This document shows, one piece after another, positions 1 through 64,000 of a stretch of 64,000 nucleotides of DNA (position 1 is its first letter; the number at the start of each line of letters is the position of its first letter). The stretch is from Sphingomonas sp. ATCC 31555 (GTDB taxonomy: Bacteria > Pseudomonadota > Alphaproteobacteria > Sphingomonadales > Sphingomonadaceae), in contig NZ_ALBQ01000013.1 in assembly GCF_000282895.1 (NCBI RefSeq), forward strand, positions 1-64,000, written 5' to 3'. The position numbers were made by a program, and so were the translations under genes. The notes under the pieces were generated by a model, which worked only from the letters and a program-made list of their open reading frames with translations, was not told where the DNA came from and did no database searches.

Positions 1-485
1 GGCGGGGGCGGCGCTCCGGGGCCGGCCGCAAGCGGCGGTGGCACGCCCGCTCCACCCGGCGGCGGCGGTGGCGCCATGCCCGGCCCGCGCATCGGCGGAC
101 CGCCCACGGCGGTGACGCTGCCCTGCCCGTCCACCAGATAGGAAGCGCGCAGCTGGCCGTCGATATAGCGGCCCTGCACCAACAGCATGCTGCCGGCCTG
201 CACGCCCGCTGCCTCCGGCCCAGCATCGATCAGCGCCTTGCCCGATGCATCCTGCACCACGAACCTGTCGCCATAGGCTTCGGCCACGCGGCCCTTCACC
301 GTCACCACGCCGCTGGTCTGCGCCAGCCTGGCGATCGGCGTCGGCTGGGTCGGCGCCATTTCGATGGCCGGCCGGGTAAGCGATACGGCGCCGGCGCCCC
401 CCGCCGCGCCCAGCGCGAGAAGGAACGCCGCTGCCAGTGGCGTGCGCAGGCGGGGCGGTAACGTGGGTTTCTTGCCTTCGGTCAT
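1..485 (-). CDS. OB-fold (BOF/YgiW-like) exported protein, 3' end cut by window edge
   Basis: The reading frame begins with ATG at 485 and runs leftward off the window, so about 161 residues are visible and the C-terminus is missing. Residues 1-33 contain a short basic start and a hydrophobic stretch (TPLAAAFLLALGAAG), which reads as a signal peptide or membrane anchor. Residues 56-115 contain VVTVKGRVAEAYGDRFVVQD followed by a glycine/valine-rich strand pattern, resembling the bacterial OB-fold (BOF, YgiW/YdeI) family of periplasmic stress proteins. After about residue 128 it becomes proline- and glycine-rich low-complexity sequence. It is transcribed divergently from a PhoP-like regulator 111 bases away, so control by that regulator is plausible. 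The OB-fold assignment is by pattern only, and the function is unknown. Confidence 0.6.
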   Translation of the reverse strand, partial: MTEGKKPTLPPRLRTPLAAAFLLALGAAGGAGAVSLTRPAIEMAPTQPTPIARLAQTSGVVTVKGRVAEAYGDRFVVQDASGKALIDAGPEAAGVQAGSMLLVQGRYIDGQLRASYLVDGQGSVTAVGGPPMRGPGMAPPPPPGGAGVPPPLAAGPGAPPP

Positions 486-556
486 GTCGATCAGCTCCTT
501 TGTGTGTTCGATGCGAATCGAATAGCGGAGCGGTGCCGACCCGCGCTGAACCCCGC

Positions 557-573
557 GGTTCAGACTCGGTTTA
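557..573 (+). promoter_or_regulatory. PhoP-box-like direct repeat
   Basis: GGTTCA (557-562) and GGTTTA (568-573) are separated by exactly 5 bases, matching the hexamer-N5-hexamer layout of the PhoP box, (T/G)GTTTA-N5-(T/G)GTTTA. The first hexamer is also the right arm of a perfect 7-bp inverted repeat, CTGAACC (546-552) and GGTTCAG (557-563). The site lies 24 bases before the ATG of the response regulator, in the divergent promoter region. That fits autoregulation and control of the OB-fold gene, but is an inference from pattern. Confidence 0.5.
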
Positions 574-596
574 GGCGGCGGGACTAAGGGACGTGG

Positions 597-1268
597 ATGC
601 GTATCCTGCTGGTGGAAGACGATGCAGATCTGGGCGCCGCGATCGCGCGGGCGCTGCGGGCCGAGCATTGCGCGGTCGACGTGGCGACCAACGGTATCGA
701 TGCCGAGCATCTGGGCGATACCGAGGCCTATGACGCGGCAGTGCTCGACCTAGGCCTACCCCACAAGAGCGGGGCGGAGGTGCTCGCCGCTTGGCGCGCG
801 CGCGGGCACATGCTGCCCGTGCTGGTGCTCACCGCGCGCGAGGCCTGGGCAGACAAGGTTTCCGCGTTCAAGGCCGGCGCCGACGATTATCTGACCAAGC
901 CGTTCCGCGTCGAGGAACTGATGATGCGGCTGCGTGCGCTGGTGCGTCGGGCCGCCGGCCATGCCCGCACGCGCATCACCTGCGGCTCGCTCGCGTTCGA
1001 AAGCCAGACCGGCCAGTTCGAGCTGGACGGCCTGCCGCTGAAGCTCACCGCGTTCGAATGGCGCGTGCTTTCCCATCTGGTTTTGCGGCGCGACGTGGTG
1101 GTCGAGCGGATGGACCTGCTGGAGCACGTCTATGAAGGCGATGCCGATGTCGATTCGAACAGCCTGGAAGTGATCATCGGCCGGCTGCGCCGCAAGATCG
1201 GCGCGGAGCGAATCGAAACCGTGCGCGGCCGCGGCTATCGGCTCACCTGCGGCGATGCGGCGGCGTGA
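597..1268 (+). CDS. OmpR/PhoP-family response regulator
   Basis: A 223-residue two-component response regulator. Residues 1-115 form a receiver domain with the acidic pair at Glu7/Asp8, the phospho-acceptor Asp51 (AVLDLGLP), Thr79 (VLTAREAW) and Lys101 (YLTKPF). Residues 125-218 are a winged-helix DNA-binding domain ending in the typical IETVRGRGYRL strand. Length and domain order are normal for the family. The stop overlaps the GTG start of the partner kinase by four bases, so the pair should be translated together. The kinase H-box resembles PhoQ, and a PhoP-box-like repeat lies just upstream, so a PhoP-type role (cation, peptide or envelope stress) is the best guess. The signal cannot be read from sequence. 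Confidence 0.9.
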   Translation: MRILLVEDDADLGAAIARALRAEHCAVDVATNGIDAEHLGDTEAYDAAVLDLGLPHKSGAEVLAAWRARGHMLPVLVLTAREAWADKVSAFKAGADDYLTKPFRVEELMMRLRALVRRAAGHARTRITCGSLAFESQTGQFELDGLPLKLTAFEWRVLSHLVLRRDVVVERMDLLEHVYEGDADVDSNSLEVIIGRLRRKIGAERIETVRGRGYRLTCGDAAA

Positions 1269-2593
1269 AACGCTGGTCGCTCCGCGCGCGGATGATCCTG
1301 CTGTCGACGGTAGCGACGCTGCTGGCGCTGGGGCTGGCGGGGTGGACGATGGCGGGCGTGCTGGAGCGCGTGGTGGTGCAGGGTGTCGATCGCCGGCTCG
1401 ACGCGCAGCTCGCCGTGCTGGCAAGCGCGGTCGGCGAGGATGGAGCGGTCGACCGCAAAGGGCTGGAGGCGCGGCGCAGCGTCCTTGATGCGGGGCCGGG
1501 CTGGCGCTGGCGGATCGCCGGCCCGGGCGGCACGATCGGCTCGGCTGATTTCCCCGCGCTGCAGCCGGCCCCGTTGCCGCCGCCACCGCCGGGGCATGCC
1601 CAGCCCTCAGCCGAAGGCGGTCCGCCGGCGGCACTGGAGGGCGACGATCGCGCAGGCCGGGTGCATGCCCGCCAGGCGATCGTCGAAACACGCGCCGGCG
1701 CGGTGACTCTCACCGCCGTCGCGCCCGGCGCAGTAATCGCGCGGCCGATCCGCGCCGCACTGGTGCCGCTGTTGGGCTTGATCGTCGCCTTGGGCGCGAT
1801 CTTCGCGCTCGCCGCCTGGGTGCAGCTGCGGGTGGCGCTGCGACCGCTGGCAGCGCTGGGCGCGCAGGTGGCGGCGATCCGCACGGGCGCCTGCACACAG
1901 GTGGAGGAAGACCAGCCGGCGGAACTCCGCCCACTCGCCAGCGAACTCAACGCGCTGGCCGCGGCCAATGCGGCGACGCTGGCCACAGCGCGGCAATCCG
2001 CCGCCAACCTGGCTCATGCGCTGAAGACACCGGTCGCCACCCTGTCACTGTTGCTCGCGTCCGACGACCCTGCCGCCGCGCAGCTGCGCCGCATCGAAGG
2101 CGTGATCCGCCACCATCTCGCCCGTGCCCGGGCCAATGCGGTGCATGCGCGGGCGAACACCGCGTTGGCGCCGGTGGCGGAGGACCTGCTGGCGGTGATC
2201 GGCACGCTCCACCCCGCCCTTGCGGTGACGCGTGCAATCGATCCGGCCCTGCGCGTGGCGATCGACGCGCAGGATCTAGCCGAGATCCTGGGCAACCTGC
2301 TCGATAATGCCGCACGCCATGCCCGCAGCCGGATCGCCATCGCCGCCACGCCGGCCGAGCGCGGCATGATCCGCGTGACAATCGACGATGACGGGCCCGG
2401 CATCGCCCCCCAGTGTCGCGCGCTGGCGATGCAACCTGGTGTCAGGCTCGACGAGGGCCCAGCGGGCGACGGCTTCGGCCTGACGATCGTGCGCGAACTG
2501 GTCGCGCTCTATGGGGGGGCGCTGGCGCTGGAGGAAGGGCCACTGGGTGGCCTGCGCGTTGCAATCACCTGCCCTGCCCGCGCCGCCGCATAG
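1265..2593 (+). CDS. PhoQ-like sensor histidine kinase
   Basis: A 442-residue inner-membrane sensor kinase starting at GTG inside the preceding stop codon. Transmembrane helix 1 spans about residues 10-32 and helix 2 about 164-186. Between them lies a periplasmic region of roughly 130 residues with a proline run (PAPLPPPPPG) near residue 102. The dimerisation H-box is NLAHALKTPVATL with the phospho-accepting His251, close to the PhoQ form of this motif. The ATP-binding part carries NLLDNAARHA, DDGPGIAP and GDGFGLTIV. The periplasmic domain is not obviously the acidic PhoQ sensor fold, so the stimulus may differ. It partners the response regulator immediately upstream. Confidence 0.88.
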   Translation: MKRWSLRARMILLSTVATLLALGLAGWTMAGVLERVVVQGVDRRLDAQLAVLASAVGEDGAVDRKGLEARRSVLDAGPGWRWRIAGPGGTIGSADFPALQPAPLPPPPPGHAQPSAEGGPPAALEGDDRAGRVHARQAIVETRAGAVTLTAVAPGAVIARPIRAALVPLLGLIVALGAIFALAAWVQLRVALRPLAALGAQVAAIRTGACTQVEEDQPAELRPLASELNALAAANAATLATARQSAANLAHALKTPVATLSLLLASDDPAAAQLRRIEGVIRHHLARARANAVHARANTALAPVAEDLLAVIGTLHPALAVTRAIDPALRVAIDAQDLAEILGNLLDNAARHARSRIAIAATPAERGMIRVTIDDDGPGIAPQCRALAMQPGVRLDEGPAGDGFGLTIVRELVALYGGALALEEGPLGGLRVAITCPARAAA

Positions 2594-2835
2594 TTCCAAG
2601 ACGCGTCTCTGCACCCTCCCCCAAATGCGCAAATCGTAACGATTCTTTGCTAGGCAGCGATGCCGCCCGGCGATGACGGGTAGCCACGGACTAGTCGAGC
2701 AATAGCTATACCCCATAAAAATTCACAAGGCAGGCGCCACCTTAGTCCGCTCCGTTACTACAAAGGAGTAAACCGGCCAGGCATTCGCCTGCCCGCGCAG
2801 ATCCTTAGCATTATGTAAACGGATACGGGGCTTCC

Positions 2836-3147
2836 ATGACTGTCAGCGTCGAAGTTGCACCGTCGATTACTGTCCGGAGCGCGGCGGTTTTCCGTCAGCA
2901 CTTGCTGGAAGCACTTGAGGCGGGCGATCAGATCGAACTCGATGTGACCGATGTGAGCGATGTCGACCTCAGCTTCGTTCAGATGCTGCACGCGGCACGC
3001 GAACAGGCCCGCCGTTCGGGCAAGACGGTGCGGCTGCGCGCGCCCGCCGGCGACGCCATCGTCGCGCTGCTTGATCGCGCCGGCTTCCTCGCCGCCCCCA
3101 CTCCCGACGATCTCGACTTCTGGTTTCACGGAGAATGCCCGCAATGA
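2836..3147 (+). CDS. STAS-domain protein heading the chemosensory operon
   Basis: A 103-residue soluble protein consisting of a single STAS domain, the fold of anti-sigma-factor antagonists. The pattern IELDVTDVSDVDLSFVQML at about residues 35-53 holds the serine position (DLSF) that is phosphorylated in SpoIIAA-like proteins. The region after it continues as the expected helix and a C-terminal strand. It is the first gene of the che operon and its stop overlaps the cheY start by four bases. No cognate anti-sigma kinase or phosphatase gene is seen nearby. Its partner may therefore be within the chemosensory system itself, or encoded elsewhere. The 242 bases upstream should hold the operon promoter, but I could not assign one firmly. 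Confidence 0.8.
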   Translation: MTVSVEVAPSITVRSAAVFRQHLLEALEAGDQIELDVTDVSDVDLSFVQMLHAAREQARRSGKTVRLRAPAGDAIVALLDRAGFLAAPTPDDLDFWFHGECPQ

Positions 3148-3512
3148 CTGCCTCGATCCTCACCGTCGATGATTCGCCCAGCCTGCGCATGGCGATCAAG
3201 ATCGCGCTGACCGGGGCGGGCTATGCCGTGACCGAGGCGGGCGACGGCGTCGAAGGCCTGAACAAGGCCAAGAGCAGCCGCTTCGATCTGATCATCACCG
3301 ATCTCAACATGCCGAACATGGACGGGCTGACGATGATCCGCGAGCTGCGCAAGGATCCCGCCCAGTGCGGCACGCCGATCCTGTTCCTCACCACCGAGAG
3401 CGACGATTCGATCAAGGCACAGGCCAAGGCGGCCGGCGCCACCGGCTGGCTGGTGAAGCCGTTCGTGCCCGAACAGCTGATCAAGGTGTCACGCAAGGTT
3501 CTTGGCCGGTGA
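3144..3512 (+). CDS. cheY: CheY-type single-domain response regulator
   Basis: A receiver-only protein of 122 residues. The ATG at 3144 was preferred over an in-frame ATG at 3135, because a GGAG (3130-3133) sits 10 bases before 3144 but only 1 base before 3135, and because 3144 gives the ATGA overlap typical of this operon. Visible residues are Asp9/Asp10 (TVDDSPS), phospho-acceptor Asp53 (ITDLNMPNMDG), Thr in FLTTES and the lysine of LVKPF. It should accept phosphate from the CheA encoded immediately downstream. No flagellar switch gene is nearby, so its output target is unknown. A motor target elsewhere or a non-motility output are both possible. Confidence 0.9.
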   Translation: MTASILTVDDSPSLRMAIKIALTGAGYAVTEAGDGVEGLNKAKSSRFDLIITDLNMPNMDGLTMIRELRKDPAQCGTPILFLTTESDDSIKAQAKAAGATGWLVKPFVPEQLIKVSRKVLGR

Positions 3513-5485
3513 ACGGCGACCCCATCGCCGCCTTCCGCGTCGAAGCGGGCGACCTGCTCGACCAGATCGAACAGGGCCTGCTCGATCTGAGCCACCGGCT
3601 CGACGATCGCGATCAGGTGGACGCGGTTTTCCGGGGTCTGCACACGCTGAAGGGCTCGGGCGCAATGTTCGGCTTCGACGCGCTGGCCAGCTTTACCCAT
3701 CACTGCGAAACCGCGTTCGATCGCGTGCGCAAGGGGCTGGCGCCTGCGACCCAGGGTCTGGTGGCGGTGATCCTTTCCGCCAAGGACCATATGCGCGCGC
3801 TGGTCGATGGCGACGGCATCGGGCTGGAAGCCGCCGGCGCCACGATCCTGGCCGCATTGCAGCGCGAGGTGGACGCCGCCTCGGGGGCGCCCGTCGTGGC
3901 GGCGCCGACGGCCGAGGCCAAAGGCTGGCGGCTCTCTTTCCGCCTGCCGCCCGAATCAATGGCAAACGGCACCAACCCGCTGATGCTGCTCGACGAGCTA
4001 CGCGAGCTGGGCGAATGCCGCATCGTCGCGCGCACCGATCGGATACCGCCGCTTGCCGAGCTTAACCCGGTCGAATGCCATATCGGCTGGGACGTGGAGC
4101 TGCACGGCGACATTTCGCGTGACGATATCGACGATGTTTTCATCTTCGTGATGGACGACATGGAACTCACGGTCGCGCCGCTCGGCACGCCCGACGCAGC
4201 GCCGCCGTCGGAGGCCGAGCCCATCGCCGTGACGACCGCACCGGCCGGCACTACTGCCGAAACTGAAGCCGTCGCTGCCGCCAACAACCCCAAGGCAGCC
4301 GCCAAGGCGGGCGAAAGCGTGCGCGTGCCCGCCGAACGGCTCGACGAGCTGATGGACCGGGTGGGCGAGCTGGTGATCGTCCACAGCCGCTTGTCGCAAC
4401 TCGCCAATGGCAGCCATGCGGATCTGGTGCTGCGTTCGATCTCAGAGGAAATCGAACGTCTGGTCAGCGAACTGCGCGACACGATGATGGTGCTGCGCAT
4501 GGTACCCGTCGCCAGCCTGTTCAGCCGCTTCCGCCGCCTGATCCACGATCTGGCGCGCGAAACCGGCAAAACGATCGAGCTTTCGACCGAAGGCGAGACG
4601 ACCGAAGTCGACAAGACCGTGATCGAGCGGCTCGCCGACCCCATGGTCCACCTGATCCGCAATGCCTGCGATCACGGCCTCGAAACCGCCGAGGAGCGGA
4701 TCGCCGTCGGCAAGCCCGCCACCGGCCATGTGCGTCTTTCCGCGCATCAGGCGGGCGGCGAGGTGCTGATCACCATCCGCGACGATGGCCGCGGCATCGA
4801 CCGCGAGCGCGTCCGCGCCAAAGCCGAAGCTCAGGGGCTGATCCAGCCCGGCCAGCAGTTGAGCGATAGCGAATTGCTGCAGATGATCTTCCACCCCGGC
4901 TTCTCGACGGCGGCGGCGGTGACCAACCTGTCCGGCCGCGGCGTCGGCATGGACGTGGTGAAGCGCACCATCGAAAGCCTGCGTGGCGCGATCGACATCA
5001 CCTCGGTGCCGGGCGAAGGCTCGACCGTGGTGCTGCGCATCCCGCTGACGCTGGCGATCATCGACGGCCTGCTCGTCCGCGTCGGCGAAGGGCGGTACGT
5101 GATCCCGCTCGCCGCGGTCGAGGAATGTCTGGAACTTAGCCTTGAGGAAGACCTGCGCTCGCGCGGGCGCAGCTTCATCACGCTGCGCGATCGACTGGTG
5201 CCGTTCATGCGCCTGCGCGAGATGTTCGAGACCGGCACCCGGCCCGATCCGCACCAGAAGATCGTCGTCATCGCCACCGGCGCCGAACGCGTTGGCCTGG
5301 TTGTCGATCAGATCATCGGCAGCCACCAGACCGTGATCAAATCGATGTCGCCGCTGCACCGCGGCGTCGCCACCTTCGCGGGCGCGACCATCCTCGGCGA
5401 CGGTGGCGTCGCGCTGATCCTCGACGTCGTCCAGCTCGTCACGATGGGCCAACAGCAGGAGGAGCGGCTGCGTGCAGCCGGCTAA
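3509..5485 (+). CDS. cheA: Chemotaxis histidine kinase CheA
   Basis: A 658-residue CheA starting at GTG 3509, which overlaps the cheY stop. P1: an HPt domain with phospho-accepting His45 in HTLKGSGAMFGF. A middle region (about 130-270) rich in alanine and acidic residues may be the P2 or linker part. P3 dimerisation begins at about residue 275 (ERLDELMDRVGELV). P4 ATPase has RNACDHGLE near residue 385, DDGRGID and GRGVGMDVV. P5, a CheW-like domain, fills about residues 510-655 (GLLVRVGEGRYVIPL). Length and order are those of a standard CheA. It is expected to sit with the two CheW proteins and the receptor encoded next to it. Confidence 0.95.
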   Translation: MNGDPIAAFRVEAGDLLDQIEQGLLDLSHRLDDRDQVDAVFRGLHTLKGSGAMFGFDALASFTHHCETAFDRVRKGLAPATQGLVAVILSAKDHMRALVDGDGIGLEAAGATILAALQREVDAASGAPVVAAPTAEAKGWRLSFRLPPESMANGTNPLMLLDELRELGECRIVARTDRIPPLAELNPVECHIGWDVELHGDISRDDIDDVFIFVMDDMELTVAPLGTPDAAPPSEAEPIAVTTAPAGTTAETEAVAAANNPKAAAKAGESVRVPAERLDELMDRVGELVIVHSRLSQLANGSHADLVLRSISEEIERLVSELRDTMMVLRMVPVASLFSRFRRLIHDLARETGKTIELSTEGETTEVDKTVIERLADPMVHLIRNACDHGLETAEERIAVGKPATGHVRLSAHQAGGEVLITIRDDGRGIDRERVRAKAEAQGLIQPGQQLSDSELLQMIFHPGFSTAAAVTNLSGRGVGMDVVKRTIESLRGAIDITSVPGEGSTVVLRIPLTLAIIDGLLVRVGEGRYVIPLAAVEECLELSLEEDLRSRGRSFITLRDRLVPFMRLREMFETGTRPDPHQKIVVIATGAERVGLVVDQIIGSHQTVIKSMSPLHRGVATFAGATILGDGGVALILDVVQLVTMGQQQEERLRAAG

Positions 5486-5996
5486 CGCCATGGAAGCAGA
5501 AACCAACGCCACCGCCTGGGACGATGCAGGCAATCTCGAAGTACTCACCTTCGATCTGGGCGAGGAAACCTTCGCCGTCGAAGCGATGCTGGTGCGCGAG
5601 ATTCTGGACTTGCTGCCCGAAACGCGGGTGCCGGGCGCCCCGGCGCTGGTACACAGCGTCGTCAACTTTCGCGGCAAGATCATCCCGATCGCCGATCTGC
5701 GGCTCGCCTTCGGCATGACGCAGGCGGGTGTGACGGTGGACAGCCGTATCGTCGTGATCGAAATCCCGCTCGCCGGCGAGCCGACCCAGATCGGCATCCG
5801 CACCGACAAGGTGCACGAAGTCACCACGCTTCAGCAATCCGCCAGCGAGCCGCCGCCGGCCGTCGGCATGCGCTGGCGCCGCGACTTCGTGCGCGAGCTG
5901 GTCCGCCGGCCGACCGGCGTCGTCGTGTTGCCCGATCTCGCGACGATCTTCGCCGCTCATGGTGGCGAGACACCGCGCGTGGCGGCGGCCGCGTGA
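5472..5996 (+). CDS. cheW: CheW coupling protein, first copy
   Basis: A 174-residue CheW. I kept the GTG at 5472, inside the end of cheA, because AGGAGGAG lies 6-7 bases before it. An ATG at 5490 lacks such a site. The CheW core runs from about residue 17 ([17 protein letters not shown]) to residue 155, with the conserved [14 protein letters not shown] strand pair. CheW couples receptors to CheA at the membrane. A second, clearly different CheW is encoded after the receptor gene, so the array may contain two adaptor types. Confidence 0.92.
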
Positions 5997-6057
5997 TCCC
6001 CCCTTCCCCTTCTTCCCCCATGCGGCCGACGCGATCGGCGCGCGAGGAGCTATAATC

Positions 6058-7758
6058 ATGCGTGCCACCATCAAGATGAAGCTTGGCCTTACCTTCGGCA
6101 TATTGATAGCCCTGCTGCTGGTGGTGGTCGGCGTGGCCAGTACGCGGCTGTCGCTGCTCAACCAGGCCACCGTCGCGGTGATCGAAGGCCCCGCGCGCCG
6201 GCTCGAGCTCGCCCAGAACATCGATTCCCGCCTCAGCTATGTCGTCCGCCAGGAAAAGAACATGGCGATGACTGAGGATCTGGAATCGACGCGCAAATTC
6301 GATGCCGACATGATGAAGGCGCGCGCCGAAGCGCAGGCGCTGATCGCCAAGGGCGTTTCCGGCGCAACCGAACAGGGCCGCCCGCTCTGGACGCAGATCG
6401 AAGGCAAGTTCAGCGATTTCGTGCCGATCAACGATCAGATCCGCACGCTGGCGCTGGCCAACAACAATGTCGAGGCATCGAAGCTGTCGATGACGCGCTC
6501 GCGCGAACAGGTGGTCGCGATCGGCGAACTGGTCGGGCAGCTGCTCGCCCTGTCGCGCCAGCAGATGGCGGACGCCCGGGCGGACGCCGAAAGCCTGTAC
6601 GGCACCGCCGCGCTGACGCTGTACAGCATCGCCGCCGTCGCCCTGTTGATCGCGGTCGCCGGCGCCTTCTGGATCGCCCGCATTGTCTCGACCGGCCTGA
6701 ACCGCGTCTCGGTAGCAGTCACCGCCGTTGCCGAAGGCGATTTGAACCAGCGGGTGCAGGTGAGCAGCAACGACGAGATCAAGGATCTGGTGGAGACCGT
6801 GAACGCGATGGTCGATCGCCTGCGCGGCGTGATCGGCGATGCGACAGCGGCGGCGGAGAATGTCTCTTCCGGCAGCCAGCAGCTTTCGTCGAGCTCGGAG
6901 CAGGTTTCGCAGGGCGCGACCGAACAGGCCGCGGCGGCGGAAGAAGCCTCCGCATCGATGGAGCAGATGGCCGCCAACATCAAGCAGAACTCCGATAACG
7001 CCGCCCAGACCGAGAAGATCGCCCGCCAGTCCGCCAAGGATGCCGAAGTCAGCGGCGTTGCGGTGAACAAGGCGGTGGGCGCGATGCAGACGATCGCGGA
7101 GAAGATCGGCATCGTCCAGGAAATCGCCCGCCAGACCGATCTGCTCGCGCTCAACGCGGCGGTGGAGGCGGCGCGCGCCGGCGAACATGGCCGCGGCTTT
7201 GCAGTGGTTGCTTCCGAAGTGCGCAAGCTTGCCGAGCGCAGCCAGGGTGCCGCCGCCGAGATCAGCTCGGTTTCGTCCGAGACGGTGAAGGCCGCCGCAG
7301 AAGCCGGCGACATGCTCAACCGCCTGGTGCCGGACATCCGCCGCACCGCCGAGCTGGTCTCCGAGATCAGCGCCGCCTGCCGCGAGCAGGACATCGGCGC
7401 CGCCCAGATCAACGAGGCCATCCAGCAGCTCGACCAGGTGACCCAGCAGAATGCCGGTGCGTCCGAGCAGATCAGCGCTACGTCCGAGGAACTCGCCGCC
7501 CAGGCCGAGGAACTGCAGAACAGCATCGCCTATTTCAAGGTCGAGCAGGCGCGGCGTCCCCAATCCGGCATCGCCCGCGCGGCGGCACCGCGCGCGTCCG
7601 CTGCCAAACCGGCGGCCAAGCCGGCCGCCCGATCGGCCGCCAAGCCGCGCGCCGGCAGCGTCGCGGATCAGCAGGCGCGGGTGCACGGCTTCGCCCTGGA
7701 TCTCACCAGTGGCGGTCCCGACGAGCAGGACGACGCCTTCGGAGCAGCAGCAGCATGA
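6058..7758 (+). CDS. Methyl-accepting chemotaxis protein (membrane receptor)
   Basis: A 566-residue chemoreceptor. ATG 6058 was chosen because GAGGAG precedes it and the protein then starts directly with the first membrane helix (about residues 9-30). A periplasmic part of about 150 residues with a four-helix-bundle look follows, then TM2 (about 185-210) and HAMP (to about 265). The cytoplasmic coiled-coil has its hairpin tip at about 356-395, including the near-invariant [20 protein letters not shown]. The C-terminal 60 residues are an A/P/K-rich flexible tail ending in an acidic patch, DEQDDAF. No NWETF-type CheR-docking pentapeptide is seen. The ligand is unknown. The stop overlaps the next cheW by four bases. 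Confidence 0.93.
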
Positions 7759-8240
7759 GCAACGCCAGCGAAATCCAGGTCGTCACCTTCGGCCTGGGCG
7801 CGGAAATCTTCGCCGTGCCGGTGACGCTGGTGCGCGAGATCCTCGACTATCGCGAAACCTTCCGCATCCCCAACGGCCCGGACTATCTGCTTGGCCTGAC
7901 CGACATGCGCGGTCAGGGCGTGACGACGATCGACTTCCGCATGCGGCTAGGCCTGCCGCCGGTTGCGCCGACGCCCAGCACGCGCATCCTGGTGGTCGAC
8001 GTGCCGGTCGCCGATCGCGTGCTGATGCTGGGCCTGGTAGTCGATCGCGTGCTGGAAGTGTGCAGCGTGCGCACCGATCAGCTGGGCAGCGCGCCGGATA
8101 TCGGGGTGCGCTGGCCGTCCGACTATATCGCCGGGGTGGTGAAGCGCGAGGAGGGCTTTGTCGTGCTGGTGGAAATGGGCCGCATCTTCTCCGCAGAGGA
8201 AGCAGGCGCGCTTCAGCATCCCAGCGCCGTAGCCGCGTGA
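7755..8240 (+). CDS. cheW: CheW coupling protein, second copy
   Basis: A 161-residue CheW-domain protein beginning in the last codon of the receptor gene (ATGA overlap). The domain starts at about residue 7 ([17 protein letters not shown]) and includes [19 protein letters not shown] where the first CheW has a VVNFRG segment. The two copies share the fold, but their loops differ enough that recent duplication is unlikely. It should form part of the same CheA-receptor array as its neighbours. Division of labour between the two adaptors cannot be read from sequence. Confidence 0.9.
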
Positions 8241-8275
8241 GCGCGCCGCGCCCTTCCTGCCCCACGGAGTAGCCC

Positions 8276-10230
<1,955 letters not shown>

Positions 10231-10252
10231 GCGGACGAGAAGGAGACGGCCC

Positions 10253-11986
10253 ATGTACGCCGCTGGAACCCCCGAACCCTCCCCCGAATTTGAGATTTCG
10301 CTCGCCGCAATCGAAGCGACGGTATCTCACGTGGCCAGCGGACTGGATGCGCGTTTCGTCGCCGCCGGCGAGGCGCTGGCGCAGGCCTATGCGATCGTTG
10401 AGAAGCTGGTGACGGATCTGGAATCCATCACCAATGCGCTCGGCCGCGATGCCGCCGATGCCGCGGTCGAGAATATGCGCGCCACTGCGGATCGGCTGGA
10501 GCGGCTGCCCCAGGTACAGGCGGCGCGGCAGGAGGGGCTGGAGCGGATCGCCCATGGCGCGCGGCCGCTGCGCCACTATATCGCGCAGATCAAGCGGACG
10601 CTGGATTTCCTGCGCATTTGCGGGCTCAACATCCGCGTCGCCGCCGCCGGGCGCAACGGCTTCTCCGATTTCGCCGACACCATGTCGGTGCGGCTGGAAG
10701 TGGGCGAACAGGAAATCGGCGGCATCGGGGAGGAGATCGACCGGCTGACGGCCAGCATCCCCGCGCTGATCGACGTCGATCGCCAGCTCGCCCATGAATG
10801 TGCCAAGGTGATCCCGCATGTGCCGCGCAAGCTCGCCGCCGATGCCGCCGCGCTGCAGCGCCATCAGGCGGAGGACGCCGCCCGTGCGGCGCGCATTGCC
10901 GATGTCGCCCGCGATATCCGCGCCAAGGTGGCTACCGCGATCGGCGCGATGCAGATCGGCGACATCACCCGCCAGCGGCTGGAACATGTCGCAGCAGGGC
11001 TGCGCGCACTGATCGCGTTCCGCCAGCAGGTGCGTGATACCGAACAGCTCATGGCGCTGCAGGTAAACGGCCATATGATCGCGCTGCTCGCCGCCCAGGC
11101 CGCCGACACGATCGATGGCTTCCAGGTGGAGTCGCGACGTCTGGCGGAAAGCCTGCGCGGCATCGGCCCCAGCGCCAATGCGCTGCTGGAAATCCAGGCG
11201 GAAGGCGATCGCGCCGCCCCCACCGGCGGTGACAAGGGCGAGTTCCTCGCCGCGCTGGAAAGAAGCGTGGCCGAAGTGAGCAGCGTCACCGCGCGCCTGC
11301 GCGAAGCCGATATACGCGCACAGCAGCTGGGCGGCTCGACCTCGGACACGGCGGAGCGGCTGGCGGGGCGCCTGCGCAACGTGCACCGCGTCAACCACGA
11401 TGTGCACCTGATGGCGTGGAACACCGATCTGCGCTGCCACCGGCTGGGCGACGAGGGCAAGGCGCTGGCGATGGTCGCCTCCGAGATTCGTGGCTTCGCC
11501 ACTACGCTGGCGACGATCTCCGGCGCGATCCGCACCTCGGTGGAGGAACTGGTCGCCGCGGTTACCGCGCTGCGCGACCCCGATGCCGAGCAGGGCGGCG
11601 ATCCCGCCGAAGCGCTGACCACATCGCTCGCCTGCATCCATGATGGCGCCAAGCGGATGCGCAACGGCATGGCGGGCCTCAGCGCCGACGCCGCCGCCGT
11701 CACCCGCATCCTCGAAACCACCACCAGCCAGGTGGATTGCGAAGCCGAGTTCGGCGAGGCGCTGCGCAACGTGATGGCGCAGCTTTCGCTGCTCGCCGCC
11801 CCTTGCAACGCACCCGAAGCGGACGCGGAGGCGGTGCTGCGCGACATGCTGGGCCAGATGGCACGCAGCTATACCATGGCGAGCGAGCGCGAGGTGCATC
11901 GCCGCTTCGCGCTGCCCGGCACCGCCGCAGAATCGCACGCGCCGCCCCCTGCCGACGAGGATGAGGACGACGACGGCCTGTTCTGA
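10253..11986 (+). CDS. Soluble degenerate MCP-like chemosensory protein
   Basis: A 577-residue protein closing the che operon. ATG 10253 has AAGGAG upstream and lies 22 bases after cheB. There is no signal peptide or membrane helix. The sequence is almost entirely helical, alanine- and glutamate-rich coiled-coil. At about residues 377-430 it resembles the receptor hairpin tip but with key positions changed: LMAWNTDLRCHRLGDEG in place of [17 protein letters not shown], then GKALAMVASEIR, which matches [12 protein letters not shown] of the neighbouring receptor well. The C-terminus is strongly acidic (DEDEDDDGLF). It could be a cytoplasmic receptor, a decoy, or a scaffold for CheA/CheW or CheY. 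Function is not established, and the relation to MCPs is my reading. Confidence 0.75.
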   Translation: MYAAGTPEPSPEFEISLAAIEATVSHVASGLDARFVAAGEALAQAYAIVEKLVTDLESITNALGRDAADAAVENMRATADRLERLPQVQAARQEGLERIAHGARPLRHYIAQIKRTLDFLRICGLNIRVAAAGRNGFSDFADTMSVRLEVGEQEIGGIGEEIDRLTASIPALIDVDRQLAHECAKVIPHVPRKLAADAAALQRHQAEDAARAARIADVARDIRAKVATAIGAMQIGDITRQRLEHVAAGLRALIAFRQQVRDTEQLMALQVNGHMIALLAAQAADTIDGFQVESRRLAESLRGIGPSANALLEIQAEGDRAAPTGGDKGEFLAALERSVAEVSSVTARLREADIRAQQLGGSTSDTAERLAGRLRNVHRVNHDVHLMAWNTDLRCHRLGDEGKALAMVASEIRGFATTLATISGAIRTSVEELVAAVTALRDPDAEQGGDPAEALTTSLACIHDGAKRMRNGMAGLSADAAAVTRILETTTSQVDCEAEFGEALRNVMAQLSLLAAPCNAPEADAEAVLRDMLGQMARSYTMASEREVHRRFALPGTAAESHAPPPADEDEDDDGLF

Positions 11987-12042
11987 CCAAGCTGTCGTCG
12001 CGCAGGTGGAACGATCTTGTCGCTGACGCGATTCCAGGCGGC

Positions 12043-13527
12043 ATGTCGACTCCACCTCTCGTCCGCGGCGGCGCCGCGTTTGCCCTGGGGCTGGCGCTGG
12101 CGAGCGTTGCCGCCTGTTCCCAAAACGAGGGTGGCGCCCCTCCCCGCGCGCGCGACCCGATCGTCGTCGATCCTGAAACCTCCACGCTCACCGTCCCGGT
12201 GGAGGCAGATCTCGCCAACCTCGCCGCCGCACTCGATCGCGCCGTGCCGCGCCGACTGTGGGAAATCGACGCCCCCGATCAGCCCTGTGTCGCCGCGAAA
12301 CGCGTCGACCTGGGTATCGCGACGGTGAAGACGCCGAAGATCAAGTGCCGCATCGTCGGCGAAGTCACGCGCGGACCGATGCGGATCGGCGGTGAAGGAC
12401 AGACGATCCGGCTCGCCATGCCGCTGCGCGCGGTGGTGCGTGCTGAGGATATCGGCGGCATCCTCAAGCGCGAAACCGCCACTGCGCAGGCCATGGCGCA
12501 TGCGGTGGTCAACCTCAGTCTCGCCCCTGACTGGAGCCCGCAAGGGCGGATCGACATCCGTTATGACTGGCAGGACAGCCCCCATATCGATTTCCTCGGC
12601 CAGCGGATCGACTTCACCGAGCAGGCGGAGCGCAAGCTCGCCCCCGTCATCGCCCGACTGGAACGCGAACTGCCGCGTGAACTCGGCAAGCTGAAGGTCC
12701 GCGAGCAGGTGGGCCAGGCTTGGGCGGCCGGGTTCACCACCTTGTCGCTCAACCGCCGCAATCCGCCGGTATGGATGCGCGTGACGCCCAAGCAGATCCA
12801 CTATGGCGGCTATGAACTGGAAGGCAATCGCCTGCGCTTGCGCTTGGGCCTTACCGCGCGGACCGAAACCTTCGTCGGGGAACGCCCCGCCGACCCCAAG
12901 CCGACGCCGCTCCCCCCGATGCAGAAGCTACAGGGCGAAGCGGGCAAGCTCGCCTTCTTCCTGCCGGTGATCGCCAGCTATTCGGAGCTGGAGCCGGTGC
13001 TGATGAAGGCGCTGGTGAAGCGTTCGGCCCGCCCCTTCGAGGTGCCGGGCGTGGGGCCGGTCAACGCCCGGTTTGAACGCGCGACCATCTATGGCACCAA
13101 GGGCGGCCGCGTCGCGGTGGGCCTGTTGTTTACCGCCGAGGATCCGGCCGGACGGATCGGGCGCACCCGCGGCACCGTTTGGCTGACGGCGACTCCGGCC
13201 AACACCGCCAATTCGCGCAAAGTGGAATTCCACGATCTCGCCGTCAGCGGCACCACTGACATGACCGGCGGCGACCTGATCCTGCAGCTGATCAACGCAC
13301 CGGGTGTGGCGGCGTTTGTCGCGGGTGCGCTCACCCAGAATTTCGAAAAGGATTTCGCCGAACTGCTGGGCAAGGTGGATCGCGCGATCGCGGCCAAGCG
13401 CGAAGGCCCGCTGCGGATCCGAGTGACGCTGGGCACCACGCGCACCGGGCAGCTCCGCGCCTTCGGCCAGGGGCTCTATCTGCCGGTCTGGGCCGAAGGT
13501 ACGGCAGCGATTTCGGTGGAGCGGTAA
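12043..13527 (+). CDS. DUF4403-family lipoprotein
   Basis: A 494-residue envelope protein with a lipoprotein signal peptide; the lipobox is VAAC, so acylation is predicted near residue 25. The rest is one long beta-rich region without known catalytic motifs and resembles DUF4403, a family related in pattern to lipid- or sterol-binding BPI/TULIP-like folds. It has two similar halves, which could be seen in DIGQRID-like and KVDRAIA segments, but I could not align them. It follows the che operon by 56 bases on the same strand, and may be independent of it. No function is known. Confidence 0.7.
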   Translation: MSTPPLVRGGAAFALGLALASVAACSQNEGGAPPRARDPIVVDPETSTLTVPVEADLANLAAALDRAVPRRLWEIDAPDQPCVAAKRVDLGIATVKTPKIKCRIVGEVTRGPMRIGGEGQTIRLAMPLRAVVRAEDIGGILKRETATAQAMAHAVVNLSLAPDWSPQGRIDIRYDWQDSPHIDFLGQRIDFTEQAERKLAPVIARLERELPRELGKLKVREQVGQAWAAGFTTLSLNRRNPPVWMRVTPKQIHYGGYELEGNRLRLRLGLTARTETFVGERPADPKPTPLPPMQKLQGEAGKLAFFLPVIASYSELEPVLMKALVKRSARPFEVPGVGPVNARFERATIYGTKGGRVAVGLLFTAEDPAGRIGRTRGTVWLTATPANTANSRKVEFHDLAVSGTTDMTGGDLILQLINAPGVAAFVAGALTQNFEKDFAELLGKVDRAIAAKREGPLRIRVTLGTTRTGQLRAFGQGLYLPVWAEGTAAISVER

Positions 13528-13549
13528 GGCGACGTCGCTCCGCCCTCCT

Positions 13550-13562
13550 CTCCCGCCGGGAG
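13550..13562. terminator. Possible bidirectional terminator hairpin
   Basis: CTCCC and GGGAG form a 5-bp stem with a GCC loop, set between the convergent DUF4403 gene and the efflux operon. It is followed by a G-rich tract rather than a T tract. The position suits a terminator, but the sequence evidence is weak. Confidence 0.25.
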
Positions 13563-13576
13563 GGGGGAGGACAGGA

Positions 13577-14980
13577 TTAAGCCCGCTGCCAGCCGCCGCC
13601 GAGCGCGCGGAACAGGTCGACTTGCACTTCGGCGATCGCCGCATCGGCCGTGGCCAGCGCCGCCTGGGCATCGGCAAAGGTGCGTTCGGCATCGAGCAGG
13701 TCGAGCGAGTTGATGTCACCCTCGGTCTGCCGCGCCCGCGCGATCCGCACCCCTGCCTCGGCCTCGCGGTGCGCCGCTTGCAGCGCGGTGCGGCGTTCCA
13801 GCGCATGGGCGTAGCGGGACAACGCCGTCTCCGTTTCCTGCAACGCGGTCAGCACCGTGCCGTCGAAGCTGGCGAGCGCGGCCTTGGCATCGGCGCGGGC
13901 ACCCGCAATGCGGGCGCGCGCCGGTGCCGGATTCACCGCCCAGTTGATCAGTCCGCCCAGCATCCAGCGGAGCGGCCCGGCGCCGAACACGTCGCCAATA
14001 TCGGTGCCGGTCGAGCCGCCGGATGCGCCCAGCGAGATGCGCGGATACAAGTCTGCTGTCGCCACCCCAATCCGCGCCGTCGACGCGGCGAGCCGCCGCT
14101 CGGCCGCACGCACATCGGGTCGCCGGGCGAGCAGCGCGGCGCCGTCGCCCACCGGGATCGGCTGGTCGAGGCGCAGCGTCGTGCGGCGCGCCCGCGCCTC
14201 TTCTGGCAATTCGGCGGGGGTCTTGCCGATCAGCGTGGCAAGCCGGAACAGCGCCGCGTCACGCTGCGCGGCGAGCGCCGGCACATCCGCCTGGCGCTGG
14301 TTGCGCAGCGCGGCGATGCGCGCAACGTCGAGCCGAGTCGCCAGCCCGACGGCACGGCGGCGCTGGGTGAGGTCGATCGACTGATCGAGCAGCGCCACGA
14401 TCCGCTCGGCCACCGCCAGCCGCTCGGCCGAGGATACCGCATCGGCATAGGCGCGCGCAGTATCCGCGGCGACGATCACGCGCACCGCGTCCGCATCGCC
14501 CTCAGCCGCCGCCACGTCGCCGCGCGCCGCTTCGACGCCGCGGCTCAGCCGGCCGAACAGATCGGCTTCATAGGAGACGCTGAGGCCGGCATCGACCTGC
14601 CACATCTCGCTGGCGATGCCCGCCGGCCGCTGGATCTGCGGCAGGCGGGCGTAATTGGCGCCGGCCTGCGCCTGGGCCTGCGGCAGCCGTGCGGCATCGG
14701 CGCCGCGCAGGTTGGCGCGGGCGCGCTCGATCCGGGCGACCGCGACGCGCAGATCGGTGTTCGCCGCCAGCGCCTCGGTCACCAGTCGGTCGAGCACCGG
14801 GTCGTTATAGAGCCGCCACCAATCGCCCTTCACCGGCGCGATCGTTACCGCCGGGCTGGTGGAAAGGAACGCGCCTGCGGCACTTTGCGGCCGCGCGGGA
14901 GCGGTATAGTCGGGACCGGCGGCGCAGGCGGAAAGCGCCAGCGCCGAAACTGCGGCCATCATCGAAGCCATGCGTTGCAT
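13577..14980 (-). CDS. RND efflux outer-membrane lipoprotein (NodT family)
   Basis: A 467-residue TolC-type outer-membrane channel. ATG at 14980 was chosen because AGGAG precedes it and the protein then begins with a lipoprotein signal peptide (MQRMASMM...ALSAC, acylated Cys19). The frame stays open upstream, but that part is low quality. Two repeated OEP domains follow, with the conserved AGPDYTAP start, WWRLYNDPVLDRLV and long helices such as RVAVARIERARANLRGADA. It is the last gene of a membrane fusion protein, RND pump and channel operon, so it should give the pump its exit duct. The substrate cannot be told from sequence. Confidence 0.9.
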   Translation of the reverse strand: MQRMASMMAAVSALALSACAAGPDYTAPARPQSAAGAFLSTSPAVTIAPVKGDWWRLYNDPVLDRLVTEALAANTDLRVAVARIERARANLRGADAARLPQAQAQAGANYARLPQIQRPAGIASEMWQVDAGLSVSYEADLFGRLSRGVEAARGDVAAAEGDADAVRVIVAADTARAYADAVSSAERLAVAERIVALLDQSIDLTQRRRAVGLATRLDVARIAALRNQRQADVPALAAQRDAALFRLATLIGKTPAELPEEARARRTTLRLDQPIPVGDGAALLARRPDVRAAERRLAASTARIGVATADLYPRISLGASGGSTGTDIGDVFGAGPLRWMLGGLINWAVNPAPARARIAGARADAKAALASFDGTVLTALQETETALSRYAHALERRTALQAAHREAEAGVRIARARQTEGDINSLDLLDAERTFADAQAALATADAAIAEVQVDLFRALGGGWQRA

Positions 14981-15080
14981 GCGAAATCTCCTGTGCTTTG
15001 GGAAGGCTCCCCTCCCTCTCCCCGTCACACCCGCGAAGGCTGGGAGGACGGCGGGGGGACAGGCGGCTTTCACCCTGTTC

Positions 15081-18000
15081 TTACTCGGCCGGCTGAAGCT
15101 GCGGATGCGCATCCCCTGCCCCGCGCCGCCGGGCGAGCCGCGCGCCAAGCGCGCGGCACACCACGTAGAAGGTCGGCGTGAACAGCAGGCCGAAGCCGGT
15201 GACGCCCATCATCCCGAAGAACACGGCCGTGCCCAGTGCCTGGCGGAGCTCCGCACCCGCCCCGCTCGCGATCAGCAGCGGCACCGCGCCGAGGATGAAG
15301 GCGAAGCTGGTCATCAGGATCGGCCGCAACCGGTCCTGCGCCGCGCGCACCGCGGCTTCCACCGGCGAGAGGCCGTCGCGGACTTCCGCCTGGTGGGCGA
15401 ACTCGACCACGAGGATCGCGTTCTTGGCGGCGAGCGCGATCAGCACGACCAGCCCGATCTGCGTCAGCACATTGTTGTCCATGCCGCGCAGGTTCACGCC
15501 CGCCATGGCCGCCAAAAGGCACATCGGCACGATCAGGATGATCGCCAGCGGCAGCGTCAGGCTCTCATATTGCGCTGCCAGCACCAGGAAGACGAACAGC
15601 ACCGCCAGCGCAAACACCAGGCCTGCCGTACTCCCCGCCATCTTCTGCTGATAGGCGATGCCGGTCCACTCGCCTGCATAGCCGGCGGGCAGCTCTGCGG
15701 CGAGCTTCTCCATCGCGTCGAGCGAGGCGCCCGAGCTGTAGCCGGGGGCAGTATCGCCATCGACTTCCACCGCCGGGAACAGATTGTAGCGCGTGACGCG
15801 GTACGGCCCGGTCTTGTTCTCGAAGGTCGCGACCGATCCGATCGGCACCATCGCGCCGCTGTCCGATCGCGTCTTCAGATTGGCGATGTCCGCCTCGGTC
15901 GCCCGGAAGGGCGCGTCGGCCTGCGCCGTCACGCGATAGGTGCGCCCGAGCATGTTGAAGTCGTTGACGAAAGCCGAACCCAGATAGACGCTCAACGCTT
16001 CGAACACCCGTTCCGGCGGCACACCCAGCATCTCGGCCTTGCGGCGATCGATATCGGCGAACACGCGCGGGGTGGCGGTGTTGAAGAAGGTATAGACCTG
16101 AGTGAGGCCCGGCGTCTGGTTCGCCTGGCCGATCAGGCCGAGGGCGGTCTGGCCCAGTGCGCCATAGCCATGCTCGGCACGGTCCTGCACCATCAGGCGA
16201 TAGCCGCCGGCCGAACCGATTCCCTGGATGAGCGGCGGCGGCACCACCAGAAGCATTGCCTCGTTTATGTCGGCAGTGCGCTTGCGCGCCTCGGCCATGA
16301 TGCCCTGAATGTTAACGCCGAGCTTCTGGCGCTCTTCGAAGCTCTGCAGCGGCACATAGGCGGCGGCGCTGTTCGGCGCGAGCGTCTGCGACGGGCCGTC
16401 AAAGCCCGCGAGCATCACCGATCCCTTAACGCCCGGGATCGGCAGGATGCGCGCAACGACCTTACGCATCACTTCATCGGTGCGCTCGAGCGACGAGCCC
16501 GGCGGCAGCTGGATGACGGTAAGGAAATAGCCCTGGTCCTGTGCCGGGATGAACCCAACCGGTGTCACCCAGAAAGTCGCTACGGTGGCTGCGATGAGAC
16601 CCGCATAGACGATCATCATCCGAACCGGCCGCACCACCAGCTTGTGAGTAAGGCGGGCATAGCCGTTGCTCATCCGCTCGAACCCGCGGTTGAAGCCGTT
16701 GGCGGCTCGGCCGAACAGGCGCCCGATCCTGCCCTTCGCCTCGCCCTCATGCTGCGTGAGCAGCAGCGCGGCGAGCGCCGGCGAGAGCGTGAGCGACACG
16801 AGCAGCGAGATGGCGGTAGCGACCGAGATCGTAACCGCGAACTGCTTGTAGAAGGCGCCGGACAGACCGTTGAGGAACAGGGTCGGAAGGAACACCGCCA
16901 GCAGCACCAGCACGATCGCGACCAGCGCGCCCGACACTTCATCCATCGAGGTGCGCGCGGCCTGGAGCGGCGTCATGCCTTGGCTCAAGTTGCGCTCGAC
17001 ATTCTCAACCACGACGATCGCGTCGTCGACGACGATGCCGATGGCGAGCACCAGCCCGAACAGCGACAGGTTGTTGAGCGAATAGCCGAGCGGGAGGAGC
17101 ACCGCCATGGTGCCGATCAGCGAGACCGGGATCGCCACCACCGGGATGATCGCCGCCCGCCACTTCTGAAGGAAAACGATCACGACCAGGACGACGAGAA
17201 TCACCGCTTCGCCGAGGGTATGGTACACCGCGTCGATCGACTGGGCGATGAACTCGGTGGGGTTGTAGATCACGCGATATTCGAGGCCTTTGGGGAAGGT
17301 CTTCGAAATCGCCTCCATCTCCGCTTCGATGCGCTGCGCTGCGGCGAGCGCGTTCGAGCCTGGGCGCTGGAAGGCGGCCAGGATCACGGTTGGCTTGTTC
17401 GAGAGATACGTGTTGGAGGAATAGTCGGCGGCACCGAGCTCGACGCGCGCGACGTCGCTTACCCGCACCTGGCGGCCCTCGCCATCGGTGCGGATGACGA
17501 CGCGGCCAAATTCGGCCGGAGTCTTCAGGCGGCCCTGCGTCTCGACGTTGAGCTGGAAGGCGTTGCCGCTCGGATTCGAGCCAGGCTGGCCCAGCGAGCC
17601 CGCCGCTACCTGGATGTTCTGCCCGCGCAGCGCCTGGACGATGTCGCCCGCGGTGAGGTTCAGCGCGGCGGCACGACCGGGATCGATCCACACCCGCATC
17701 GCATAGTCGCGCGCGCCGAACATGCGCACGTCGCCCACGCCCTCGAGCCGCGCAAGGCGGTCCTTCACCTGGGTGAGCGCATAGTTAGAAATGTAATCGC
17801 GGTCGATCGAGTTATCCGGCGATATCAGGTTGACGACCATCAGGAAGTCAGGGCTGGTCTTGCGCGTGACGACACCCAGGCGCTGCACTTCCTCGGGCAG
17901 GCGCGGGATTGCGACCGCGACGCGGTTCTGCACCAGCACCTGCGCGGCATCCAGGTTGGTGCCGGACTTGAAGGTGACGGTGATGGTCACATTGCCGTCG

Positions 18001-18257
18001 CCGGTCGATTGCGACGACTGGTAAAGCATGTCGTCCACGCCGTTGATTTCCTGCTCGATCGGCGCGGCGACGGTTTCCGCCACGGTTTCGGCCGAGGCGC
18101 CAGGATAGCTGGCCGTCACCGTAACGGTGGGCGGCACGATATCCGGATATTGCGAGACGGGCAGCGCGAAATAAGCGATGCCGCCCATGATCGTGATGAG
18201 GATCGCGATCACCGCCGCGAAGATCGGGCGGGTGATGAAGAAGCGTGAGAGGCGCAT
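15081..18257 (-). CDS. RND inner-membrane efflux pump (HAE1/AcrB-like)
   Basis: A 1058-residue pump. The ATG at 18257 (MRLSRFFITRPIF) has AAGGAG just upstream and gives the standard start of the family; 14 extra in-frame codons before it are not needed. Twelve transmembrane helices are expected in two halves with large periplasmic loops after helices 1 and 7. The proton-relay residues are present: Asp411-Asp412 in GIVVDDAIVVVENV and Lys945 in ALAAKNAILVVEFA. The porter region contains DIVPPTVTVTASYPGAS and GVGDVRMFG. It works with the adaptor encoded upstream and the channel downstream to export hydrophobic or amphiphilic compounds. Confidence 0.95.
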   Translation of the reverse strand: MRLSRFFITRPIFAAVIAILITIMGGIAYFALPVSQYPDIVPPTVTVTASYPGASAETVAETVAAPIEQEINGVDDMLYQSSQSTGDGNVTITVTFKSGTNLDAAQVLVQNRVAVAIPRLPEEVQRLGVVTRKTSPDFLMVVNLISPDNSIDRDYISNYALTQVKDRLARLEGVGDVRMFGARDYAMRVWIDPGRAAALNLTAGDIVQALRGQNIQVAAGSLGQPGSNPSGNAFQLNVETQGRLKTPAEFGRVVIRTDGEGRQVRVSDVARVELGAADYSSNTYLSNKPTVILAAFQRPGSNALAAAQRIEAEMEAISKTFPKGLEYRVIYNPTEFIAQSIDAVYHTLGEAVILVVLVVIVFLQKWRAAIIPVVAIPVSLIGTMAVLLPLGYSLNNLSLFGLVLAIGIVVDDAIVVVENVERNLSQGMTPLQAARTSMDEVSGALVAIVLVLLAVFLPTLFLNGLSGAFYKQFAVTISVATAISLLVSLTLSPALAALLLTQHEGEAKGRIGRLFGRAANGFNRGFERMSNGYARLTHKLVVRPVRMMIVYAGLIAATVATFWVTPVGFIPAQDQGYFLTVIQLPPGSSLERTDEVMRKVVARILPIPGVKGSVMLAGFDGPSQTLAPNSAAAYVPLQSFEERQKLGVNIQGIMAEARKRTADINEAMLLVVPPPLIQGIGSAGGYRLMVQDRAEHGYGALGQTALGLIGQANQTPGLTQVYTFFNTATPRVFADIDRRKAEMLGVPPERVFEALSVYLGSAFVNDFNMLGRTYRVTAQADAPFRATEADIANLKTRSDSGAMVPIGSVATFENKTGPYRVTRYNLFPAVEVDGDTAPGYSSGASLDAMEKLAAELPAGYAGEWTGIAYQQKMAGSTAGLVFALAVLFVFLVLAAQYESLTLPLAIILIVPMCLLAAMAGVNLRGMDNNVLTQIGLVVLIALAAKNAILVVEFAHQAEVRDGLSPVEAAVRAAQDRLRPILMTSFAFILGAVPLLIASGAGAELRQALGTAVFFGMMGVTGFGLLFTPTFYVVCRALGARLARRRGAGDAHPQLQPAE

Positions 18258-18375
18258 GGCCTTCTCCTTTTGCGAGCGGACGCGCGAACCCGCGCCCACG
18301 TGCGATCACGCGGGCGGGGCGCACGGAAAACTACCTGCCGCCGGGTTGTAGGGGTGGACCCCGGCGGCAGTTCGG

Positions 18376-19626
18376 TCAGCGGGCGAAGGTTGCCTGGCCC
18401 GTGACCGGAGCGGATACGATTGGCGCGTCAGGTGTGGCGGCGGGCGCGATGGTGCCGGCGCGCGGCTGCACCTTGCCGCCGGGCTGCGCCATCTGCGTGC
18501 CGGCGATCACCACCTTGTCCTGGCGAGCCAGTCCGGAGCGGACGATGCGCAGCCCGTCGACGACGGGGCCGAGCACCACCGGTTTGGGCACCACCGTGCC
18601 GTCAGCGTTGACGGTCAGTACCAGCTTTCGTGCCTGATCGGTCTGGATCGCGGCATCGGGCACGAGCAGCGCCTGCACCTTGCCGCCGGCGGCCAGGCGC
18701 ATGTTGCCGAACATACCAGGCGTCAGGAACAGATCAGGGTTGGGAAGCACGGCACGGCCGCGGATCGTGCCGGAACGGGGGTCAAGCCCGTTGTCGGTAA
18801 AGTCGATATGCCCCTTCCAGCGATACGCGCCTTCATCCTGCAGCCGGATCTCGACCGGATTTGCCGCCGATCCTGCCGCGCGCTTGGCCTTCAGGAACAG
18901 CGCCTCGGAACCGTCAAAGGTGAAATAGATCGGATCGAGCGCATTGATCGTTGTGAGGAGCGTACCCCCCTGCCCTTCGCCGGCAGCGACCAGATTGCCC
19001 GGATCGATCCGGCGATCGGAGATGCGACCCGCAATCGGCGCACGCACCTGGGTAAATTCCACGTCGAGCGCGCGGGCTCGGACGCGTGCCTCCGCCGCGG
19101 CGACAGCTGCCGTGGAGGCGCGGACCCGCGCCTGCAGCCGCTCGACATCGCTCTTCGATACCGCTTCGACACTCACCAGGCGCTGGGCGCGGTCCAGGTC
19201 GGAGCGGGCAAGCGCCAGATCGCTCTGCGCGCTCGCAAGTCCCGCCCTGGCCTCGGCCAGCGCGGCGGTGAACGGACGCGGATCGATGGTAAAGAGGAGC
19301 TGGCCCTGCTTCACCACGGCGCCGTCCTTGAAATGAATCGCCGTGACGGCACCCGAGACACGCGGCCGCACTTCGACGCTGCGGCTCGCCTCGAAGCGGC
19401 CGACATATTCGTCCCATTCGTTCACTTCGCGCGCCAGCGGACTGGCGACGGTGACGACGGGTGCCGAGGGTGCGGCGATGGCGGGCGCCTGCCGTCCGCT
19501 CAGGGCGAAACCGGCCGCGACTGCGCCAACTGGTACGACGACCAGCGCCGCCTTCTGCCAGGTCCGCAGGCGTCTGGGTGCCCCACGCACCCCCGTTTCG
19601 CCCTCAATGGGCGTATGCATGTTCAT
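18376..19626 (-). CDS. RND efflux periplasmic adaptor (membrane fusion protein)
   Basis: A 416-residue adaptor. The N-terminus has a cytoplasmic stretch, then a membrane-anchoring helix (AALVVVPVGAVAAGFALSG, about residues 26-44), so it is an anchored rather than lipid-modified adaptor. The lipoyl/barrel part starts with EWDEYVGRFEASRSVEVRPR and an alpha-helical hairpin spans about 105-180. The beta-barrel and membrane-proximal domains follow, and the last 30 residues are proline/alanine-rich. Its first 23 bases overlap the small gene upstream. It links the inner pump to the outer channel. Confidence 0.92.
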   Translation of the reverse strand: MNMHTPIEGETGVRGAPRRLRTWQKAALVVVPVGAVAAGFALSGRQAPAIAAPSAPVVTVASPLAREVNEWDEYVGRFEASRSVEVRPRVSGAVTAIHFKDGAVVKQGQLLFTIDPRPFTAALAEARAGLASAQSDLALARSDLDRAQRLVSVEAVSKSDVERLQARVRASTAAVAAAEARVRARALDVEFTQVRAPIAGRISDRRIDPGNLVAAGEGQGGTLLTTINALDPIYFTFDGSEALFLKAKRAAGSAANPVEIRLQDEGAYRWKGHIDFTDNGLDPRSGTIRGRAVLPNPDLFLTPGMFGNMRLAAGGKVQALLVPDAAIQTDQARKLVLTVNADGTVVPKPVVLGPVVDGLRIVRSGLARQDKVVIAGTQMAQPGGKVQPRAGTIAPAATPDAPIVSAPVTGQATFAR

Positions 19627-20014
19627 GATGATTCCCCTGATTCAGGGCCGCGCGGCCGCGGCCGATGCTGGTGAGCAGCGTTTCCAGCTGGCCGGGCGTG
19701 TAGCCCGCCTCGTGGAAGCGCTGGATTTCGGACTGGGGCACGCGGAAGCCGCGGTGCCAGGCGATCACGGCGATGCGCCGCAGCGCCTCCAGCTTGGGAT
19801 CGGCAAGCCGCGGATTGCCCCGATCGCCGCCGAACAGGATGCCGAGTGCGATCGAAAGGCGGCCCGGCGCCTCCAGTGACGACAGCCGGTCGCGCTGGGC
19901 GATGGCGACCACCTGCCATTCGAGCGCGCTCAGCCGGGTTTCCTCGCGCGGCATGAGCAGCTGGGGCAGCGCGGCGGCATTGCCGGCCATGTCGGTCAGA
20001 TCGAGATATGCCAT
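19604..20014 (-). CDS. Conserved-looking small protein leading the efflux operon
   Basis: A 136-residue protein without signal peptide or membrane segment, preceded by GGGAGAAG at good spacing. I do not recognise the family. The sequence reads as a compact helical protein (SALEWQVVAIAQRDRLSSLE, LEALRRIAVIAWHRGFRVP, GYTPGQLETLLTSIG). The last helix resembles the short helical tail seen in some small DNA- or protein-binding proteins. It is the first gene behind the efflux promoter and overlaps the adaptor start by 23 bases, so it is co-translated with the pump. A regulatory or accessory role is possible but not shown. Confidence 0.6.
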   Translation of the reverse strand: MAYLDLTDMAGNAAALPQLLMPREETRLSALEWQVVAIAQRDRLSSLEAPGRLSIALGILFGGDRGNPRLADPKLEALRRIAVIAWHRGFRVPQSEIQRFHEAGYTPGQLETLLTSIGRGRAALNQGNHHEHAYAH

Positions 20015-20318
20015 GATGCTTCTCCCTCGGTTGCGCCGGCCGCGAGCAAGGCTCCGCCCTTCCCGCCGACCCTAAGGGGCGCGGGTGCCGACATGGTGTT
20101 GCCTGGACGCGCAGGGGCGATCGCGGCGAAAGGATCGCCCCGTCCGGTTGCGCGAAAGTGCCGGAGCGCCCGGCCGAAAGCCGGCGCCGCCGTTACGTGC
20201 TAATGAAATATGGGAGCCTAGGGCTCACCCCGATTGATGCGTGCAAAGCTGGCGCATGACCGCTTCTCCGTCGCGAGCCCCGCGCCCCTATGGCTGCGAC
20301 CCGACTTCTATACTCATT

Positions 20319-20347
20319 GGTATATAAATCGCGCTGCGCTGCGTCAA
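20319..20347 (-). promoter_or_regulatory. Sigma70-type promoter of the efflux operon
   Basis: On the minus strand TTGACG (20347-20342) is followed after exactly 17 bases by TATACC (20324-20319). The -10 hexamer overlaps an inverted repeat TATAC-N6-GTATA (20309-20324). The promoter points at the small leader gene 305 bases downstream, implying a long 5' leader. Confidence 0.5.
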
Positions 20348-20357
20348 CCGCCTTTTT

Positions 20358-20371
20358 ATACCGGCCGGTAT
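20358..20371. promoter_or_regulatory. Perfect 14-bp palindrome, likely TetR operator
   Basis: ATACCGGCCGGTAT is its own reverse complement and lies 11 bases upstream of the -35 hexamer of the efflux promoter. The length and TACCGG half-site are typical of TetR/AcrR-family operators. The TetR gene's own upstream region carries a related TACCGGT (minus strand, near 21029-21035). Binding is inferred. Confidence 0.5.
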
Positions 20372-20400
20372 TTTTTGCAAAAGATTTTGTTTAGTCTTCG

Positions 20401-21024
20401 TTATTCTGCAGGTTCTCGGGTCGGCCACATTGTCAGGCTGGTCTGCACCAGGCGCTCCAGATCGGCGCAACTCGCGCCAGAACCGCCCTGAAGCGCGATG
20501 CCCTGCACCAGTGCGATCACATAAGAGGTCAGCCCCTCCGGATCGGCATGGGGCGGCAGATCGCCTTCCTGACGAGCCCGCTCGAATCGCGCGGTGATTG
20601 CTTGCTTGGCCGATTCGCCGCGTTTCAGCACTTCCTCGCGAATCGATTCGGCCTCGACCCCGCAGGCGACCGAATTGATCACTCCCATGCAGCCGCGGGG
20701 ATCGCCGGGGTCGCGCTGACGTTCCAGCGCCCCGCGCAGCAATGCTTCCGCTACCCCGCGCGCCGTCGGCGCTTCAAGCGCACGGCCGATATAGCAGAGC
20801 TTTTCGCGCTCATAGAGATCCAGCGTTTTGCAGAACAAGGATTCCTTGTTTCCGAACGCGGCGTAGAGACTGGGGCGGGTGATGCCCATCGCCTCGGTGA
20901 GATCGGTCAGGGACGCACCTTCATACCCCTTGCTCCAGAATACGCGGAGCGCGGCTGTCAACGCCTGATCGACGTCGAACTCCCGGGGGCGGCCCTTGGA
21001 CGCGGCACAGGTTGGAATTTTCAT
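20401..21024 (-). CDS. TetR/AcrR-family regulator
   Basis: A 207-residue regulator. The ATG at 21024 (MKIPTC) was chosen because the helix-turn-helix domain then starts at the usual position. The domain covers about residues 12-60: FDVDQALTAALRVFWSKGYE, then DLTEAMGITRPSLYAAFGNKESLF, the standard TetR recognition pattern. The C-terminal ligand domain (about 75-200) resembles the TetR_C_16/AcrR-like type with GCMGVINSVACG. It precedes the efflux operon on the same strand and probably represses it through the palindrome at 20358-20371. The inducer is unknown. Confidence 0.88.
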   Translation of the reverse strand: MKIPTCAASKGRPREFDVDQALTAALRVFWSKGYEGASLTDLTEAMGITRPSLYAAFGNKESLFCKTLDLYEREKLCYIGRALEAPTARGVAEALLRGALERQRDPGDPRGCMGVINSVACGVEAESIREEVLKRGESAKQAITARFERARQEGDLPPHADPEGLTSYVIALVQGIALQGGSGASCADLERLVQTSLTMWPTREPAE

Positions 21025-21151
21025 AACGACCGGTACATAAGCCTGTCGTGAGGGAATTGCCAGCCCTTGCGCAGCTGAAACTGGATCCATTCGCCGCGAA
21101 CCGAGAAGCCGAACGGTGCGACGGCCGGGCTGCCCCGGCCGTGCCCGGCGC

Positions 21152-23215
21152 TCACCAGATTCGCACGCGTTCCGAGGGAGCCAGATATTGCTTCTGGTCC
21201 GGATCGATCTTCCACGCCGCATACCAGGCATCGACGTTGCGCAGCGGATTCACCGCCCGCACCTGCCCGGGCGAATGCGGATCGCTCACCAGCTGCTGGC
21301 GCAGCGCCTCGGTCCGGAACAACGTGCGCCATACCTGGCCCCAACCGAGGAAGAAGCGCTGGTCACCGGTGAAGCCGTCGATCACCCGCGCCTGCTTGCC
21401 GCCCAGCGAGGCGTGATAGGCATCGAGCGCGATCAGCACACCGCCGAGATCGCCGATATTCTCGCCCATTGATGCACGCCCGTTGATGTGCACGCCGGGC
21501 AATCCTTCAAACGTATAGGCTTCGTACTGTGCGCCGAGGCGCACCGCCTGTGCCTCGAACTTGGCAGCATCCTCGGCGGTCCACCAGTCGCGCAGCACGC
21601 CGTTTCCGTCGGACTTGCGGCCCTGATCGTCGAAGCCGTGGCTGATCTCGTGCCCGATCACCCCCCCGATGCCCCCATAGTTGATCGCATCATCGGCCTT
21701 GGGATCGAAGAACGGCGGCTGCAGGATCGCGGCGGGGAAAACGATCTCGTTCTTCACCGAGTTGTAATAGGCGTTGACCGTCTGCGGCGTCATGCCCCAC
21801 TCGGCTTTGTCGACCGGCCCGCCCAGCCGATTGCGGCGATAGTCCCATTCGAACTTGCCCGCCCTTTCGGCATTGCCGACGACATCACCCGGCCGCACTT
21901 CCAGCGCGCTATAGTCACGCCACTTGCTGGGGTAGCCGACCTTGACGTTGAAGCCCTGCAGCTTGGCCAGCGCCTGCTCCTTGGTTGCCGGGCTCATCCA
22001 GGCAAGGTTGCGGATGCGGCCGGCCAACGCGACGCGCAGGTTTGCGACCAGCACATCCATCTTCGCCTTGCTCTCCGGCGGAAAGTAAAGCGCGACATAG
22101 TCGCGACCAATGCCTTCGCCGATCGCGCGTTCGGTGAACGCCACGCCCCGTTTCCAGCGCTCGCGCTGCTGCGGCTGACCATTCAGGAAACGCGAGCGGA
22201 AATCGAACTGCGCATCGGCGAACCGCTTCGACAGCAGCGGCGCCATATCGTCAGCGGTGCGGAAGGCCTCCCATGCCTTCAGCGTCTCCAGATCGGTATC
22301 GGCGAAAACCTGGGCGATCTTCGGCACTGCGCTGTTCTGCGCGACGATCACGCGGTCCGCCTTGTCGAGACCGGCGGCCTGCCAGAACGGATCCCAGGCG
22401 AAGCCGGGTGCTTGCGCTTTCAACTCGGCCAAGCTGACGGGGTTGTAGGTCTTGTCGCGATCGCGACTTTGGGCACGTGTCCAGTGCGCCTGCGCGATGC
22501 GGGTTTCCATTGCCACCAGCTTGGCCGCGGCTGCCTCCGCATCGGGCCAGCCGGCCATGCCGAGCAGCTGCGCGGCATATTGCTGGTAACGCTCCAGCTG
22601 CGGGCGATACCTGGCATCCAGATACAGCTCGCGGTCGCCGAGACCGAGGCCGGACTGGCGCAGGTACAGTGCGTAAACATCGGGCTGCTTGGCATCGTCG
22701 CTCACACCGGGCCCGAAGAAGCTGGCGCCGAACCCGCCCATCGTCGAGCCCATCAGCCGCGCGATGTCCGCCTTGCTGCCCGCCGCCTGGATCGGGCGGA
22801 GCCGTTCGAGTAGCGGCTGGGCATCCGCCTTCTCGATCGCCGCTTCGTCCATGAACCCGCCATAGAGCAAGGCAGCCTTGCGCCGGTCCGGATGGGCGGT
22901 GTCGTCGGCGCTGTAGCCCGAGATCAGGCTGCGCAGCCGCGCCTCCGAAAGGTCGCGCAGCACCGCAAAGGCGCCATAGGAGGAGCGATCGGCGGGAATC
23001 ATCGTCTTGGCCGCCCAGCTGCCGTTGACGAAGCGGAACCAGTCGTCGCCCGGCTTCACGCTGCGGTCCATGCCGGCAATGTCGAAGCCCCAGCTGCCGT
23101 AGCTGGCGGCCTGCACGCTGACCGTGCTGGCCTGTTCCGGTCCGCGGCTGAATGCGGGGACGGCCGCCACTGCGGCGGCCAGCGTGGTGACGAGAAGGAT
23201 GTGCTTAAGTTTCAA
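21152..23215 (-). CDS. M13-family (neprilysin/PepO-like) zinc metallopeptidase
   Basis: A 687-residue exported endopeptidase. I place the start at TTG 23215 because GGAG lies seven bases before it and the protein then begins with a clean signal peptide (KLKHILLVTTLAAAVAAVPAFS). A longer in-frame start at 23284 would add an unsuitable N-terminus. The N-terminal M13 domain starts at about residue 45 (GDDWFRFVNGSW). The peptidase domain has the substrate-binding NAYYN, the zinc motif HEISH (His522, Glu523, His526) and the third ligand Glu585 in ENIGDLGG. The C-terminal RIW is near the usual CxW end. It should cleave peptides in the periplasm. Confidence 0.93.
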   Translation of the reverse strand: MKLKHILLVTTLAAAVAAVPAFSRGPEQASTVSVQAASYGSWGFDIAGMDRSVKPGDDWFRFVNGSWAAKTMIPADRSSYGAFAVLRDLSEARLRSLISGYSADDTAHPDRRKAALLYGGFMDEAAIEKADAQPLLERLRPIQAAGSKADIARLMGSTMGGFGASFFGPGVSDDAKQPDVYALYLRQSGLGLGDRELYLDARYRPQLERYQQYAAQLLGMAGWPDAEAAAAKLVAMETRIAQAHWTRAQSRDRDKTYNPVSLAELKAQAPGFAWDPFWQAAGLDKADRVIVAQNSAVPKIAQVFADTDLETLKAWEAFRTADDMAPLLSKRFADAQFDFRSRFLNGQPQQRERWKRGVAFTERAIGEGIGRDYVALYFPPESKAKMDVLVANLRVALAGRIRNLAWMSPATKEQALAKLQGFNVKVGYPSKWRDYSALEVRPGDVVGNAERAGKFEWDYRRNRLGGPVDKAEWGMTPQTVNAYYNSVKNEIVFPAAILQPPFFDPKADDAINYGGIGGVIGHEISHGFDDQGRKSDGNGVLRDWWTAEDAAKFEAQAVRLGAQYEAYTFEGLPGVHINGRASMGENIGDLGGVLIALDAYHASLGGKQARVIDGFTGDQRFFLGWGQVWRTLFRTEALRQQLVSDPHSPGQVRAVNPLRNVDAWYAAWKIDPDQKQYLAPSERVRIW

Positions 23216-23282
23216 AGAGAGTCTCCGGATCAATCGGTTAGGCGGTAGACTACACGCCCCGCCGCGGCTGGCAATCGGCGCC

Positions 23283-23786
23283 ATGGCCTATCGGCGGCAG
23301 CCTGCGACCAGGGTGGCGGCCGATGCCGCGCTGCTGACGGCGGTGACGACGGCTTCGGATCTCCCGTCGACGCGTCCCGTGAAAGTTGCGGCGCTGCTGC
23401 AACAGGCCAACATGGCCGCCAAGCGGGGCGATCTCGCCACGGCGCAGGCCATGTTCCAGAAGACCGGGCTCACCAGCCGCCAATGCGCCTTTTTGGGGCT
23501 AAAACCAGCAATGCGCAGTTCGGGCAATGTCAACGCCGCTTATCCCACAGAAGCGTTGGCGATGGGCTTCGAAGGCTGGCTGCGGTCCGAATTCGACGTC
23601 TCGACCGACGGCAAGACAATCAAACCGCACATCGTCGTCGCCTATCCCGCTTTCGTGTTCGACGATGCAGGGATGAAAATGAGCCACGGCTTCCGCTTCG
23701 CCGCCAGCTATCGCCCGGAGGACGGCGTGGCTTGTACAGCCAGCCAGCAGTCGGTGATCTTTCGATCGTCGCTATACGCGCGGTGA
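23283..23786 (+). pseudogene. TonB C-terminal-domain remnant
   Basis: An open frame of 167 residues from ATG 23283, without ribosome site or signal peptide. Residues about 85-165 (YPTEALAMGFEGWLRSEFDV, then FRFAASYRPEDG) resemble the C-terminal domain of TonB-like energy-transducer proteins, which in sphingomonads are often the tail of much longer exported proteins. The preceding QQANMAAKRGDLATAQAMF looks like the middle of such a protein. The missing N-terminus and the tight squeeze between two other genes suggest a 5'-truncated leftover. A short functional protein cannot be excluded. Confidence 0.5.
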
Positions 23787-23791
23787 TCCTT

Positions 23792-24679
23792 TTACCACAG
23801 CACGCCGCGTGAATCCGGCTTCAGCGGTTCGGGTGGAGCGTCGCCGATCGCCTGGAGCAGGTCGATCTCGATCGTCCGGCACATCGAACACAGCGGCAGG
23901 TCGTGCACGGCATTGGCGAAGGGATCGACCAGATCGTCGCCAATCGCCAGCACCGCGAGGAACATCAGCCCGGCCAACGTAGAACCCAGCGGCGTCGCAA
24001 CGCCCAGCGTTTCGACTAGGCCGATCGGCAGCAAGACGCAGAACAGGTGCGTGAACACGGTCGGCACGAAACGATATTGCACTGGCAACGGCGTGTTCTT
24101 GAGCCGCTCCATGCCGCCTTGCGCATTGGCGATGTCGATCAGCACGCTTTCCATCGATGCCTGCTGGATGGTGTCGATCCAGCCATTGGACCGGGCAATC
24201 TCGATCCGGCGCCCGGTGCCGTCGACAATGCCGTTGGCGATATTGACCCGGGCTAGCGCGAAATCCGCCTCCCCGCGCGAGAGGAAGCGCAGCACCTCGT
24301 CGTCAGCAGGCTGGCGGCGCAGCTGACAGCGCAGCGCGTTCACATAGGCGATCTGGCGTAGCACGATAGTGCGCTTTAGGTCGCGCCCGCCGTCATCGGG
24401 CAGATAGTTGCGCGCCTGACGCGCCAGGTTACGGCTGGCGTTGATCATCAGCCCCCACAGGCTGCGCCCCTCCCACCAGCGCTGATAGGCGGAGTTGCTG
24501 CGAAAGCCGAGGAACAGCGCCAGCACCGATCCGAACAGCGTCAGTGGCAGCGACGGCGCGCGGAACGGCACGGTGAAATAGGTGACGGTGACGATCACGT
24601 CCCAGACGAACAGAAGCGCAAGCGGCTTCCAGATCTCGGTGATGACCTGCTTCAGGCGGGGTGCGGGTGTAACGATCAT
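23792..24679 (-). CDS. Bestrophin-family (YneE-like) membrane protein
   Basis: A 295-residue inner-membrane protein of the bacterial bestrophin family, which form pentameric ion channels. Hydrophobic segments occur at about residues 19-45 (LALLFVWDVIVTVTYFTVPF), 43-60 and two near 205-245. The family signature GFRSNSAYQRWWEGR is present at about residues 58-72, and CVLLPIGLVETLG lies in the second membrane pair. Length is normal. It ends 5 bases from the TonB remnant on the other strand. Ion selectivity and regulation are unknown. Confidence 0.88.
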   Translation of the reverse strand: MIVTPAPRLKQVITEIWKPLALLFVWDVIVTVTYFTVPFRAPSLPLTLFGSVLALFLGFRSNSAYQRWWEGRSLWGLMINASRNLARQARNYLPDDGGRDLKRTIVLRQIAYVNALRCQLRRQPADDEVLRFLSRGEADFALARVNIANGIVDGTGRRIEIARSNGWIDTIQQASMESVLIDIANAQGGMERLKNTPLPVQYRFVPTVFTHLFCVLLPIGLVETLGVATPLGSTLAGLMFLAVLAIGDDLVDPFANAVHDLPLCSMCRTIEIDLLQAIGDAPPEPLKPDSRGVLW

Positions 24680-24717
24680 GGCAGGTCATTACGCGCCAGT
24701 CGCAGATCGGCTCCCCG

Positions 24718-24918
24718 TCAGGATCGATCGCCTGCCGCGTCCGCAACGCTGGACGCGGCATGCGACATCGCCGCCGCCGTGCCGCTGGCCGGGCGCAGAT
24801 GGAACCATTCCGGCCGGTCGATCGCGATCAGAAAGGCCAGTGTTCCCAGGCCGAACAGCAGCAGCGCGACCGAGCTTCGCAGGCGCTCCAGAACGGTGCG
24901 ATCATCGTCGTTTCCCAT
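24718..24918 (-). CDS. Small single-helix membrane protein
   Basis: A 66-residue hypothetical protein from ATG 24918, with GAGG upstream. Residues 1-14 are charged (GNDDDRTVLERLR), a single membrane helix covers about 15-32 (SVALLLFGLGTLAFLIAI), and the rest is alanine/serine-rich. It lies just ahead of the bestrophin gene on the same strand with a 38-base gap, so the two may share a transcript. No family is recognised. Confidence 0.5.
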   Translation of the reverse strand: MGNDDDRTVLERLRSSVALLLFGLGTLAFLIAIDRPEWFHLRPASGTAAAMSHAASSVADAAGDRS

Positions 24919-25070
24919 GGCGACCTCGTCTCCTCTTTGCGTCAGGAAGACTATAGGATCACCGTGCAAATCGCTGATTTACAGCAAGTAACGTTTCTTT
25001 GCGCGCTGCAGCATTCACGATGCGATGCACCATAAGTGCGATCAATGCCCGTCCTGGCCGACCCCAGCGA

Positions 25071-26084
25071 TCAGAAAAGGCGAGTGAGCAGATAAAACAA
25101 TGCGCCAACGGCAGCGGAAGCGGGGATGGTAATCACCCAGGCAGTAATCACATTGCCGGCCACGCCCCAGCGCACCGCCGATGCTCGCCGCGCGGTGCCC
25201 GCCCCGATCACCGCCCCCGTGATGGTGTGGGTGGTCGAAACCGGAATGCCCAGCCATGATGCCGTGAACAGCACGATTGATCCGGCCATCGACGCGCTGA
25301 ACCCCTGGTGCTGCGACAGCTTGGTGATCCGCGACCCCATTGTCTCGATGATCTTCCAGCCGCCCGAGAGCGTGCCCAGCGCGATCGCGACGTAGCAGGA
25401 AATCGCCACCCAGTGCGGCACGACGAATTCCCCCCGCAGATAGCCGGTGGAATAGAGCAGCACCGTAATGATCCCCATCGTCTTCTGCGCATCGTTGAGG
25501 CCATGGCTCAACGAATAGGCGCCCGAGGAGACGAGGTGCAGCGCGCGAAAGCTACGTTCGGCGGTGCGCGACGTGGCGCGCATGAAGAGCCAGCTGGTCA
25601 GCAGCATCACTAGCATCGCCAGGATCATGCCGATGGTGGGGGAGAGCACGATCGCGATCAGCGTCTTGTTCAGCCCGGTCCATTTCACGCCGGTGAGGCC
25701 CGCATGGGCCACGCCCGACCCGATCATACCCCCAACCAGCGCATGGCTGGAGGACGAAGGAATGCCCTTCATCCAGGTAACGACGTTCCAGAACATCGCA
25801 CCCACCAGCGCGCCGAACACCACCGCGGGCGTCACCAGATTCTTGTCGATCAGCCCCTGCCCGATGGTGTCGGCTACTTTGTGGAGGCTGGGGAAGGTTA
25901 TCGTCAAGAAATAGGCTGCGAAGTTGAACACCGCGGCGAAGGCGACGGCGTGCACCGGCTTCAACAGCCGCGTGGCCACCACCGTGGCGATCGAGTTGGC
26001 GGCATCGTGCAGGCCGTTCAGGAAATCAAAGGCGAGCGCGACCAGGATGAGCGCGATCAGCAGCGGGAGAGCGAGTTCGTGCAT
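25071..26084 (-). CDS. Inorganic phosphate transporter (Pit family)
   Basis: A 337-residue low-affinity phosphate permease. Both Pit signature repeats are visible: DFLNGLHDAANSIATVV at about residue 20 and SHGLNDAQKTMGIITVLL in the second half. About ten hydrophobic segments are spread over the chain, and it is of the shorter Pit type without a long central loop. It is paired with the DUF47 gene immediately upstream (12-base gap), a common arrangement in which the DUF47 protein modulates the transporter. Confidence 0.92.
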   Translation of the reverse strand: MHELALPLLIALILVALAFDFLNGLHDAANSIATVVATRLLKPVHAVAFAAVFNFAAYFLTITFPSLHKVADTIGQGLIDKNLVTPAVVFGALVGAMFWNVVTWMKGIPSSSSHALVGGMIGSGVAHAGLTGVKWTGLNKTLIAIVLSPTIGMILAMLVMLLTSWLFMRATSRTAERSFRALHLVSSGAYSLSHGLNDAQKTMGIITVLLYSTGYLRGEFVVPHWVAISCYVAIALGTLSGGWKIIETMGSRITKLSQHQGFSASMAGSIVLFTASWLGIPVSTTHTITGAVIGAGTARRASAVRWGVAGNVITAWVITIPASAAVGALFYLLTRLF

Positions 26085-26096
26085 GGTCGCCGCGGA

Positions 26097-27272
26097 TCAG
26101 GCGTGGTCGATCACGATGCCGTCGATCTCGTTCGCGACATCCTCGAACGCGTCGACGATCCGCTCGAGATGCTTGTACACCTCGCGCTGGACGGAGAATT
26201 CGAGCGTCTTGGTCGGCCCCAGCTGCATGAAGGCGCGCTTCAGCCCGTCGCGGTGGATCTCGTCGGCATGGCTTTCGATTCGCACCAGCCGTTCGGTCAG
26301 CTCGTGCAGCCGCTTGCCGTTGCGGCCGACGTCGCGCAGCAGCGGCATCGCTTCGCCCACCAGCCGCGCGGCATCGACGATGATCGCCACCATGTCCTTC
26401 ATTTCCTGCTCGAAGCTGGTGACTTCGTACAGGTCGATCGCCTGCACCGCCGCCTGCATTTCGTCGATCGCATCGTCCATCGATCCGATCAGCGAGGTGA
26501 TCGCACCGCGATCGAACGGCGTCAGGAAGGTTTCGCGCACCGTGCGCAGCAGTTCGCGGATGATTTCATCGGCGTCGTGCTCGCGCTCGATCACCTCGCG
26601 GATATGGTCGCGGCTGCCGTCCTGCATCAGCCGGGCCAGCGCGTCGGCGCCGGCGGCCACCGTCAGCGCATGCGCTTCGAACAGTTCGAAGAAATTGCCC
26701 GTCTTCGGCAGAAGCCGCTGGAACCAAGCGAACATGGACCTCACTCTTGATGTGTCGGCAACGGCAGCGAGAATGCCGGTGCGTTGGGTTGCAGCCTTGA
26801 ATTCGGATAGGCCGAAGGACCGGATCAGATCGCGCAGGTCCGGCTCGTCGACGGCCTGGGCGGCGTCGGTCAGGCTGAACCAGCGCCGCTCGCGCTGCGA
26901 CTGCTCCTTCCACGCGGGAAGCTCGGTGCTGACGGAGAGCGGAAACACGTCGACGTCGATCATCAGCGCCGCGCCGTTGCGCCGCCGCTTGCGATAGCGA
27001 TAGGAGCCCAGCGGTGTCGGGCAGACGAGCCCCTGCACGCCGGCTTCCTCCTTCGCCTCCAGCTCGGCGGCCTGATGCGCCGGCATGTTCTGCATCGGAT
27101 TGCCCTTGGGAATCACCCAGCGCCCGCTGTCACGCGAGGTGACGAGCAGGATGCGCACGGGCGCATCGATCCCGGTGCCTTCGGTGCGGTACGGCAGGGC
27201 GGCAATCTGGCGAATGGAGCGGCTCCTGGGGCGGGGGTGCGGAAAGGGCAATGTTTCGCATCGGAACGGCAA
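26097..27272 (-). CDS. Nudix hydrolase fused in frame to a DUF47 (PhoU-like) domain
   Basis: One uninterrupted 391-residue frame. Residues about 20-150 form a Nudix domain of the diphosphoinositol-polyphosphate type: GRWVIPKGNPMQ and AAELEAKEEAGV match the Nudix box except at the first Glu and the Arg. Residues 180-391 are a full DUF47/PhoU-like helical protein beginning MFAWFQRLLPKTGNFFELF. A GAGG sits just before that methionine (ATG 26735), so a separate 212-residue DUF47 protein could also be made. The first start is unclear: 27272 is TTG, and an AGGAG further in has no normal start after it. It precedes the Pit transporter, so a phosphate-linked role fits. Confidence 0.8.
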   Translation of the reverse strand: MPFRCETLPFPHPRPRSRSIRQIAALPYRTEGTGIDAPVRILLVTSRDSGRWVIPKGNPMQNMPAHQAAELEAKEEAGVQGLVCPTPLGSYRYRKRRRNGAALMIDVDVFPLSVSTELPAWKEQSQRERRWFSLTDAAQAVDEPDLRDLIRSFGLSEFKAATQRTGILAAVADTSRVRSMFAWFQRLLPKTGNFFELFEAHALTVAAGADALARLMQDGSRDHIREVIEREHDADEIIRELLRTVRETFLTPFDRGAITSLIGSMDDAIDEMQAAVQAIDLYEVTSFEQEMKDMVAIIVDAARLVGEAMPLLRDVGRNGKRLHELTERLVRIESHADEIHRDGLKRAFMQLGPTKTLEFSVQREVYKHLERIVDAFEDVANEIDGIVIDHA

Positions 27273-27311
27273 AAACTTGCGCCCGGGCGGCGCGGGGCTA
27301 GTGTCAGAATT

Positions 27312-28061
27312 ATGCCGTCAGTCAAGCGTCCGCCACGCGTTATAGCGCATGGCGGCAAGCACGAAAGCCCGATCATCCTGTCTTTCCCGTTCCCGTCGGC
27401 GCTCCTGCTGGCTCTGGTCACGCTTCTGTTCGCTGCGCCGGCGCGGGCGCAGCAGGAAGATCAGCAGCTGTGGCTGCAGCTCAACGCCACCACGCCGCTG
27501 AGCGAGGACGTGCGCTTCACCGTCGAGCAGATCGCCCGATTCGGCGATCGTCCGGGCGGCCTGTACCAGACCGAGTTCGGCGGGCTGCTCAGCGTGCGGC
27601 TCGTCGGGAATCTGGAGCTGGGCATGGGCTTCCGGCAGGTCGGCACCCATAACAACAATACCGCCGCCGACGAGGAACGCGTCCGCCAGCAGCTGACCGG
27701 ATCGTTGGGGCGCTTCGCCTTCCGCCTGCGCGTGGACGAGCGCTTCGATCCGCGCGGGCCGGAAATCGGATTCCGCCTGCGCCCGCTGCTGCGTTACAAC
27801 CACCCGGTCGGCGGGCGCGGCGTGGCGCTGTTCGCCAGCCATGAGAGCTTCTACCTGCCCAACAGCACGGAATGGGGCCAGCGGCGCGGCTATGAGCGGA
27901 TGCGCAACATCGCCGGGCTGGCCGTGCCGATCGGCAAGATCGTGCGTGCCGAGATCGGCTATCTGAACCAGTTCCGCCTCGCCCGCGGCACGGCGCGCGC
28001 GCAGATGGACCATGCCCTTTCGATCCAGCTGACGCTCACCCGCATGCTGCGCCGACGCTGA
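27312..28061 (+). CDS. DUF2490-family outer-membrane-type protein
   Basis: About 249 residues from ATG 27312, with a signal peptide ending near PARAQQ (residue about 47). The mature part is beta-rich with alternating hydrophobic strands (LWLQLNATTPLS, FRLRVDERFD, VRAEIGYLNQFRLARG) and ends in a strand with basic residues, like DUF2490 small barrels. A shorter start further in is possible because the signal sequence begins late. It is convergent with the toxin gene, only four bases apart, and marks the left edge of the replicon backbone. Function is unknown. Confidence 0.7.
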   Translation: MPSVKRPPRVIAHGGKHESPIILSFPFPSALLLALVTLLFAAPARAQQEDQQLWLQLNATTPLSEDVRFTVEQIARFGDRPGGLYQTEFGGLLSVRLVGNLELGMGFRQVGTHNNNTAADEERVRQQLTGSLGRFAFRLRVDERFDPRGPEIGFRLRPLLRYNHPVGGRGVALFASHESFYLPNSTEWGQRRGYERMRNIAGLAVPIGKIVRAEIGYLNQFRLARGTARAQMDHALSIQLTLTRMLRRR

Positions 28062-28065
28062 TCGC

Positions 28066-28398
28066 TCAGGCGGACAGCAGCCGTCGTTCGAGCAGCGCCT
28101 GGAAATCGCGGCGGCCATCGGCGATCAGCAGCACGAAGACATGGTCGACGATCACCCGGTAGAGCAGCCGATAGGGCGGCGCGACCAGCTGGCGAAAGTC
28201 GCGGATGCCGATCGCGTCCAATTCGGCCGGCACGCTGCCGCGATCGGGGAAGGATTCGAGGCTCTCCACCTTGGCCAGCATCGCCTCCAGAAACGCATCG
28301 GCCTGTTCGGGCGAGCGATGCGCGGCGATCCAGCCATGGATATCGGCCAGATCGGCTTCGGCGCCGGCGGTGAGGAATACCGTGTAGCCGCCGCTCAT
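28066..28398 (-). CDS. ParE/RelE-family toxin
   Basis: A 110-residue toxin of the RelE/ParE superfamily. The pattern is YTVFLTAGAEADLADIHGWI at the start, a helix with SPEQADAFLEAMLAKVESLE, then FRQLVAPPYRLLYRVI and a closing strand HVFVLLIADGRRDFQ. Its ATG overlaps the antitoxin stop (ATGA), the normal layout of such pairs. Whether it acts on gyrase (ParE) or mRNA (RelE) cannot be told. Placed next to parA, it likely serves as the stability (addiction) module of the replicon. Confidence 0.88.
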   Translation of the reverse strand: MSGGYTVFLTAGAEADLADIHGWIAAHRSPEQADAFLEAMLAKVESLESFPDRGSVPAELDAIGIRDFRQLVAPPYRLLYRVIVDHVFVLLIADGRRDFQALLERRLLSA

Positions 28399-28682
28399 TC
28401 CGCGGTGGCGCCCTTGCCCTTCCCGGCGCGTAGCCGTGCGATGGCCTCGCGCGCCGGCGTGACCCGACCCGCTTCCACGTCGCGCGTGCCGAGCGCGAGC
28501 AGCTTGAGCAGCGCCAGCGTCTCCTGCGTCGCCTGATAGCTGGCGACATCCTGCAGCACCGCGCGCGCCTCGCCATTCTGGGTGATGACCAGCGGCGCGC
28601 CGCCCTCCGCCAGCCCGCGCAGTACGTCTGCGGCATGGGCCTTGAGATAGCTGACCGGCTTCACTTGCTCGCTGTAGCGCAT
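28395..28682 (-). CDS. Phd/YefM-family antitoxin
   Basis: A 95-residue antitoxin. GGAG precedes the ATG at 28682. Residues 1-55 show the Phd/YefM DNA-binding fold (VKPVSYLKAHAADVLRGLAE, then PLVITQNGEARAVLQDVASY), and the C-terminal part (about 60-95) is the toxin-neutralising tail. It comes before the toxin and overlaps it by four bases. It probably also represses its own promoter, whose -10 lies inside an inverted repeat. Confidence 0.9.
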   Translation of the reverse strand: MRYSEQVKPVSYLKAHAADVLRGLAEGGAPLVITQNGEARAVLQDVASYQATQETLALLKLLALGTRDVEAGRVTPAREAIARLRAGKGKGATAE

Positions 28683-28704
28683 GCGCTCTCCGCAGGACTG
28701 ATAA

Positions 28705-28740
28705 CGGACCGAATATAGTCCGCTGCTGTTCCGACGACAA
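28705..28740 (-). promoter_or_regulatory. Toxin-antitoxin promoter with operator-like inverted repeat
   Basis: On the minus strand TTGTCG (28740-28735) and TATATT (28717-28712) are separated by exactly 17 bases. The -10 is enclosed by CGGAC (28705-28709) and GTCCG (28718-28722), an inverted repeat that would suit autorepression by the antitoxin. The antitoxin ATG lies about 30 bases downstream. Confidence 0.5.
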
Positions 28741-28843
28741 GCCACGCCGGCTGTTGCAGCCGGAAGTAGCAAACCTTGCCGATTTGAAGCAAATGCGGCA
28801 TATGCTGCGCAACACTCATTCAATCGCCGGGACGAAATCAGCT

Positions 28844-30043
28844 ATGCATTCAGACATCGAGCGGATCGGCGAACTGGCGGACGCCGGCGAACGAATGATC
28901 GAACGGCTGCGTCGCAAGGCCTTCCTACCCGAAAGCCGCAAGGGCCTCCATGTCCGTTTCGGCATCGCCGAGGCGGCGCAGCTGCTCGGCTGCTCCACCA
29001 ATCGCATCCGCATGGCGGAAGACGATGGCCGCCTGCCCCCGCCCCCGCCGAGCGAAAATGGCCGGCGGCCGGGCTATACGGTGGAGGAGCTGCTCAACAT
29101 GCGCCGCGTGCTGGGCGCCTCCCCTGCCCGCGCCCCCCTCGACGTGCCGGCGATCATCGCGGTGCAGAACTTCAAGGGCGGCGTCGGCAAATCCACCGTC
29201 ACCACCCATCTCGCCCATTATTTCGCGGTGCAGGGCTATCGCGTGCTCGTCGTCGATTGCGACAGCCAGGCGACGACGACGACGCTGTTCGGCTTCAATC
29301 CGCATTTCAACATCACCCGCGAAGAGACGCTATATCCCTATCTCTCGATCGATCCCACCCAGGCCGACCTGCTCTATGCAGTGAAGAAGACGCCCTGGCC
29401 GAATGTCGATCTGATCCCCTCCAACCTGGAACTGTTCGACGTCGAATATGAACTGGCCGCGGCCGGTGCCGATGGCGGATCGATCCTCGCCACGCGGTTT
29501 CGCAAGCTGAAGGCGGGCCTGAGCGACCTCGCGCGCGACTATGACGTGGTGATCCTCGATCCCCCGCCCGCGCTGGGCACGATCAGCCTGGCGGTGATGC
29601 AGGCGGCGAACGCATTGCTGGTGCCGCTGGCCGCGACGACGCCGGATTTCTGCTCCACCGTCCAGTTTCTGTCGATGATGGACCAGGTGCTGCACCAGCT
29701 CACCGAAGCCGGCATCGAGGTGCAATATGATTTCGTGCGGCTGATCTGTTCGAAGTTCGACGGCAACGATCCCAGCCACGCGATGGTGCGCCAGATCATG
29801 GAGCAGGCGTTTGGCCCCGCCCTGCTGCCGGTGCCGATCCTGGAATCGGCCGAGATCAGCCATGCGGCGATGCGGATGATGACGATCTACGAACTCGATC
29901 GCCCGATCGGCACGGCGCGCACGCACAAGCGCTGCAAGGCCAATCTGGACGAGGCATTGGGCCAGGTAGAGGCGCTGGTGCGCCGCAACTGGGGCCGCGT
30001 CGCGCCGGCCAGCGAAGAGGATGTCGTCAATGAAGCGGCTTGA
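28844..30043 (+). CDS. parA: ParA partition ATPase with N-terminal DNA-binding domain
   Basis: A 399-residue type Ia ParA. Residues about 35-100 form a MerR-like winged-helix part (RFGIAEAAQLLGCSTNRIRM, then GYTVEELLNMRRVLG), which in such ParAs mediates operator binding. The ATPase core has the deviant Walker A KGGVGKSTV (about residue 112), VVDCDSQAT as the A' box and VVILDPPPALG as Walker B. It is followed by parB 58 bases downstream. It should use ATP on nucleoid DNA to position copies of the replicon bound by ParB, and probably represses its own operon. Confidence 0.93.
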   Translation: MHSDIERIGELADAGERMIERLRRKAFLPESRKGLHVRFGIAEAAQLLGCSTNRIRMAEDDGRLPPPPPSENGRRPGYTVEELLNMRRVLGASPARAPLDVPAIIAVQNFKGGVGKSTVTTHLAHYFAVQGYRVLVVDCDSQATTTTLFGFNPHFNITREETLYPYLSIDPTQADLLYAVKKTPWPNVDLIPSNLELFDVEYELAAAGADGGSILATRFRKLKAGLSDLARDYDVVILDPPPALGTISLAVMQAANALLVPLAATTPDFCSTVQFLSMMDQVLHQLTEAGIEVQYDFVRLICSKFDGNDPSHAMVRQIMEQAFGPALLPVPILESAEISHAAMRMMTIYELDRPIGTARTHKRCKANLDEALGQVEALVRRNWGRVAPASEEDVVNEAA

Positions 30044-30101
30044 CATTTCCGCTTTCCTACAGGGCGATGTTCTGCTTACGTTCTGCGGGAGGGGGTGAGT
30101 C

Positions 30102-31184
30102 GTGGCACGGACGCAAAAGGATTATCTTGCCGATCTGCTGGCCGATGAAGTCGCGGCGGAAGCGCCCGTGCCGGCCGAGCCCGTGGTGGAGGCCAAGGCT
30201 GCGCCAACACCGGCACCCGCCGATCCCGCGCCGCGGCTGCAGCGATCGCGCGGCACCACGCTGCTGGGCCGCGAATCGGCATTGGCGCGCGTCGCTTCGG
30301 GCGAGGTGCGGCAGGTCACCCAGCTGCTGCTCGATCCCGCGCGGGTCCGCATCTGGCCGGGCAATGCCCGCGTCTATGCCGATCTGACGGAAGAGAATGT
30401 CCGCGAGCTGATCGATTCGATCGTCGCGGAGAACGGCCAGAAGGTGCCGGCGGTGGTCCGCCGCGTCGACGGCGACCCCGACCACGACTATGAAGTGATC
30501 GCCGGCACGCGGCGCCACTTCGCCATTTCCTGGCTGCGCGCGCACAGCTATCCGGACATGGTGTTCGTGGCGCAGGTCGCGCAGCTCGACGACGAGGCTG
30601 CCTTTCGCCTCGCCGACCTGGAGAACCGCGCCCGCAAGGACGTGTCCGATCTTGAGCGGGCGCGCAACTATGCCGACGCGCTCAAGGCGCATTACGGCAA
30701 CCACCTGACGCGGATGGCCGAGCGGCTGAAGCTTTCCAAGGGCTGGCTGTCGAAGATGATCAAGGTCGCCGGCATTCCCGATGCGATCCTCGCCGCCTTT
30801 GCCTCGCCGGCCGACGTGCAGCTGAAGCCCGCCTATCCGCTGGCGCAGGCGCTGGACGACAAGACCGCGGCCCGGGCCATCCATGCCGAGGCCCGCACGC
30901 TCGCCCGCGAACAGGCGGAACGACGCGCGGCAGGGCTCGTGGCGATCGGCGCGGCCGACGTGATCCGCCGATTGATGGCCGCGCCCAGCGGGGCCGCGGC
31001 GCAGGGGCCGATCTGTTCGTTCGCGGTCAACGGCCGAGCGGCGCTCAGCGTGCTGTCCGCCAATCGCCAGGGCGTCACCATCCGCCTCCATGCGGGCTCC
31101 GGCGCCGATGCCGAACAGCTCGCCCAAGCCTTGCGCGACGCCCTCGAGCAACTCGAACGCGACGGCCGAGGCCTACAACGGTGA
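30102..31184 (+). CDS. parB: ParB partition protein
   Basis: A 360-residue ParB starting at GTG with a GGGAGG just upstream. The N-terminus has a basic/acidic region for ParA contact, then the ParB/Srx-like nuclease-CTPase domain (about 65-165) including VIAGTRRHFAISWL, the GxxR motif. The helix-turn-helix (about 200-230) reads LTRMAERLKLSKGWLSKMIK. The C-terminal dimerisation part closes the chain. Two perfect CCCCGGGG-centred palindromes follow the gene directly and are the likely parS sites. Confidence 0.93.
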   Translation: MARTQKDYLADLLADEVAAEAPVPAEPVVEAKAAPTPAPADPAPRLQRSRGTTLLGRESALARVASGEVRQVTQLLLDPARVRIWPGNARVYADLTEENVRELIDSIVAENGQKVPAVVRRVDGDPDHDYEVIAGTRRHFAISWLRAHSYPDMVFVAQVAQLDDEAAFRLADLENRARKDVSDLERARNYADALKAHYGNHLTRMAERLKLSKGWLSKMIKVAGIPDAILAAFASPADVQLKPAYPLAQALDDKTAARAIHAEARTLAREQAERRAAGLVAIGAADVIRRLMAAPSGAAAQGPICSFAVNGRAALSVLSANRQGVTIRLHAGSGADAEQLAQALRDALEQLERDGRGLQR

Positions 31185-31186
31185 CG

Positions 31187-31206
31187 GTGTTTCCCCGGGG
31201 AAACAC
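31187..31206. repeat. parS-like palindrome, copy 1
   Basis: GTGTTTCCCCGGGGAAACAC is a perfect 20-bp palindrome starting two bases after the parB stop. The outer part (GTTTC...GAAAC) matches the arms of chromosomal parS (TGTTTCACGTGAAACA), while the core is CCCCGGGG instead of ACGT. It is repeated at 31469-31486. A ParB centromere is the natural reading. Confidence 0.75.
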
Positions 31207-31342
31207 CTCCAGATCCTCGCCGGCACGGGGCGGGGGACCGCGCGACAAGGCCGCGTGGTGGAAGAAGGCCGGGACACGGAACGCCTCCACCGTCCGCCCC
31301 CTTTACCCTTTCGCGGCTTTTCCACGCCCTCCCTTTCTACCT

Positions 31343-31378
31343 AGGGGAGGGGCAGCAGCGCATACGTGCCTCTCCCCT
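31343..31378 (+). terminator. Hairpin between the two parS-like sites
   Basis: AGGGGAGGGGCA (31343-31354) and TGCCTCTCCCCT (31367-31378) form a 12-bp stem with one mismatch and a 12-base loop. It may end the parAB transcript or affect translation of repA. There is no T tract, so the terminator role is a guess. Confidence 0.35.
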
Positions 31379-31468
31379 TGTGGGAGATCGATAGGGCCCG
31401 CTGCCGCAAGCATTGGGAAGGGTGCGCGGAACTCGGGAACCTCCCACCTCCTTCACGCAGCCGCCCCC

Positions 31469-31486
31469 GTTTCCCCGGGGAAACGC
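31469..31486. repeat. parS-like palindrome, copy 2
   Basis: CGTTTCCCCGGGGAAACG is a perfect 18-bp palindrome. It shares the 16-base core GTTTCCCCGGGGAAAC with copy 1, 282 bases earlier, and lies 30 bases before repA. The region 31185-31515 between parB and repA holds only these sites and one hairpin; I see no gene in it. Confidence 0.75.
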
Positions 31487-31515
31487 CCCTGCCCTCTCCT
31501 TGCCACCGAGACCGC

Positions 31516-32703
31516 ATGACCCAGGCCGAACGCCCCGCCCCGCCCGACCAGTTCGACCTGTTCCTCCCCTATCTGGCGGACATGCCGCTGCGCGATCAGC
31601 GCGAGATGATGGAGCGGCCGTTCTTCAGCCTCGCCAAGTCCAAGCGGGTGAAGCCGATCGATTATAAGAGCCCCGACGGCAAGCTGTGGGTCCATGTCTC
31701 CGCCAACCCCGATTACGGCATGGCGACGATCTGGGATGCCGATATCCTGATCTATTGCGCGAGCGTGCTGGCCGACATGGCGCGGCGGGGGCGCAACGAC
31801 ATTCCGCGCAAGCTCCACCTGATGCCGTACGATCTGCTCCGCGCGATCGGGCGGCCGACCACCGGCCGGGCCTATGAGCTGCTCGGCCAGTCGCTCGATC
31901 GGCTGGTGGCGACGACGATCAAGACCAACATCCGCGCCGAGAACCGCCGCGAGGCGACGTTCAGCTGGCTCGACGGCTGGACCCAGTTGGTCGACGAGAA
32001 GACCGAGCGATCGCGCGGGATGACGATCGAGCTGTCCAGCTGGTTCTACGAAGGCGTGCTGATGACCGGCGGCGTGCTGTCGATCGACCGCGCCTATTTC
32101 GACCTCACCGGCGGGCGCGAGCGCTGGCTCTACAAGGTCGCGCGCAAGCATGCCGGCGGCGCGGGCGAGGCGGGGTTCGCCATTTCGATGCCGACGCTGT
32201 TCGAAAAGTCGGGCGCGGAGGGCCAGTATCGCCGCTTCAAGTTCGAGATCGCCAAGATCGCCGAACGCGACGAGCTGCCCGGCTATACGCTGTCGCTGGA
32301 AACCGCCGCGGGCAAGCGCGAGCCCAGCCTGCGGATGCGGCGCCGCGCGGAGGGCGAGCAGCGCGCCCCCCTGCCCCGCCCGGCCGCTCGCGCGACGCCC
32401 GCCGCCGCAGCGACCGCGCCCGAGGATGCTCCAGCGGAGGGCGCGACACTGTCTGCGGAAGCCCGTGCCCTGCTCCGCCGATCGCTCACCACGCTGGCCA
32501 ACCGCGCGTCGAGCGGGATGGTGACCGACGCCACGCTGGCGCAGCTGCGTAGCGAATGTCCGGGCTGGGACTATCAGGAACTCCATCGCCAGTTCCGCGA
32601 CTGGGTGGAGGGCGATCCCGCGAGGACACCCGCCAATTATCAGAACGCGTTCATCGGCTTCGTCCGCCAGTGGCACGCACGCAACAAGCACCAGTTGCGC
32701 TGA
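31516..32703 (+). CDS. repA: Plasmid replication initiator RepA (RPA family)
   Basis: A 395-residue initiator. ATG 31516 (MTQAERPAPPDQFDLFLPYL) was chosen because the conserved part begins there and the preceding frame is mere proline/arginine filler. Residues about 15-275 carry the RPA-family pattern: ADMPLRDQREMMERPFFSLA, DYGMATIWDADILIYCAS, PTTGRAYELLGQSLDRL and WFYEGVL. The last 120 residues include an alanine/proline linker and a helical tail (WDYQELHRQFRDWV). It should bind the iterons that lie immediately downstream and start replication. Order parA-parB-repA is typical of sphingomonad plasmids. Confidence 0.93.
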   Translation: MTQAERPAPPDQFDLFLPYLADMPLRDQREMMERPFFSLAKSKRVKPIDYKSPDGKLWVHVSANPDYGMATIWDADILIYCASVLADMARRGRNDIPRKLHLMPYDLLRAIGRPTTGRAYELLGQSLDRLVATTIKTNIRAENRREATFSWLDGWTQLVDEKTERSRGMTIELSSWFYEGVLMTGGVLSIDRAYFDLTGGRERWLYKVARKHAGGAGEAGFAISMPTLFEKSGAEGQYRRFKFEIAKIAERDELPGYTLSLETAAGKREPSLRMRRRAEGEQRAPLPRPAARATPAAAATAPEDAPAEGATLSAEARALLRRSLTTLANRASSGMVTDATLAQLRSECPGWDYQELHRQFRDWVEGDPARTPANYQNAFIGFVRQWHARNKHQLR

Positions 32704-32766
32704 ACCGAGACAGGTCTGCGCGCCCGGTGCGCCGGACAGACCCTCCGCCGCCGATCGATCGCTTGC

Positions 32767-32784
32767 GCCGTTCCCGAAGTGTCG
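32767..32784 (-). repeat. Inverted iteron copy
   Basis: Read on the minus strand, CGACACTTCGGGAACGGC matches the consensus of the downstream iterons at nearly every position. It lies 64 bases after the repA stop and 144 bases before the first direct copy, so it may serve as a control or looping site. Confidence 0.65.
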
Positions 32785-32927
32785 GGCACCTGCTGCGTCA
32801 CGCTGTCGAACCGCCGATGAAGGTGTCGCATTTGAACCTGTTCGGCACGATCCTGTCGCGAACTGATTCAAGCGAGGCGATCCGCCGTGCAATCCATGCC
32901 GGACATCTCCCGCTTGTACTGGCGTTT

Positions 32928-33033
32928 CGACACACCAGGAACGGTCTTCGCCCCTTCGGGAACGCCGCTTCGATCCTTCGGGAACGCCACCGCCGATCTT
33001 TCGGGAACGTGCACCCGACATTTCAGGAACACC
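32928..33033 (+). repeat. Five direct iterons with about 22-bp spacing
   Basis: Copies begin at 32928, 32949, 32971, 32994 and 33016 (spacings 21, 22, 23, 22, i.e. about two helical turns). The 18-base consensus is CGANMYTTCGGGAACGCC. Copies 2-4 carry TTCGGGAACG exactly, and copies 1 and 5 have CAGGAAC. A weaker seventh copy may lie at 32848-32865. Repeats of this spacing directly behind a rep gene are classic RepA binding sites. Confidence 0.85.
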
Positions 33034-33170
33034 CCAGCCCCCGCGAATCGTGGTTCTCTGCGGGCTCTCCGCACGCCGGCGCGCGCCTAACTCTCTAAAG
33101 ATTTCTCTTGAACCCTCTTAACCCCTCGGCGAGATTTCATTTTCTGAAGAACAGAGAGAAGGGGAGGGGC

Positions 33171-33905
33171 TTGCGCGACCCGAGTACATCATCCCGCACG
33201 CTGCCGACGCTGCGGCCGCTGACCCGCCGCACGGCCCTGATCGGCGCTCTGCTCGGCTGCGCTTCCCCGGCACTCGCCCGCCGGCCGCGCCTCCTTCACC
33301 GCGATCGCTTCGTGAGCGGCATCGCGCAGTGGAAGATCGAGCTCGAGCGGGCCGGCCGCATTACCGCCGCCAACGGCGTGCTCGACATCGACGTACCTGC
33401 CGGCGCGACCGTCTGGTTCCGGCCGGTGCTCGAAGGCCCGGTCGCGATTGACTATACCGTGATCCCGGTCGCCGAGGGCGGCGCGAACGACGCGGTGAGC
33501 GACGTCAACTGTTTCTGGATGGCGCACGACCCTGCCGCGCCAGCCGGCGATGCCCTGGTAATCCCGCGCAGCGGCGCCTTTGCCGACTATGACCGGCTCG
33601 CGACCTATTACGCCGGGATCGGCGGCAATCGGAACAGCAGCTCGCGCTTCCGACGCTACGTCGCCAAGGCCGGCATACGGCCGCTGCTGCCGCAACACGA
33701 CCTCTCCGCCCCGCGCGACCTTCTCGTGCCGAACCAGCCGCTGCGCATCCGCCTGATCGCCGATGGCCGGCATATCGCGCTCCATCGCGATGGTCGGGCG
33801 ATGTTCACGCTCGACGATCCCGCCCCCTATCGCCGCGGCCATTTCGGCTTTCGCACCACGCAGAGCCATTTGCGCGTGCTGGACTTCAAGGTCTGGCGTC
33901 TATAG
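33171..33905 (+). CDS. Exported DUF6250-like protein, probable polysaccharide enzyme or binding protein
   Basis: About 244 residues from TTG 33171, chosen because a purine-rich GGGGAGG precedes it; an earlier in-frame start at 33108 would lie in the origin. The N-terminus has a Tat-type signal (LTRRTALIGALLG, cut near ALARR). The mature domain is beta-rich with VWFRPVLEGPVAIDYTVIP, NCFWMAHD and the final HFGFRTTQSHLRVLDFKVW. That is the jelly-roll pattern of YesU-like/DUF6250 proteins found in rhamnogalacturonan gene clusters. Catalysis is not established. It opens the sugar-use block next to the origin. Confidence 0.65.
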   Translation: MRDPSTSSRTLPTLRPLTRRTALIGALLGCASPALARRPRLLHRDRFVSGIAQWKIELERAGRITAANGVLDIDVPAGATVWFRPVLEGPVAIDYTVIPVAEGGANDAVSDVNCFWMAHDPAAPAGDALVIPRSGAFADYDRLATYYAGIGGNRNSSSRFRRYVAKAGIRPLLPQHDLSAPRDLLVPNQPLRIRLIADGRHIALHRDGRAMFTLDDPAPYRRGHFGFRTTQSHLRVLDFKVWRL

Positions 33906-33914
33906 CCCAAAAAT

Positions 33915-33927
33915 CACATTGTGGGAT
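33915..33927 (+). promoter_or_regulatory. Shared sugar-regulon motif, site 1
   Basis: CACATTGTGGGAT fits YACWWTGTGRRAY. It lies 57 bases before the PL26 gene in an A+T-rich gap, and is followed by a GCCACATA that could form a wider inverted repeat with TGTGG. The same motif occurs before three other pectin-use transcription units. Confidence 0.5.
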
Positions 33928-33984
33928 GTATGGCCACATATTAAGCTTCCTCAAAGAATCAGATTTTTGGGAGAGCGATCCGCC

Positions 33985-36702
33985 ATGCACCGACACGACA
34001 GCACCCGGCGTGCGCTTCTCGGCACCGGCCTGGTGGGGATCGCCACCGTTGCAGCCCCGCTGCCCCGCGCCAGCGCCGCGCCGGCCCCGCCAGCCGCCGA
34101 TGCCGCCTGGATCGATGGCGTACCGCCCGCCGGCCCCGGCGAGGGCCGGATGTGGGGCCAGGCATGGCCGCAGGGCCGCCTGAAGCGCACTACGCCGCTG
34201 CGCCTCGTCGACCAGGAGGGCCGCGCCGTCCCGGTCCAGAGCTGGACCACCGCCACCTGGCCCGACGGCTCGGTGAAATGGACCGCGCACGCCATTCCCG
34301 CCAGCCTGCCGCCGACCGGTGGCTACCGCCTCACCCCGGGCCGCCCGGCGACGCCCGCCGCGCCGCTTACCGTTCGCACCCTGCCGGATCGCATCGAGAT
34401 CGCAAGCGGGGCACTGCGCTGGCAGATCGCCCGCAGCGGACCCGCTTTGCTCGAAGCGCAGGGGGCAGGGGGCGAGACGCTGATCGCTCCCGCCGCACTG
34501 ATCGGCGAAGTTCGTCTGGGCGGCCCGGAAGCAGCCCGAGTGCCGCTGCAAGGCGTCATCGAGCGCGCCGAGGTTGAACAGGCAGGCCCCGTCCGCGCCG
34601 TCGTGCGCGTCGAGGGGCGCCATCGCGGCGGCGGCCGCACGATGCTGCCTTTCACTGTTCGGCTGGAGGCCTTTGCGGGATCGGCCGGGCTGCGGATCGT
34701 CCACAGCCTGGTCTATGATGTGGATCCCGACGACGCGTTCGTCTCCGGCCTGGGCATCACCGCGCGCGTGCCGATGCGGGGGGCGCTGCACGACCGACAT
34801 GTCCGGCTCGCCACCGGGCCCGAGACGCTGTTCGCCGAAGCCGTGCGCCCGCTCACCGGCCTGCGCCGCGATCCGGGCCCCGCCTTTCGCGCCGCGCAGG
34901 TGGCGGGCCGCGCCGTGCCGCCGATCGACCAGATGCGCGCACCGGTGCCGGCGCTGCTCGAACGCATTCCCGCCTGGGATGCGTTCCGCCTGACCCAGCA
35001 CTCCGCCAACGGCTTCACACTGGCCAAGCGGACCGGAGAGGGCGCGGCCTGGATCGAGGCAGGGGAGGGGCATCGTGCGCCTGGCCTGGCCTATATCGGC
35101 TCGCCGCAGGGAGGCGCCGCGATCGCCCCGCGCTGGTTCTGGCAACGGCACCCGACCGAGTTGGAAATCGCCGGTGCCGCCACCGATGCTGCCCAGCTCA
35201 CCGCCTGGCTGTGGTCGCCCCGCGCGCCGGCGATGGACCTGCGCCCCTATCACGGCACGATGGGAATGGAAGGCTATGCCGCCCAGAACGAAGGACTGAA
35301 TATAACCTATGAGGATTATGAGCCAGGCTGGGACACGCCAACGGGGATCGCCCGCACCAGCGAGCTGATGCTATGGGCGCTGCCCGCCACGCCGCCCTCC
35401 GCGCAGCTGGTGGCGATGGCGCAGGCGGCGGCCGAACCGCCCCGGCTGATGGCCGATCCCGCCCAGCTTCATGCCGCAGGCGTATTCGGCGACTGGGGCC
35501 TGCCCGATCGCTCCACCCCGATGCGCGCGGCGATCGAGGACCAGCTGGACCGGCTGGTCGATTTCTACGCCGGCGAAGTCGATCGCCGCAGCTGGTATGG
35601 CTTCTGGAATCATGGCGACGTGATGCACAGCTATGACGGCGATCGGCACCAGTGGCGCTATGATATCGGCGGCTTCGCCTGGGCGAACAGTGAGCTTTCG
35701 CCCGATCTGTGGCTGTGGACGGCGGCGCTGCGCAGCCGCAACGCCCAGGCCTTTCGCCTTGCCGAGGCGATGACCCGGCATACCGGCGAAGTCGATGTCT
35801 ATCATCTCGGCCGCTTCGCCGGGCTCGGCACCCGCCACGGCGTGCAGCATTGGAGCGACAGTTCGAAGCAGCCGCGCGTCAGCAACGCCGCCTATCGCCG
35901 CATCTTCTACTATCTTACCGGCGACGAGCGCACCGGCGATCTGCTGCGCGCGCTGACCACCTCGCACGAGGCGCTGCGCCGCGTGGAGATCGGCCGCAAG
36001 GTGCCCGGCGCCAAGCGCGAGGCGCTGCCCGAAGGGGTGATCGAGATGACCTTCGGCACCACCTGGGCGGTGCTGGCCGGCGCCTGGCTGACCGAATGGG
36101 AGCGCACCGGCGACGGCAAATGGCGCGACCGGATCGTCGCGGGGATGGACAGCATCGGCCGGCTGCCGCGCGGCTGGCTGACTGGCAGCGCGCCCTATGA
36201 TCTGGCGAGCGGTCGCTTCCTCGATCGTGGCCCGAAGATCCAGCTGTCGCACCTCAACGCCGTGTTCGGCGCAGTCGAGGTGAATGCCGAGCTGCTTCGC
36301 CTGCTCGACGTGCCGCGCTACCGGACAGCGTGGCTCGATTATTGCCGGTGGTATAATGCGCCTCGCCCGGAGTGGCTGGCGAAATGGGGCGAGCCGTTCG
36401 GCCCGCGCAACCTGCGCGAAGGGCATTCGCGGCTCACCGCCTATGCCGCGAACGCGACCGGCGACGCCGCACTGGCCGCGCGAGCGGCGGAAGAGTTTCT
36501 GTCCGGCGGGGCGGGGCTGGGCCTCGATCCCGCCGATCCGCGCCGGCCGCTGCCGGGGGGCGGGGTGGAATGGCCAGGCATTTCCACCAACGCCGCCTCT
36601 CAATGGGGACTGGCGGCGATCCAGAACCTCGCGCTGATCCCGGCGGCGCTCGACACGGCGACGGTGCCACCCCGCCGCGCGCGCGGCGGGGGAGGGGAGT
36701 AA
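33985..36702 (+). CDS. Exo-rhamnogalacturonan lyase-like protein (PL26/YetA-like)
   Basis: A 905-residue exported protein. A Tat signal occupies the N-terminus (STRRALLGTGLVG, cut near RASA). The first part (about 40-330) is beta-rich (VRVEGRHRGGGRTMLPFTVRL) and the rest has the toroid helical repeats of PcRGLX/YetA-like proteins, with RSWYGFWNHGDVMHSYD, WRYDIGGFAWANSE and LSHLNAVFGAVE. The family removes unsaturated disaccharide units from rhamnogalacturonan I. Periplasmic location is expected. Its last codons lie in a perfect 22-bp palindrome. A regulon motif precedes it. Family assignment is good, exact specificity is inferred. Confidence 0.82.
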   Translation: MHRHDSTRRALLGTGLVGIATVAAPLPRASAAPAPPAADAAWIDGVPPAGPGEGRMWGQAWPQGRLKRTTPLRLVDQEGRAVPVQSWTTATWPDGSVKWTAHAIPASLPPTGGYRLTPGRPATPAAPLTVRTLPDRIEIASGALRWQIARSGPALLEAQGAGGETLIAPAALIGEVRLGGPEAARVPLQGVIERAEVEQAGPVRAVVRVEGRHRGGGRTMLPFTVRLEAFAGSAGLRIVHSLVYDVDPDDAFVSGLGITARVPMRGALHDRHVRLATGPETLFAEAVRPLTGLRRDPGPAFRAAQVAGRAVPPIDQMRAPVPALLERIPAWDAFRLTQHSANGFTLAKRTGEGAAWIEAGEGHRAPGLAYIGSPQGGAAIAPRWFWQRHPTELEIAGAATDAAQLTAWLWSPRAPAMDLRPYHGTMGMEGYAAQNEGLNITYEDYEPGWDTPTGIARTSELMLWALPATPPSAQLVAMAQAAAEPPRLMADPAQLHAAGVFGDWGLPDRSTPMRAAIEDQLDRLVDFYAGEVDRRSWYGFWNHGDVMHSYDGDRHQWRYDIGGFAWANSELSPDLWLWTAALRSRNAQAFRLAEAMTRHTGEVDVYHLGRFAGLGTRHGVQHWSDSSKQPRVSNAAYRRIFYYLTGDERTGDLLRALTTSHEALRRVEIGRKVPGAKREALPEGVIEMTFGTTWAVLAGAWLTEWERTGDGKWRDRIVAGMDSIGRLPRGWLTGSAPYDLASGRFLDRGPKIQLSHLNAVFGAVEVNAELLRLLDVPRYRTAWLDYCRWYNAPRPEWLAKWGEPFGPRNLREGHSRLTAYAANATGDAALAARAAEEFLSGGAGLGLDPADPRRPLPGGGVEWPGISTNAASQWGLAAIQNLALIPAALDTATVPPRRARGGGGE
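36670..36691. repeat. Perfect 22-bp G+C palindrome at the 3' end of the PL26 gene
   Basis: CCCCGCCGCGC and GCGCGGCGGGG are exact mirror complements with no loop, within the last codons of the lyase gene. It sits between two convergent genes and may act as a terminator hairpin. It encodes the arginine/glycine-rich tail PPRRARGGGG. Confidence 0.55.
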
Positions 36703-36711
36703 GCGCCGCCT

Positions 36712-37188
36712 TTAGTGCGACGCTGCAGGCGCGGCGGACTCCCCTGCATTCTGGCGGCATCGTGCATCGAAACCGCGCGCGAGTTCGGCGAGGCTGACCG
36801 CCTGCAGCCGGGCGATGATTCGCGCTTCCGCATCGCGCAGAACCGCCTCGATCGCCTCGTTGACGACCTGCTCCACCGCGCAGCCGGCGTGGGGATGTTC
36901 GTTGCCGATCGCGAACAGGCGCGGGCCGCCCACGGCGCGGTGCACGTCCAGCAGCGATAGCGCTTCCAGATCGGCGGCGAGCACCCAGCCGCCGCCATGG
37001 CCCTTTTCCGATCGAACATAGCCCGCATCCCGCAAGCCGGCCATGGTGCGCCGGACGACCACGGGATTGGTGCCCAGCATTCGCGCGATCGCCTCGGACG
37101 TCATCGGTCCATCATGCCGCGCCATGTGGAGCAGCACGTGAAGCATCCGCGAGAGGCGACTATCCGTCCGCACGCCGCGGTTGTTCAC
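36712..37188 (-). CDS. Rrf2-family transcriptional regulator
   Basis: A 158-residue regulator. The winged-helix domain (about 8-70) reads RLSRMLHVLLHMARHDGPMT, IARMLGTNPVVVRRTMAGL, then GYVRSEKGHGGGWVLA, the typical Rrf2 pattern. Only one cysteine lies in the usual cluster region (HAGCAVEQ), plus one later, so a [2Fe-2S] cluster like that of IscR/NsrR is doubtful. It more likely senses by another route. It is divergent from the methyltransferase 70 bases away, with an inverted repeat in the gap. Confidence 0.9.
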   Translation of the reverse strand: MNNRGVRTDSRLSRMLHVLLHMARHDGPMTSEAIARMLGTNPVVVRRTMAGLRDAGYVRSEKGHGGGWVLAADLEALSLLDVHRAVGGPRLFAIGNEHPHAGCAVEQVVNEAIEAVLRDAEARIIARLQAVSLAELARGFDARCRQNAGESAAPAASH

Positions 37189-37218
37189 GCATCGCCGACG
37201 ATTGGCAAGCGTGCGACG

Positions 37219-37243
37219 TCACGATACATAAGAAGTTACGTGA
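37219..37243. promoter_or_regulatory. Inverted repeat in the rrf2-methyltransferase gap
   Basis: TCACG (37219-37223) and CGTGA (37239-37243) enclose a 15-base A+T-rich spacer. The position between two divergent starts fits an Rrf2 operator, but the arms are short. Confidence 0.3.
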
Positions 37244-37258
37244 TTCGCAGGAGATGGT

Positions 37259-38038
37259 ATGGCGGTGTTCGAAAATCCTCAGCATTGGGACGATGCGGCG
37301 CAGCCTTATGCGCAGACGGCCCATCCCTTTACCGCTCGCTATGCCGAAGACGCGCTGTCGCTCGTCCCGCTGACGCACGCCAGCAGCGTGCTCGATGTCG
37401 CCGCAGGCACCGGCGCCTTGGCGCTGCAGGCGGCCGGGACTGGCGCACGGGTGATGGCTACCGATTTCTCGCCCGGCATGATTGCGAGGCTCGCGGCTGC
37501 GGCGCCCGCCAATGTCGAGGCGCGCGTAATGGATGGCCAGGCGCTGGCGCTGGACGACGCTTCGTTCGATGCGGTCTTCTCGATCTTCGGCGTCATGATG
37601 TTTCCCGACTGGCGCAAGGGCTTGGCAGAAATGGCGCGAGTTACCCGCCCCGGCGGAACCGGCGTCGTCGCAACCTGGCAAGCGCGGGGCGCCGCGACCT
37701 TTCTGCTGCTGGGCCAAATTCGCAGGAAGCTGTTTCCGGGGCGCGGGGAGATGACCATGCCTGCCGGCGTCCAGGCGTTGAGCACGCCGCAAGACCTTGC
37801 CCGCGAGATGACCCATGCCGGATATCGGCAACCGCAGATACGGCTCGTCACCCATGATTTTCTGCTGGAGACCGCCGCGCTGGCCGAGCCGGACCGGCTG
37901 TTCGGCATGTCGCCGGACTGGACCAGCCTCGCCGAGGGTGAACAGGCAGCCGTCGTTGCCGAGGCGCGCGCGCTGGCGGCGGGGCGCGCCTTCTTGCCGA
38001 TCCCGTCGACCGCGCTGATCGCAGTCGCCCAGCGCTGA
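37259..38038 (+). CDS. Class I SAM-dependent methyltransferase
   Basis: A 259-residue soluble methyltransferase with AGGAG before the ATG. The SAM-binding motif I is SVLDVAAGTGALAL at about residues 42-55, followed by an acidic loop ATDFSPGMI, MDGQALALDDASFDAVFSIF and RVTRPGGTGVVATW. This is the UbiE/COQ5-like arrangement. The substrate is not evident. The divergent Rrf2 gene suggests that regulator controls it, as such pairs often do. Confidence 0.88.
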   Translation: MAVFENPQHWDDAAQPYAQTAHPFTARYAEDALSLVPLTHASSVLDVAAGTGALALQAAGTGARVMATDFSPGMIARLAAAAPANVEARVMDGQALALDDASFDAVFSIFGVMMFPDWRKGLAEMARVTRPGGTGVVATWQARGAATFLLLGQIRRKLFPGRGEMTMPAGVQALSTPQDLAREMTHAGYRQPQIRLVTHDFLLETAALAEPDRLFGMSPDWTSLAEGEQAAVVAEARALAAGRAFLPIPSTALIAVAQR

Positions 38039-38070
38039 TGCGAGGAGACGGTGCGACCCGGCCGCCGGCC

Positions 38071-39564
38071 TCAGCGCGCCGCCTTGCCCCAGAGCTGGTC
38101 GTAGCGCCAGCCGGTCAGGTCCTCCACCACGGCCTTGGCTTGCGGCGAGGGCGGGGCGGTCTCGCCGCGCTTGAACCGGTCGATCTCCGCCATCAGCACA
38201 TCGTGGTTGGCGGCGTTCAGCCGGAAGCGGGTGGATACCAGCATGCCGGCCAGCAATACGCCGACGGTGCCGATGCCGAGCACCAGCGCGATCGTCTGGA
38301 TCGCCGCGTCGCTTTGCACCGCCGCGCCCTTGGCGAAGCCGCCGGCGCTCATGATCGCGCCGACGCCCGCGACCGCCGCCGCCTGGGTCAGCTTGCGCAC
38401 GAAGGTCATCACCCCGGCGAACGCGCCTTCGCGCCTGCGGCCGGTCACGATCTCGTCGACATCGGCCATGTAGTTGTAGGTCGCCCAGGGGATATAGTTG
38501 AGCGCGCCGCGCCCCAGCCCGGCGAGGACGATCGGCAGCCACAGCCAGGCATTGCCCACGCGCACGCCGGTGCCCCACTGCACCAGCAGCACCAGCACGC
38601 CCGCCGCGAAGCTCAGCGCGGCGAGCTGATAGGCGCGGGCAGGGGAGCTGCGCAGCGCCAGGTTGATCGCCAGCATCACCGCGACGAACTGGACGATGTA
38701 CATCGTGCCGAGCAGCGTCGATGCCGCGCCGATCGTGCCGGCCAGCGCGAACACGACGAAGAAGGTGAAGGCGGCGTTGAACACATCCTGGCTGATATAG
38801 CCGCCCAGATACATGCCCAGGTGCAGCCGGAAGGCGCGGATGCGGAAGGTGGAGAAGAGGTTGGCGTACAGCCCCCGAATTGCCGCGCCGACCGTCGGGC
38901 GGGGCGTGCCTTCGGGGCGCAGCGCCGCCACTTCCGCCGCCGGCCGTTCCCAGCTGAAACGATAGAGCAGCCCGGCGGTGACCATGAACAGGATCGAGAA
39001 CAGGATGCCCATGTAGAGGAAGGTCTGCGGGCTGTCTTCGCCCAGCGCCTTGATCAGCATGCCCGGCAGGAAGCCGGCGAGGATCGCGCTGGCCTGGGCG
39101 AACAGGATGCGCACCCCGGCGAACTTGGCCTTGGTGCGATAGTCGCGCGCCATTTCCGCCGCGAGCGTCTCATACGGGATGATCTCCATCGCATAGACCA
39201 GCTCGAACAGCACATAGGTGACGAGATAATACCAGAAGCTCTGACCCGAGACCCACATGATCGCGAAGGAGGGGAGAAGCGGGATCGCCGCGAGGATGAA
39301 GAAGCGCCGCCGTCCGAATCGCCGGCCCAGCGGCGTTTCGCCCATATTGTCGGAGATGTGCCCGATCACCGGCGAGGCGACCGCATCGAGCACGCGGGCG
39401 ACGGTGAAGATCAGCGCCGCCTGCCAGGCTTCCAGTCCGCAGAACTGGGTGTAGAAGATCAGCACCCAGCCGGAGATCACCGCCATCGATCCGGCGCCGA
39501 GCACGTCGTTGCCGCCATAGGCGAGATAGTTGAACCACCGGACGGGGCGGGGGGCGCTGGCCAT
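38071..39564 (-). CDS. GPH-family sugar:cation symporter
   Basis: A 497-residue major-facilitator protein with about twelve membrane helices. GPH-type features are VARVLDAVASPVIGHISDN near residue 50, TPLGRRFGRRRFFIL and IPYETLAAEM, which correspond to the cation and sugar-binding helices of MelB-like transporters. It is divergent from the oligogalacturonate lyase gene across 111 bases with a regulon motif in between. It therefore probably imports unsaturated galacturonate or rhamnogalacturonate oligosaccharides across the inner membrane. The precise sugar is inferred from context. Confidence 0.87.
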   Translation of the reverse strand: MASAPRPVRWFNYLAYGGNDVLGAGSMAVISGWVLIFYTQFCGLEAWQAALIFTVARVLDAVASPVIGHISDNMGETPLGRRFGRRRFFILAAIPLLPSFAIMWVSGQSFWYYLVTYVLFELVYAMEIIPYETLAAEMARDYRTKAKFAGVRILFAQASAILAGFLPGMLIKALGEDSPQTFLYMGILFSILFMVTAGLLYRFSWERPAAEVAALRPEGTPRPTVGAAIRGLYANLFSTFRIRAFRLHLGMYLGGYISQDVFNAAFTFFVVFALAGTIGAASTLLGTMYIVQFVAVMLAINLALRSSPARAYQLAALSFAAGVLVLLVQWGTGVRVGNAWLWLPIVLAGLGRGALNYIPWATYNYMADVDEIVTGRRREGAFAGVMTFVRKLTQAAAVAGVGAIMSAGGFAKGAAVQSDAAIQTIALVLGIGTVGVLLAGMLVSTRFRLNAANHDVLMAEIDRFKRGETAPPSPQAKAVVEDLTGWRYDQLWGKAAR

Positions 39565-39635
39565 GCTCTCTCCTGGACTCCGGCCTGACCCACCGGGCTG
39601 CCGGCTGCTTTACTCCATATTCTGAACTGCTATCA

Positions 39636-39648
39636 TACTATGTGAAAC
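39636..39648 (+). promoter_or_regulatory. Shared sugar-regulon motif, site 2
   Basis: TACTATGTGAAAC fits YACWWTGTGRRAY. It lies 27 bases before the oligogalacturonate lyase ATG and 71 bases before the divergent transporter start, so one site could control both. A GAACT stands 8-12 bases before it, as also at site 4. Confidence 0.5.
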
Positions 39649-39675
39649 AACATCAAGCGGCTTGGGAGAGCGGGC

Positions 39676-41010
39676 ATGGCATGGTTCGGGCGCATCGCGC
39701 GAGGGATGGCGGCGTTTCTGGCGCTGCTGGCCCCGACACTGCCCGCGGCGGCGGCCGATCCCGCGGCGCAGTGGATCGACAAGACCACCGGGCACCGCGT
39801 GGTGCGCGTCAGCCGCGAGGCGGGCACCGTCAGCCTCTATTTTACCCAGAACGGCTTCCTTCCCCAGGGCGACAGGATGGCGGTAACCACGCCGCAGGGC
39901 ATCGCATTGGTGGATCTGAAGACCTGGGAGGTCCGCCCGCTGGTCACTCGACCGGGCGCGGTGCTGCTGTTCACCGGCCGCAAGAGCCGCACCGTCTATT
40001 TCGCGTCGCGCGGGCGCGACGATGCCGGCGGCCCGTTCGACGTGTTCGCCGCCGATGCGGATAGCGGCGCGGTGCGGCGGGTGGCGACGGTGCCCGGCGG
40101 CTGGGTCGCCTCGATCAACGCCGACGAGACGCTGCTGCTCGGCCAGGTCGCGCGGCCCAGCGTGCCGCTCCGCCCCGACGGCACGCTCGCCCGTGCGGAG
40201 GGCGAAGTGAACACCCCCGGCATGAACGACTATCGCGCCACCGGGCCGGACGGGAAGCCGCTGCCCTATGCCGAGGCGAAGGAACTGCACCTAAATCGGC
40301 GGCTGGACGCCAAGGTGCCGATGGAGATCTTCACCATCGATCTGCGCACCGGCGCGCGGCGGGTGGTGACGGCCTCCACCGACTGGCTCAACCATGTCCA
40401 GTTCTCGCCCACCGATCCGCAGCAGATCCTGTATTGCCACGAAGGACCTTGGCACCGGGTGGACCGGCTCTGGGCGATCCGCGCGGACGGCACGGACAAG
40501 CGCCGGCTGCACACCCGCACGATGAACATGGAAATCGCCGGGCACGAATTCTTCTCGGCCGACGGCAAATGGGTCTGGTACGACCTGCAGACCCCGCGCG
40601 GCGAAGTATTCTGGCTCGCCGGCGTCGAACTCGCCACCGGCAAGCGGCGCTGGTACCCGGTCGAGCGCAACCTCTGGTCGGTGCACTATAACCAGTCGCC
40701 CGACGGCAACCGCTTTTCCGGCGACGGCGGCGATGCGGAAATGGTCGCCCATGCCCCCGACGGCAAATATCTGTACCTGTTCACCCCGCGCGCGCTGCCC
40801 GACGTGGCGGGGATCCATGCCGACAACGCCGCCACGCTGATCGCGCCCGGCACGCTGACGGCCGAGAAGCTGGTCGACATGCGCGGCCAGGACTATCGGC
40901 TGGAGCCGAACATGATCTTCACGCCGGACGGCAAGTGGATCCTGTTCCGCGGCAATTTCGAAGGCGCGCCGCATCTCTATGCGGTGGAAGTGGCGAAGGC
41001 GGCCGGCTGA
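39676..41010 (+). CDS. ogl: Oligogalacturonate lyase (PL22)
   Basis: A 444-residue beta-propeller lyase that splits short (unsaturated) galacturonate oligomers. A signal peptide covers about residues 1-26 (MAAFLALLAPTLPAAAA), so here the enzyme is predicted to be periplasmic, unlike the cytoplasmic enterobacterial Ogl. Family motifs are WIDKTTGHRVVRVSRE, LYFTQNGFLPQGDRM, HVQFSPTDPQQILYCHEGPW, AGHEFFSADGKWVWYD and WSVHYNQSPDG, which include the metal-binding histidine and glutamine positions. It pairs with the divergent transporter and shares its operator-like site. Confidence 0.9.
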   Translation: MAWFGRIARGMAAFLALLAPTLPAAAADPAAQWIDKTTGHRVVRVSREAGTVSLYFTQNGFLPQGDRMAVTTPQGIALVDLKTWEVRPLVTRPGAVLLFTGRKSRTVYFASRGRDDAGGPFDVFAADADSGAVRRVATVPGGWVASINADETLLLGQVARPSVPLRPDGTLARAEGEVNTPGMNDYRATGPDGKPLPYAEAKELHLNRRLDAKVPMEIFTIDLRTGARRVVTASTDWLNHVQFSPTDPQQILYCHEGPWHRVDRLWAIRADGTDKRRLHTRTMNMEIAGHEFFSADGKWVWYDLQTPRGEVFWLAGVELATGKRRWYPVERNLWSVHYNQSPDGNRFSGDGGDAEMVAHAPDGKYLYLFTPRALPDVAGIHADNAATLIAPGTLTAEKLVDMRGQDYRLEPNMIFTPDGKWILFRGNFEGAPHLYAVEVAKAAG

Positions 41011-41351
41011 GTCAGCCTAGCGCGCCTGTACCGCGTGACGCGCGTCGGCGAGGCTCACCGGCGCGCCTGGGCGCTCGCAGGCGGTTGCCGCAAGCGGCAG
41101 CAGCAATAGCGGGGCGAGCCACCGGCCCGATCGTACCAAGTGCGGCATCTGCGCCAACCTCCCTTCTTGCACCAGCGCACGACGATAGGCTGGCTCGGCT
41201 GAACGGCGGCTGGCGGCGACGTTCAGCCGCCAGCCAGCTTTGCCGTTTCCGCTTCTGCGAGTAACTTGCATTATTAGAAGCGGCTTGATAGCGACCCCGT
41301 AACCACCCGGCCGCCGACACAGATGCGGTCATCCAAAAAAGGGTCTCGTCC
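41011..41351. other. Intergenic region with Fur-like site
   Basis: 341 bases between the lyase and the receptor gene. The only candidate gene is a 43-residue leftward frame (41017-41148) with a lipoprotein-like start, which I do not trust. The receptor-proximal part is less G+C-rich and carries the Fur-like palindrome listed separately. Confidence 0.5.
41256..41270. promoter_or_regulatory. Fur-box-like 7-1-7 palindrome
   Basis: TGCGAGT, one A, then ACTTGCA form a 7-1-7 inverted repeat with a single mismatch, the layout of a Fur binding unit. It lies 81 bases before the TonB-dependent receptor ATG. The receptor with its PepSY partner is of the iron-uptake type, which supports the reading. Confidence 0.45.
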
Positions 41352-43520
41352 ATGTCTCGCCGCGTCCGCGCGTCTCTTGCCGGTCTTCCGTTCCTTGCGC
41401 TTGCCCCCACGCTGCCGCAGCCGGCCCATGCACAGGCGCAGCCGGAGGAAGATGCGCCGTCGGACATCGTCGTCACCGCCGCGCGCACCGTGCTGCCCCC
41501 CAATGCGCTGCCGCTGACGATCGACGTGATCGACAAGACCGCGCTCGATCAGCAGATCGCGATCTCCGGCTCGGTCACCGATGCGGTATCGAACCTCACG
41601 CCCTCCTTCTCGCCGACCCGGCAGAAGCTGTCCGGGGCGGGGGAGACGCTGCGCGGCCGCTCGCCGCTGTATGCGATCAACGGCATCCCGCAATCGACGC
41701 CGCTGCGCGACGGCAGCCGCGACGGCTTTACCATCGACGGATTCTTCGTCGATCGGGTGGAGCTGATCTACGGATCGAACGCGCTGCAGGGCATCGGCGG
41801 CACCGGCGGCATCGTCAACCAGGTGACGCTCGGCGCGCCGAAGAAGGAAGGGCTGGGCGGCCGCGCCCTGCTCCAGGGCAGCGCCGACAGCGATTTCCGC
41901 GGCGACGGGCTGGGCGGCAAGGCGGCCGGCCTGCTGGAATACAAGGCCGGCGCGTTCGACGTGGCGGCGGGTGCCGCGTTCGAGAAGCGCGGCGTCTATT
42001 ACGACGGCGATGGCCGCCGCGTCGGCCTGAACCTCACCCAGGGCGAGACCCAGGATTCGAACACGCTCTCGCTGTTCGCGCGGATCGGCTATCAGGCAAG
42101 CGCCACCGGCCGCTTCGATCTGATCGCCAGCCGCTTCAAGATGCAGAGCGACGGCGATTATGTCGCGGTGGCGGGCAACCGCCGCACCGGCCTGCCGACC
42201 AGCGCCACGCGGGGCACGCCGCCGGGCACCGCGGCGGCCAGCCGCACCGAAAGCGTCGCGCTTTCCTATACCGATACCGGGCTGTGGGGCGGCAATCTGG
42301 TCAGCCAGATCTTCTGGAACCGCACCCATGATACCTTCGGCGCCGAAGTCACGCCGATCGCCACCTTCCAGGATGCGGCGATCGCGCCGATCGGCACGCT
42401 GGTCGACCAGTCGGAAAACCGTTCGCGCAAGATCGGCGGCAAGATCAGCTATGAGCGCGCGATACCGGGCTTCGAGGCGCTGACCACCACGCTCGGCTTC
42501 GACGTGCTGACCGACCGCACCGAGCAGCGACTGATCCTCACCAACCGCACCTGGGTGCCACCCACCGACTTCCGCAGCCTCGCCCCCTTTGCCCAGGCCA
42601 ATCTCGCGCTGTTCGAAAAGCGCGTGCGGCTGGCCGGCGGCGTGCGCTACGAGAATGTCCGCATTCGCATCGACGATTATCGCACGCTCGCCTCGACGAC
42701 CACGCCGGCGGGCGGCGTGACGGTGAAGGGCGGATCGCCGACCTTCGAATCCGTGCTGTTCAACGGCGGCCTGGTGGTGGAGCCGGTGCCCGGCATCCGC
42801 GGCTATCTCAGCTATGCCGAAGGCTATACCGTGCCCGATATCGGCCGCATCACCCGCGCGGTGAACCGGCCCGGCGTCTCCATCGACACGTTTCTCGATA
42901 TCGCACCGGTCATCTCCAACAACCGCGAAGTCGGGGTGGAAGTGAAGCGCGGCCCGCTCGACGGTTCGGTCGCCTATTTCTGGTCGTCGAGCGACAAGGG
43001 CCAGCTGCTGATCGCCAATCCGGGCGGCATTTTCGACGTGCAGCGGCTGCGCGTCGAAATTCAGGGGCTCGAAGCCAATCTCGGCGTGCGCTTGCCGATC
43101 CCCGGCACGCGGGTGAGCATCGGCTATGCCCATCTCGTCGGCAAGTACGACAGCGATGCGGTGCCTGACGGCAAGGTCGATACCGATCTGGACGGCACCA
43201 ACATCTCGCCCGATCGTCTGAACCTGGCGGCGGACTATGTCCGGGGGCCGTTCAGCGCGCGGGTGCAGGGGCGGTTCTTCCTGGCCCGCGGCTTCTACGG
43301 CAAGGTGCGCGATCCGCGGAACGACTTTGGCGGCTACACGCTGGTCGATGCAACGATGCGCTACCAGACCCGGTTCGGCGGCCTGACGCTCAGCGCGTCG
43401 AACCTGCTCGACAAGCAGTATATCGACTATAACTCGGACACCCGGCTGCCCGCCGACAATCTCAGCTTCTTCGCCGGACGGGGACGCAGCTTCACGCTGG
43501 GCTGGGATTATCGCTTCTGA
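41352..43520 (+). CDS. TonB-dependent receptor, siderophore type
   Basis: A 722-residue outer-membrane receptor. A signal peptide ends near AHAQA (residue 28). The TonB box region reads PSDIVVTAA, the plug covers about 45-170 (LTIDVIDKTALDQQ, VDRVELIYGSNALQGIGGTGGIVN), and the 22-stranded barrel ends in the usual aromatic strand (RSFTLGWDYRF). The following gene is a PepSY membrane protein overlapping by one base (TGATG). That pairing is typical of ferric-siderophore uptake. The exact siderophore is unknown. Confidence 0.9.
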   Translation: MSRRVRASLAGLPFLALAPTLPQPAHAQAQPEEDAPSDIVVTAARTVLPPNALPLTIDVIDKTALDQQIAISGSVTDAVSNLTPSFSPTRQKLSGAGETLRGRSPLYAINGIPQSTPLRDGSRDGFTIDGFFVDRVELIYGSNALQGIGGTGGIVNQVTLGAPKKEGLGGRALLQGSADSDFRGDGLGGKAAGLLEYKAGAFDVAAGAAFEKRGVYYDGDGRRVGLNLTQGETQDSNTLSLFARIGYQASATGRFDLIASRFKMQSDGDYVAVAGNRRTGLPTSATRGTPPGTAAASRTESVALSYTDTGLWGGNLVSQIFWNRTHDTFGAEVTPIATFQDAAIAPIGTLVDQSENRSRKIGGKISYERAIPGFEALTTTLGFDVLTDRTEQRLILTNRTWVPPTDFRSLAPFAQANLALFEKRVRLAGGVRYENVRIRIDDYRTLASTTTPAGGVTVKGGSPTFESVLFNGGLVVEPVPGIRGYLSYAEGYTVPDIGRITRAVNRPGVSIDTFLDIAPVISNNREVGVEVKRGPLDGSVAYFWSSSDKGQLLIANPGGIFDVQRLRVEIQGLEANLGVRLPIPGTRVSIGYAHLVGKYDSDAVPDGKVDTDLDGTNISPDRLNLAADYVRGPFSARVQGRFFLARGFYGKVRDPRNDFGGYTLVDATMRYQTRFGGLTLSASNLLDKQYIDYNSDTRLPADNLSFFAGRGRSFTLGWDYRF

Positions 43521-44587
43521 TGCGACTGCTCGACCTCCTGCATCGCTGGGTCGGCGGCATCCTCGGGCTGGTATTGGCGGTGCTGGGCCTAAGCGGGGCG
43601 ATCCTGGTCCATCGCGATGCATGGGTGTGGCTGCCCCACGCCGGCGATGCACGGATTGCCGATCCGGCGCGGTTGGCGGCGGCGACCGAGCGGGCGCTGG
43701 CCGCGGCGCCGGCGACGCGCTCGATCGTCTATCCCAGCGACAGCTTCGGCCTGCTGCAGCTGCGCGGCGCGCATGGGGCAGGGGCCTATGCCGACCAGAC
43801 CGGCCATCTGGTGGCGCGATGGGACAGCCAATGGGCGCGGCCGGAACTGTGGCTGTTCGATCTGCACCATCACCTGTTCAGCGGCGATGCGGGCGAAACC
43901 GTGATCGGCATTGCGGGGCTGGCGGGCATCCTGTTCGTCGTCACCGGCACCATCCTGTGGTGGCGCACGCGGCGAACCTTTCAATTCCGGCTATGGCCGC
44001 GCCGAATGAGCCGCCCGATGATCGTGTGGCAGCACCGTGATCTGGGGATTGTGGTGGCGCCGCTGCTGCTGCTCGCCGCCGTCACTGGCACGATGATGGT
44101 GTTCCGGCCCTTTGCCGCGCTGATCATCGCGCCGTTCGGCGCGCCCACGGCCGCGCTCGCGGCCAGCAGCCCGCCCAAGGTGGAAAGCGGCCCGCTCGCT
44201 GCCCGTCCGGACTGGCGGCGGATTCTGGCCGGCGCCCAGGCGCGCTTCCCCGATGCGCAGCCCCGTATCCTCGCGCTGCCGGCCAGGCCGGGAGAGCCGA
44301 TCCGGCTGCGGATGAAGCGCGCGGCCGAATGGCTGCCCAACGGCCGCACCCAGCTGGCGTTCGATGCCGCCGACGGCCGCCTGCTCGCCGCCGTCGATGC
44401 GTTGACGCTGCCGCGGGCCGCGCAGGTGTTCAACGGCGCCTATCCGCTACACGCGGCCAAGGTGGGCGGGCTCGCCTATCGCCTGGTGATGACGGCGGTG
44501 GGGCTCGCGCTGGCGATGCTCGGCAGCCTGGCGGTGTGGAGCTTCTGGTTCCGGCGGCCGAAGCGCAGAGTTTTTGCGCGAAACTAA
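43520..44587 (+). CDS. PepSY-domain inner-membrane protein (iron-uptake associated)
   Basis: A 355-residue protein with about four membrane helices: one at the N-terminus (WVGGILGLVLAVLGLSGAIL), one at about 130-150 (VIGIAGLAGILFVVTGTILWW), one near 180-200 and one near the C-terminus. Conserved features are the HRWVGG start, ELWLFDLHHHLFSGDAGE and WQHRDLGIVVAPLLLL, as in PiuB/PepSY_TM proteins that help release or reduce siderophore iron. It is translationally coupled to the receptor gene. Confidence 0.88.
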   Translation: MRLLDLLHRWVGGILGLVLAVLGLSGAILVHRDAWVWLPHAGDARIADPARLAAATERALAAAPATRSIVYPSDSFGLLQLRGAHGAGAYADQTGHLVARWDSQWARPELWLFDLHHHLFSGDAGETVIGIAGLAGILFVVTGTILWWRTRRTFQFRLWPRRMSRPMIVWQHRDLGIVVAPLLLLAAVTGTMMVFRPFAALIIAPFGAPTAALAASSPPKVESGPLAARPDWRRILAGAQARFPDAQPRILALPARPGEPIRLRMKRAAEWLPNGRTQLAFDAADGRLLAAVDALTLPRAAQVFNGAYPLHAAKVGGLAYRLVMTAVGLALAMLGSLAVWSFWFRRPKRRVFARN

Positions 44588-44603
44588 CCTAAATTGTTGA
44601 AAC

Positions 44604-46196
44604 ATGGGCGTCTTTACGCCTCTGTCGCGCTTGCTCCGAACCGGAGCGGCCCGGCTGGGATCGTGCATGGCTTCTACTGTTTTCGACGATCATCTCGCGG
44701 ACCGCCGCTTTGCCCTTCTGGTGCAATCGGTGACGGATTACGCCATCTACATGCTGGATCCGGATGGCCGGATCGTCACCTGGAATCCGGGCGCCGAACG
44801 GTTCAAGGGCTATAGCGCCGACGAGATCGTCGGGGAGCATTTCGGCCGGTTCTTCACGCCGGAGGATCGCGCCGCGGGCCTGCCGGGCCGCGCGCTCGAA
44901 ATCGCGCTGCGCGAAGGGCGGTTCGAAGCCGAAGGCTGGCGGGTGCGCAAGGATGGCTCGCGCTTCTGGGCCCATGCCGTGCTCGATCCGATCCGCGACG
45001 AGCAGGGCCGGCTGGTCGGCTTCGCCAAGATCACCCGCGACGTGACCGATCGGATGCGCGCGCAGGAGGAATTGCGCGCCACCCAGGCGGCGCTGCTCCA
45101 GTCGCAGAAGCTGCAGGCGCTGGGCGAACTGGCCGGCGGCATCGCGCACGACTTCAACAATCTGATGACGGTGATGCGCGGATCGGCCGATTTCCTGCTG
45201 CGCCAGCCCGATTTGCCGCCGGACAAGCGCAACCGCTATCTGCACGTGATGCTGGAAACCTCGGATCGGGCGAGCCGGCTTACCGCGCAACTGCTTGCCT
45301 TCGCGCGACGCCAGCCGCTCGAACCCGAAGTGCTCGATCTCAGCGTGCGGCTCGACGCGCTGGGCGAGATGCTGCAGCGAACGCTGGGCGACCAGTATCG
45401 GCTCGAACTGGATCTGGCGCACGCGCTGTGGCGCGTGGAAATCGATCCGACCGGGCTGGAGACGGCGTTGCTCAACGCGGTGCTCAACGCACGCGACGCG
45501 ATGCCGAATGGCGGCACGCTGTGCCTGTCGACGCGCAACCTGCCGCTGTCGGGCGAGGACAGGGTGGAACTGGCGGTGCGCGATACCGGCGAGGGCATCG
45601 CTCCCGACAAGCTGGAACGGGTGTTCGAACCTTTCTTCACCACCAAGCCGACGGGCAAGGGCACGGGCCTGGGCCTGTCGCAGATCCATGGCTTCGCCGA
45701 ACAATCGGGCGGATCGGTGCGCATCGAATCCGAGCTGGGGCGGGGCACCGTGGTACGCATCCTCTTGCCGCGCACGAGAAAGCCGATGGCGGCGCGCCCC
45801 GCCGGCGCGCTGGCGGAGCCGCTGCCGGCCGGCCTCAAGGTGCTGCTGGTCGAGGATGGCGAGCATGTCCGCTATTTCGCCCGCCAGCTGCTCGACGATC
45901 TGGGCTGCATGGTCGTCGAGGCGGCGAATGGCGAGGAGGCGCTGGCGGCGCTCGCCGGGTTCGATCCCGATCTGGTGTTTTCGGATATCGTGATGCCGGA
46001 AATGGGCGGGCTGGAGCTGGCCGCACGGCTGCGCGAGCGCCATCCCGATCTGCCGGTGCTGCTCGCCAGCGGCTATAGCAGCAAGCAGTTCCTGCCCGGC
46101 GACGAGCGCCGCGCACCGATGCTGCGCAAGCCCTATACGATCGAAACGCTCGCCGCCGGCATCAATGCGCTGCTGCGCGGCGAGCGGGTACGATAG
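44604..46196 (+). CDS. PAS-domain hybrid histidine kinase
   Basis: A 530-residue soluble sensor. From 44604 the order is PAS (about 35-150, YAIYMLDPDGRIVTWNPGAE), a coiled linker, HisKA with LAGGIAHDFNNLMTVMRGSA, ATPase with DTGEGIAPDKLERVFEPFF and GKGTGLGLSQIHGF, and a C-terminal receiver with LLVEDGEHVR and FSDIVMPEMGG. No membrane segment is present. The ATG at 44604 has no clear ribosome site. ATG 44667 (MASTVFDDH), with GGGA upstream, is a reasonable alternative. No partner gene is adjacent, so its output is unknown. Confidence 0.88.
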   Translation: MGVFTPLSRLLRTGAARLGSCMASTVFDDHLADRRFALLVQSVTDYAIYMLDPDGRIVTWNPGAERFKGYSADEIVGEHFGRFFTPEDRAAGLPGRALEIALREGRFEAEGWRVRKDGSRFWAHAVLDPIRDEQGRLVGFAKITRDVTDRMRAQEELRATQAALLQSQKLQALGELAGGIAHDFNNLMTVMRGSADFLLRQPDLPPDKRNRYLHVMLETSDRASRLTAQLLAFARRQPLEPEVLDLSVRLDALGEMLQRTLGDQYRLELDLAHALWRVEIDPTGLETALLNAVLNARDAMPNGGTLCLSTRNLPLSGEDRVELAVRDTGEGIAPDKLERVFEPFFTTKPTGKGTGLGLSQIHGFAEQSGGSVRIESELGRGTVVRILLPRTRKPMAARPAGALAEPLPAGLKVLLVEDGEHVRYFARQLLDDLGCMVVEAANGEEALAALAGFDPDLVFSDIVMPEMGGLELAARLRERHPDLPVLLASGYSSKQFLPGDERRAPMLRKPYTIETLAAGINALLRGERVR

Positions 46197-46211
46197 CGAC
46201 GGCCGGCGCGA

Positions 46212-47192
46212 TCAGATCGCGCCGGTGCCGCCATTGGCGCCGAAGATGCTGCCGTCGGTGTAGCTCAGCTCGTTCGAGGCGAGCGCGACATAGAGCGGCG
46301 CCAGCTCGGCCGGCTGACCCGCGCGGCCCAGCGGCGTATCCTGGCCGAACAGCCCCAGCGTGCCGGGCAGCTGCCCGCCGGCGACCTGCAGCGGCGTCCA
46401 GATCGGCCCGGGCGCGACGGCGTTGACGCGGATGCCCTTCTTGGCGAGCTGCTTCGCCAGGCCCTTGGTGAAGATCGCGATGCCGCCCTTGGTGGTGGCA
46501 TAGTCGAGCAGCTCCTTGCCCGGATCCACCGAATTGACCGACGCGGTGTTGATGATCGCCGATCCCGGCTTCATCAGCGGCACGGCCGTCTTGGTGATCC
46601 AGAACATCGCATAGAGGTTCGTCTTCAGCGTGCGATCGAACTGTTCGAAGCTGATATCGGCGATCGATTCCTTCGACTGCTGATAGGCGGCGTTGTTGAC
46701 CAGGATGTCGAGCCCGCCCAGCTGGCGGTTCGCCCGCCCGACGAGATCGACGCAGAAGCCCTGGTCGGTCAGATCGCCGGGGATCAGCGCGATTTTGCGG
46801 CCTTCGGCGCGCAGCAGCTTCGCCACGTCCTGGGCATCGGGTTCCTCGCTGGGGAAATAGTTGATCGCCACATCGGCGCCTTCGCGGGCAAAGGCGATCA
46901 CCGCCGCCCGGCCGATCCCGGAATCGCCGCCGGTGACAAGCGCCTTGCGCCCGGCGAGCCGGCCCGATCCGCGATAGCTGCGCTCCCCGCAATCGGGCAC
47001 CGGCGTCATTTCGCGCTGGAGCGCCGGCCATTTCTGTCGCTGCTCGGGAAAGGGCTTGTCGGTATATTTGGTCTGCGGATCGGGGGCAGGGGCGGTGGTG
47101 CCTCCCTGCGCAAGGGCAGGGGCTGCGACGCTGGCCGCACCGGCGGCGGCAGCGCCCTTGAGGAGATCGCGGCGGTTCGGCTGGTCGATCAT
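46212..47192 (-). CDS. Exported SDR-family oxidoreductase
   Basis: A 326-residue short-chain dehydrogenase. GGAG stands eight bases before the ATG at 47192. The N-terminus is a Tat signal (NRRDLLKGAAAAGAA, cut near ALAQ), unusual for SDRs but common in the YhdF/GsiB-type group. The NAD(P) motif is VTGGDSGIGRA at about residue 85, NNAAYQ and the catalytic YATTK (Tyr-x3-Lys) follow. The KYTDKPFPEQRQKWP segment before the domain is typical of the group linked to general stress. The substrate is unknown. Confidence 0.88.
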   Translation of the reverse strand: MIDQPNRRDLLKGAAAAGAASVAAPALAQGGTTAPAPDPQTKYTDKPFPEQRQKWPALQREMTPVPDCGERSYRGSGRLAGRKALVTGGDSGIGRAAVIAFAREGADVAINYFPSEEPDAQDVAKLLRAEGRKIALIPGDLTDQGFCVDLVGRANRQLGGLDILVNNAAYQQSKESIADISFEQFDRTLKTNLYAMFWITKTAVPLMKPGSAIINTASVNSVDPGKELLDYATTKGGIAIFTKGLAKQLAKKGIRVNAVAPGPIWTPLQVAGGQLPGTLGLFGQDTPLGRAGQPAELAPLYVALASNELSYTDGSIFGANGGTGAI

Positions 47193-47310
47193 GGAAACAT
47201 GCTCCGAAGTTGCCCGGCTCCAGCGCATGTCCCGAGTGAAAGTTCATTGTTGCTAGGTAGTTGGCAGGCTTTCTGTGATACCCGCCGTTCTCCGGTTCGG
47301 GTTCGCCCCC

Positions 47311-48015
47311 CTAAGCCTCGTTGACGGAAAGCGCATTGGCCCCGGCGGCGACCTCTACGCGCCCGGTCTCGATGGTGCGCGCGCTGATCGGCCATCTGGC
47401 GGCAAGCAGACGATCCCTGGCGATCCGCGCGACGCTCACGCTGTCCGACTGATTGCCGCCCAGGATGTGATACGCCGTCGCGTCCTCGCCCGCATAGAAT
47501 CCGACATGGCCGTACACGCCATCCCGGCTGCCGCGCCAAAAGACCATGACGGCGCCAAGCCGGGGCTGCGAGGCGATGCCGAACCGCGCCCAGTTGCGGG
47601 CTCCCAGCGGGTTGATCGGGAGCGGTTCTCCGATCAGCGTCGATCCGATGCAATGCGCCACGAACAGCCCGCACCACGGGATGTCGTCGCCGCGATATGG
47701 TATCCCGCGTGCCGTGGCCCATTGGAGGATCTTCGCGTTGCTGGCGGGTCCGGGCACTTCGGCAGTGCCGAACTGGCGCCGGGCTTCCTCGAACCAGACA
47801 AGCGCGGGCGACAGACGCTGCTGCTCCTGGCCATCATTCGGGAAAAGCGCCGCGGCGGTTTTCGGACCCAGCACGCCATCGGCCTCCAGACCCTGTGACT
47901 GCTGGAAGGCCCGCAACGCCGCGATGCTCTTCCGGCCCCAGACACCGTCCACTTCGCCCGGGCTGAAGCCCCGTTCCGCCAATGCTTGTTGAATGGCTTT
48001 GATGCTCTTCTTCAC
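47311..48015 (-). CDS. Peptidoglycan-binding CHAP/NlpC-type amidase (TIGR02594-like)
   Basis: A 234-residue protein without signal peptide. Residues about 3-58 are a peptidoglycan-binding type 1 domain (IKAIQQALAERGFSPGEVDG). The C-terminal part is a cysteine peptidase with DDIPWCGLFVAHC and YGHVGFYAGED, giving the Cys and His of a CHAP-like active site. Such proteins occur in prophages, gene-transfer agents and as cell-wall hydrolases. No phage genes surround it, so its release route is unclear. Confidence 0.82.
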   Translation of the reverse strand: MKKSIKAIQQALAERGFSPGEVDGVWGRKSIAALRAFQQSQGLEADGVLGPKTAAALFPNDGQEQQRLSPALVWFEEARRQFGTAEVPGPASNAKILQWATARGIPYRGDDIPWCGLFVAHCIGSTLIGEPLPINPLGARNWARFGIASQPRLGAVMVFWRGSRDGVYGHVGFYAGEDATAYHILGGNQSDSVSVARIARDRLLAARWPISARTIETGRVEVAAGANALSVNEA

Positions 48016-48319
48016 GGCAGCGATCCTTCATGATGAAATGCAACAGGTAGAAGCAAAGCACAGACAGGATGGAGGCAAATACCGGTGCCCGATCGCGCTG
48101 GGGTGCACGATCGATAGCCACCGGCCATCGGTCGTGCGCGCGGGCGAAAAGCCACGCCGCCGGATCGATCAACGCACGACAACCAACGCTACAGACGGAA
48201 ATGCTGGGCACTGAGTCGCATATGCGATGCGACGTCTATGCTAGAGTGTACCAGATCTTGCAGAATGCAAGTCCGTTATGCGGGCGTCACATTGGGAAGG
48301 GGCGAAAGCAATGGACGGC
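48016..48319. other. Intergenic region, nothing firm
   Basis: 304 bases between the amidase start and the GH95 stop. No gene is visible. A perfect 12-bp palindrome TCGCATATGCGA (48217-48228) is the only clear structure and could be an operator for the amidase gene. Confidence 0.4.
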
Positions 48320-50680
48320 CTAGCTGACGGCCAGCTGCTCTCCATCCAGCCGCACGACGCGCGGGCGACCGGGTTCCAGCCGCACCCGCGCCGTTGCCTT
48401 GCCGCAGCGGAGCTGATGGATGCCGGGCGTGCCGGCGGCAAGCGTCGCCTCCGCCAGCCGCCCATCCGCCCAGCGGAGGTCCACCGTCACGTCGCCGCGC
48501 GCCCGTGCGCCCCGCACCGATCCCGCCGGCCAGGCGGCGGGGAGCGCGGGCAGCAGGTGGATCGTGCGGCGATAGCTTTGCAGCAGCATCTGGGTGATGC
48601 CGGCGGTGCCGCCGAAATTGCCGTCGATCTGGAACGGCGGATGCGCATCGAACATGTTCGGATAGGTGCGGCTGGGATCGAGCAGCATCTTCACCACCCG
48701 ATGCGCCCGCTCGCCATCCTCCAGCCGCGCCCACAGGTTGATCCGCCAGCCGATGCCCCAGCCGGTGGCATCGTCGCCGCGGATTTCCAGCGACCGGCGG
48801 GCGGCCCCGGCCAGCGCCGGCGTGTCGTGCACGGTGATCTGCTCGCCGGGATAGAGCGCATAGAGATGGCTGACATGGCGGTGCTGCATCTCCGGCGCCT
48901 GCATGTCCCAATCCTCGCGCCATTCCTGCAACTGGCCGGCCTTGCCGATCTTGTCGCCCGGCAGCCGCGCGCGGGCGGCGAGCAGCGCCTGTCGGCGCGC
49001 GCCGTCGCGGCCGAGCAATGCGGCCGCCTCTGCCGTGCGGGCGAACAGATCGCGCAGCAACTGGCTGTCCATCGCGGCGCCGGCGGCCAGCGAGGCACCG
49101 GGATGATGCGCATTCTCCGGCGAGTTGGACGGGTTCATCACCAGCTCGCCGGTCTGCGGATGCGGCGCCAGCGCGTCGAGGTAGAAATCGCACGCGCCGC
49201 GCATCAGCGGATAGAGCGCGGCGAGGAAGTCGCGATCGCGGCTATAGTCCCAATGGTCCCACAGCGAGGCGAGCAGCCATGCGCCCGACATCGGCCACAT
49301 GCCCCATAGCGATCCGTCGACCATCGCGGTGGCGCGGAAGATATCGGTGTTGTGATAGGCCATCCAGCCGCGCGCGCCCCAATCGTTGCGCGCGGTGCGC
49401 TGCCCGGTGATGCTGAGTTCCTGCACCATCCGCAGCAGCGGCTCGGTGAGCTCGCCCAGCCCGGTCATGTCGGCGGGCCAGTAGTTCATCTGCGCGTTGA
49501 TGTTCAGCGTCCATTTGGAATCCCAGGACGGCCGCGTCCGTTCGTTCCAAATGCCCTGCAGATTGGCCGGCTGGGTACCGGGCCGCGAGGATGCGATCAG
49601 CAGATAGCGGCCATATTGGTGATAGAGCGCGGCCAGCGCCGGATCGTCGAGTTCCGCGGAACGGCGAATGCGCTCGTCGGTCGGCAGGTCGGCGGCGGCG
49701 GTGCGCCCCAGATCGATCGACATCCGACGGAACAGCCGCCGATGATCGGCCTGGTGATCGGCGAGCAGTCGCGGCCAGCCCTTGGCGGCGGCGGCATCGA
49801 TCTGCCCGCGCACGATCGGGGACGGATCACCGGAGATATCGTCGAAGCGGCGGAAGCTGGTGGCCGTTGCGATCAGCAGCAGCACCTCGCTCGCCTGATC
49901 GATTGCGATGTCGCTCTTGCCGGCGGTGACGGTGCCGCCGGTGGCGATCACCCGCACCCGTGTTTCGAAGCGGATCCCGCCGGGTACGCCGCGCGCCGCC
50001 GGGCCGATGCCGCGCAGCACCAGCGTGTCATGGCCTTCGACGACGCTCTCGCTCTGTTGCGGACTTGCCAGCGCGATGGTGGCGGCGAGGGCACCGCCGC
50101 GACTGCCCCTGGCGGTCAGCCGGACCGCGATCACCTGATCGACCGCGGAGGCGATCGCCTCGCGGCGATGCGCGATCGATCCGGTGCGAAACTCGGTCGT
50201 GGCGACGGCGCCGTCGAGATCGAGGCTCCGCCGGTAGCCGCGAATACCCTCCGTGCCGGGAAACACCAGCAGCAGGTCGCCGATCGGCTGATACGGCATC
50301 TGGCCCGAAGGGCGGCCCAGCACCGCCGCGTCGGCCAGCGCTTGCGCTTCCTTCCACTTTTCCTCGAACACCAGCTGGCGGATGCGGGGCATCGCTGCGC
50401 CGGCTGCCGGATTGGTGGGATCATAGGGCGATCCGGCGAAGAAGCTGTCTTCGTTCAGCTGGATCCGCTCCATGCCGGTTCCGCCGAACAGCATCGCCCC
50501 CAGCCGGCCATTGCCGATCGGCAGCGCCTCCACCCATTCCTGCGCCGGCTGCCGGTACCACAGCAGCAGCGGATCGCCGGGCTGGTCCCGCGCCGGATCG
50601 GCCGCGTGCGCGGTTCCGCCGGCCAGCGAGAGTGCCGCCATTCCAGCCAGCGTTTCACGCCGCGTCGGCCCCTGAGCCAT
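48320..50680 (-). CDS. GH95-family alpha-L-fucosidase/galactosidase
   Basis: A 786-residue exported glycosidase. AGGAGAGG precedes the ATG at 50680, and a Tat signal follows (TRRETLAGMAALSLAGG, cut near AHA). GH95 hallmarks are WVEALPIGNGRLGAMLFGG at the start, QLNEDSFFAGSPYDP, and NINAQMNYWPADMTGLGEL, which carries the catalytic asparagines. WGMWPMSGAWL and PFQIDGNFGGTAGI are also present. The family removes alpha-1,2-L-fucose or L-galactose from plant side chains. It is the last gene of the leftward rhamnogalacturonan operon, 40 bases after GH105. Confidence 0.88.
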   Translation of the reverse strand: MAQGPTRRETLAGMAALSLAGGTAHAADPARDQPGDPLLLWYRQPAQEWVEALPIGNGRLGAMLFGGTGMERIQLNEDSFFAGSPYDPTNPAAGAAMPRIRQLVFEEKWKEAQALADAAVLGRPSGQMPYQPIGDLLLVFPGTEGIRGYRRSLDLDGAVATTEFRTGSIAHRREAIASAVDQVIAVRLTARGSRGGALAATIALASPQQSESVVEGHDTLVLRGIGPAARGVPGGIRFETRVRVIATGGTVTAGKSDIAIDQASEVLLLIATATSFRRFDDISGDPSPIVRGQIDAAAAKGWPRLLADHQADHRRLFRRMSIDLGRTAAADLPTDERIRRSAELDDPALAALYHQYGRYLLIASSRPGTQPANLQGIWNERTRPSWDSKWTLNINAQMNYWPADMTGLGELTEPLLRMVQELSITGQRTARNDWGARGWMAYHNTDIFRATAMVDGSLWGMWPMSGAWLLASLWDHWDYSRDRDFLAALYPLMRGACDFYLDALAPHPQTGELVMNPSNSPENAHHPGASLAAGAAMDSQLLRDLFARTAEAAALLGRDGARRQALLAARARLPGDKIGKAGQLQEWREDWDMQAPEMQHRHVSHLYALYPGEQITVHDTPALAGAARRSLEIRGDDATGWGIGWRINLWARLEDGERAHRVVKMLLDPSRTYPNMFDAHPPFQIDGNFGGTAGITQMLLQSYRRTIHLLPALPAAWPAGSVRGARARGDVTVDLRWADGRLAEATLAAGTPGIHQLRCGKATARVRLEPGRPRVVRLDGEQLAVS

Positions 50681-50720
50681 CAAACCTCTCCTGTCGTTGA
50701 CGGCCCTGGATGCAAAACCG

Positions 50721-51830
50721 TCAGATATAGGTGCGCAGCAGTTCGCCGAGCGCGCAGATCGCCAGGCTCTGGCCATATGGCATCGAGGTGAGGCGAATGT
50801 CCTTATAGAACTGCAAGGTATCGCCCATTGCCGTGCCGAAGCTCACCTGCTGCAGTTCGCCGGTCTCGTCGATATTGTCGAGCACGCCGCGCACGGCCTT
50901 CAGGCCCACCGCTTCGTAGGACCGCGGCAGATAGCCCTTCCGCACCGCCTTCAGGATGCCATAGGCGAAGCCCGCCGTGGCCGAGGCCTCGAGATAGCTG
51001 GTCGGGTCCATCACCAGTGTGTGCCACAGGCCGCTTTCGTCCTGCGTCTGGCTAAGCGTCTTCACCTGCGCCGCCAGCGTGTCGATCAAGAAGGTGCGGA
51101 AGGCGTCGCCCTCAGGCAGATCGAGGATCTCGATGATCTCAGGGATAGCGATCGTCACCCAGCAATTGCCCCGCGCCCACAGGGCTTCGGCGAAATTGTG
51201 CCGGCCGTTGAAATCCCAGCCGTGGAACCAGAGGCCGGTCTTTGTGTCGAACAGATATTTGATGTGGACGAGGAACTGGCGCTTGGCCTCTTCCACATAA
51301 TGCGGGCGACCCAGCAGCAGGCCGATCTTGGCGAGCGGCAGCACGCTCATCATAAGCGTGTCGTCCCACATCTCGCCCGGATTCTCGTCGTTATAGACGA
51401 TGTGCTGGAAGCCGCCTTCTTCGGTCTTGGGCAGTCCGTCCGGTGCCATCAGCCATTCGGCCCAGGTATCGAGATAGGGCAGGTAGCTGGGATCGGGTTC
51501 GTGCTCATACAGCCAGGCGAGCGTGATGAACGGCGCCATGGTGTTGATGTTCTTGGTCGGCGTGCCCTCGGCGAAGCGATCGGCGAACCAGCCCTTGATG
51601 ATGGCAAGTGCTTTCTGGTCGTTCGTCTGCTCGAAATAGCGCCACATGCCAAACAGGCCGACGCCGTGGGTCCATTCCCAGCCGGCCCAGCCCTTGGTGT
51701 CGATGATGCGACCGTCTTCCAGATGGAGCAGGAACTCGCCGGTCTCGTCCTTGATGTGGACGAGATTGTCCATCAGCAGATCGATCTTCTGCGTGACGAG
51801 GCTGCGGGGAATGTCGTGCGAGGCGGCCAA
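50721..51830 (-). CDS. Unsaturated rhamnogalacturonyl hydrolase (GH105)
   Basis: A 369-residue enzyme that takes the unsaturated galacturonate from lyase products. No signal peptide is present, so it should act in the cytoplasm on imported oligosaccharides. GH105 features are GWAGWEWTHGVGLFGMW, the acidic GEMWDDTLMMSVLPL (Asp156/Asp157, matching the catalytic aspartate region of YteR) and ALWARGNCWVTIAI. The (alpha/alpha)6 barrel length is normal. It lies between the esterase and GH95 genes of the operon. Confidence 0.9.
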   Translation of the reverse strand: MAASHDIPRSLVTQKIDLLMDNLVHIKDETGEFLLHLEDGRIIDTKGWAGWEWTHGVGLFGMWRYFEQTNDQKALAIIKGWFADRFAEGTPTKNINTMAPFITLAWLYEHEPDPSYLPYLDTWAEWLMAPDGLPKTEEGGFQHIVYNDENPGEMWDDTLMMSVLPLAKIGLLLGRPHYVEEAKRQFLVHIKYLFDTKTGLWFHGWDFNGRHNFAEALWARGNCWVTIAIPEIIEILDLPEGDAFRTFLIDTLAAQVKTLSQTQDESGLWHTLVMDPTSYLEASATAGFAYGILKAVRKGYLPRSYEAVGLKAVRGVLDNIDETGELQQVSFGTAMGDTLQFYKDIRLTSMPYGQSLAICALGELLRTYI

Positions 51831-51857
51831 GGTTCGTGTCTCCGTGCGAAAAAGTGG

Positions 51858-52802
51858 TCAGAGGCCGTGGCGCCGCGCGAACCGCGCGAACAGGCCGGGC
51901 CAGGGATGCGGGGTGCCGTCGGGTTCGACGAGGGGCAGGTTGTGGCCGCCCTTCTCGAAGATCATCAGTTCGGATGGAATCTTCGCCGCCTGCAGCGCGG
52001 CGAACATCGTCAGGCTGTTGCCCGGCGCCACCGCCGGATCGTCCGCGGCATGGGCGACGAGGGTGGGAGGCATGTCGGCCGGCAGGTCCGTCTCGGCGGA
52101 GAAGCGGCGGAGCTGTTCGGCATCGGGGCTAGCGCCGAGCAGTTCGCGGCGGGACCCTGTATGGGTGTAAGGTCCCTGCAACGTGATCACCGGGAAGAAC
52201 AAGCCGAGCGCCACCGGCCGCACGGGCAGGCCGTCCGCCGCATCCACGGGTGCGTAACTGGTCAGACTCGCGCGACTGCCGAGCCGCGCGGTCAGGTGCC
52301 CGCCGGCGGAAAAGCCGATTGCGCCCACCCGCGCCGGATCGATCCGCCAGCGTGCGGCATCGGCACGGATCAATCGCATCGCCCGCTGCGCATCCTGCAG
52401 CGCAGCATCGGGGCCGGCCGCCCAACCATCGTGCGGCAGGCGGTAGAGCAGCTCGAACACGGTGGTGCCGCGGGCGGCGAAGTGGCGGGCGATGCTCGAA
52501 CCGTTCCGCCCCAGGGCAACGCGCGTGTAGCCGCCGCCGGGGATCATCAGCAGCGCCGATCCGTCCGGCCGTTCGGCGGGAACGACATTCAGCATCGGCG
52601 TCGCGACGTGCGGCCAGGCGATGTCGTCCGCATCGCCATTGGGCGAGCGCTTGACCCATTCGTCCTTCGTCGTGACGCCGTCCCCGCCTGGCGGACGACC
52701 CGGCCACAGCGGCAGCCGCTCGATCGGTGCCGCGCGTGCCGGAAGCGCGGCGGCGGCCGTCGCCGCGGCCGAGGCTGCGAGCAGGGTGCGGCGGGAGATC
52801 AT
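51858..52802 (-). CDS. Alpha/beta-hydrolase, probable carbohydrate esterase
   Basis: A 314-residue exported esterase with a Tat-like signal (ISRRTLLAASAA, cut near ARA). The oxyanion segment is LLMIPGGGYTRVA, the nucleophile Ser lies in GFSAGGHL, and the acid and His in HAADDPAV and KGGHNLP. This is the pattern of BD-FAE/Axe-like acetyl or feruloyl esterases of plant-polysaccharide clusters. Its start overlaps the stop of the GH35 gene by four bases. It probably removes acetyl groups from pectic side chains, but the exact ester is not known. Confidence 0.85.
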   Translation of the reverse strand: MISRRTLLAASAAATAAAALPARAAPIERLPLWPGRPPGGDGVTTKDEWVKRSPNGDADDIAWPHVATPMLNVVPAERPDGSALLMIPGGGYTRVALGRNGSSIARHFAARGTTVFELLYRLPHDGWAAGPDAALQDAQRAMRLIRADAARWRIDPARVGAIGFSAGGHLTARLGSRASLTSYAPVDAADGLPVRPVALGLFFPVITLQGPYTHTGSRRELLGASPDAEQLRRFSAETDLPADMPPTLVAHAADDPAVAPGNSLTMFAALQAAKIPSELMIFEKGGHNLPLVEPDGTPHPWPGLFARFARRHGL

Positions 52803-55783
52803 TGCAGCTCCTCCGGCCGCTGGGGTGCGGCGACCATGGCGACCGGCAGGCCACCGCGAAGATTGCCAAGCGTCACCAGCTTCACGTCTTCCAGCGCATT
52901 GCCGGGCGCGCCGTCCGACGTGACGGCAAGGGCGATGCTGTTGGCCCCATGATGGTTCAATATGCCCTCCGGCACCGGGAAGACGCGCTGCGGGCCGACA
53001 TGGGCGATGAACTGGCCCATGTTCCAGCCGTTGACGAAGATCAGCACGCGGTAGCGGCCGGTCGCGGAACGGGGCTTGCTGGTGTCGCCGAACGCGACGC
53101 CGATCGTCGCATCCTGCCCCTGTGGCACGTCGAGCGTGAAGCGGCTGCGATACCAGGTGGTGCCGGCGGTAGCGGATCCGCCTGCCTTCCATGCGCGATC
53201 GTCGAACAGGGGCAGGTGCCAGCCCATCCGCTCGCCATATTGGCCGCCATTATTGGCGACGCCGCGCACCGGATCGGGCAGGTCTTCGCCGCCCTTGCGG
53301 CCCTGGATCTTCCAGGCGACCGGCACGGCGAAGCTCGGGCCCCCGGCCGGCTCGACCGAGGCGAAGACGATGCCGCGCGCTTCCTTGTGGAAGTCGTCGG
53401 CGTCGAGATCCCAATTGTGGCCGTTGTTGCGGACCATCACCGAAAGCACATGGCTGCCGGGCGCGCGCGCGGCGTCCGGCAGCGCGAATTCGGCGACGCC
53501 GGTGGTGATCGGGCGGGGCAGGCCGCCGGGCAGTTCGTGCTCGCCGATCAGCCTGCCGTCGAGGAACAGCTGCAGCATTCCCGATCCGCCGGCGCCGTAA
53601 TGGATGCGGATGCGCTCGGCTGCAGCGTTGCCCGCGAACCGGCCGCGATACCAGACATCGCCTTCGTGGAAGCCATAGGCGTCCATCAGCATATTGGGCG
53701 TGCCATCGGGCCGGGCGGTGATGCTGGCATAGGCGCGGTTGTCGATCGCCTGCCAGCCGCTGTCATCGAAGTCCGGCGCCGCTTCGGGCGTGCCAGACGC
53801 GGTGACCCAGGCGAGCGCCGGCAGCGTGATCGGCGCGGGGCCGGGCAGCGGCCGCGCCGCGACGAGACTGCCGGAGGCGGTACGGGTCGCCGCGACGGCG
53901 GCGCCGTTCCAGCGCAGGCTGCGCGTTGCGGCCGGGGCCCAGACTTCGAGCGGCGTGGGGCCGTCGGTATCGCCGGACAGCGCCACCACCGACCCCTGCG
54001 GCGTCGCGCGGCGCACCAGCGCGGGGCCGCGCACCAGCAGATCGCCCATCCGCCAGAAGCGGGCGCCCTCCGCCTCGTCGCCGATCAGCACCACGCAGTC
54101 GGGCCGTCCGCCGCCGCTGATCCGCAGCCTGGTGAGGCCGCGATGGGCATAGGCGAGCTTGAGGTCGCCGCGCGCCGCATCGAAGCTGGACGTCGCCGCG
54201 CCTTCCAGCACCTCCACCTTCGGCGCGGAGGCATAGCGCAGCATCGTCTCGCCGGCTTCGCCCGTGCGGCCATAGAGCAGCATCAGGTCGCGGCCGTCCT
54301 GGCGCAGCGCGGCCTGCAATTCGGAACTGGAATAGACGAGCCGCTGCCCGCCCAGCGTCACGCCGGCGACAAGCCATTTCGCGTCGAAGCCGTTCAGCGC
54401 CATGTTCCAGCTATATCTTCCGTCCGGAAGATCGGCGGTGATGGTGAAGCGGTCCTCGGTCTGGCCGTTGGAGGGCTTGTGGGTGACGAGCAGGAAGCGC
54501 GCGTCGCTTTCCGGGCGCTTGTTGTGATAGACCTGGATGCGCTCCGACGAGACCTGCACCGGCCCCGCCGGCACCATGCCGGCGAGATCGGGCACGCTCT
54601 GGATCAGCCCGGCGAGCTGCTTCAGCTCTTCCGCCTTGGGGCGCAGCGCCCGCGTTTCGGCGATCGCCGACCCGTAATCATAGCTGGTGAACACCACCGG
54701 CGCGGGCAGCCAGCCCCAGCTGGTGCCGCCGAACCCCATGTAGAAGCTCTGGATGGAAATGCCGTTGGCGAGGTTGGTGCCGTAGAAGACGCGCTGGAAG
54801 CGCTTGCCGCGCTGGATCGCGTTGCACTCATATCCGCCGTTCGAGCCCCAGTAATCGAACCAGCCGCCGCCGAATTCGGCCAGGAAGCCTGGCGTGTTGG
54901 GCGAGGCGGAGGCGCCGCCCCTGGCACCGCCGGGGCCATAAAACCCCCAATCCGGCGCGGCCGATCCGCGGGTCGGCTTGCCCGCCACGGTGCAGGTGCC
55001 GCCGGGATAGCCATCAAAGGCATAGAGATCGACCGGGCCTTCAACCGTCTTCTCGACATCGGCGCCCTTGGGCACCCAATAGCCGTTGCGGCCCTGGTCG
55101 TTGTGGAACAGCGGCACGGTGATGCCGTCCGCACGCGCCTTGGCGTAGAGATGATCCATGTAGCGGCGCTGCGACGGTGTGGTCAGCGCCAGCTCGTTCT
55201 CGATCTGGTGCAGGATCACCGAGCCCTTATGGCCCTTGCCGTCGCCGTTGATCTGGTGCCGCGCGATGATCGCATGAACCTGGGTGAGCCATTCGTCGGC
55301 CGCGGCCATATAATCGGGATCGTCGGTACGCGCGCGCGATCGCTGGTTCACCAGCCAGCCGGGAAAGCCGCCACGGGTCAGCTCCGCATTCACATAGGGG
55401 CCGGCGCGAGTGATGACGTAGAGCCCTTCCTCCTCCGCCATGGTCAGCAGCCGATCGATGTCGCGGATGCCGGAGAAGTCGTACACGCCCCGTTTCGGGC
55501 TGTGGAACCCCCAGTCGAAGTAGAAGGCGACGGTGTTGAAGCCGCTCGCCTTCATCTTCTGCAGCACGTCGCGCCACAGATCGGGCGAGGGCAGGCGGAA
55601 GGCGTGCATCTCGCTCGACCAGATGACGGTGCGCTTGCCATCGATCATCAGCGATCGCGCGTCGAACGAGACGCGGCCGAACGTCTGGACCGGGGCGGAC
55701 AGGTTGGCGGTCGGCCGGGCTTCCTGGGCGGCGGCAGGCAGCGCGGCGAGCAGGGTGGTGGCGAGGAGCGCGGTGCGGATCAT
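52799..55783 (-). CDS. GH35-type beta-galactosidase
   Basis: A 994-residue exported glycosidase with a signal peptide ending near AAAQ (residue 20). The catalytic TIM barrel (about 45-380) has SSEMHAFRLPSPDLWRDVL, HQIENELAL with the acid/base Glu, and FLAEFGGGWFDYWG with the nucleophile region. Beta-sandwich domains follow, ending in galactose-binding-like modules (GTTWYRSRFTLD). It should remove beta-galactose from galactan or arabinogalactan side chains of rhamnogalacturonan I. Its ATG overlaps the rhaM stop by four bases. Confidence 0.88.
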   Translation of the reverse strand: MIRTALLATTLLAALPAAAQEARPTANLSAPVQTFGRVSFDARSLMIDGKRTVIWSSEMHAFRLPSPDLWRDVLQKMKASGFNTVAFYFDWGFHSPKRGVYDFSGIRDIDRLLTMAEEEGLYVITRAGPYVNAELTRGGFPGWLVNQRSRARTDDPDYMAAADEWLTQVHAIIARHQINGDGKGHKGSVILHQIENELALTTPSQRRYMDHLYAKARADGITVPLFHNDQGRNGYWVPKGADVEKTVEGPVDLYAFDGYPGGTCTVAGKPTRGSAAPDWGFYGPGGARGGASASPNTPGFLAEFGGGWFDYWGSNGGYECNAIQRGKRFQRVFYGTNLANGISIQSFYMGFGGTSWGWLPAPVVFTSYDYGSAIAETRALRPKAEELKQLAGLIQSVPDLAGMVPAGPVQVSSERIQVYHNKRPESDARFLLVTHKPSNGQTEDRFTITADLPDGRYSWNMALNGFDAKWLVAGVTLGGQRLVYSSSELQAALRQDGRDLMLLYGRTGEAGETMLRYASAPKVEVLEGAATSSFDAARGDLKLAYAHRGLTRLRISGGGRPDCVVLIGDEAEGARFWRMGDLLVRGPALVRRATPQGSVVALSGDTDGPTPLEVWAPAATRSLRWNGAAVAATRTASGSLVAARPLPGPAPITLPALAWVTASGTPEAAPDFDDSGWQAIDNRAYASITARPDGTPNMLMDAYGFHEGDVWYRGRFAGNAAAERIRIHYGAGGSGMLQLFLDGRLIGEHELPGGLPRPITTGVAEFALPDAARAPGSHVLSVMVRNNGHNWDLDADDFHKEARGIVFASVEPAGGPSFAVPVAWKIQGRKGGEDLPDPVRGVANNGGQYGERMGWHLPLFDDRAWKAGGSATAGTTWYRSRFTLDVPQGQDATIGVAFGDTSKPRSATGRYRVLIFVNGWNMGQFIAHVGPQRVFPVPEGILNHHGANSIALAVTSDGAPGNALEDVKLVTLGNLRGGLPVAMVAAPQRPEELQ

Positions 55784-56094
55784 GGCAGGTAGAACACCGG
55801 GCGCAGCGGCCATTCCAGCGGCTTGTTGTCGTCGGCCACTTCCATCAGCGGCGCCATATGATCCCACCATTTGCGCATCACCGGATGCGCGGGCAGCTGG
55901 TCGTTGGTGGCATCGTCGGTCAGCTTCAGCACCGCGAACAGCGCGCCGGTCGCTTCGTCGAGGAAGATCGAATAGTCGCGGATGCCGGAGTCGTGCAGCA
56001 GCGCGGCAAGTTCGGGCCAAATCGCGTCGTGGCGCGCCTTATAGTCCTCCGCCATGCCCGGCTTGAGCTGCATTCGGAACGCATGTACCCGCAT
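55780..56094 (-). CDS. rhaM: L-rhamnose mutarotase
   Basis: A 104-residue enzyme interconverting the anomers of L-rhamnose. The family residue His22 is present in YKARHDAIWPEL, with Tyr18, and the C-terminal half has YSIFLDEATGALFAVLKL and MRKWWDHMAPLME. Length is exactly that of the family. No rhamnose kinase, isomerase or dehydrogenase gene lies in the window, so the rest of rhamnose use must be encoded elsewhere. It is coupled to the GH35 gene and preceded by regulon site 3. Confidence 0.9.
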   Translation of the reverse strand: MRVHAFRMQLKPGMAEDYKARHDAIWPELAALLHDSGIRDYSIFLDEATGALFAVLKLTDDATNDQLPAHPVMRKWWDHMAPLMEVADDNKPLEWPLRPVFYLP

Positions 56095-56107
56095 TTCCCC
56101 TCCGCGC

Positions 56108-56120
56108 CACTATGTGGAAC
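56108..56120 (+). promoter_or_regulatory. Shared sugar-regulon motif, site 3
   Basis: CACTATGTGGAAC fits YACWWTGTGRRAY. It straddles the GH28 stop codon and lies 13 bases before the rhaM start, so it could govern an internal promoter of the leftward operon. It also contains the palindrome CCACTATGTGG. Confidence 0.4.
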
Positions 56121-57591
56121 TATTATGCAGGATATGGTAGCGCTGTGGCGCGGTCTCGTCAAACAGGATCCGCGTGTCGCCGGCATCCTCCACCAAAATC
56201 GGCGGGCGGGAATCCTCGTCGGCACGGCGGAGCGAAAGGCGCCTGGCGGAAAGTCCGCGGACATGCCGGGCCCATAATCCCCAGGCCGGGGTTGGGCCGA
56301 ACATGCTCGGCTCCGGATAGGCATCGGCGAGTTCCGGCGGCGCCGATGGTGCCGGTCCCTCGAAGCAACCCGCAAAGCGCAGGTCGATGTCGGAAAGCCG
56401 CACCGCTTCGATCGGGTGGCCGGGCAGCCCGGCGAGCAGGGCGGCAAAGCGCGGGTCTATGCCGGTCGCGGTGAGGCCGTGCACATCGACGCCGCGAATA
56501 GCTCCGACCCCTGTTCCCTCCGGGCCTCGCAGCCGCGCACCCAGGCGGAGGAACAGCGGCGCGGTGGTCACGTCCTCCATCACGATATTCTCGGCGCGCA
56601 CATCCTCGATGACCCCGCCGTCGACGCTTTCGATCGCCAGGCCCCGGCTGCGCAGGAAGCGGCAATTGCGAATGCGGATGCGGCGGAAATCGCCGTTGCT
56701 TTCGGTGCCCAGCTTGATGCGGCCGGTCACGCGGTCGCGATCGGGCGCGAACTGCTGGTTGCGGCCATGGCTGCCATCGAGCAACGTGCCGGGATCATAG
56801 CCGGAGACGGTGCAATCCTCGATCGTCACGTCCTCGCAGGCGGTGGGGCCCAGGGCGAGGCTCGTCTTGAGCACGATGGCGTCGTCGTTGGGCGTATTGA
56901 CCCGGCACCCGGCGATAACGGCGCGGCGCACGCCGTCCAGGTCGATGCCGTCGCGGTTGCTGTCGATCACAAGGCCGGTGCAGCGCAGATCCTCCACCTC
57001 GCTGGCGAGGATCGCGAAATGCCCCGCGCGGAACAGTGTGACGTCCTCGATCGCGACGCGGCGGCAGCGGGCCAGCGCGATCGCCTTGTTGCCCTGGCCC
57101 CGCATTGCCGCCGTATCGCGCTCCAGCCTTGCGATGTCGGCGGGGGACATTGCCGCCATCGATAGCGGCCGCTCGCCGCGCTGCGCGCTCCACGGCGTCC
57201 CCGGCCCGTTGCGGGTGAGCCCTGCGCCGTCGATGCGGCCTTTGCCGAGGATGGCGATGTCTTCCGCATGCTCGGCCCAGATCAGGCTGTTGTGCCAGTG
57301 GCTATGGCCGAAATCCTGGTAGAGCTGTGCGCCACGATCCTCCGGCATGTCATAGCCACCGTCCGGCCCCGGGGTGGCGGCGAGCAGCGTGGCGCCCGCC
57401 TCGATCGCGAGCGTGACGCGGGAGGGCAGGCGCAGCGAGAAGCTGCGATAGATGCCCGGTGGCAGCAGCACGATGCCGCCGCCCGCGGCATGGGCGGCGT
57501 GCAGCGCGGCGGCGATGGCGGGACCGTCGAGTGCGACACCGTCGCCATGCGCGCCGTACTCGCGGACATCGAGGACAAGGCCGGTGCGCAT
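56110..57591 (-). CDS. GH28-family polygalacturonase-like hydrolase
   Basis: A 493-residue right-handed beta-helix enzyme starting at ATG 57591 with GGAAGG upstream. No signal peptide is visible, suggesting cytoplasmic action on imported oligomers. GH28 features are DVREYGAHGDGVALDGPAI at the start, SNRDGIDLDG, NTPNDDAIVLKTS with the catalytic aspartates, and GRIKLGTESNG with the RIK motif. The usual GHG is not obvious. Exo-polygalacturonase or rhamnogalacturonan galacturonidase activity is plausible. Confidence 0.87.
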   Translation of the reverse strand: MRTGLVLDVREYGAHGDGVALDGPAIAAALHAAHAAGGGIVLLPPGIYRSFSLRLPSRVTLAIEAGATLLAATPGPDGGYDMPEDRGAQLYQDFGHSHWHNSLIWAEHAEDIAILGKGRIDGAGLTRNGPGTPWSAQRGERPLSMAAMSPADIARLERDTAAMRGQGNKAIALARCRRVAIEDVTLFRAGHFAILASEVEDLRCTGLVIDSNRDGIDLDGVRRAVIAGCRVNTPNDDAIVLKTSLALGPTACEDVTIEDCTVSGYDPGTLLDGSHGRNQQFAPDRDRVTGRIKLGTESNGDFRRIRIRNCRFLRSRGLAIESVDGGVIEDVRAENIVMEDVTTAPLFLRLGARLRGPEGTGVGAIRGVDVHGLTATGIDPRFAALLAGLPGHPIEAVRLSDIDLRFAGCFEGPAPSAPPELADAYPEPSMFGPTPAWGLWARHVRGLSARRLSLRRADEDSRPPILVEDAGDTRILFDETAPQRYHILHNSST

Positions 57592-57600
57592 CAACGCCTT

Positions 57601-57718
57601 CCCGGAACGGGGAGGGGAACCATGGGCACCACGGCGCAGGGGGGCTTCCACGCCCGCGTCCCTTGTGGAGATTCCCCTCCACCACGTCTTCGGCGCGGTT
57701 CCCCTCTCCGTTCCCGGG
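57601..57718. repeat. Long inverted repeat between GH28 and esterase genes
   Basis: The arm at 57601-57621 (CCCGGAACGGGGAGGGG...) is repeated in reverse complement at 57697-57718 with one mismatch and one extra base. The 75 bases between are also partly self-complementary. It fills most of the 148-base gap inside an otherwise tight operon and looks like a dispersed palindromic (REP-like) element. Confidence 0.55.
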
Positions 57719-57739
57719 ACGATCTAAGGGGCGACCCCA

Positions 57740-58957
57740 TCAACTTCCGGCCGGGCGTTCGCTGCTGGCGGTCAGGCTCGGCGCGAGCACGAGGCTGTCG
57801 ATCGCCGGGGGATGGGCGGGATCGAAGCTGCGAGCGTCGGGGAAGAGGTGTGCGCCAAGGTTAGGCACCGCTTCGGCAATTCCTGCCGCCACCGCACGGG
57901 CGAGCAGCCAGGCGCCGGCATTGTTATGGTGCGTCTTGTCGCGCCCGCCATCGTTGAACAGCTTTGCCGCTTCGGCCGGGCCATAGGCTTCGTACAACGC
58001 GATCGTTGCGGGCTGGAGATCGACGAGCGGCACCTTCGCTTCGGCCGCAACCTTGCGCATCGCCTCGGCATAGTCGGCCAGCGTATGGCGGATGCGCCCC
58101 TGGTCGAAATTGCGGCGCTCGGGCGACGTCACCAGCACCGGTTGCCCGCCGCGTCGCCGCACCTCGGCGATATAGGTCCGCAGCCAGGCGGGATAGGTGA
58201 GGACAGGGTCGACATAGGTTTGCGGCCACTCGGCCTTCTGGTCGTTATGGCCGAACTGGATCAGCACCCAGTCGCCCGGCTTCACCTGCGACAGCAGCTT
58301 GTCGAAGCGCAGTTCGGTGACGAACGACTTCAGCGTCTCGCCCGATTCGGCATGATTGGCGATCGCGACCTCCGGCCGAAACAGCGCGGGTAGCATCTGT
58401 CCCCAGCTTGCGGCGGGTTCGGCGCGCTGATCGGTCACGGTGGAGTCGCCGGCCAGAAACACCGTCGGGACCGTTGCCGGCTCGATGGTGACGCGCTGCA
58501 CGCGCGGATCGCCCAGAAATTCCAGCGTCAGCTTGTCGTCCCAGGCATAGCTGCCCGCCTCCCGCGACTTGAGCCGCACCGCCGTGCCGCCGGGCGCGTT
58601 TGCCGGCGGGGCGGCCAGTGCTGCGGTGCGGACGTTGACGATGAAGCTGGCGGTGACGAACTGCCCGGGCGCGGTAGTGACATCGCGCAGCATCAGCCGG
58701 CGCGATTCCGCCTTGACGGTGGTGCGCGAGCCGGCGCTGGCATCGCCCAGCCGCACCGTCACACGGTAATTGCCTTCGGGCACCGCGACCGAAAAGAGCC
58801 GTTCGCGGTCGCGCCCGCCGGGCTCATAACCGTGGCTGCCGGGGCGATAGGCGGTGCCTTCCGCCACCGCCACGCTTTCGGGCCGCGGCGGCGCGCCGGG
58901 GGCGAGATCGAAGAGGAGCGGGCCGGTCACGGCCGCGAGCATCGCCAGCATCGCCAT
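57740..58957 (-). CDS. Rhamnogalacturonan acetylesterase (CE12, SGNH family)
   Basis: A 405-residue esterase. The N-terminus (MAMLAMLAAVTGPLLF) looks like a short signal peptide. A beta-rich domain of about 150 residues (FDLAPGAPP, ENYRVTVRLGDAS) precedes the SGNH domain, as in RhgT/YesT-like two-domain proteins. Catalytic motifs are FLAGDSTVTDQ (Ser), GHND, and DKTHHNNAGA (Asp and His). It removes acetyl groups so that the PL11 lyase upstream can act. It is 15 bases behind that gene. Confidence 0.9.
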   Translation of the reverse strand: MAMLAMLAAVTGPLLFDLAPGAPPRPESVAVAEGTAYRPGSHGYEPGGRDRERLFSVAVPEGNYRVTVRLGDASAGSRTTVKAESRRLMLRDVTTAPGQFVTASFIVNVRTAALAAPPANAPGGTAVRLKSREAGSYAWDDKLTLEFLGDPRVQRVTIEPATVPTVFLAGDSTVTDQRAEPAASWGQMLPALFRPEVAIANHAESGETLKSFVTELRFDKLLSQVKPGDWVLIQFGHNDQKAEWPQTYVDPVLTYPAWLRTYIAEVRRRGGQPVLVTSPERRNFDQGRIRHTLADYAEAMRKVAAEAKVPLVDLQPATIALYEAYGPAEAAKLFNDGGRDKTHHNNAGAWLLARAVAAGIAEAVPNLGAHLFPDARSFDPAHPPAIDSLVLAPSLTASSERPAGS

Positions 58958-58972
58958 TGCGTCAACCCCGGC

Positions 58973-60853
58973 TTATTTGCGGCTGGAGAGATCGAAGGAA
59001 AGGTGCGGCGGCTGGTTATAGGCCGTGTTCTGCCACGCGATGCCCAGCCGGTAGACAGGATCGTGCATCAGCGTCGGCAGGCGGATCGCCGTCGGCAGCG
59101 GCGTCGTGTAGACGCGCAGTTCCTTGCCGTCGGCGCTGGGCAGAATCAGTTCCTCGCGCCAGTCGCCGAGGATGTCGGCGGAGAGCGCCGGATTGCGCTT
59201 GGTGCCGTTGTTGGATGTGGTGCCCGGGGGATCGAGCAGCAGTTTCTCGCTGCCCGCCGTCCAGTCCCACTTCGTGATCCGCGCGCCGTCCAACAGTTCG
59301 GACAGCGCATCGCCATCCCAATAAATGCGGAAATTGGCCGCCCGCGGATGGCCGCCCGGGATCACCTGGCCCCGCGCGTCGAACAGGTCGGGCGAGTTGC
59401 TTGCCCATGCCTCGGCGCCGGGATGGCGCGGATCGATGTCGGCGGCGAGCCCGCGGCCGGTATCCTTGTCGGCGGGGGTGGACCAGAGCAGTGCGCCGGT
59501 GCGCGCATCGAGCATCGCCGCACCGCGATTGCCGCTGCGGCGCATCTCCTCATGCACCCCGAACTTCTCGAGGCCGGGGCGGGCGGGATCGAGATCGCCG
59601 ACATGCATCGCGTCGCCATGGCCGAGGCCCGAGGACCACAGCCCCTTGCCGTCGTCATCGACGGCCATCGACCCGTAGATCACCTCGTCGCGCCCGTCGC
59701 CATCGACATCGGCGACCGAAAGCTGGTGGTTGCCCATCGCGCCGAACGTGTCGTTGCCCGGCGCGGCGCTGTCGAACAGCCAGCGCTGGGTAAGCTTGCC
59801 GTCGCGCCAGTCCCAGGCGCCGATCGCCGAGCGCGCATAATAGCCGCGGCCGAACACCAGGCTGGGGCGCTTGCCGTCGAGATAGGCGACGCCGGCCAGA
59901 TAGCGTTCGGAGCGATTGCCATAGCCATCGCCCCACAAGGCCTTCAGCTCGGCTTCGGTGTTCCCTCCGCGCGGCGGCGCATAGGGCGCGGTGGCGAGTG
60001 CGCGGCCGGTTCGCCCGTCGAACACGGTGAGATATTCCGGCCCATCAAGGATGCGACCCTTGAGGTTCGCGAGCTTGCGCCCGTCGCTGGTGAGGGTGGA
60101 GCCGGTGCGATCGCCCACTTCCACGGTCGCGTCGCCGTGGCGCCAGTCCTTCGAGGGGTCGCCAATCGGCTTGCCGGCCCCGTCGATCGTGCCGTCCGCC
60201 GTCTTCATCGCCACTTCGGCGCGGCCGTCGCCGTCCAGGTCGAACACCATGAACTGGGTATAGTGCGCGCCCGAGCGGATGTTGCGACCCAGATCGATCC
60301 GCCAGAGCTTCTTGCCCTCCAGCGTGTAGGCATCGATCAGCGTCTCGCCGGTATAGCCGGCAAAGGCATTGTCCTTGGCGACGCTGGGGTACCATTTCAC
60401 GATCAGTTCGTAGCGCCCGTCCCCGTCGAGATCGCCGACCGACACGTCGTTGGCCGTGTAGCCGTAGCGTTCGCCTTCCGGTGTGGTGCGGTCCGCCGGC
60501 GGATCGAGCGGAATGGGGAGATAGCCCTGCGTCCACACACCCACCGCCGCGCCCGCGGCGCCGCCGTCCACCGCCAGCGCATAGCGTGCCGCAGGGGTGC
60601 CGTCCTTGTCGTGGAAGCTGGTCGGCTGGCCCGCGCCGATCCGGGCAATCGCCTTGCCGTCGCGGTACAGGGTAAAGCGGATCGTCTTGGCGTCGGTGCC
60701 GAGCAGCCGCCACGTCACCGCGACGCCGCTGTCCGCCGCCGGTACGGCGACCAGTGCCCGGTCGAGCCGTTCGACCTGCCGGCCGCCCGGCCTTTCAGGC
60801 GTCTGCGCCGCAAGCGGTGCCGCCAGCGCGGCGGCGATCAGGGCGAAACGCAT
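58973..60853 (-). CDS. Rhamnogalacturonan lyase (PL11)
   Basis: A 626-residue exported lyase. ATG 60853 was chosen since AGGAG stands nine bases before it; an ATG at 60862 directly abuts the AGGAG. A signal peptide ends near LAAQ. The eight-bladed propeller has repeated metal-binding motifs such as VGDLDGDGRYELIVKW, VFDLDGDGRAEVAMK and VADVDGDGRDEVIYG. Other family marks are GAHYTQFMVFD and NNGTKRNPALSADILGDWREE. It cuts the rhamnogalacturonan I backbone at or outside the cell surface and is the first enzyme after the receptor gene. Confidence 0.92.
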   Translation of the reverse strand: MRFALIAAALAAPLAAQTPERPGGRQVERLDRALVAVPAADSGVAVTWRLLGTDAKTIRFTLYRDGKAIARIGAGQPTSFHDKDGTPAARYALAVDGGAAGAAVGVWTQGYLPIPLDPPADRTTPEGERYGYTANDVSVGDLDGDGRYELIVKWYPSVAKDNAFAGYTGETLIDAYTLEGKKLWRIDLGRNIRSGAHYTQFMVFDLDGDGRAEVAMKTADGTIDGAGKPIGDPSKDWRHGDATVEVGDRTGSTLTSDGRKLANLKGRILDGPEYLTVFDGRTGRALATAPYAPPRGGNTEAELKALWGDGYGNRSERYLAGVAYLDGKRPSLVFGRGYYARSAIGAWDWRDGKLTQRWLFDSAAPGNDTFGAMGNHQLSVADVDGDGRDEVIYGSMAVDDDGKGLWSSGLGHGDAMHVGDLDPARPGLEKFGVHEEMRRSGNRGAAMLDARTGALLWSTPADKDTGRGLAADIDPRHPGAEAWASNSPDLFDARGQVIPGGHPRAANFRIYWDGDALSELLDGARITKWDWTAGSEKLLLDPPGTTSNNGTKRNPALSADILGDWREELILPSADGKELRVYTTPLPTAIRLPTLMHDPVYRLGIAWQNTAYNQPPHLSFDLSSRK

Positions 60854-60922
60854 GGGCGGCATCTCCTGGGAAACAAAAAAGGCGGGCCGCCGGGGTGAAA
60901 CAGCGGCCCGAGGGGAGGTTGC

Positions 60923-63910
60923 TCAGAACTGGAAATTGACGCCGACGTTGAACGTGCGCCCGATGCGCGTCTGGAACAGCGTGTCACGCCGGACGCTGTC
61001 GATATAAAGGTTGTTGCGCGCATCGGTGAGGTTCTGCGCCTCGACGATCAGCTTGATCTGGTCGGTCACATTGTACGAGGCGGAGGCGTCGACGAAGGTG
61101 TTGGGCGAATTGCCTTGCAGATCGCTGCCCGGCGATGCGGGGATGCCGCGGATATAGCGATCGCGATAGGCCGCCGTCGCGCGGATGCTGAACTTCGAAT
61201 CTTCGTAGAAGATCGTGCCCGAGGCGGTGTTCTTCGACAGCCCGACCAGATCCGCCGTGGTCGTCACGGTCGGAATGCCGTTGGCGCTCGCCAGGATGTA
61301 GCGGATCTTGGAGGTGACGCGGGTATAATTGCCCAGCACGCCGAGATTGCTGAGGAAGCCCGGCAGGAAGCGCAGCTGCAGCTGCGCGTTCACTTCCACG
61401 CCGTTCAGCTTGCCGCCCGGCGTGTTAAGCGGCTGCCCGATGGTGAATTCCTCGGTCGGCGCGGTGTTGGTGTTGTCGAGCAGCGCGGCGGGAAGGCCCA
61501 GCTGGTTGAACGGGATCTGGCTGGTGACGCGCTGGATGTAACTTTTGATATTCTTGTGGAAATAGGCGACCGAGAGGAGCGATCCGGGCTGGAAATACCA
61601 TTCCAGCGCCGCGTCGAACGTGTCGGCGCGGATCGGATCGAGGAACGGGTTGTTGATGTTGCCGACGCGAGTCGTGGCCGTTACGCCGCTGGTCGGCGCC
61701 AGCTGGCCCAGTTCCGGCCGCGACATCACCTTGGCGGCGGCAAGGCGAACGAGCAGGTTCTGCGCCGGCTCGATCACGATATTGGCCGAGGGCAGCCAGT
61801 CGTCATAGCCGCGCAGCACCTGGCCATATTGCCCGCGCAGGTTGGTCGGCGTCTGCCCCGGTGCCGCCACGGCGATATAGCCGGCCGCGAGCATGTCCGT
61901 CCGCACATAGCGCACGCCGATATCACCGCGCACCTTCACCGGCAGCGCGAAGCCGGTGTCGAACACCGCCATCGCATAGGCGCTCTTCACTTCCTCGCGG
62001 ATGCGCGAGGCGCCGGCGCCGCATTCGTTGCGGCAGAACTGGATCGCGTCATAGTTGAAGGTCTGCGACCATTTGTCGGGGTCGATTGCCGCCCAGCTCT
62101 TGGGGGCACCGCTGCCGAACAGCGTGTCCAGCCCGCTGATCTGCCGGGTCAGGCTCGCCAGGCTGGTGCCCGCCGGCAATGCCTGCACGATCGTCTGCGC
62201 CGCATAGGGCAGCGAAGTATAGGCGTTGAAGTCGCTGCTGCGAAACTGCACGCCGCCGCGCAGCTTGATCGCGTCGCTGAACGTATAGTCGCCGTTCACT
62301 TCGGCGGTCAGGTTATCGGTCTGGTTCTTGGAAGGCTTGCCCTGGAAGCTGAAGCCGCCCAGCACGGTGCCGTCCGGACGGTTTGGCGCGTAGGAGAAAT
62401 TGGCCGGGTTCGACACGTCGAAGCCGAAGCCGAGCAGCGGCGTGCTGCGGCCATTGCGGAAATCGACCGAGAAGTTGGGCGTGTCGATCGCGTCCATGAA
62501 CGTCTGGAAGCGCTGCGGATTCCACCAGACCGACTGGTTCTTGCCGAAGAACAGGTCGAGCTGGAACTTGTCGCTGAAGCGGTGGCGCAGATTGACGTTG
62601 GCCTGCTTGAAATCCGAGGTCCAGCGATCGACCAGCCCTTCGGAGCGGACGTCGACACCGTCGAACAGGCCGTAGATCAGCGCGCCGCTCGAACTGAACT
62701 GCGCTTCGCGCACCGACACCATCGGCTGGCCATTGTTGGTGATCGATCGCCCGAACGAAATGCCGGCGATGTAATTGTCGCGCCGCTCCACTTCGAACCG
62801 CGAATAGATCGCGTCGACGCTGATGTCGGTATTTTCGTCGGGGCGGAACTGGACGGAGAAGGTGCCGCCCATGCGCTCGGTATCCTGCTCCGAATTCACG
62901 TAGCGCGGCAGGCGGGGCAGGAAGGCGCCGCTACCCGGCACGTTGGGCAGGTCCGCGCGGCGCAGATTGGCGATGGTGTTGTACGCCGTCGTGGTGCTGG
63001 TGCGCGGATTGCCGGTGCTGCACTGCGTGGCGGTGGCGCCCTTCACGCCCACCGCCGGGCTCACCGGGGCATAGCCGATCGGGGTGCAGAAGGGTTGGAC
63101 CGGTGCCGGCCCGCTGCCGTCAGGATCGACGCCGTTGGTGTTGGCGGAAAGAATGTCCACCGCCGAATAGCCGACTTCGCGCAGGTGCCGCTTCTGATAG
63201 GCGAAGCTGGCGAGCACGCCGAAGCGGCCATCATCGGATTTCTTGCCGATCAGGATCGAACCGCGCGGATCGACCTGATCGCTGATCTGGTTGTAGACGC
63301 CGCGCGCCGTGGCGGTGAGCGTGAAATCCTTCTTCAGGTCGAGCGGCTTGGGCGCGCTGAGATCGACGGTTGCGCCCAGCGAGCCTTCCTCGACATCGGC
63401 GGAGGTCGTCTTGCGGACCGCCAGCGCCGAGAAGATTTCGGTGGGGAACACGTTGAAGTCGAAGCTGCGGCCCGAATTGCCCGCGCCGTAAATGTCGGAG
63501 GAGCCGGTCTGCGAACTGCCCTCCATTCCGTTGATGCGGACGCGGGTGAAGGCGGCGCCCAGACCGCGGACCGAGATGTTGCGACCTTCGCCGCCATCGC
63601 CGCGGGACAGCGCGACACCGGGAATCCGCTGCATCGATTCGGCCAGGTTGCTGTCCGGGAACTTGCCGATGTCTTCGGCCACGATCGAGTCGATCGCCGC
63701 GGTTTCATTGCGCTTCTGGCTCAACGCGCTGTCGAGCGAGGCGCGGAAGCCGCGGACAACGATTTCCACTTCGTCCTGTGCCGGCGTGCTCGCGGGCGCG
63801 GTCTGTCCCTGCGCGAAGGCCGGCCCGGCCGAAGCGAGCGCGATGGCCACGGCGAACCCGGAGCTGCCGATGCGAATGGCGGTGCTGTGTCGTACGGAAC
63901 GATGCGTCAT
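60923..63910 (-). CDS. TonB-dependent receptor, carbohydrate type
   Basis: A 995-residue outer-membrane receptor. ATG 63910 has GGAGG at the better spacing; ATG 63913 is directly before it. A signal peptide ends near AFAQ (residue 34), then VEIVVRGFRASL as TonB-box region, and the plug with DIGKFPDSNLAESMQRIPGV, SVRGLGAAFTRVRING. The barrel ends in RTFNVGVNFQF. This is the large receptor class that takes up plant oligosaccharides in Caulobacter and sphingomonads. It heads the leftward operon, so its likely cargo is rhamnogalacturonan oligosaccharides. Confidence 0.92.
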   Translation of the reverse strand: MTHRSVRHSTAIRIGSSGFAVAIALASAGPAFAQGQTAPASTPAQDEVEIVVRGFRASLDSALSQKRNETAAIDSIVAEDIGKFPDSNLAESMQRIPGVALSRGDGGEGRNISVRGLGAAFTRVRINGMEGSSQTGSSDIYGAGNSGRSFDFNVFPTEIFSALAVRKTTSADVEEGSLGATVDLSAPKPLDLKKDFTLTATARGVYNQISDQVDPRGSILIGKKSDDGRFGVLASFAYQKRHLREVGYSAVDILSANTNGVDPDGSGPAPVQPFCTPIGYAPVSPAVGVKGATATQCSTGNPRTSTTTAYNTIANLRRADLPNVPGSGAFLPRLPRYVNSEQDTERMGGTFSVQFRPDENTDISVDAIYSRFEVERRDNYIAGISFGRSITNNGQPMVSVREAQFSSSGALIYGLFDGVDVRSEGLVDRWTSDFKQANVNLRHRFSDKFQLDLFFGKNQSVWWNPQRFQTFMDAIDTPNFSVDFRNGRSTPLLGFGFDVSNPANFSYAPNRPDGTVLGGFSFQGKPSKNQTDNLTAEVNGDYTFSDAIKLRGGVQFRSSDFNAYTSLPYAAQTIVQALPAGTSLASLTRQISGLDTLFGSGAPKSWAAIDPDKWSQTFNYDAIQFCRNECGAGASRIREEVKSAYAMAVFDTGFALPVKVRGDIGVRYVRTDMLAAGYIAVAAPGQTPTNLRGQYGQVLRGYDDWLPSANIVIEPAQNLLVRLAAAKVMSRPELGQLAPTSGVTATTRVGNINNPFLDPIRADTFDAALEWYFQPGSLLSVAYFHKNIKSYIQRVTSQIPFNQLGLPAALLDNTNTAPTEEFTIGQPLNTPGGKLNGVEVNAQLQLRFLPGFLSNLGVLGNYTRVTSKIRYILASANGIPTVTTTADLVGLSKNTASGTIFYEDSKFSIRATAAYRDRYIRGIPASPGSDLQGNSPNTFVDASASYNVTDQIKLIVEAQNLTDARNNLYIDSVRRDTLFQTRIGRTFNVGVNFQF

Positions 63911-63976
63911 CATCCCCTCCCTTGCTGTGCTGCCGCGTCCGGAATCGGCGCGGCTTGTCTCAATCTACGTCGAGCT

Positions 63977-63989
63977 GTCCCACAATGTA
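63977..63989 (-). promoter_or_regulatory. Shared sugar-regulon motif, site 4
   Basis: Read on the minus strand, TACATTGTGGGAC fits YACWWTGTGRRAY. It lies 66 bases before the TonB receptor start, and a GAACT stands a few bases before it as at site 2. It is the likely main control site of the leftward operon; the window ends 11 bases beyond. Confidence 0.5.
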
Positions 63990-64000
63990 TTACGTAGTTC

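What the first reader, a model, noticed from the sequence alone, without database searches (positions are those of the whole stretch)
32704..33170. Iteron-type replication origin behind repA
Five direct copies of an 18-base iteron (consensus CGANMYTTCGGGAACGCC) at 21-23-base spacing, one inverted copy at 32767-32784 and a weak copy at 32848-32865 lie directly after repA, followed by A+T-rich DNA up to 33160. With repA, parA, parB and parS-like sites this is a complete replication-partition locus. Its presence amid metabolic genes argues that the window comes from a megaplasmid or chromid.
Basis: partly seen in the sequence, partly recalled or inferred. Interest (0 to 1): 0.75.

Follow-up and report, generated by a model that had tools for sequence, protein, structure and literature searches.

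The report
Plasmid origin carrying a partition operator
Next to a plasmid replication gene of a Sphingomonas-like bacterium lies an array of repeats, the predicted replication origin, which also holds the same two-armed 40-base DNA motif that stands just ahead of the plasmid's partition genes, so the partition protein ParA would likely help control when the plasmid copies itself.

Summary
The iterons are real: five direct copies (starts 21, 22, 23, 22 bp apart) and one inverted copy follow repA (PF10134). The 'weak copy' is not an iteron. It lies inside a 40-bp element, TTGAA-N30-TTCAA (32832-32871). An element with the same arms and gap sits just ahead of parA (28784-28823); no third perfect one is in the 191-kb contig. 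Among the 80 best related repA loci (of 565 found), all 80 have iterons and the origin element; 72 of 79 have the parA-promoter element.

Distances between inverted iteron, element and first iteron fall into classes one or two helical turns apart. In a related plasmid group both elements carry other arms (6 of 9 loci). The origin element is missing in 3 of 3 RepA plasmids with other partition genes. Its right arm holds GANTC (CcrM-type) in 77 of 80 loci, the promoter element's in 0 of 72.

Best reading: an iteron origin of a pR1a-like plasmid containing the par operon's operator, likely bound by ParA. Binding, and whether it slows or helps initiation, is untested. Megaplasmid/chromid status is not shown. 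Ten searches of an open-access library (capped lists) showed no report of such an operator in an iteron origin.

The parts
28784..28823 (.). 40-bp element TTGAA-N30-TTCAA ahead of parA (predicted operator), 20 bp before the parA ATG
   Evidence: N30 element with up to 1 mismatch ahead of parA in 72 of 79 named loci
28844..30043 (+). parA, 399 aa, ParA of type Ia size with a weakly matched N-terminal HTH region
   Evidence: AAA_31 (E 6.6e-33) and MerR-type HTH (E 6.5e-5, 23.1 bits, below its cut-off of 28.2); aligned with solved plasmid partition protein A 3ez2 over residues 5-332, E 7e-25
30102..31184 (+). parB (SopB-type HTH; ParB_N just above its cut-off)
31189..31204 (.). parS-like palindrome GTTTCCCCGGGGAAAC, copy 1
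   Evidence: at least one palindrome of this kind within 2.6 kb ahead of the origin element in 65 of 80 named loci
31469..31484 (.). parS-like palindrome, copy 2
31516..32703 (+). repA, replication initiator of family PF10134 (RPA)
   Evidence: E 1.1e-65, 221.8 bits against a cut-off of 27
32770..32784 (-). single inverted iteron CGACACTTCGGGAAC
   Evidence: an inverted iteron upstream of the element in 80 of 80 named loci
32832..32871 (.). origin element TTGAAC-N26-TGATTCAA (predicted ParA operator); its right arm holds GATTC
32865..32869 (.). GANTC site (GATTC) in the right arm of the origin element
   Evidence: GANTC there in 77 of 80 named loci
32928..32942 (+). direct iteron 1
32949..32963 (+). 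direct iteron 2
32971..32985 (+). direct iteron 3
32994..33008 (+). direct iteron 4
33016..33030 (+). direct iteron 5
33045..33049 (.). GANTC site (GAATC), 29 bp after the start of iteron 5
   Evidence: a GANTC at +28/+29 in 53 of 80 named loci
33088..33123 (.). A+T-rich stretch with TAAC repeats, predicted unwinding element
   Evidence: where the pattern was found in relatives it mostly starts 70-73 bp after the start of iteron 5

Best explanation
The region is likely the replication origin of a pR1a-like Sphingomonas plasmid, and between its inverted and its direct iterons it holds a two-armed 40-bp element of the same kind as the one ahead of the partition genes, an operator that is predicted to bind the partition protein ParA. 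Shown by sequence: iterons, element at both places, helical spacing, conservation, and other arms at both places in a related plasmid group. Inferred: RepA would bind the five direct iterons and the inverted one and open the A+T-rich stretch. ParA would bind TTGAA-N30-TTCAA ahead of parA, to repress parAB-repA, and at the origin. Because the sites keep helical phase, ParA would sit inside a RepA-RepA DNA loop. ParA-ADP should rise when ParB-parS complexes (plasmid copies) are many. My committed model is therefore negative feedback: many copies give more ParA-ADP, which represses the operon and locks the origin; after segregation the lock opens. The GANTC in the origin element alone would allow methylation to tune the lock there. 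The sign (brake rather than aid) is the least certain step.
For: Two perfect sites in 64 kb against 0.01 expected; 3 in the 4.05-Mb genome, two of them these. Whole-record scan of 10 related plasmids (5.29 Mb): 18 perfect sites, by their positions 10 at the origin, 7 ahead of parA, 1 elsewhere; the reversed control pattern gave 1 (read). Origin element with gap 30 in 80 of 80 named loci, element ahead of parA with gap 30 and up to 1 mismatch in 72 of 79. In group C the parA arms are GGTTTG-N30-CNAAC[CT] in 8 of 9 loci, and the best match to a locus's own arms (10-11 of 12 letters, runner-up 8-9) lies in the origin in 6 of 9. Iteron origins of three RPA plasmids with a short ParA plus an RHH protein (L029, L116, L117) lack the element, 3 of 3. 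Distances inverted iteron to element are 61-62, 71-72, 82-83 or 103-104; element to iteron 1 are 64, 74-75 or 96. ParA aligns with the solved partition protein A 3ez2 from residue 5 on. In repABC plasmids the ParA homologue RepA with ADP binds its own operator of imperfect palindromes without cross-reaction (PMC4492784, abstract and passages).
Against: No binding or replication data. ParA and RepA of this clade occur in the same 33 of 397 family genomes (my reading of the lists), so co-occurrence does not exclude RepA as the binder. Three of nine group C loci (L096, L107, L111) show no origin copy. Four group B loci have no convincing origin copy (best 9 of 12 letters) but a parS-like palindrome there. 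Group D (L098, L105) shows no N30 element ahead of parA. Ahead of parA, gaps 25 and 26 also score 12 and 15 times with up to 1 mismatch, against 72 for gap 30. The HTH match of ParA is below its cut-off. The 80 loci are the nearest relatives by RepA and not independent trials. The RepA model was of low confidence (pLDDT 48).
Confidence: 0.68

Rival explanations
1. RepA itself, as a dimer, binds the 40-bp element at both places: it represses its own operon from the parA promoter and uses a like site in the origin, as initiators of some iteron plasmids do.
For: RepA and ParA of this clade occur in the same 33 of 397 genomes; the left arm shares GAAC with the iteron.
Against: Apart from GAAC the arms do not look like the iterons (by eye). 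Arms 30 bp apart are wide for a dimer of this kind (recalled). Three RPA origins with other par genes keep iterons and inverted iteron but lack the element.
Confidence: 0.14
2. A host protein (IHF-, DnaA- or cell-cycle-regulator-like) binds the element; its presence at both places reflects host control.
For: GANTC in the right arm of the origin element; TCCACA (DnaA-box-like) next to the left arm in 6 of the 43 loci printed (L009, L010, L017, L018, L041, L043).
Against: Groups A and C with different arms occur in the same genomes (G372: L043 and L106; G246: L049 and L108), so the arms follow the plasmid, not the host. No DnaA or IHF consensus with up to 1 mismatch in 32704-33190.
Confidence: 0.06
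3. An ordinary iteron origin; the element is a regulated promoter copied into the origin (for a priming or control RNA), with ParA repressing it.
For: The like element ahead of parA seems to overlap a promoter.
Against: The conserved TTG-type box just ahead of the left arm at parA (-35-like) is not conserved ahead of the origin element (logos).
Confidence: 0.1
4. The locus is a relic: a plasmid origin now integrated in a chromosome and inactive.
For: Some relatives lie in contigs of 1.56 to 3.66 Mb (L126, L143, L160).
Against: The genes and sites named here are all present without breaks; pR1a, the nearest relative, is a closed plasmid; dnaA lies on a different contig.
Confidence: 0.05

Closest known systems
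pR1a of Sphingomonas sp. R1 (NZ_CP110112.1), rep_cluster_545
   Same: RepA 85.9%, ParA 99.2%, same genes after repA, five iterons with the same spacing, perfect elements at both places
   Different: 257-kb closed circle; the window's contig is 191 kb and open. The table shown lists protein genes only, so it says nothing about an annotated origin.
repABC plasmids (RepA-type ParA, operator, parS, RepC)
   Same: ParA homologue with its own operator and autorepression (PMC4492784, abstract and passages); origins rich in GANTC (PMC6090056, passages)
   Different: The initiator here is RPA-type RepA with iterons, not RepC; a like operator stands inside the origin.
Vibrio cholerae chromosome II origin with ParB2
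   Same: A partition protein binds directly at a site in the origin and tunes initiation (PMC3688505, abstract and part 1 of the discussion)
   Different: There ParB2 competes with the initiator at 39-mers; here the site resembles the parA-promoter element and the likely binder is ParA.
pPS10 / pUT1 / pPDL2-type iteron origins
   Same: Iterons, A+T-rich stretch and Rep initiator; the pPDL2 RepA shows RPA and Rep-3 similarity and its mini-replicon works (PMC3516476, passages)
   Different: In pPDL2 the origin lies upstream of repA; here it lies downstream and includes the element.
pVS1 replicon of plant binary vectors
   Same: Partition gene, repA, then oriV, in that order (recalled, not tested)
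   Different: Membership of its RepA in PF10134 and presence of an operator were not tested here.

Membership tests
Iteron-type theta-plasmid origin | Several direct repeats at about two helical turns next to a rep gene | tested here: met
   Five copies, spacing 21, 22, 23, 22; conserved in relatives
Iteron-type theta-plasmid origin | A+T-rich unwinding region beside the iterons | tested here: met
   44% GC block at 33100 and TAAC repeats; unwinding itself not tested
Iteron-type theta-plasmid origin | DnaA box in the origin | tested here: not met
   No TTWTNCACA with up to 1 mismatch in 32704-33190; not universal among such origins (recalled), so not held to exclude membership
Iteron-type theta-plasmid origin | Initiator binds the iterons and the region supports replication | not testable with these tools
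   Needs footprint and mini-replicon
RPA (PF10134) replication initiator | Profile match above the curated cut-off | tested here: met
   221.8 bits against 27
Winged-helix initiator fold (RepE/pPS10-like) | Two winged-helix domains | tested here: inconclusive
   No PDB sequence match up to E 1; model pLDDT 48, not searched further
Type Ia ParABS partition system | Long ParA with N-terminal DNA-binding domain | tested here: met
   399 aa; aligned with 3ez2 from residue 5; own HTH profile match weak, below cut-off
Type Ia ParABS partition system | ParB gene and parS-like palindromes | tested here: met
Type Ia ParABS partition system | ParA represses its own promoter through an operator | not testable with these tools
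   Inverted arms that seem to overlap the parA promoter fit it
repABC replicon | repC initiator gene | tested here: not met
   The third gene is RPA-type repA
Megaplasmid or chromid | Closed large replicon, with core genes for a chromid | tested here: inconclusive
   191-kb open contig; no Rfam family at gathering score in its first 140 kb

The most novel reading that the evidence does not exclude
ParA of these plasmids is a direct replication regulator: ParA-ADP, produced in proportion to ParB-parS complexes, binds an operator built into the iteron origin and holds a phased RepA loop shut. A CcrM-type methylation site present in the origin element but not in the promoter element would release or reset this lock once per cell cycle. 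Segregation state, copy number and host cell cycle would then be read at one 40-bp site, and a related plasmid group (B) would reach the same end by placing parS there instead.
Probability: 0.3. Interest if true: 0.87.

Novelty: new variant of a known kind. Interest (0 to 1): 0.68.

Why it matters
How low-copy replicons tie replication to segregation is an old open question with few molecular examples. Here the tie would be a defined 40-bp site, present in 80 of 80 named loci examined and found again ahead of parA in most of the same plasmids (72 of 79). That makes the question directly testable with one ParA, one RepA and two short DNA fragments, in a plasmid family with RepA relatives in 1,172 plasmid records at E 1e-5 or better (69 of them cover at least 80% of RepA in one place). 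The steps of about 10.5 bp between the sites also suggest a loop-shaped origin complex.

Tried and rejected
Weak iteron at 32848-32865: rejected, it lies in the 40-bp element, mostly its variable spacer. DnaA or IHF site in the window's origin: none with up to 1 mismatch. GC-skew switch at 33 kb: weak overall signal, detrended minimum 10 kb away, raw minimum elsewhere. RepA fold: AlphaFold model too poor to search, no PDB sequence match. A decoupling test with the same ParA and another initiator was not found: the same 33 of 397 genomes hold both (by my reading of the lists; local RepA matches of 62-66% in G196, G055 and G067 left out: the first two are group B, the third a fragment). Group D (L098, L105), L109, L110 and L113-L115 gave no clear operator. 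L053 and L059 (short arrays) were left out of the logos, which used 43 loci after removing near-identical ones. First-pass element searches used 6+8 arm letters with gap 26, later ones 5+5 letters with gap 30: the same element. L119 (Swingsia) has an element with 1 mismatch and gap 30 behind repA; its par genes were not examined.

Literature: 10 searches; several lists were capped at 10-20 of 15-66 papers, and the library lacks most subscription journals. No listed paper that I opened described, in what I saw of it, a parA operator inside an iteron origin. Nine papers were opened: passages, an abstract, an outline or part of one section, no whole text.

Full report
What is there. The window is bases 1-64000 of contig C13 (190,989 bp) in a 4.05-Mb, 62-contig genome. 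From 28.8 to 33.2 kb it carries parA, parB, repA and then a stretch with the sites described here. RepA belongs to PF10134 (RPA); ParA is a long Walker ATPase with a weak N-terminal HTH match; ParB has a SopB-type HTH. The closest plasmid is pR1a of Sphingomonas sp. R1, a 257,344-bp circle: RepA 85.9%, ParA 99.2%, same two kinds of genes after repA; two other parts of the window also match it. dnaA is on contig C11. A plasmid is therefore the likely setting. A chromid is not shown.

Iterons. The degenerate 15-mer CGAYMYWWCRGGAAC finds six sites in the window (up to 1 mismatch; shuffles mean 0.16): one inverted at 32770-32784 and five direct at 32928-33030. I compared the DNA behind repA in 54 loci: the window, 24 plasmid records picked from the 60 listed, and 29 genome loci, the best matches. 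53 of 54 have an array of three or more; the miss is L063. In a second set, the 80 loci kept of 565 relatives in named genomes (RepA 66-88% identical in the best segment), 80 of 80 have an array: 75 with five and 5 with six iterons. The spacing 21, 22, 23, 22 occurs in 54 of 80, and 21 of the other 26 have 31-33 at the first step.

The 40-bp element. Between the inverted and the direct iterons lies TTGAAC-N26-TGATTCAA. In the first set 51 of 54 loci have it with up to 2 mismatches, the best hit always with the same gap; L029 and L030 lack it and L063 has no array. In the second set all 80 have TTGAA-N30-TTCAA (75 perfect, 5 with one mismatch).

The like element at parA. The same arms at the same gap stand 20 bp before the parA ATG, at 28784-28823; the spacers differ. 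In the whole genome the perfect pattern occurs three times, two of them these. In 10 whole plasmid records (5.29 Mb) there are 18 perfect sites; by position 10 are at the origin, 7 ahead of parA and 1 elsewhere, and the reversed control pattern gave 1. In the other three plasmids the parA element has a mismatch (L010, L020) or gap 31 (L013). Of 23 plasmid-set loci examined (L014 and L023 were not given to the call) an N30 element with up to 1 mismatch was seen ahead of parA in 19; L013 has gap 31, and L027, L029 and L030 gave none. L027's upstream was cut there; its full upstream shows only a 2-mismatch copy with gap 30. In the named set it was found with up to 1 mismatch in 72 of 79 (one locus had no parA); gaps 25 and 26 scored 12 and 15 times there. 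Counted otherwise, 72 of 79 have it with up to 2 mismatches at the fixed place 386-388 bp ahead of the Walker codon used. Ahead of the left arm at parA a TTG-type box is conserved, so the element seems to overlap a promoter; ahead of the origin element no such box is conserved.

Phasing. In the 80 loci the distance inverted iteron to element is 61-62 (32 loci), 71-72 (31), 82-83 (14) or 103-104 (3); element to iteron 1 is 64 (3), 74-75 (71) or 96 (6). The eight distinct values of the first distance have a resultant of 0.948 at 10.5 bp, and none of 20,000 random draws reached it; neighbouring values and related loci are not independent, so this is a guide only. The first set adds values of 60 for the first distance and 65 and 86 for the second, in step, and 118 in L053, where only three iterons were scored. 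The classes differ by one or two helical turns, which suggests a loop.

Co-variation. More distant RepA/ParA modules were fetched (20 stretches). In group C (nine loci) the arms at parA are GGTTTG-N30-CNAAC[CT] in eight and AGTTTG-N30-CAAAGT in L111. The best match to each locus's own arms lies in the origin, ahead of the direct iterons, in 6 of 9 (L097, L101, L102, L106, L108, L112, with 10-11 of 12 letters; L102, L108 and L112 are much alike); L096, L107 and L111 show none. Group A arms at gap 30 with up to 1 mismatch are absent behind repA in all 10 distant loci scanned. Genomes G372 and G246 hold a group A and a group C module each, so the arms follow the plasmid, not the host. In group B (L099, L100, L104, L030) the parA arms are CTAA-N30-TTAG in 3 of 4. 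The origin has no convincing copy (best 9 of 12 letters), but a palindrome GTAAAAC[AG]CGTTTTAC 49-53 bp ahead of iteron 1, and a like palindrome stands at the parB-repA junction in all 4, hence parS-like. Group D (L098, L105) shows no N30 element at parA.

Par swap. L029, L116 and L117 have RPA RepA (59-62% identical), iterons, an inverted iteron and TAAC repeats, but a short ParA and a ribbon-helix-helix protein. None of the 3 has TTGAA/TTCAA with up to 1 mismatch at any gap of 20-40 in 1.3 kb behind repA. The element thus goes with this kind of ParA, not with RPA RepA as such.

Why ParA. The profile of the ParA alignment matches the solved plasmid partition protein A 3ez2 (P1 ParA, as I recall) over residues 5-332. 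For repABC plasmids, the ParA homologue RepA binds its own operator of imperfect palindromes, specifically with ADP and without cross-reaction (PMC4492784, abstract and passages). ParB is accounted for by the palindromes, RepA by the iterons. This is elimination and analogy, not proof.

GANTC. The right arm of the origin element contains GANTC in 77 of 80 loci; of the 72 promoter elements scored none does. A further GANTC stands 28-29 bp after the start of iteron 5 in 53 of 80; the background in C13 is 0.0013 per base. The genome holds one RAMA-domain protein, a domain that among 14 control genomes rang only in Caulobacter, in line with a CcrM-type methylase (inferred). GANTC-rich origins are known from repABC replicons (PMC6090056, passages).

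Mechanism. I commit to negative feedback: more plasmid copies give more ParB-parS, hence more ParA-ADP (ParB stimulates the ParA ATPase: PMC4492784, passages), which represses the operon and, at the origin, stabilises a closed RepA loop. Shown: anatomy, conservation, co-variation in part of the group C loci. Inferred: binder, loop, sign. A partition protein acting directly at an origin has a precedent in ParB2 of V. cholerae chromosome II (PMC3688505, abstract and part of the discussion).

Noticed in passing
window 28066-28419 (-) and 28395-28823 (-): ParE-type toxin and Phd/YefM antitoxin reading frames beside parA on the other strand (the second frame as listed reaches into the parA-side element, but its domain match starts at residue 53); the same kind of pair lies beside parA in pR1a.
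   Followed up: partly
window 33108-36702: DUF6250 protein and a PcRGLX-family protein directly behind the origin; a stretch of pR1a with rhamnogalacturonan genes aligns with about 50.7-63.8 kb of the window.
   Followed up: partly
G000:C7 40244-41095 (L034 10262-11122): A second, shorter RPA initiator (34% identical) with a ParA-like gene nearby on a 69.6-kb contig: probably another plasmid of the strain.
   Followed up: partly
L099, L100, L104, L030 (group B): The origin carries a parS-like 16-bp palindrome 49-53 bp ahead of iteron 1, in the region where group A has the predicted ParA operator.
   Followed up: partly
L120-L199, behind iteron 5: GANTC sites tend to stand at +28/29, +37/38 and +46/47, i.e. 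9 bp apart.
   Followed up: no
L143, L126, L160: The same replication-partition module lies inside contigs of 3.66, 1.61 and 1.56 Mb: possible integration into chromosomes or large secondary replicons.
   Followed up: no
L110: Eight copies of a 16-bp palindrome ATTCCACGCGTGGAAT around parB-repA, one of them 123 bp behind repA.
   Followed up: no
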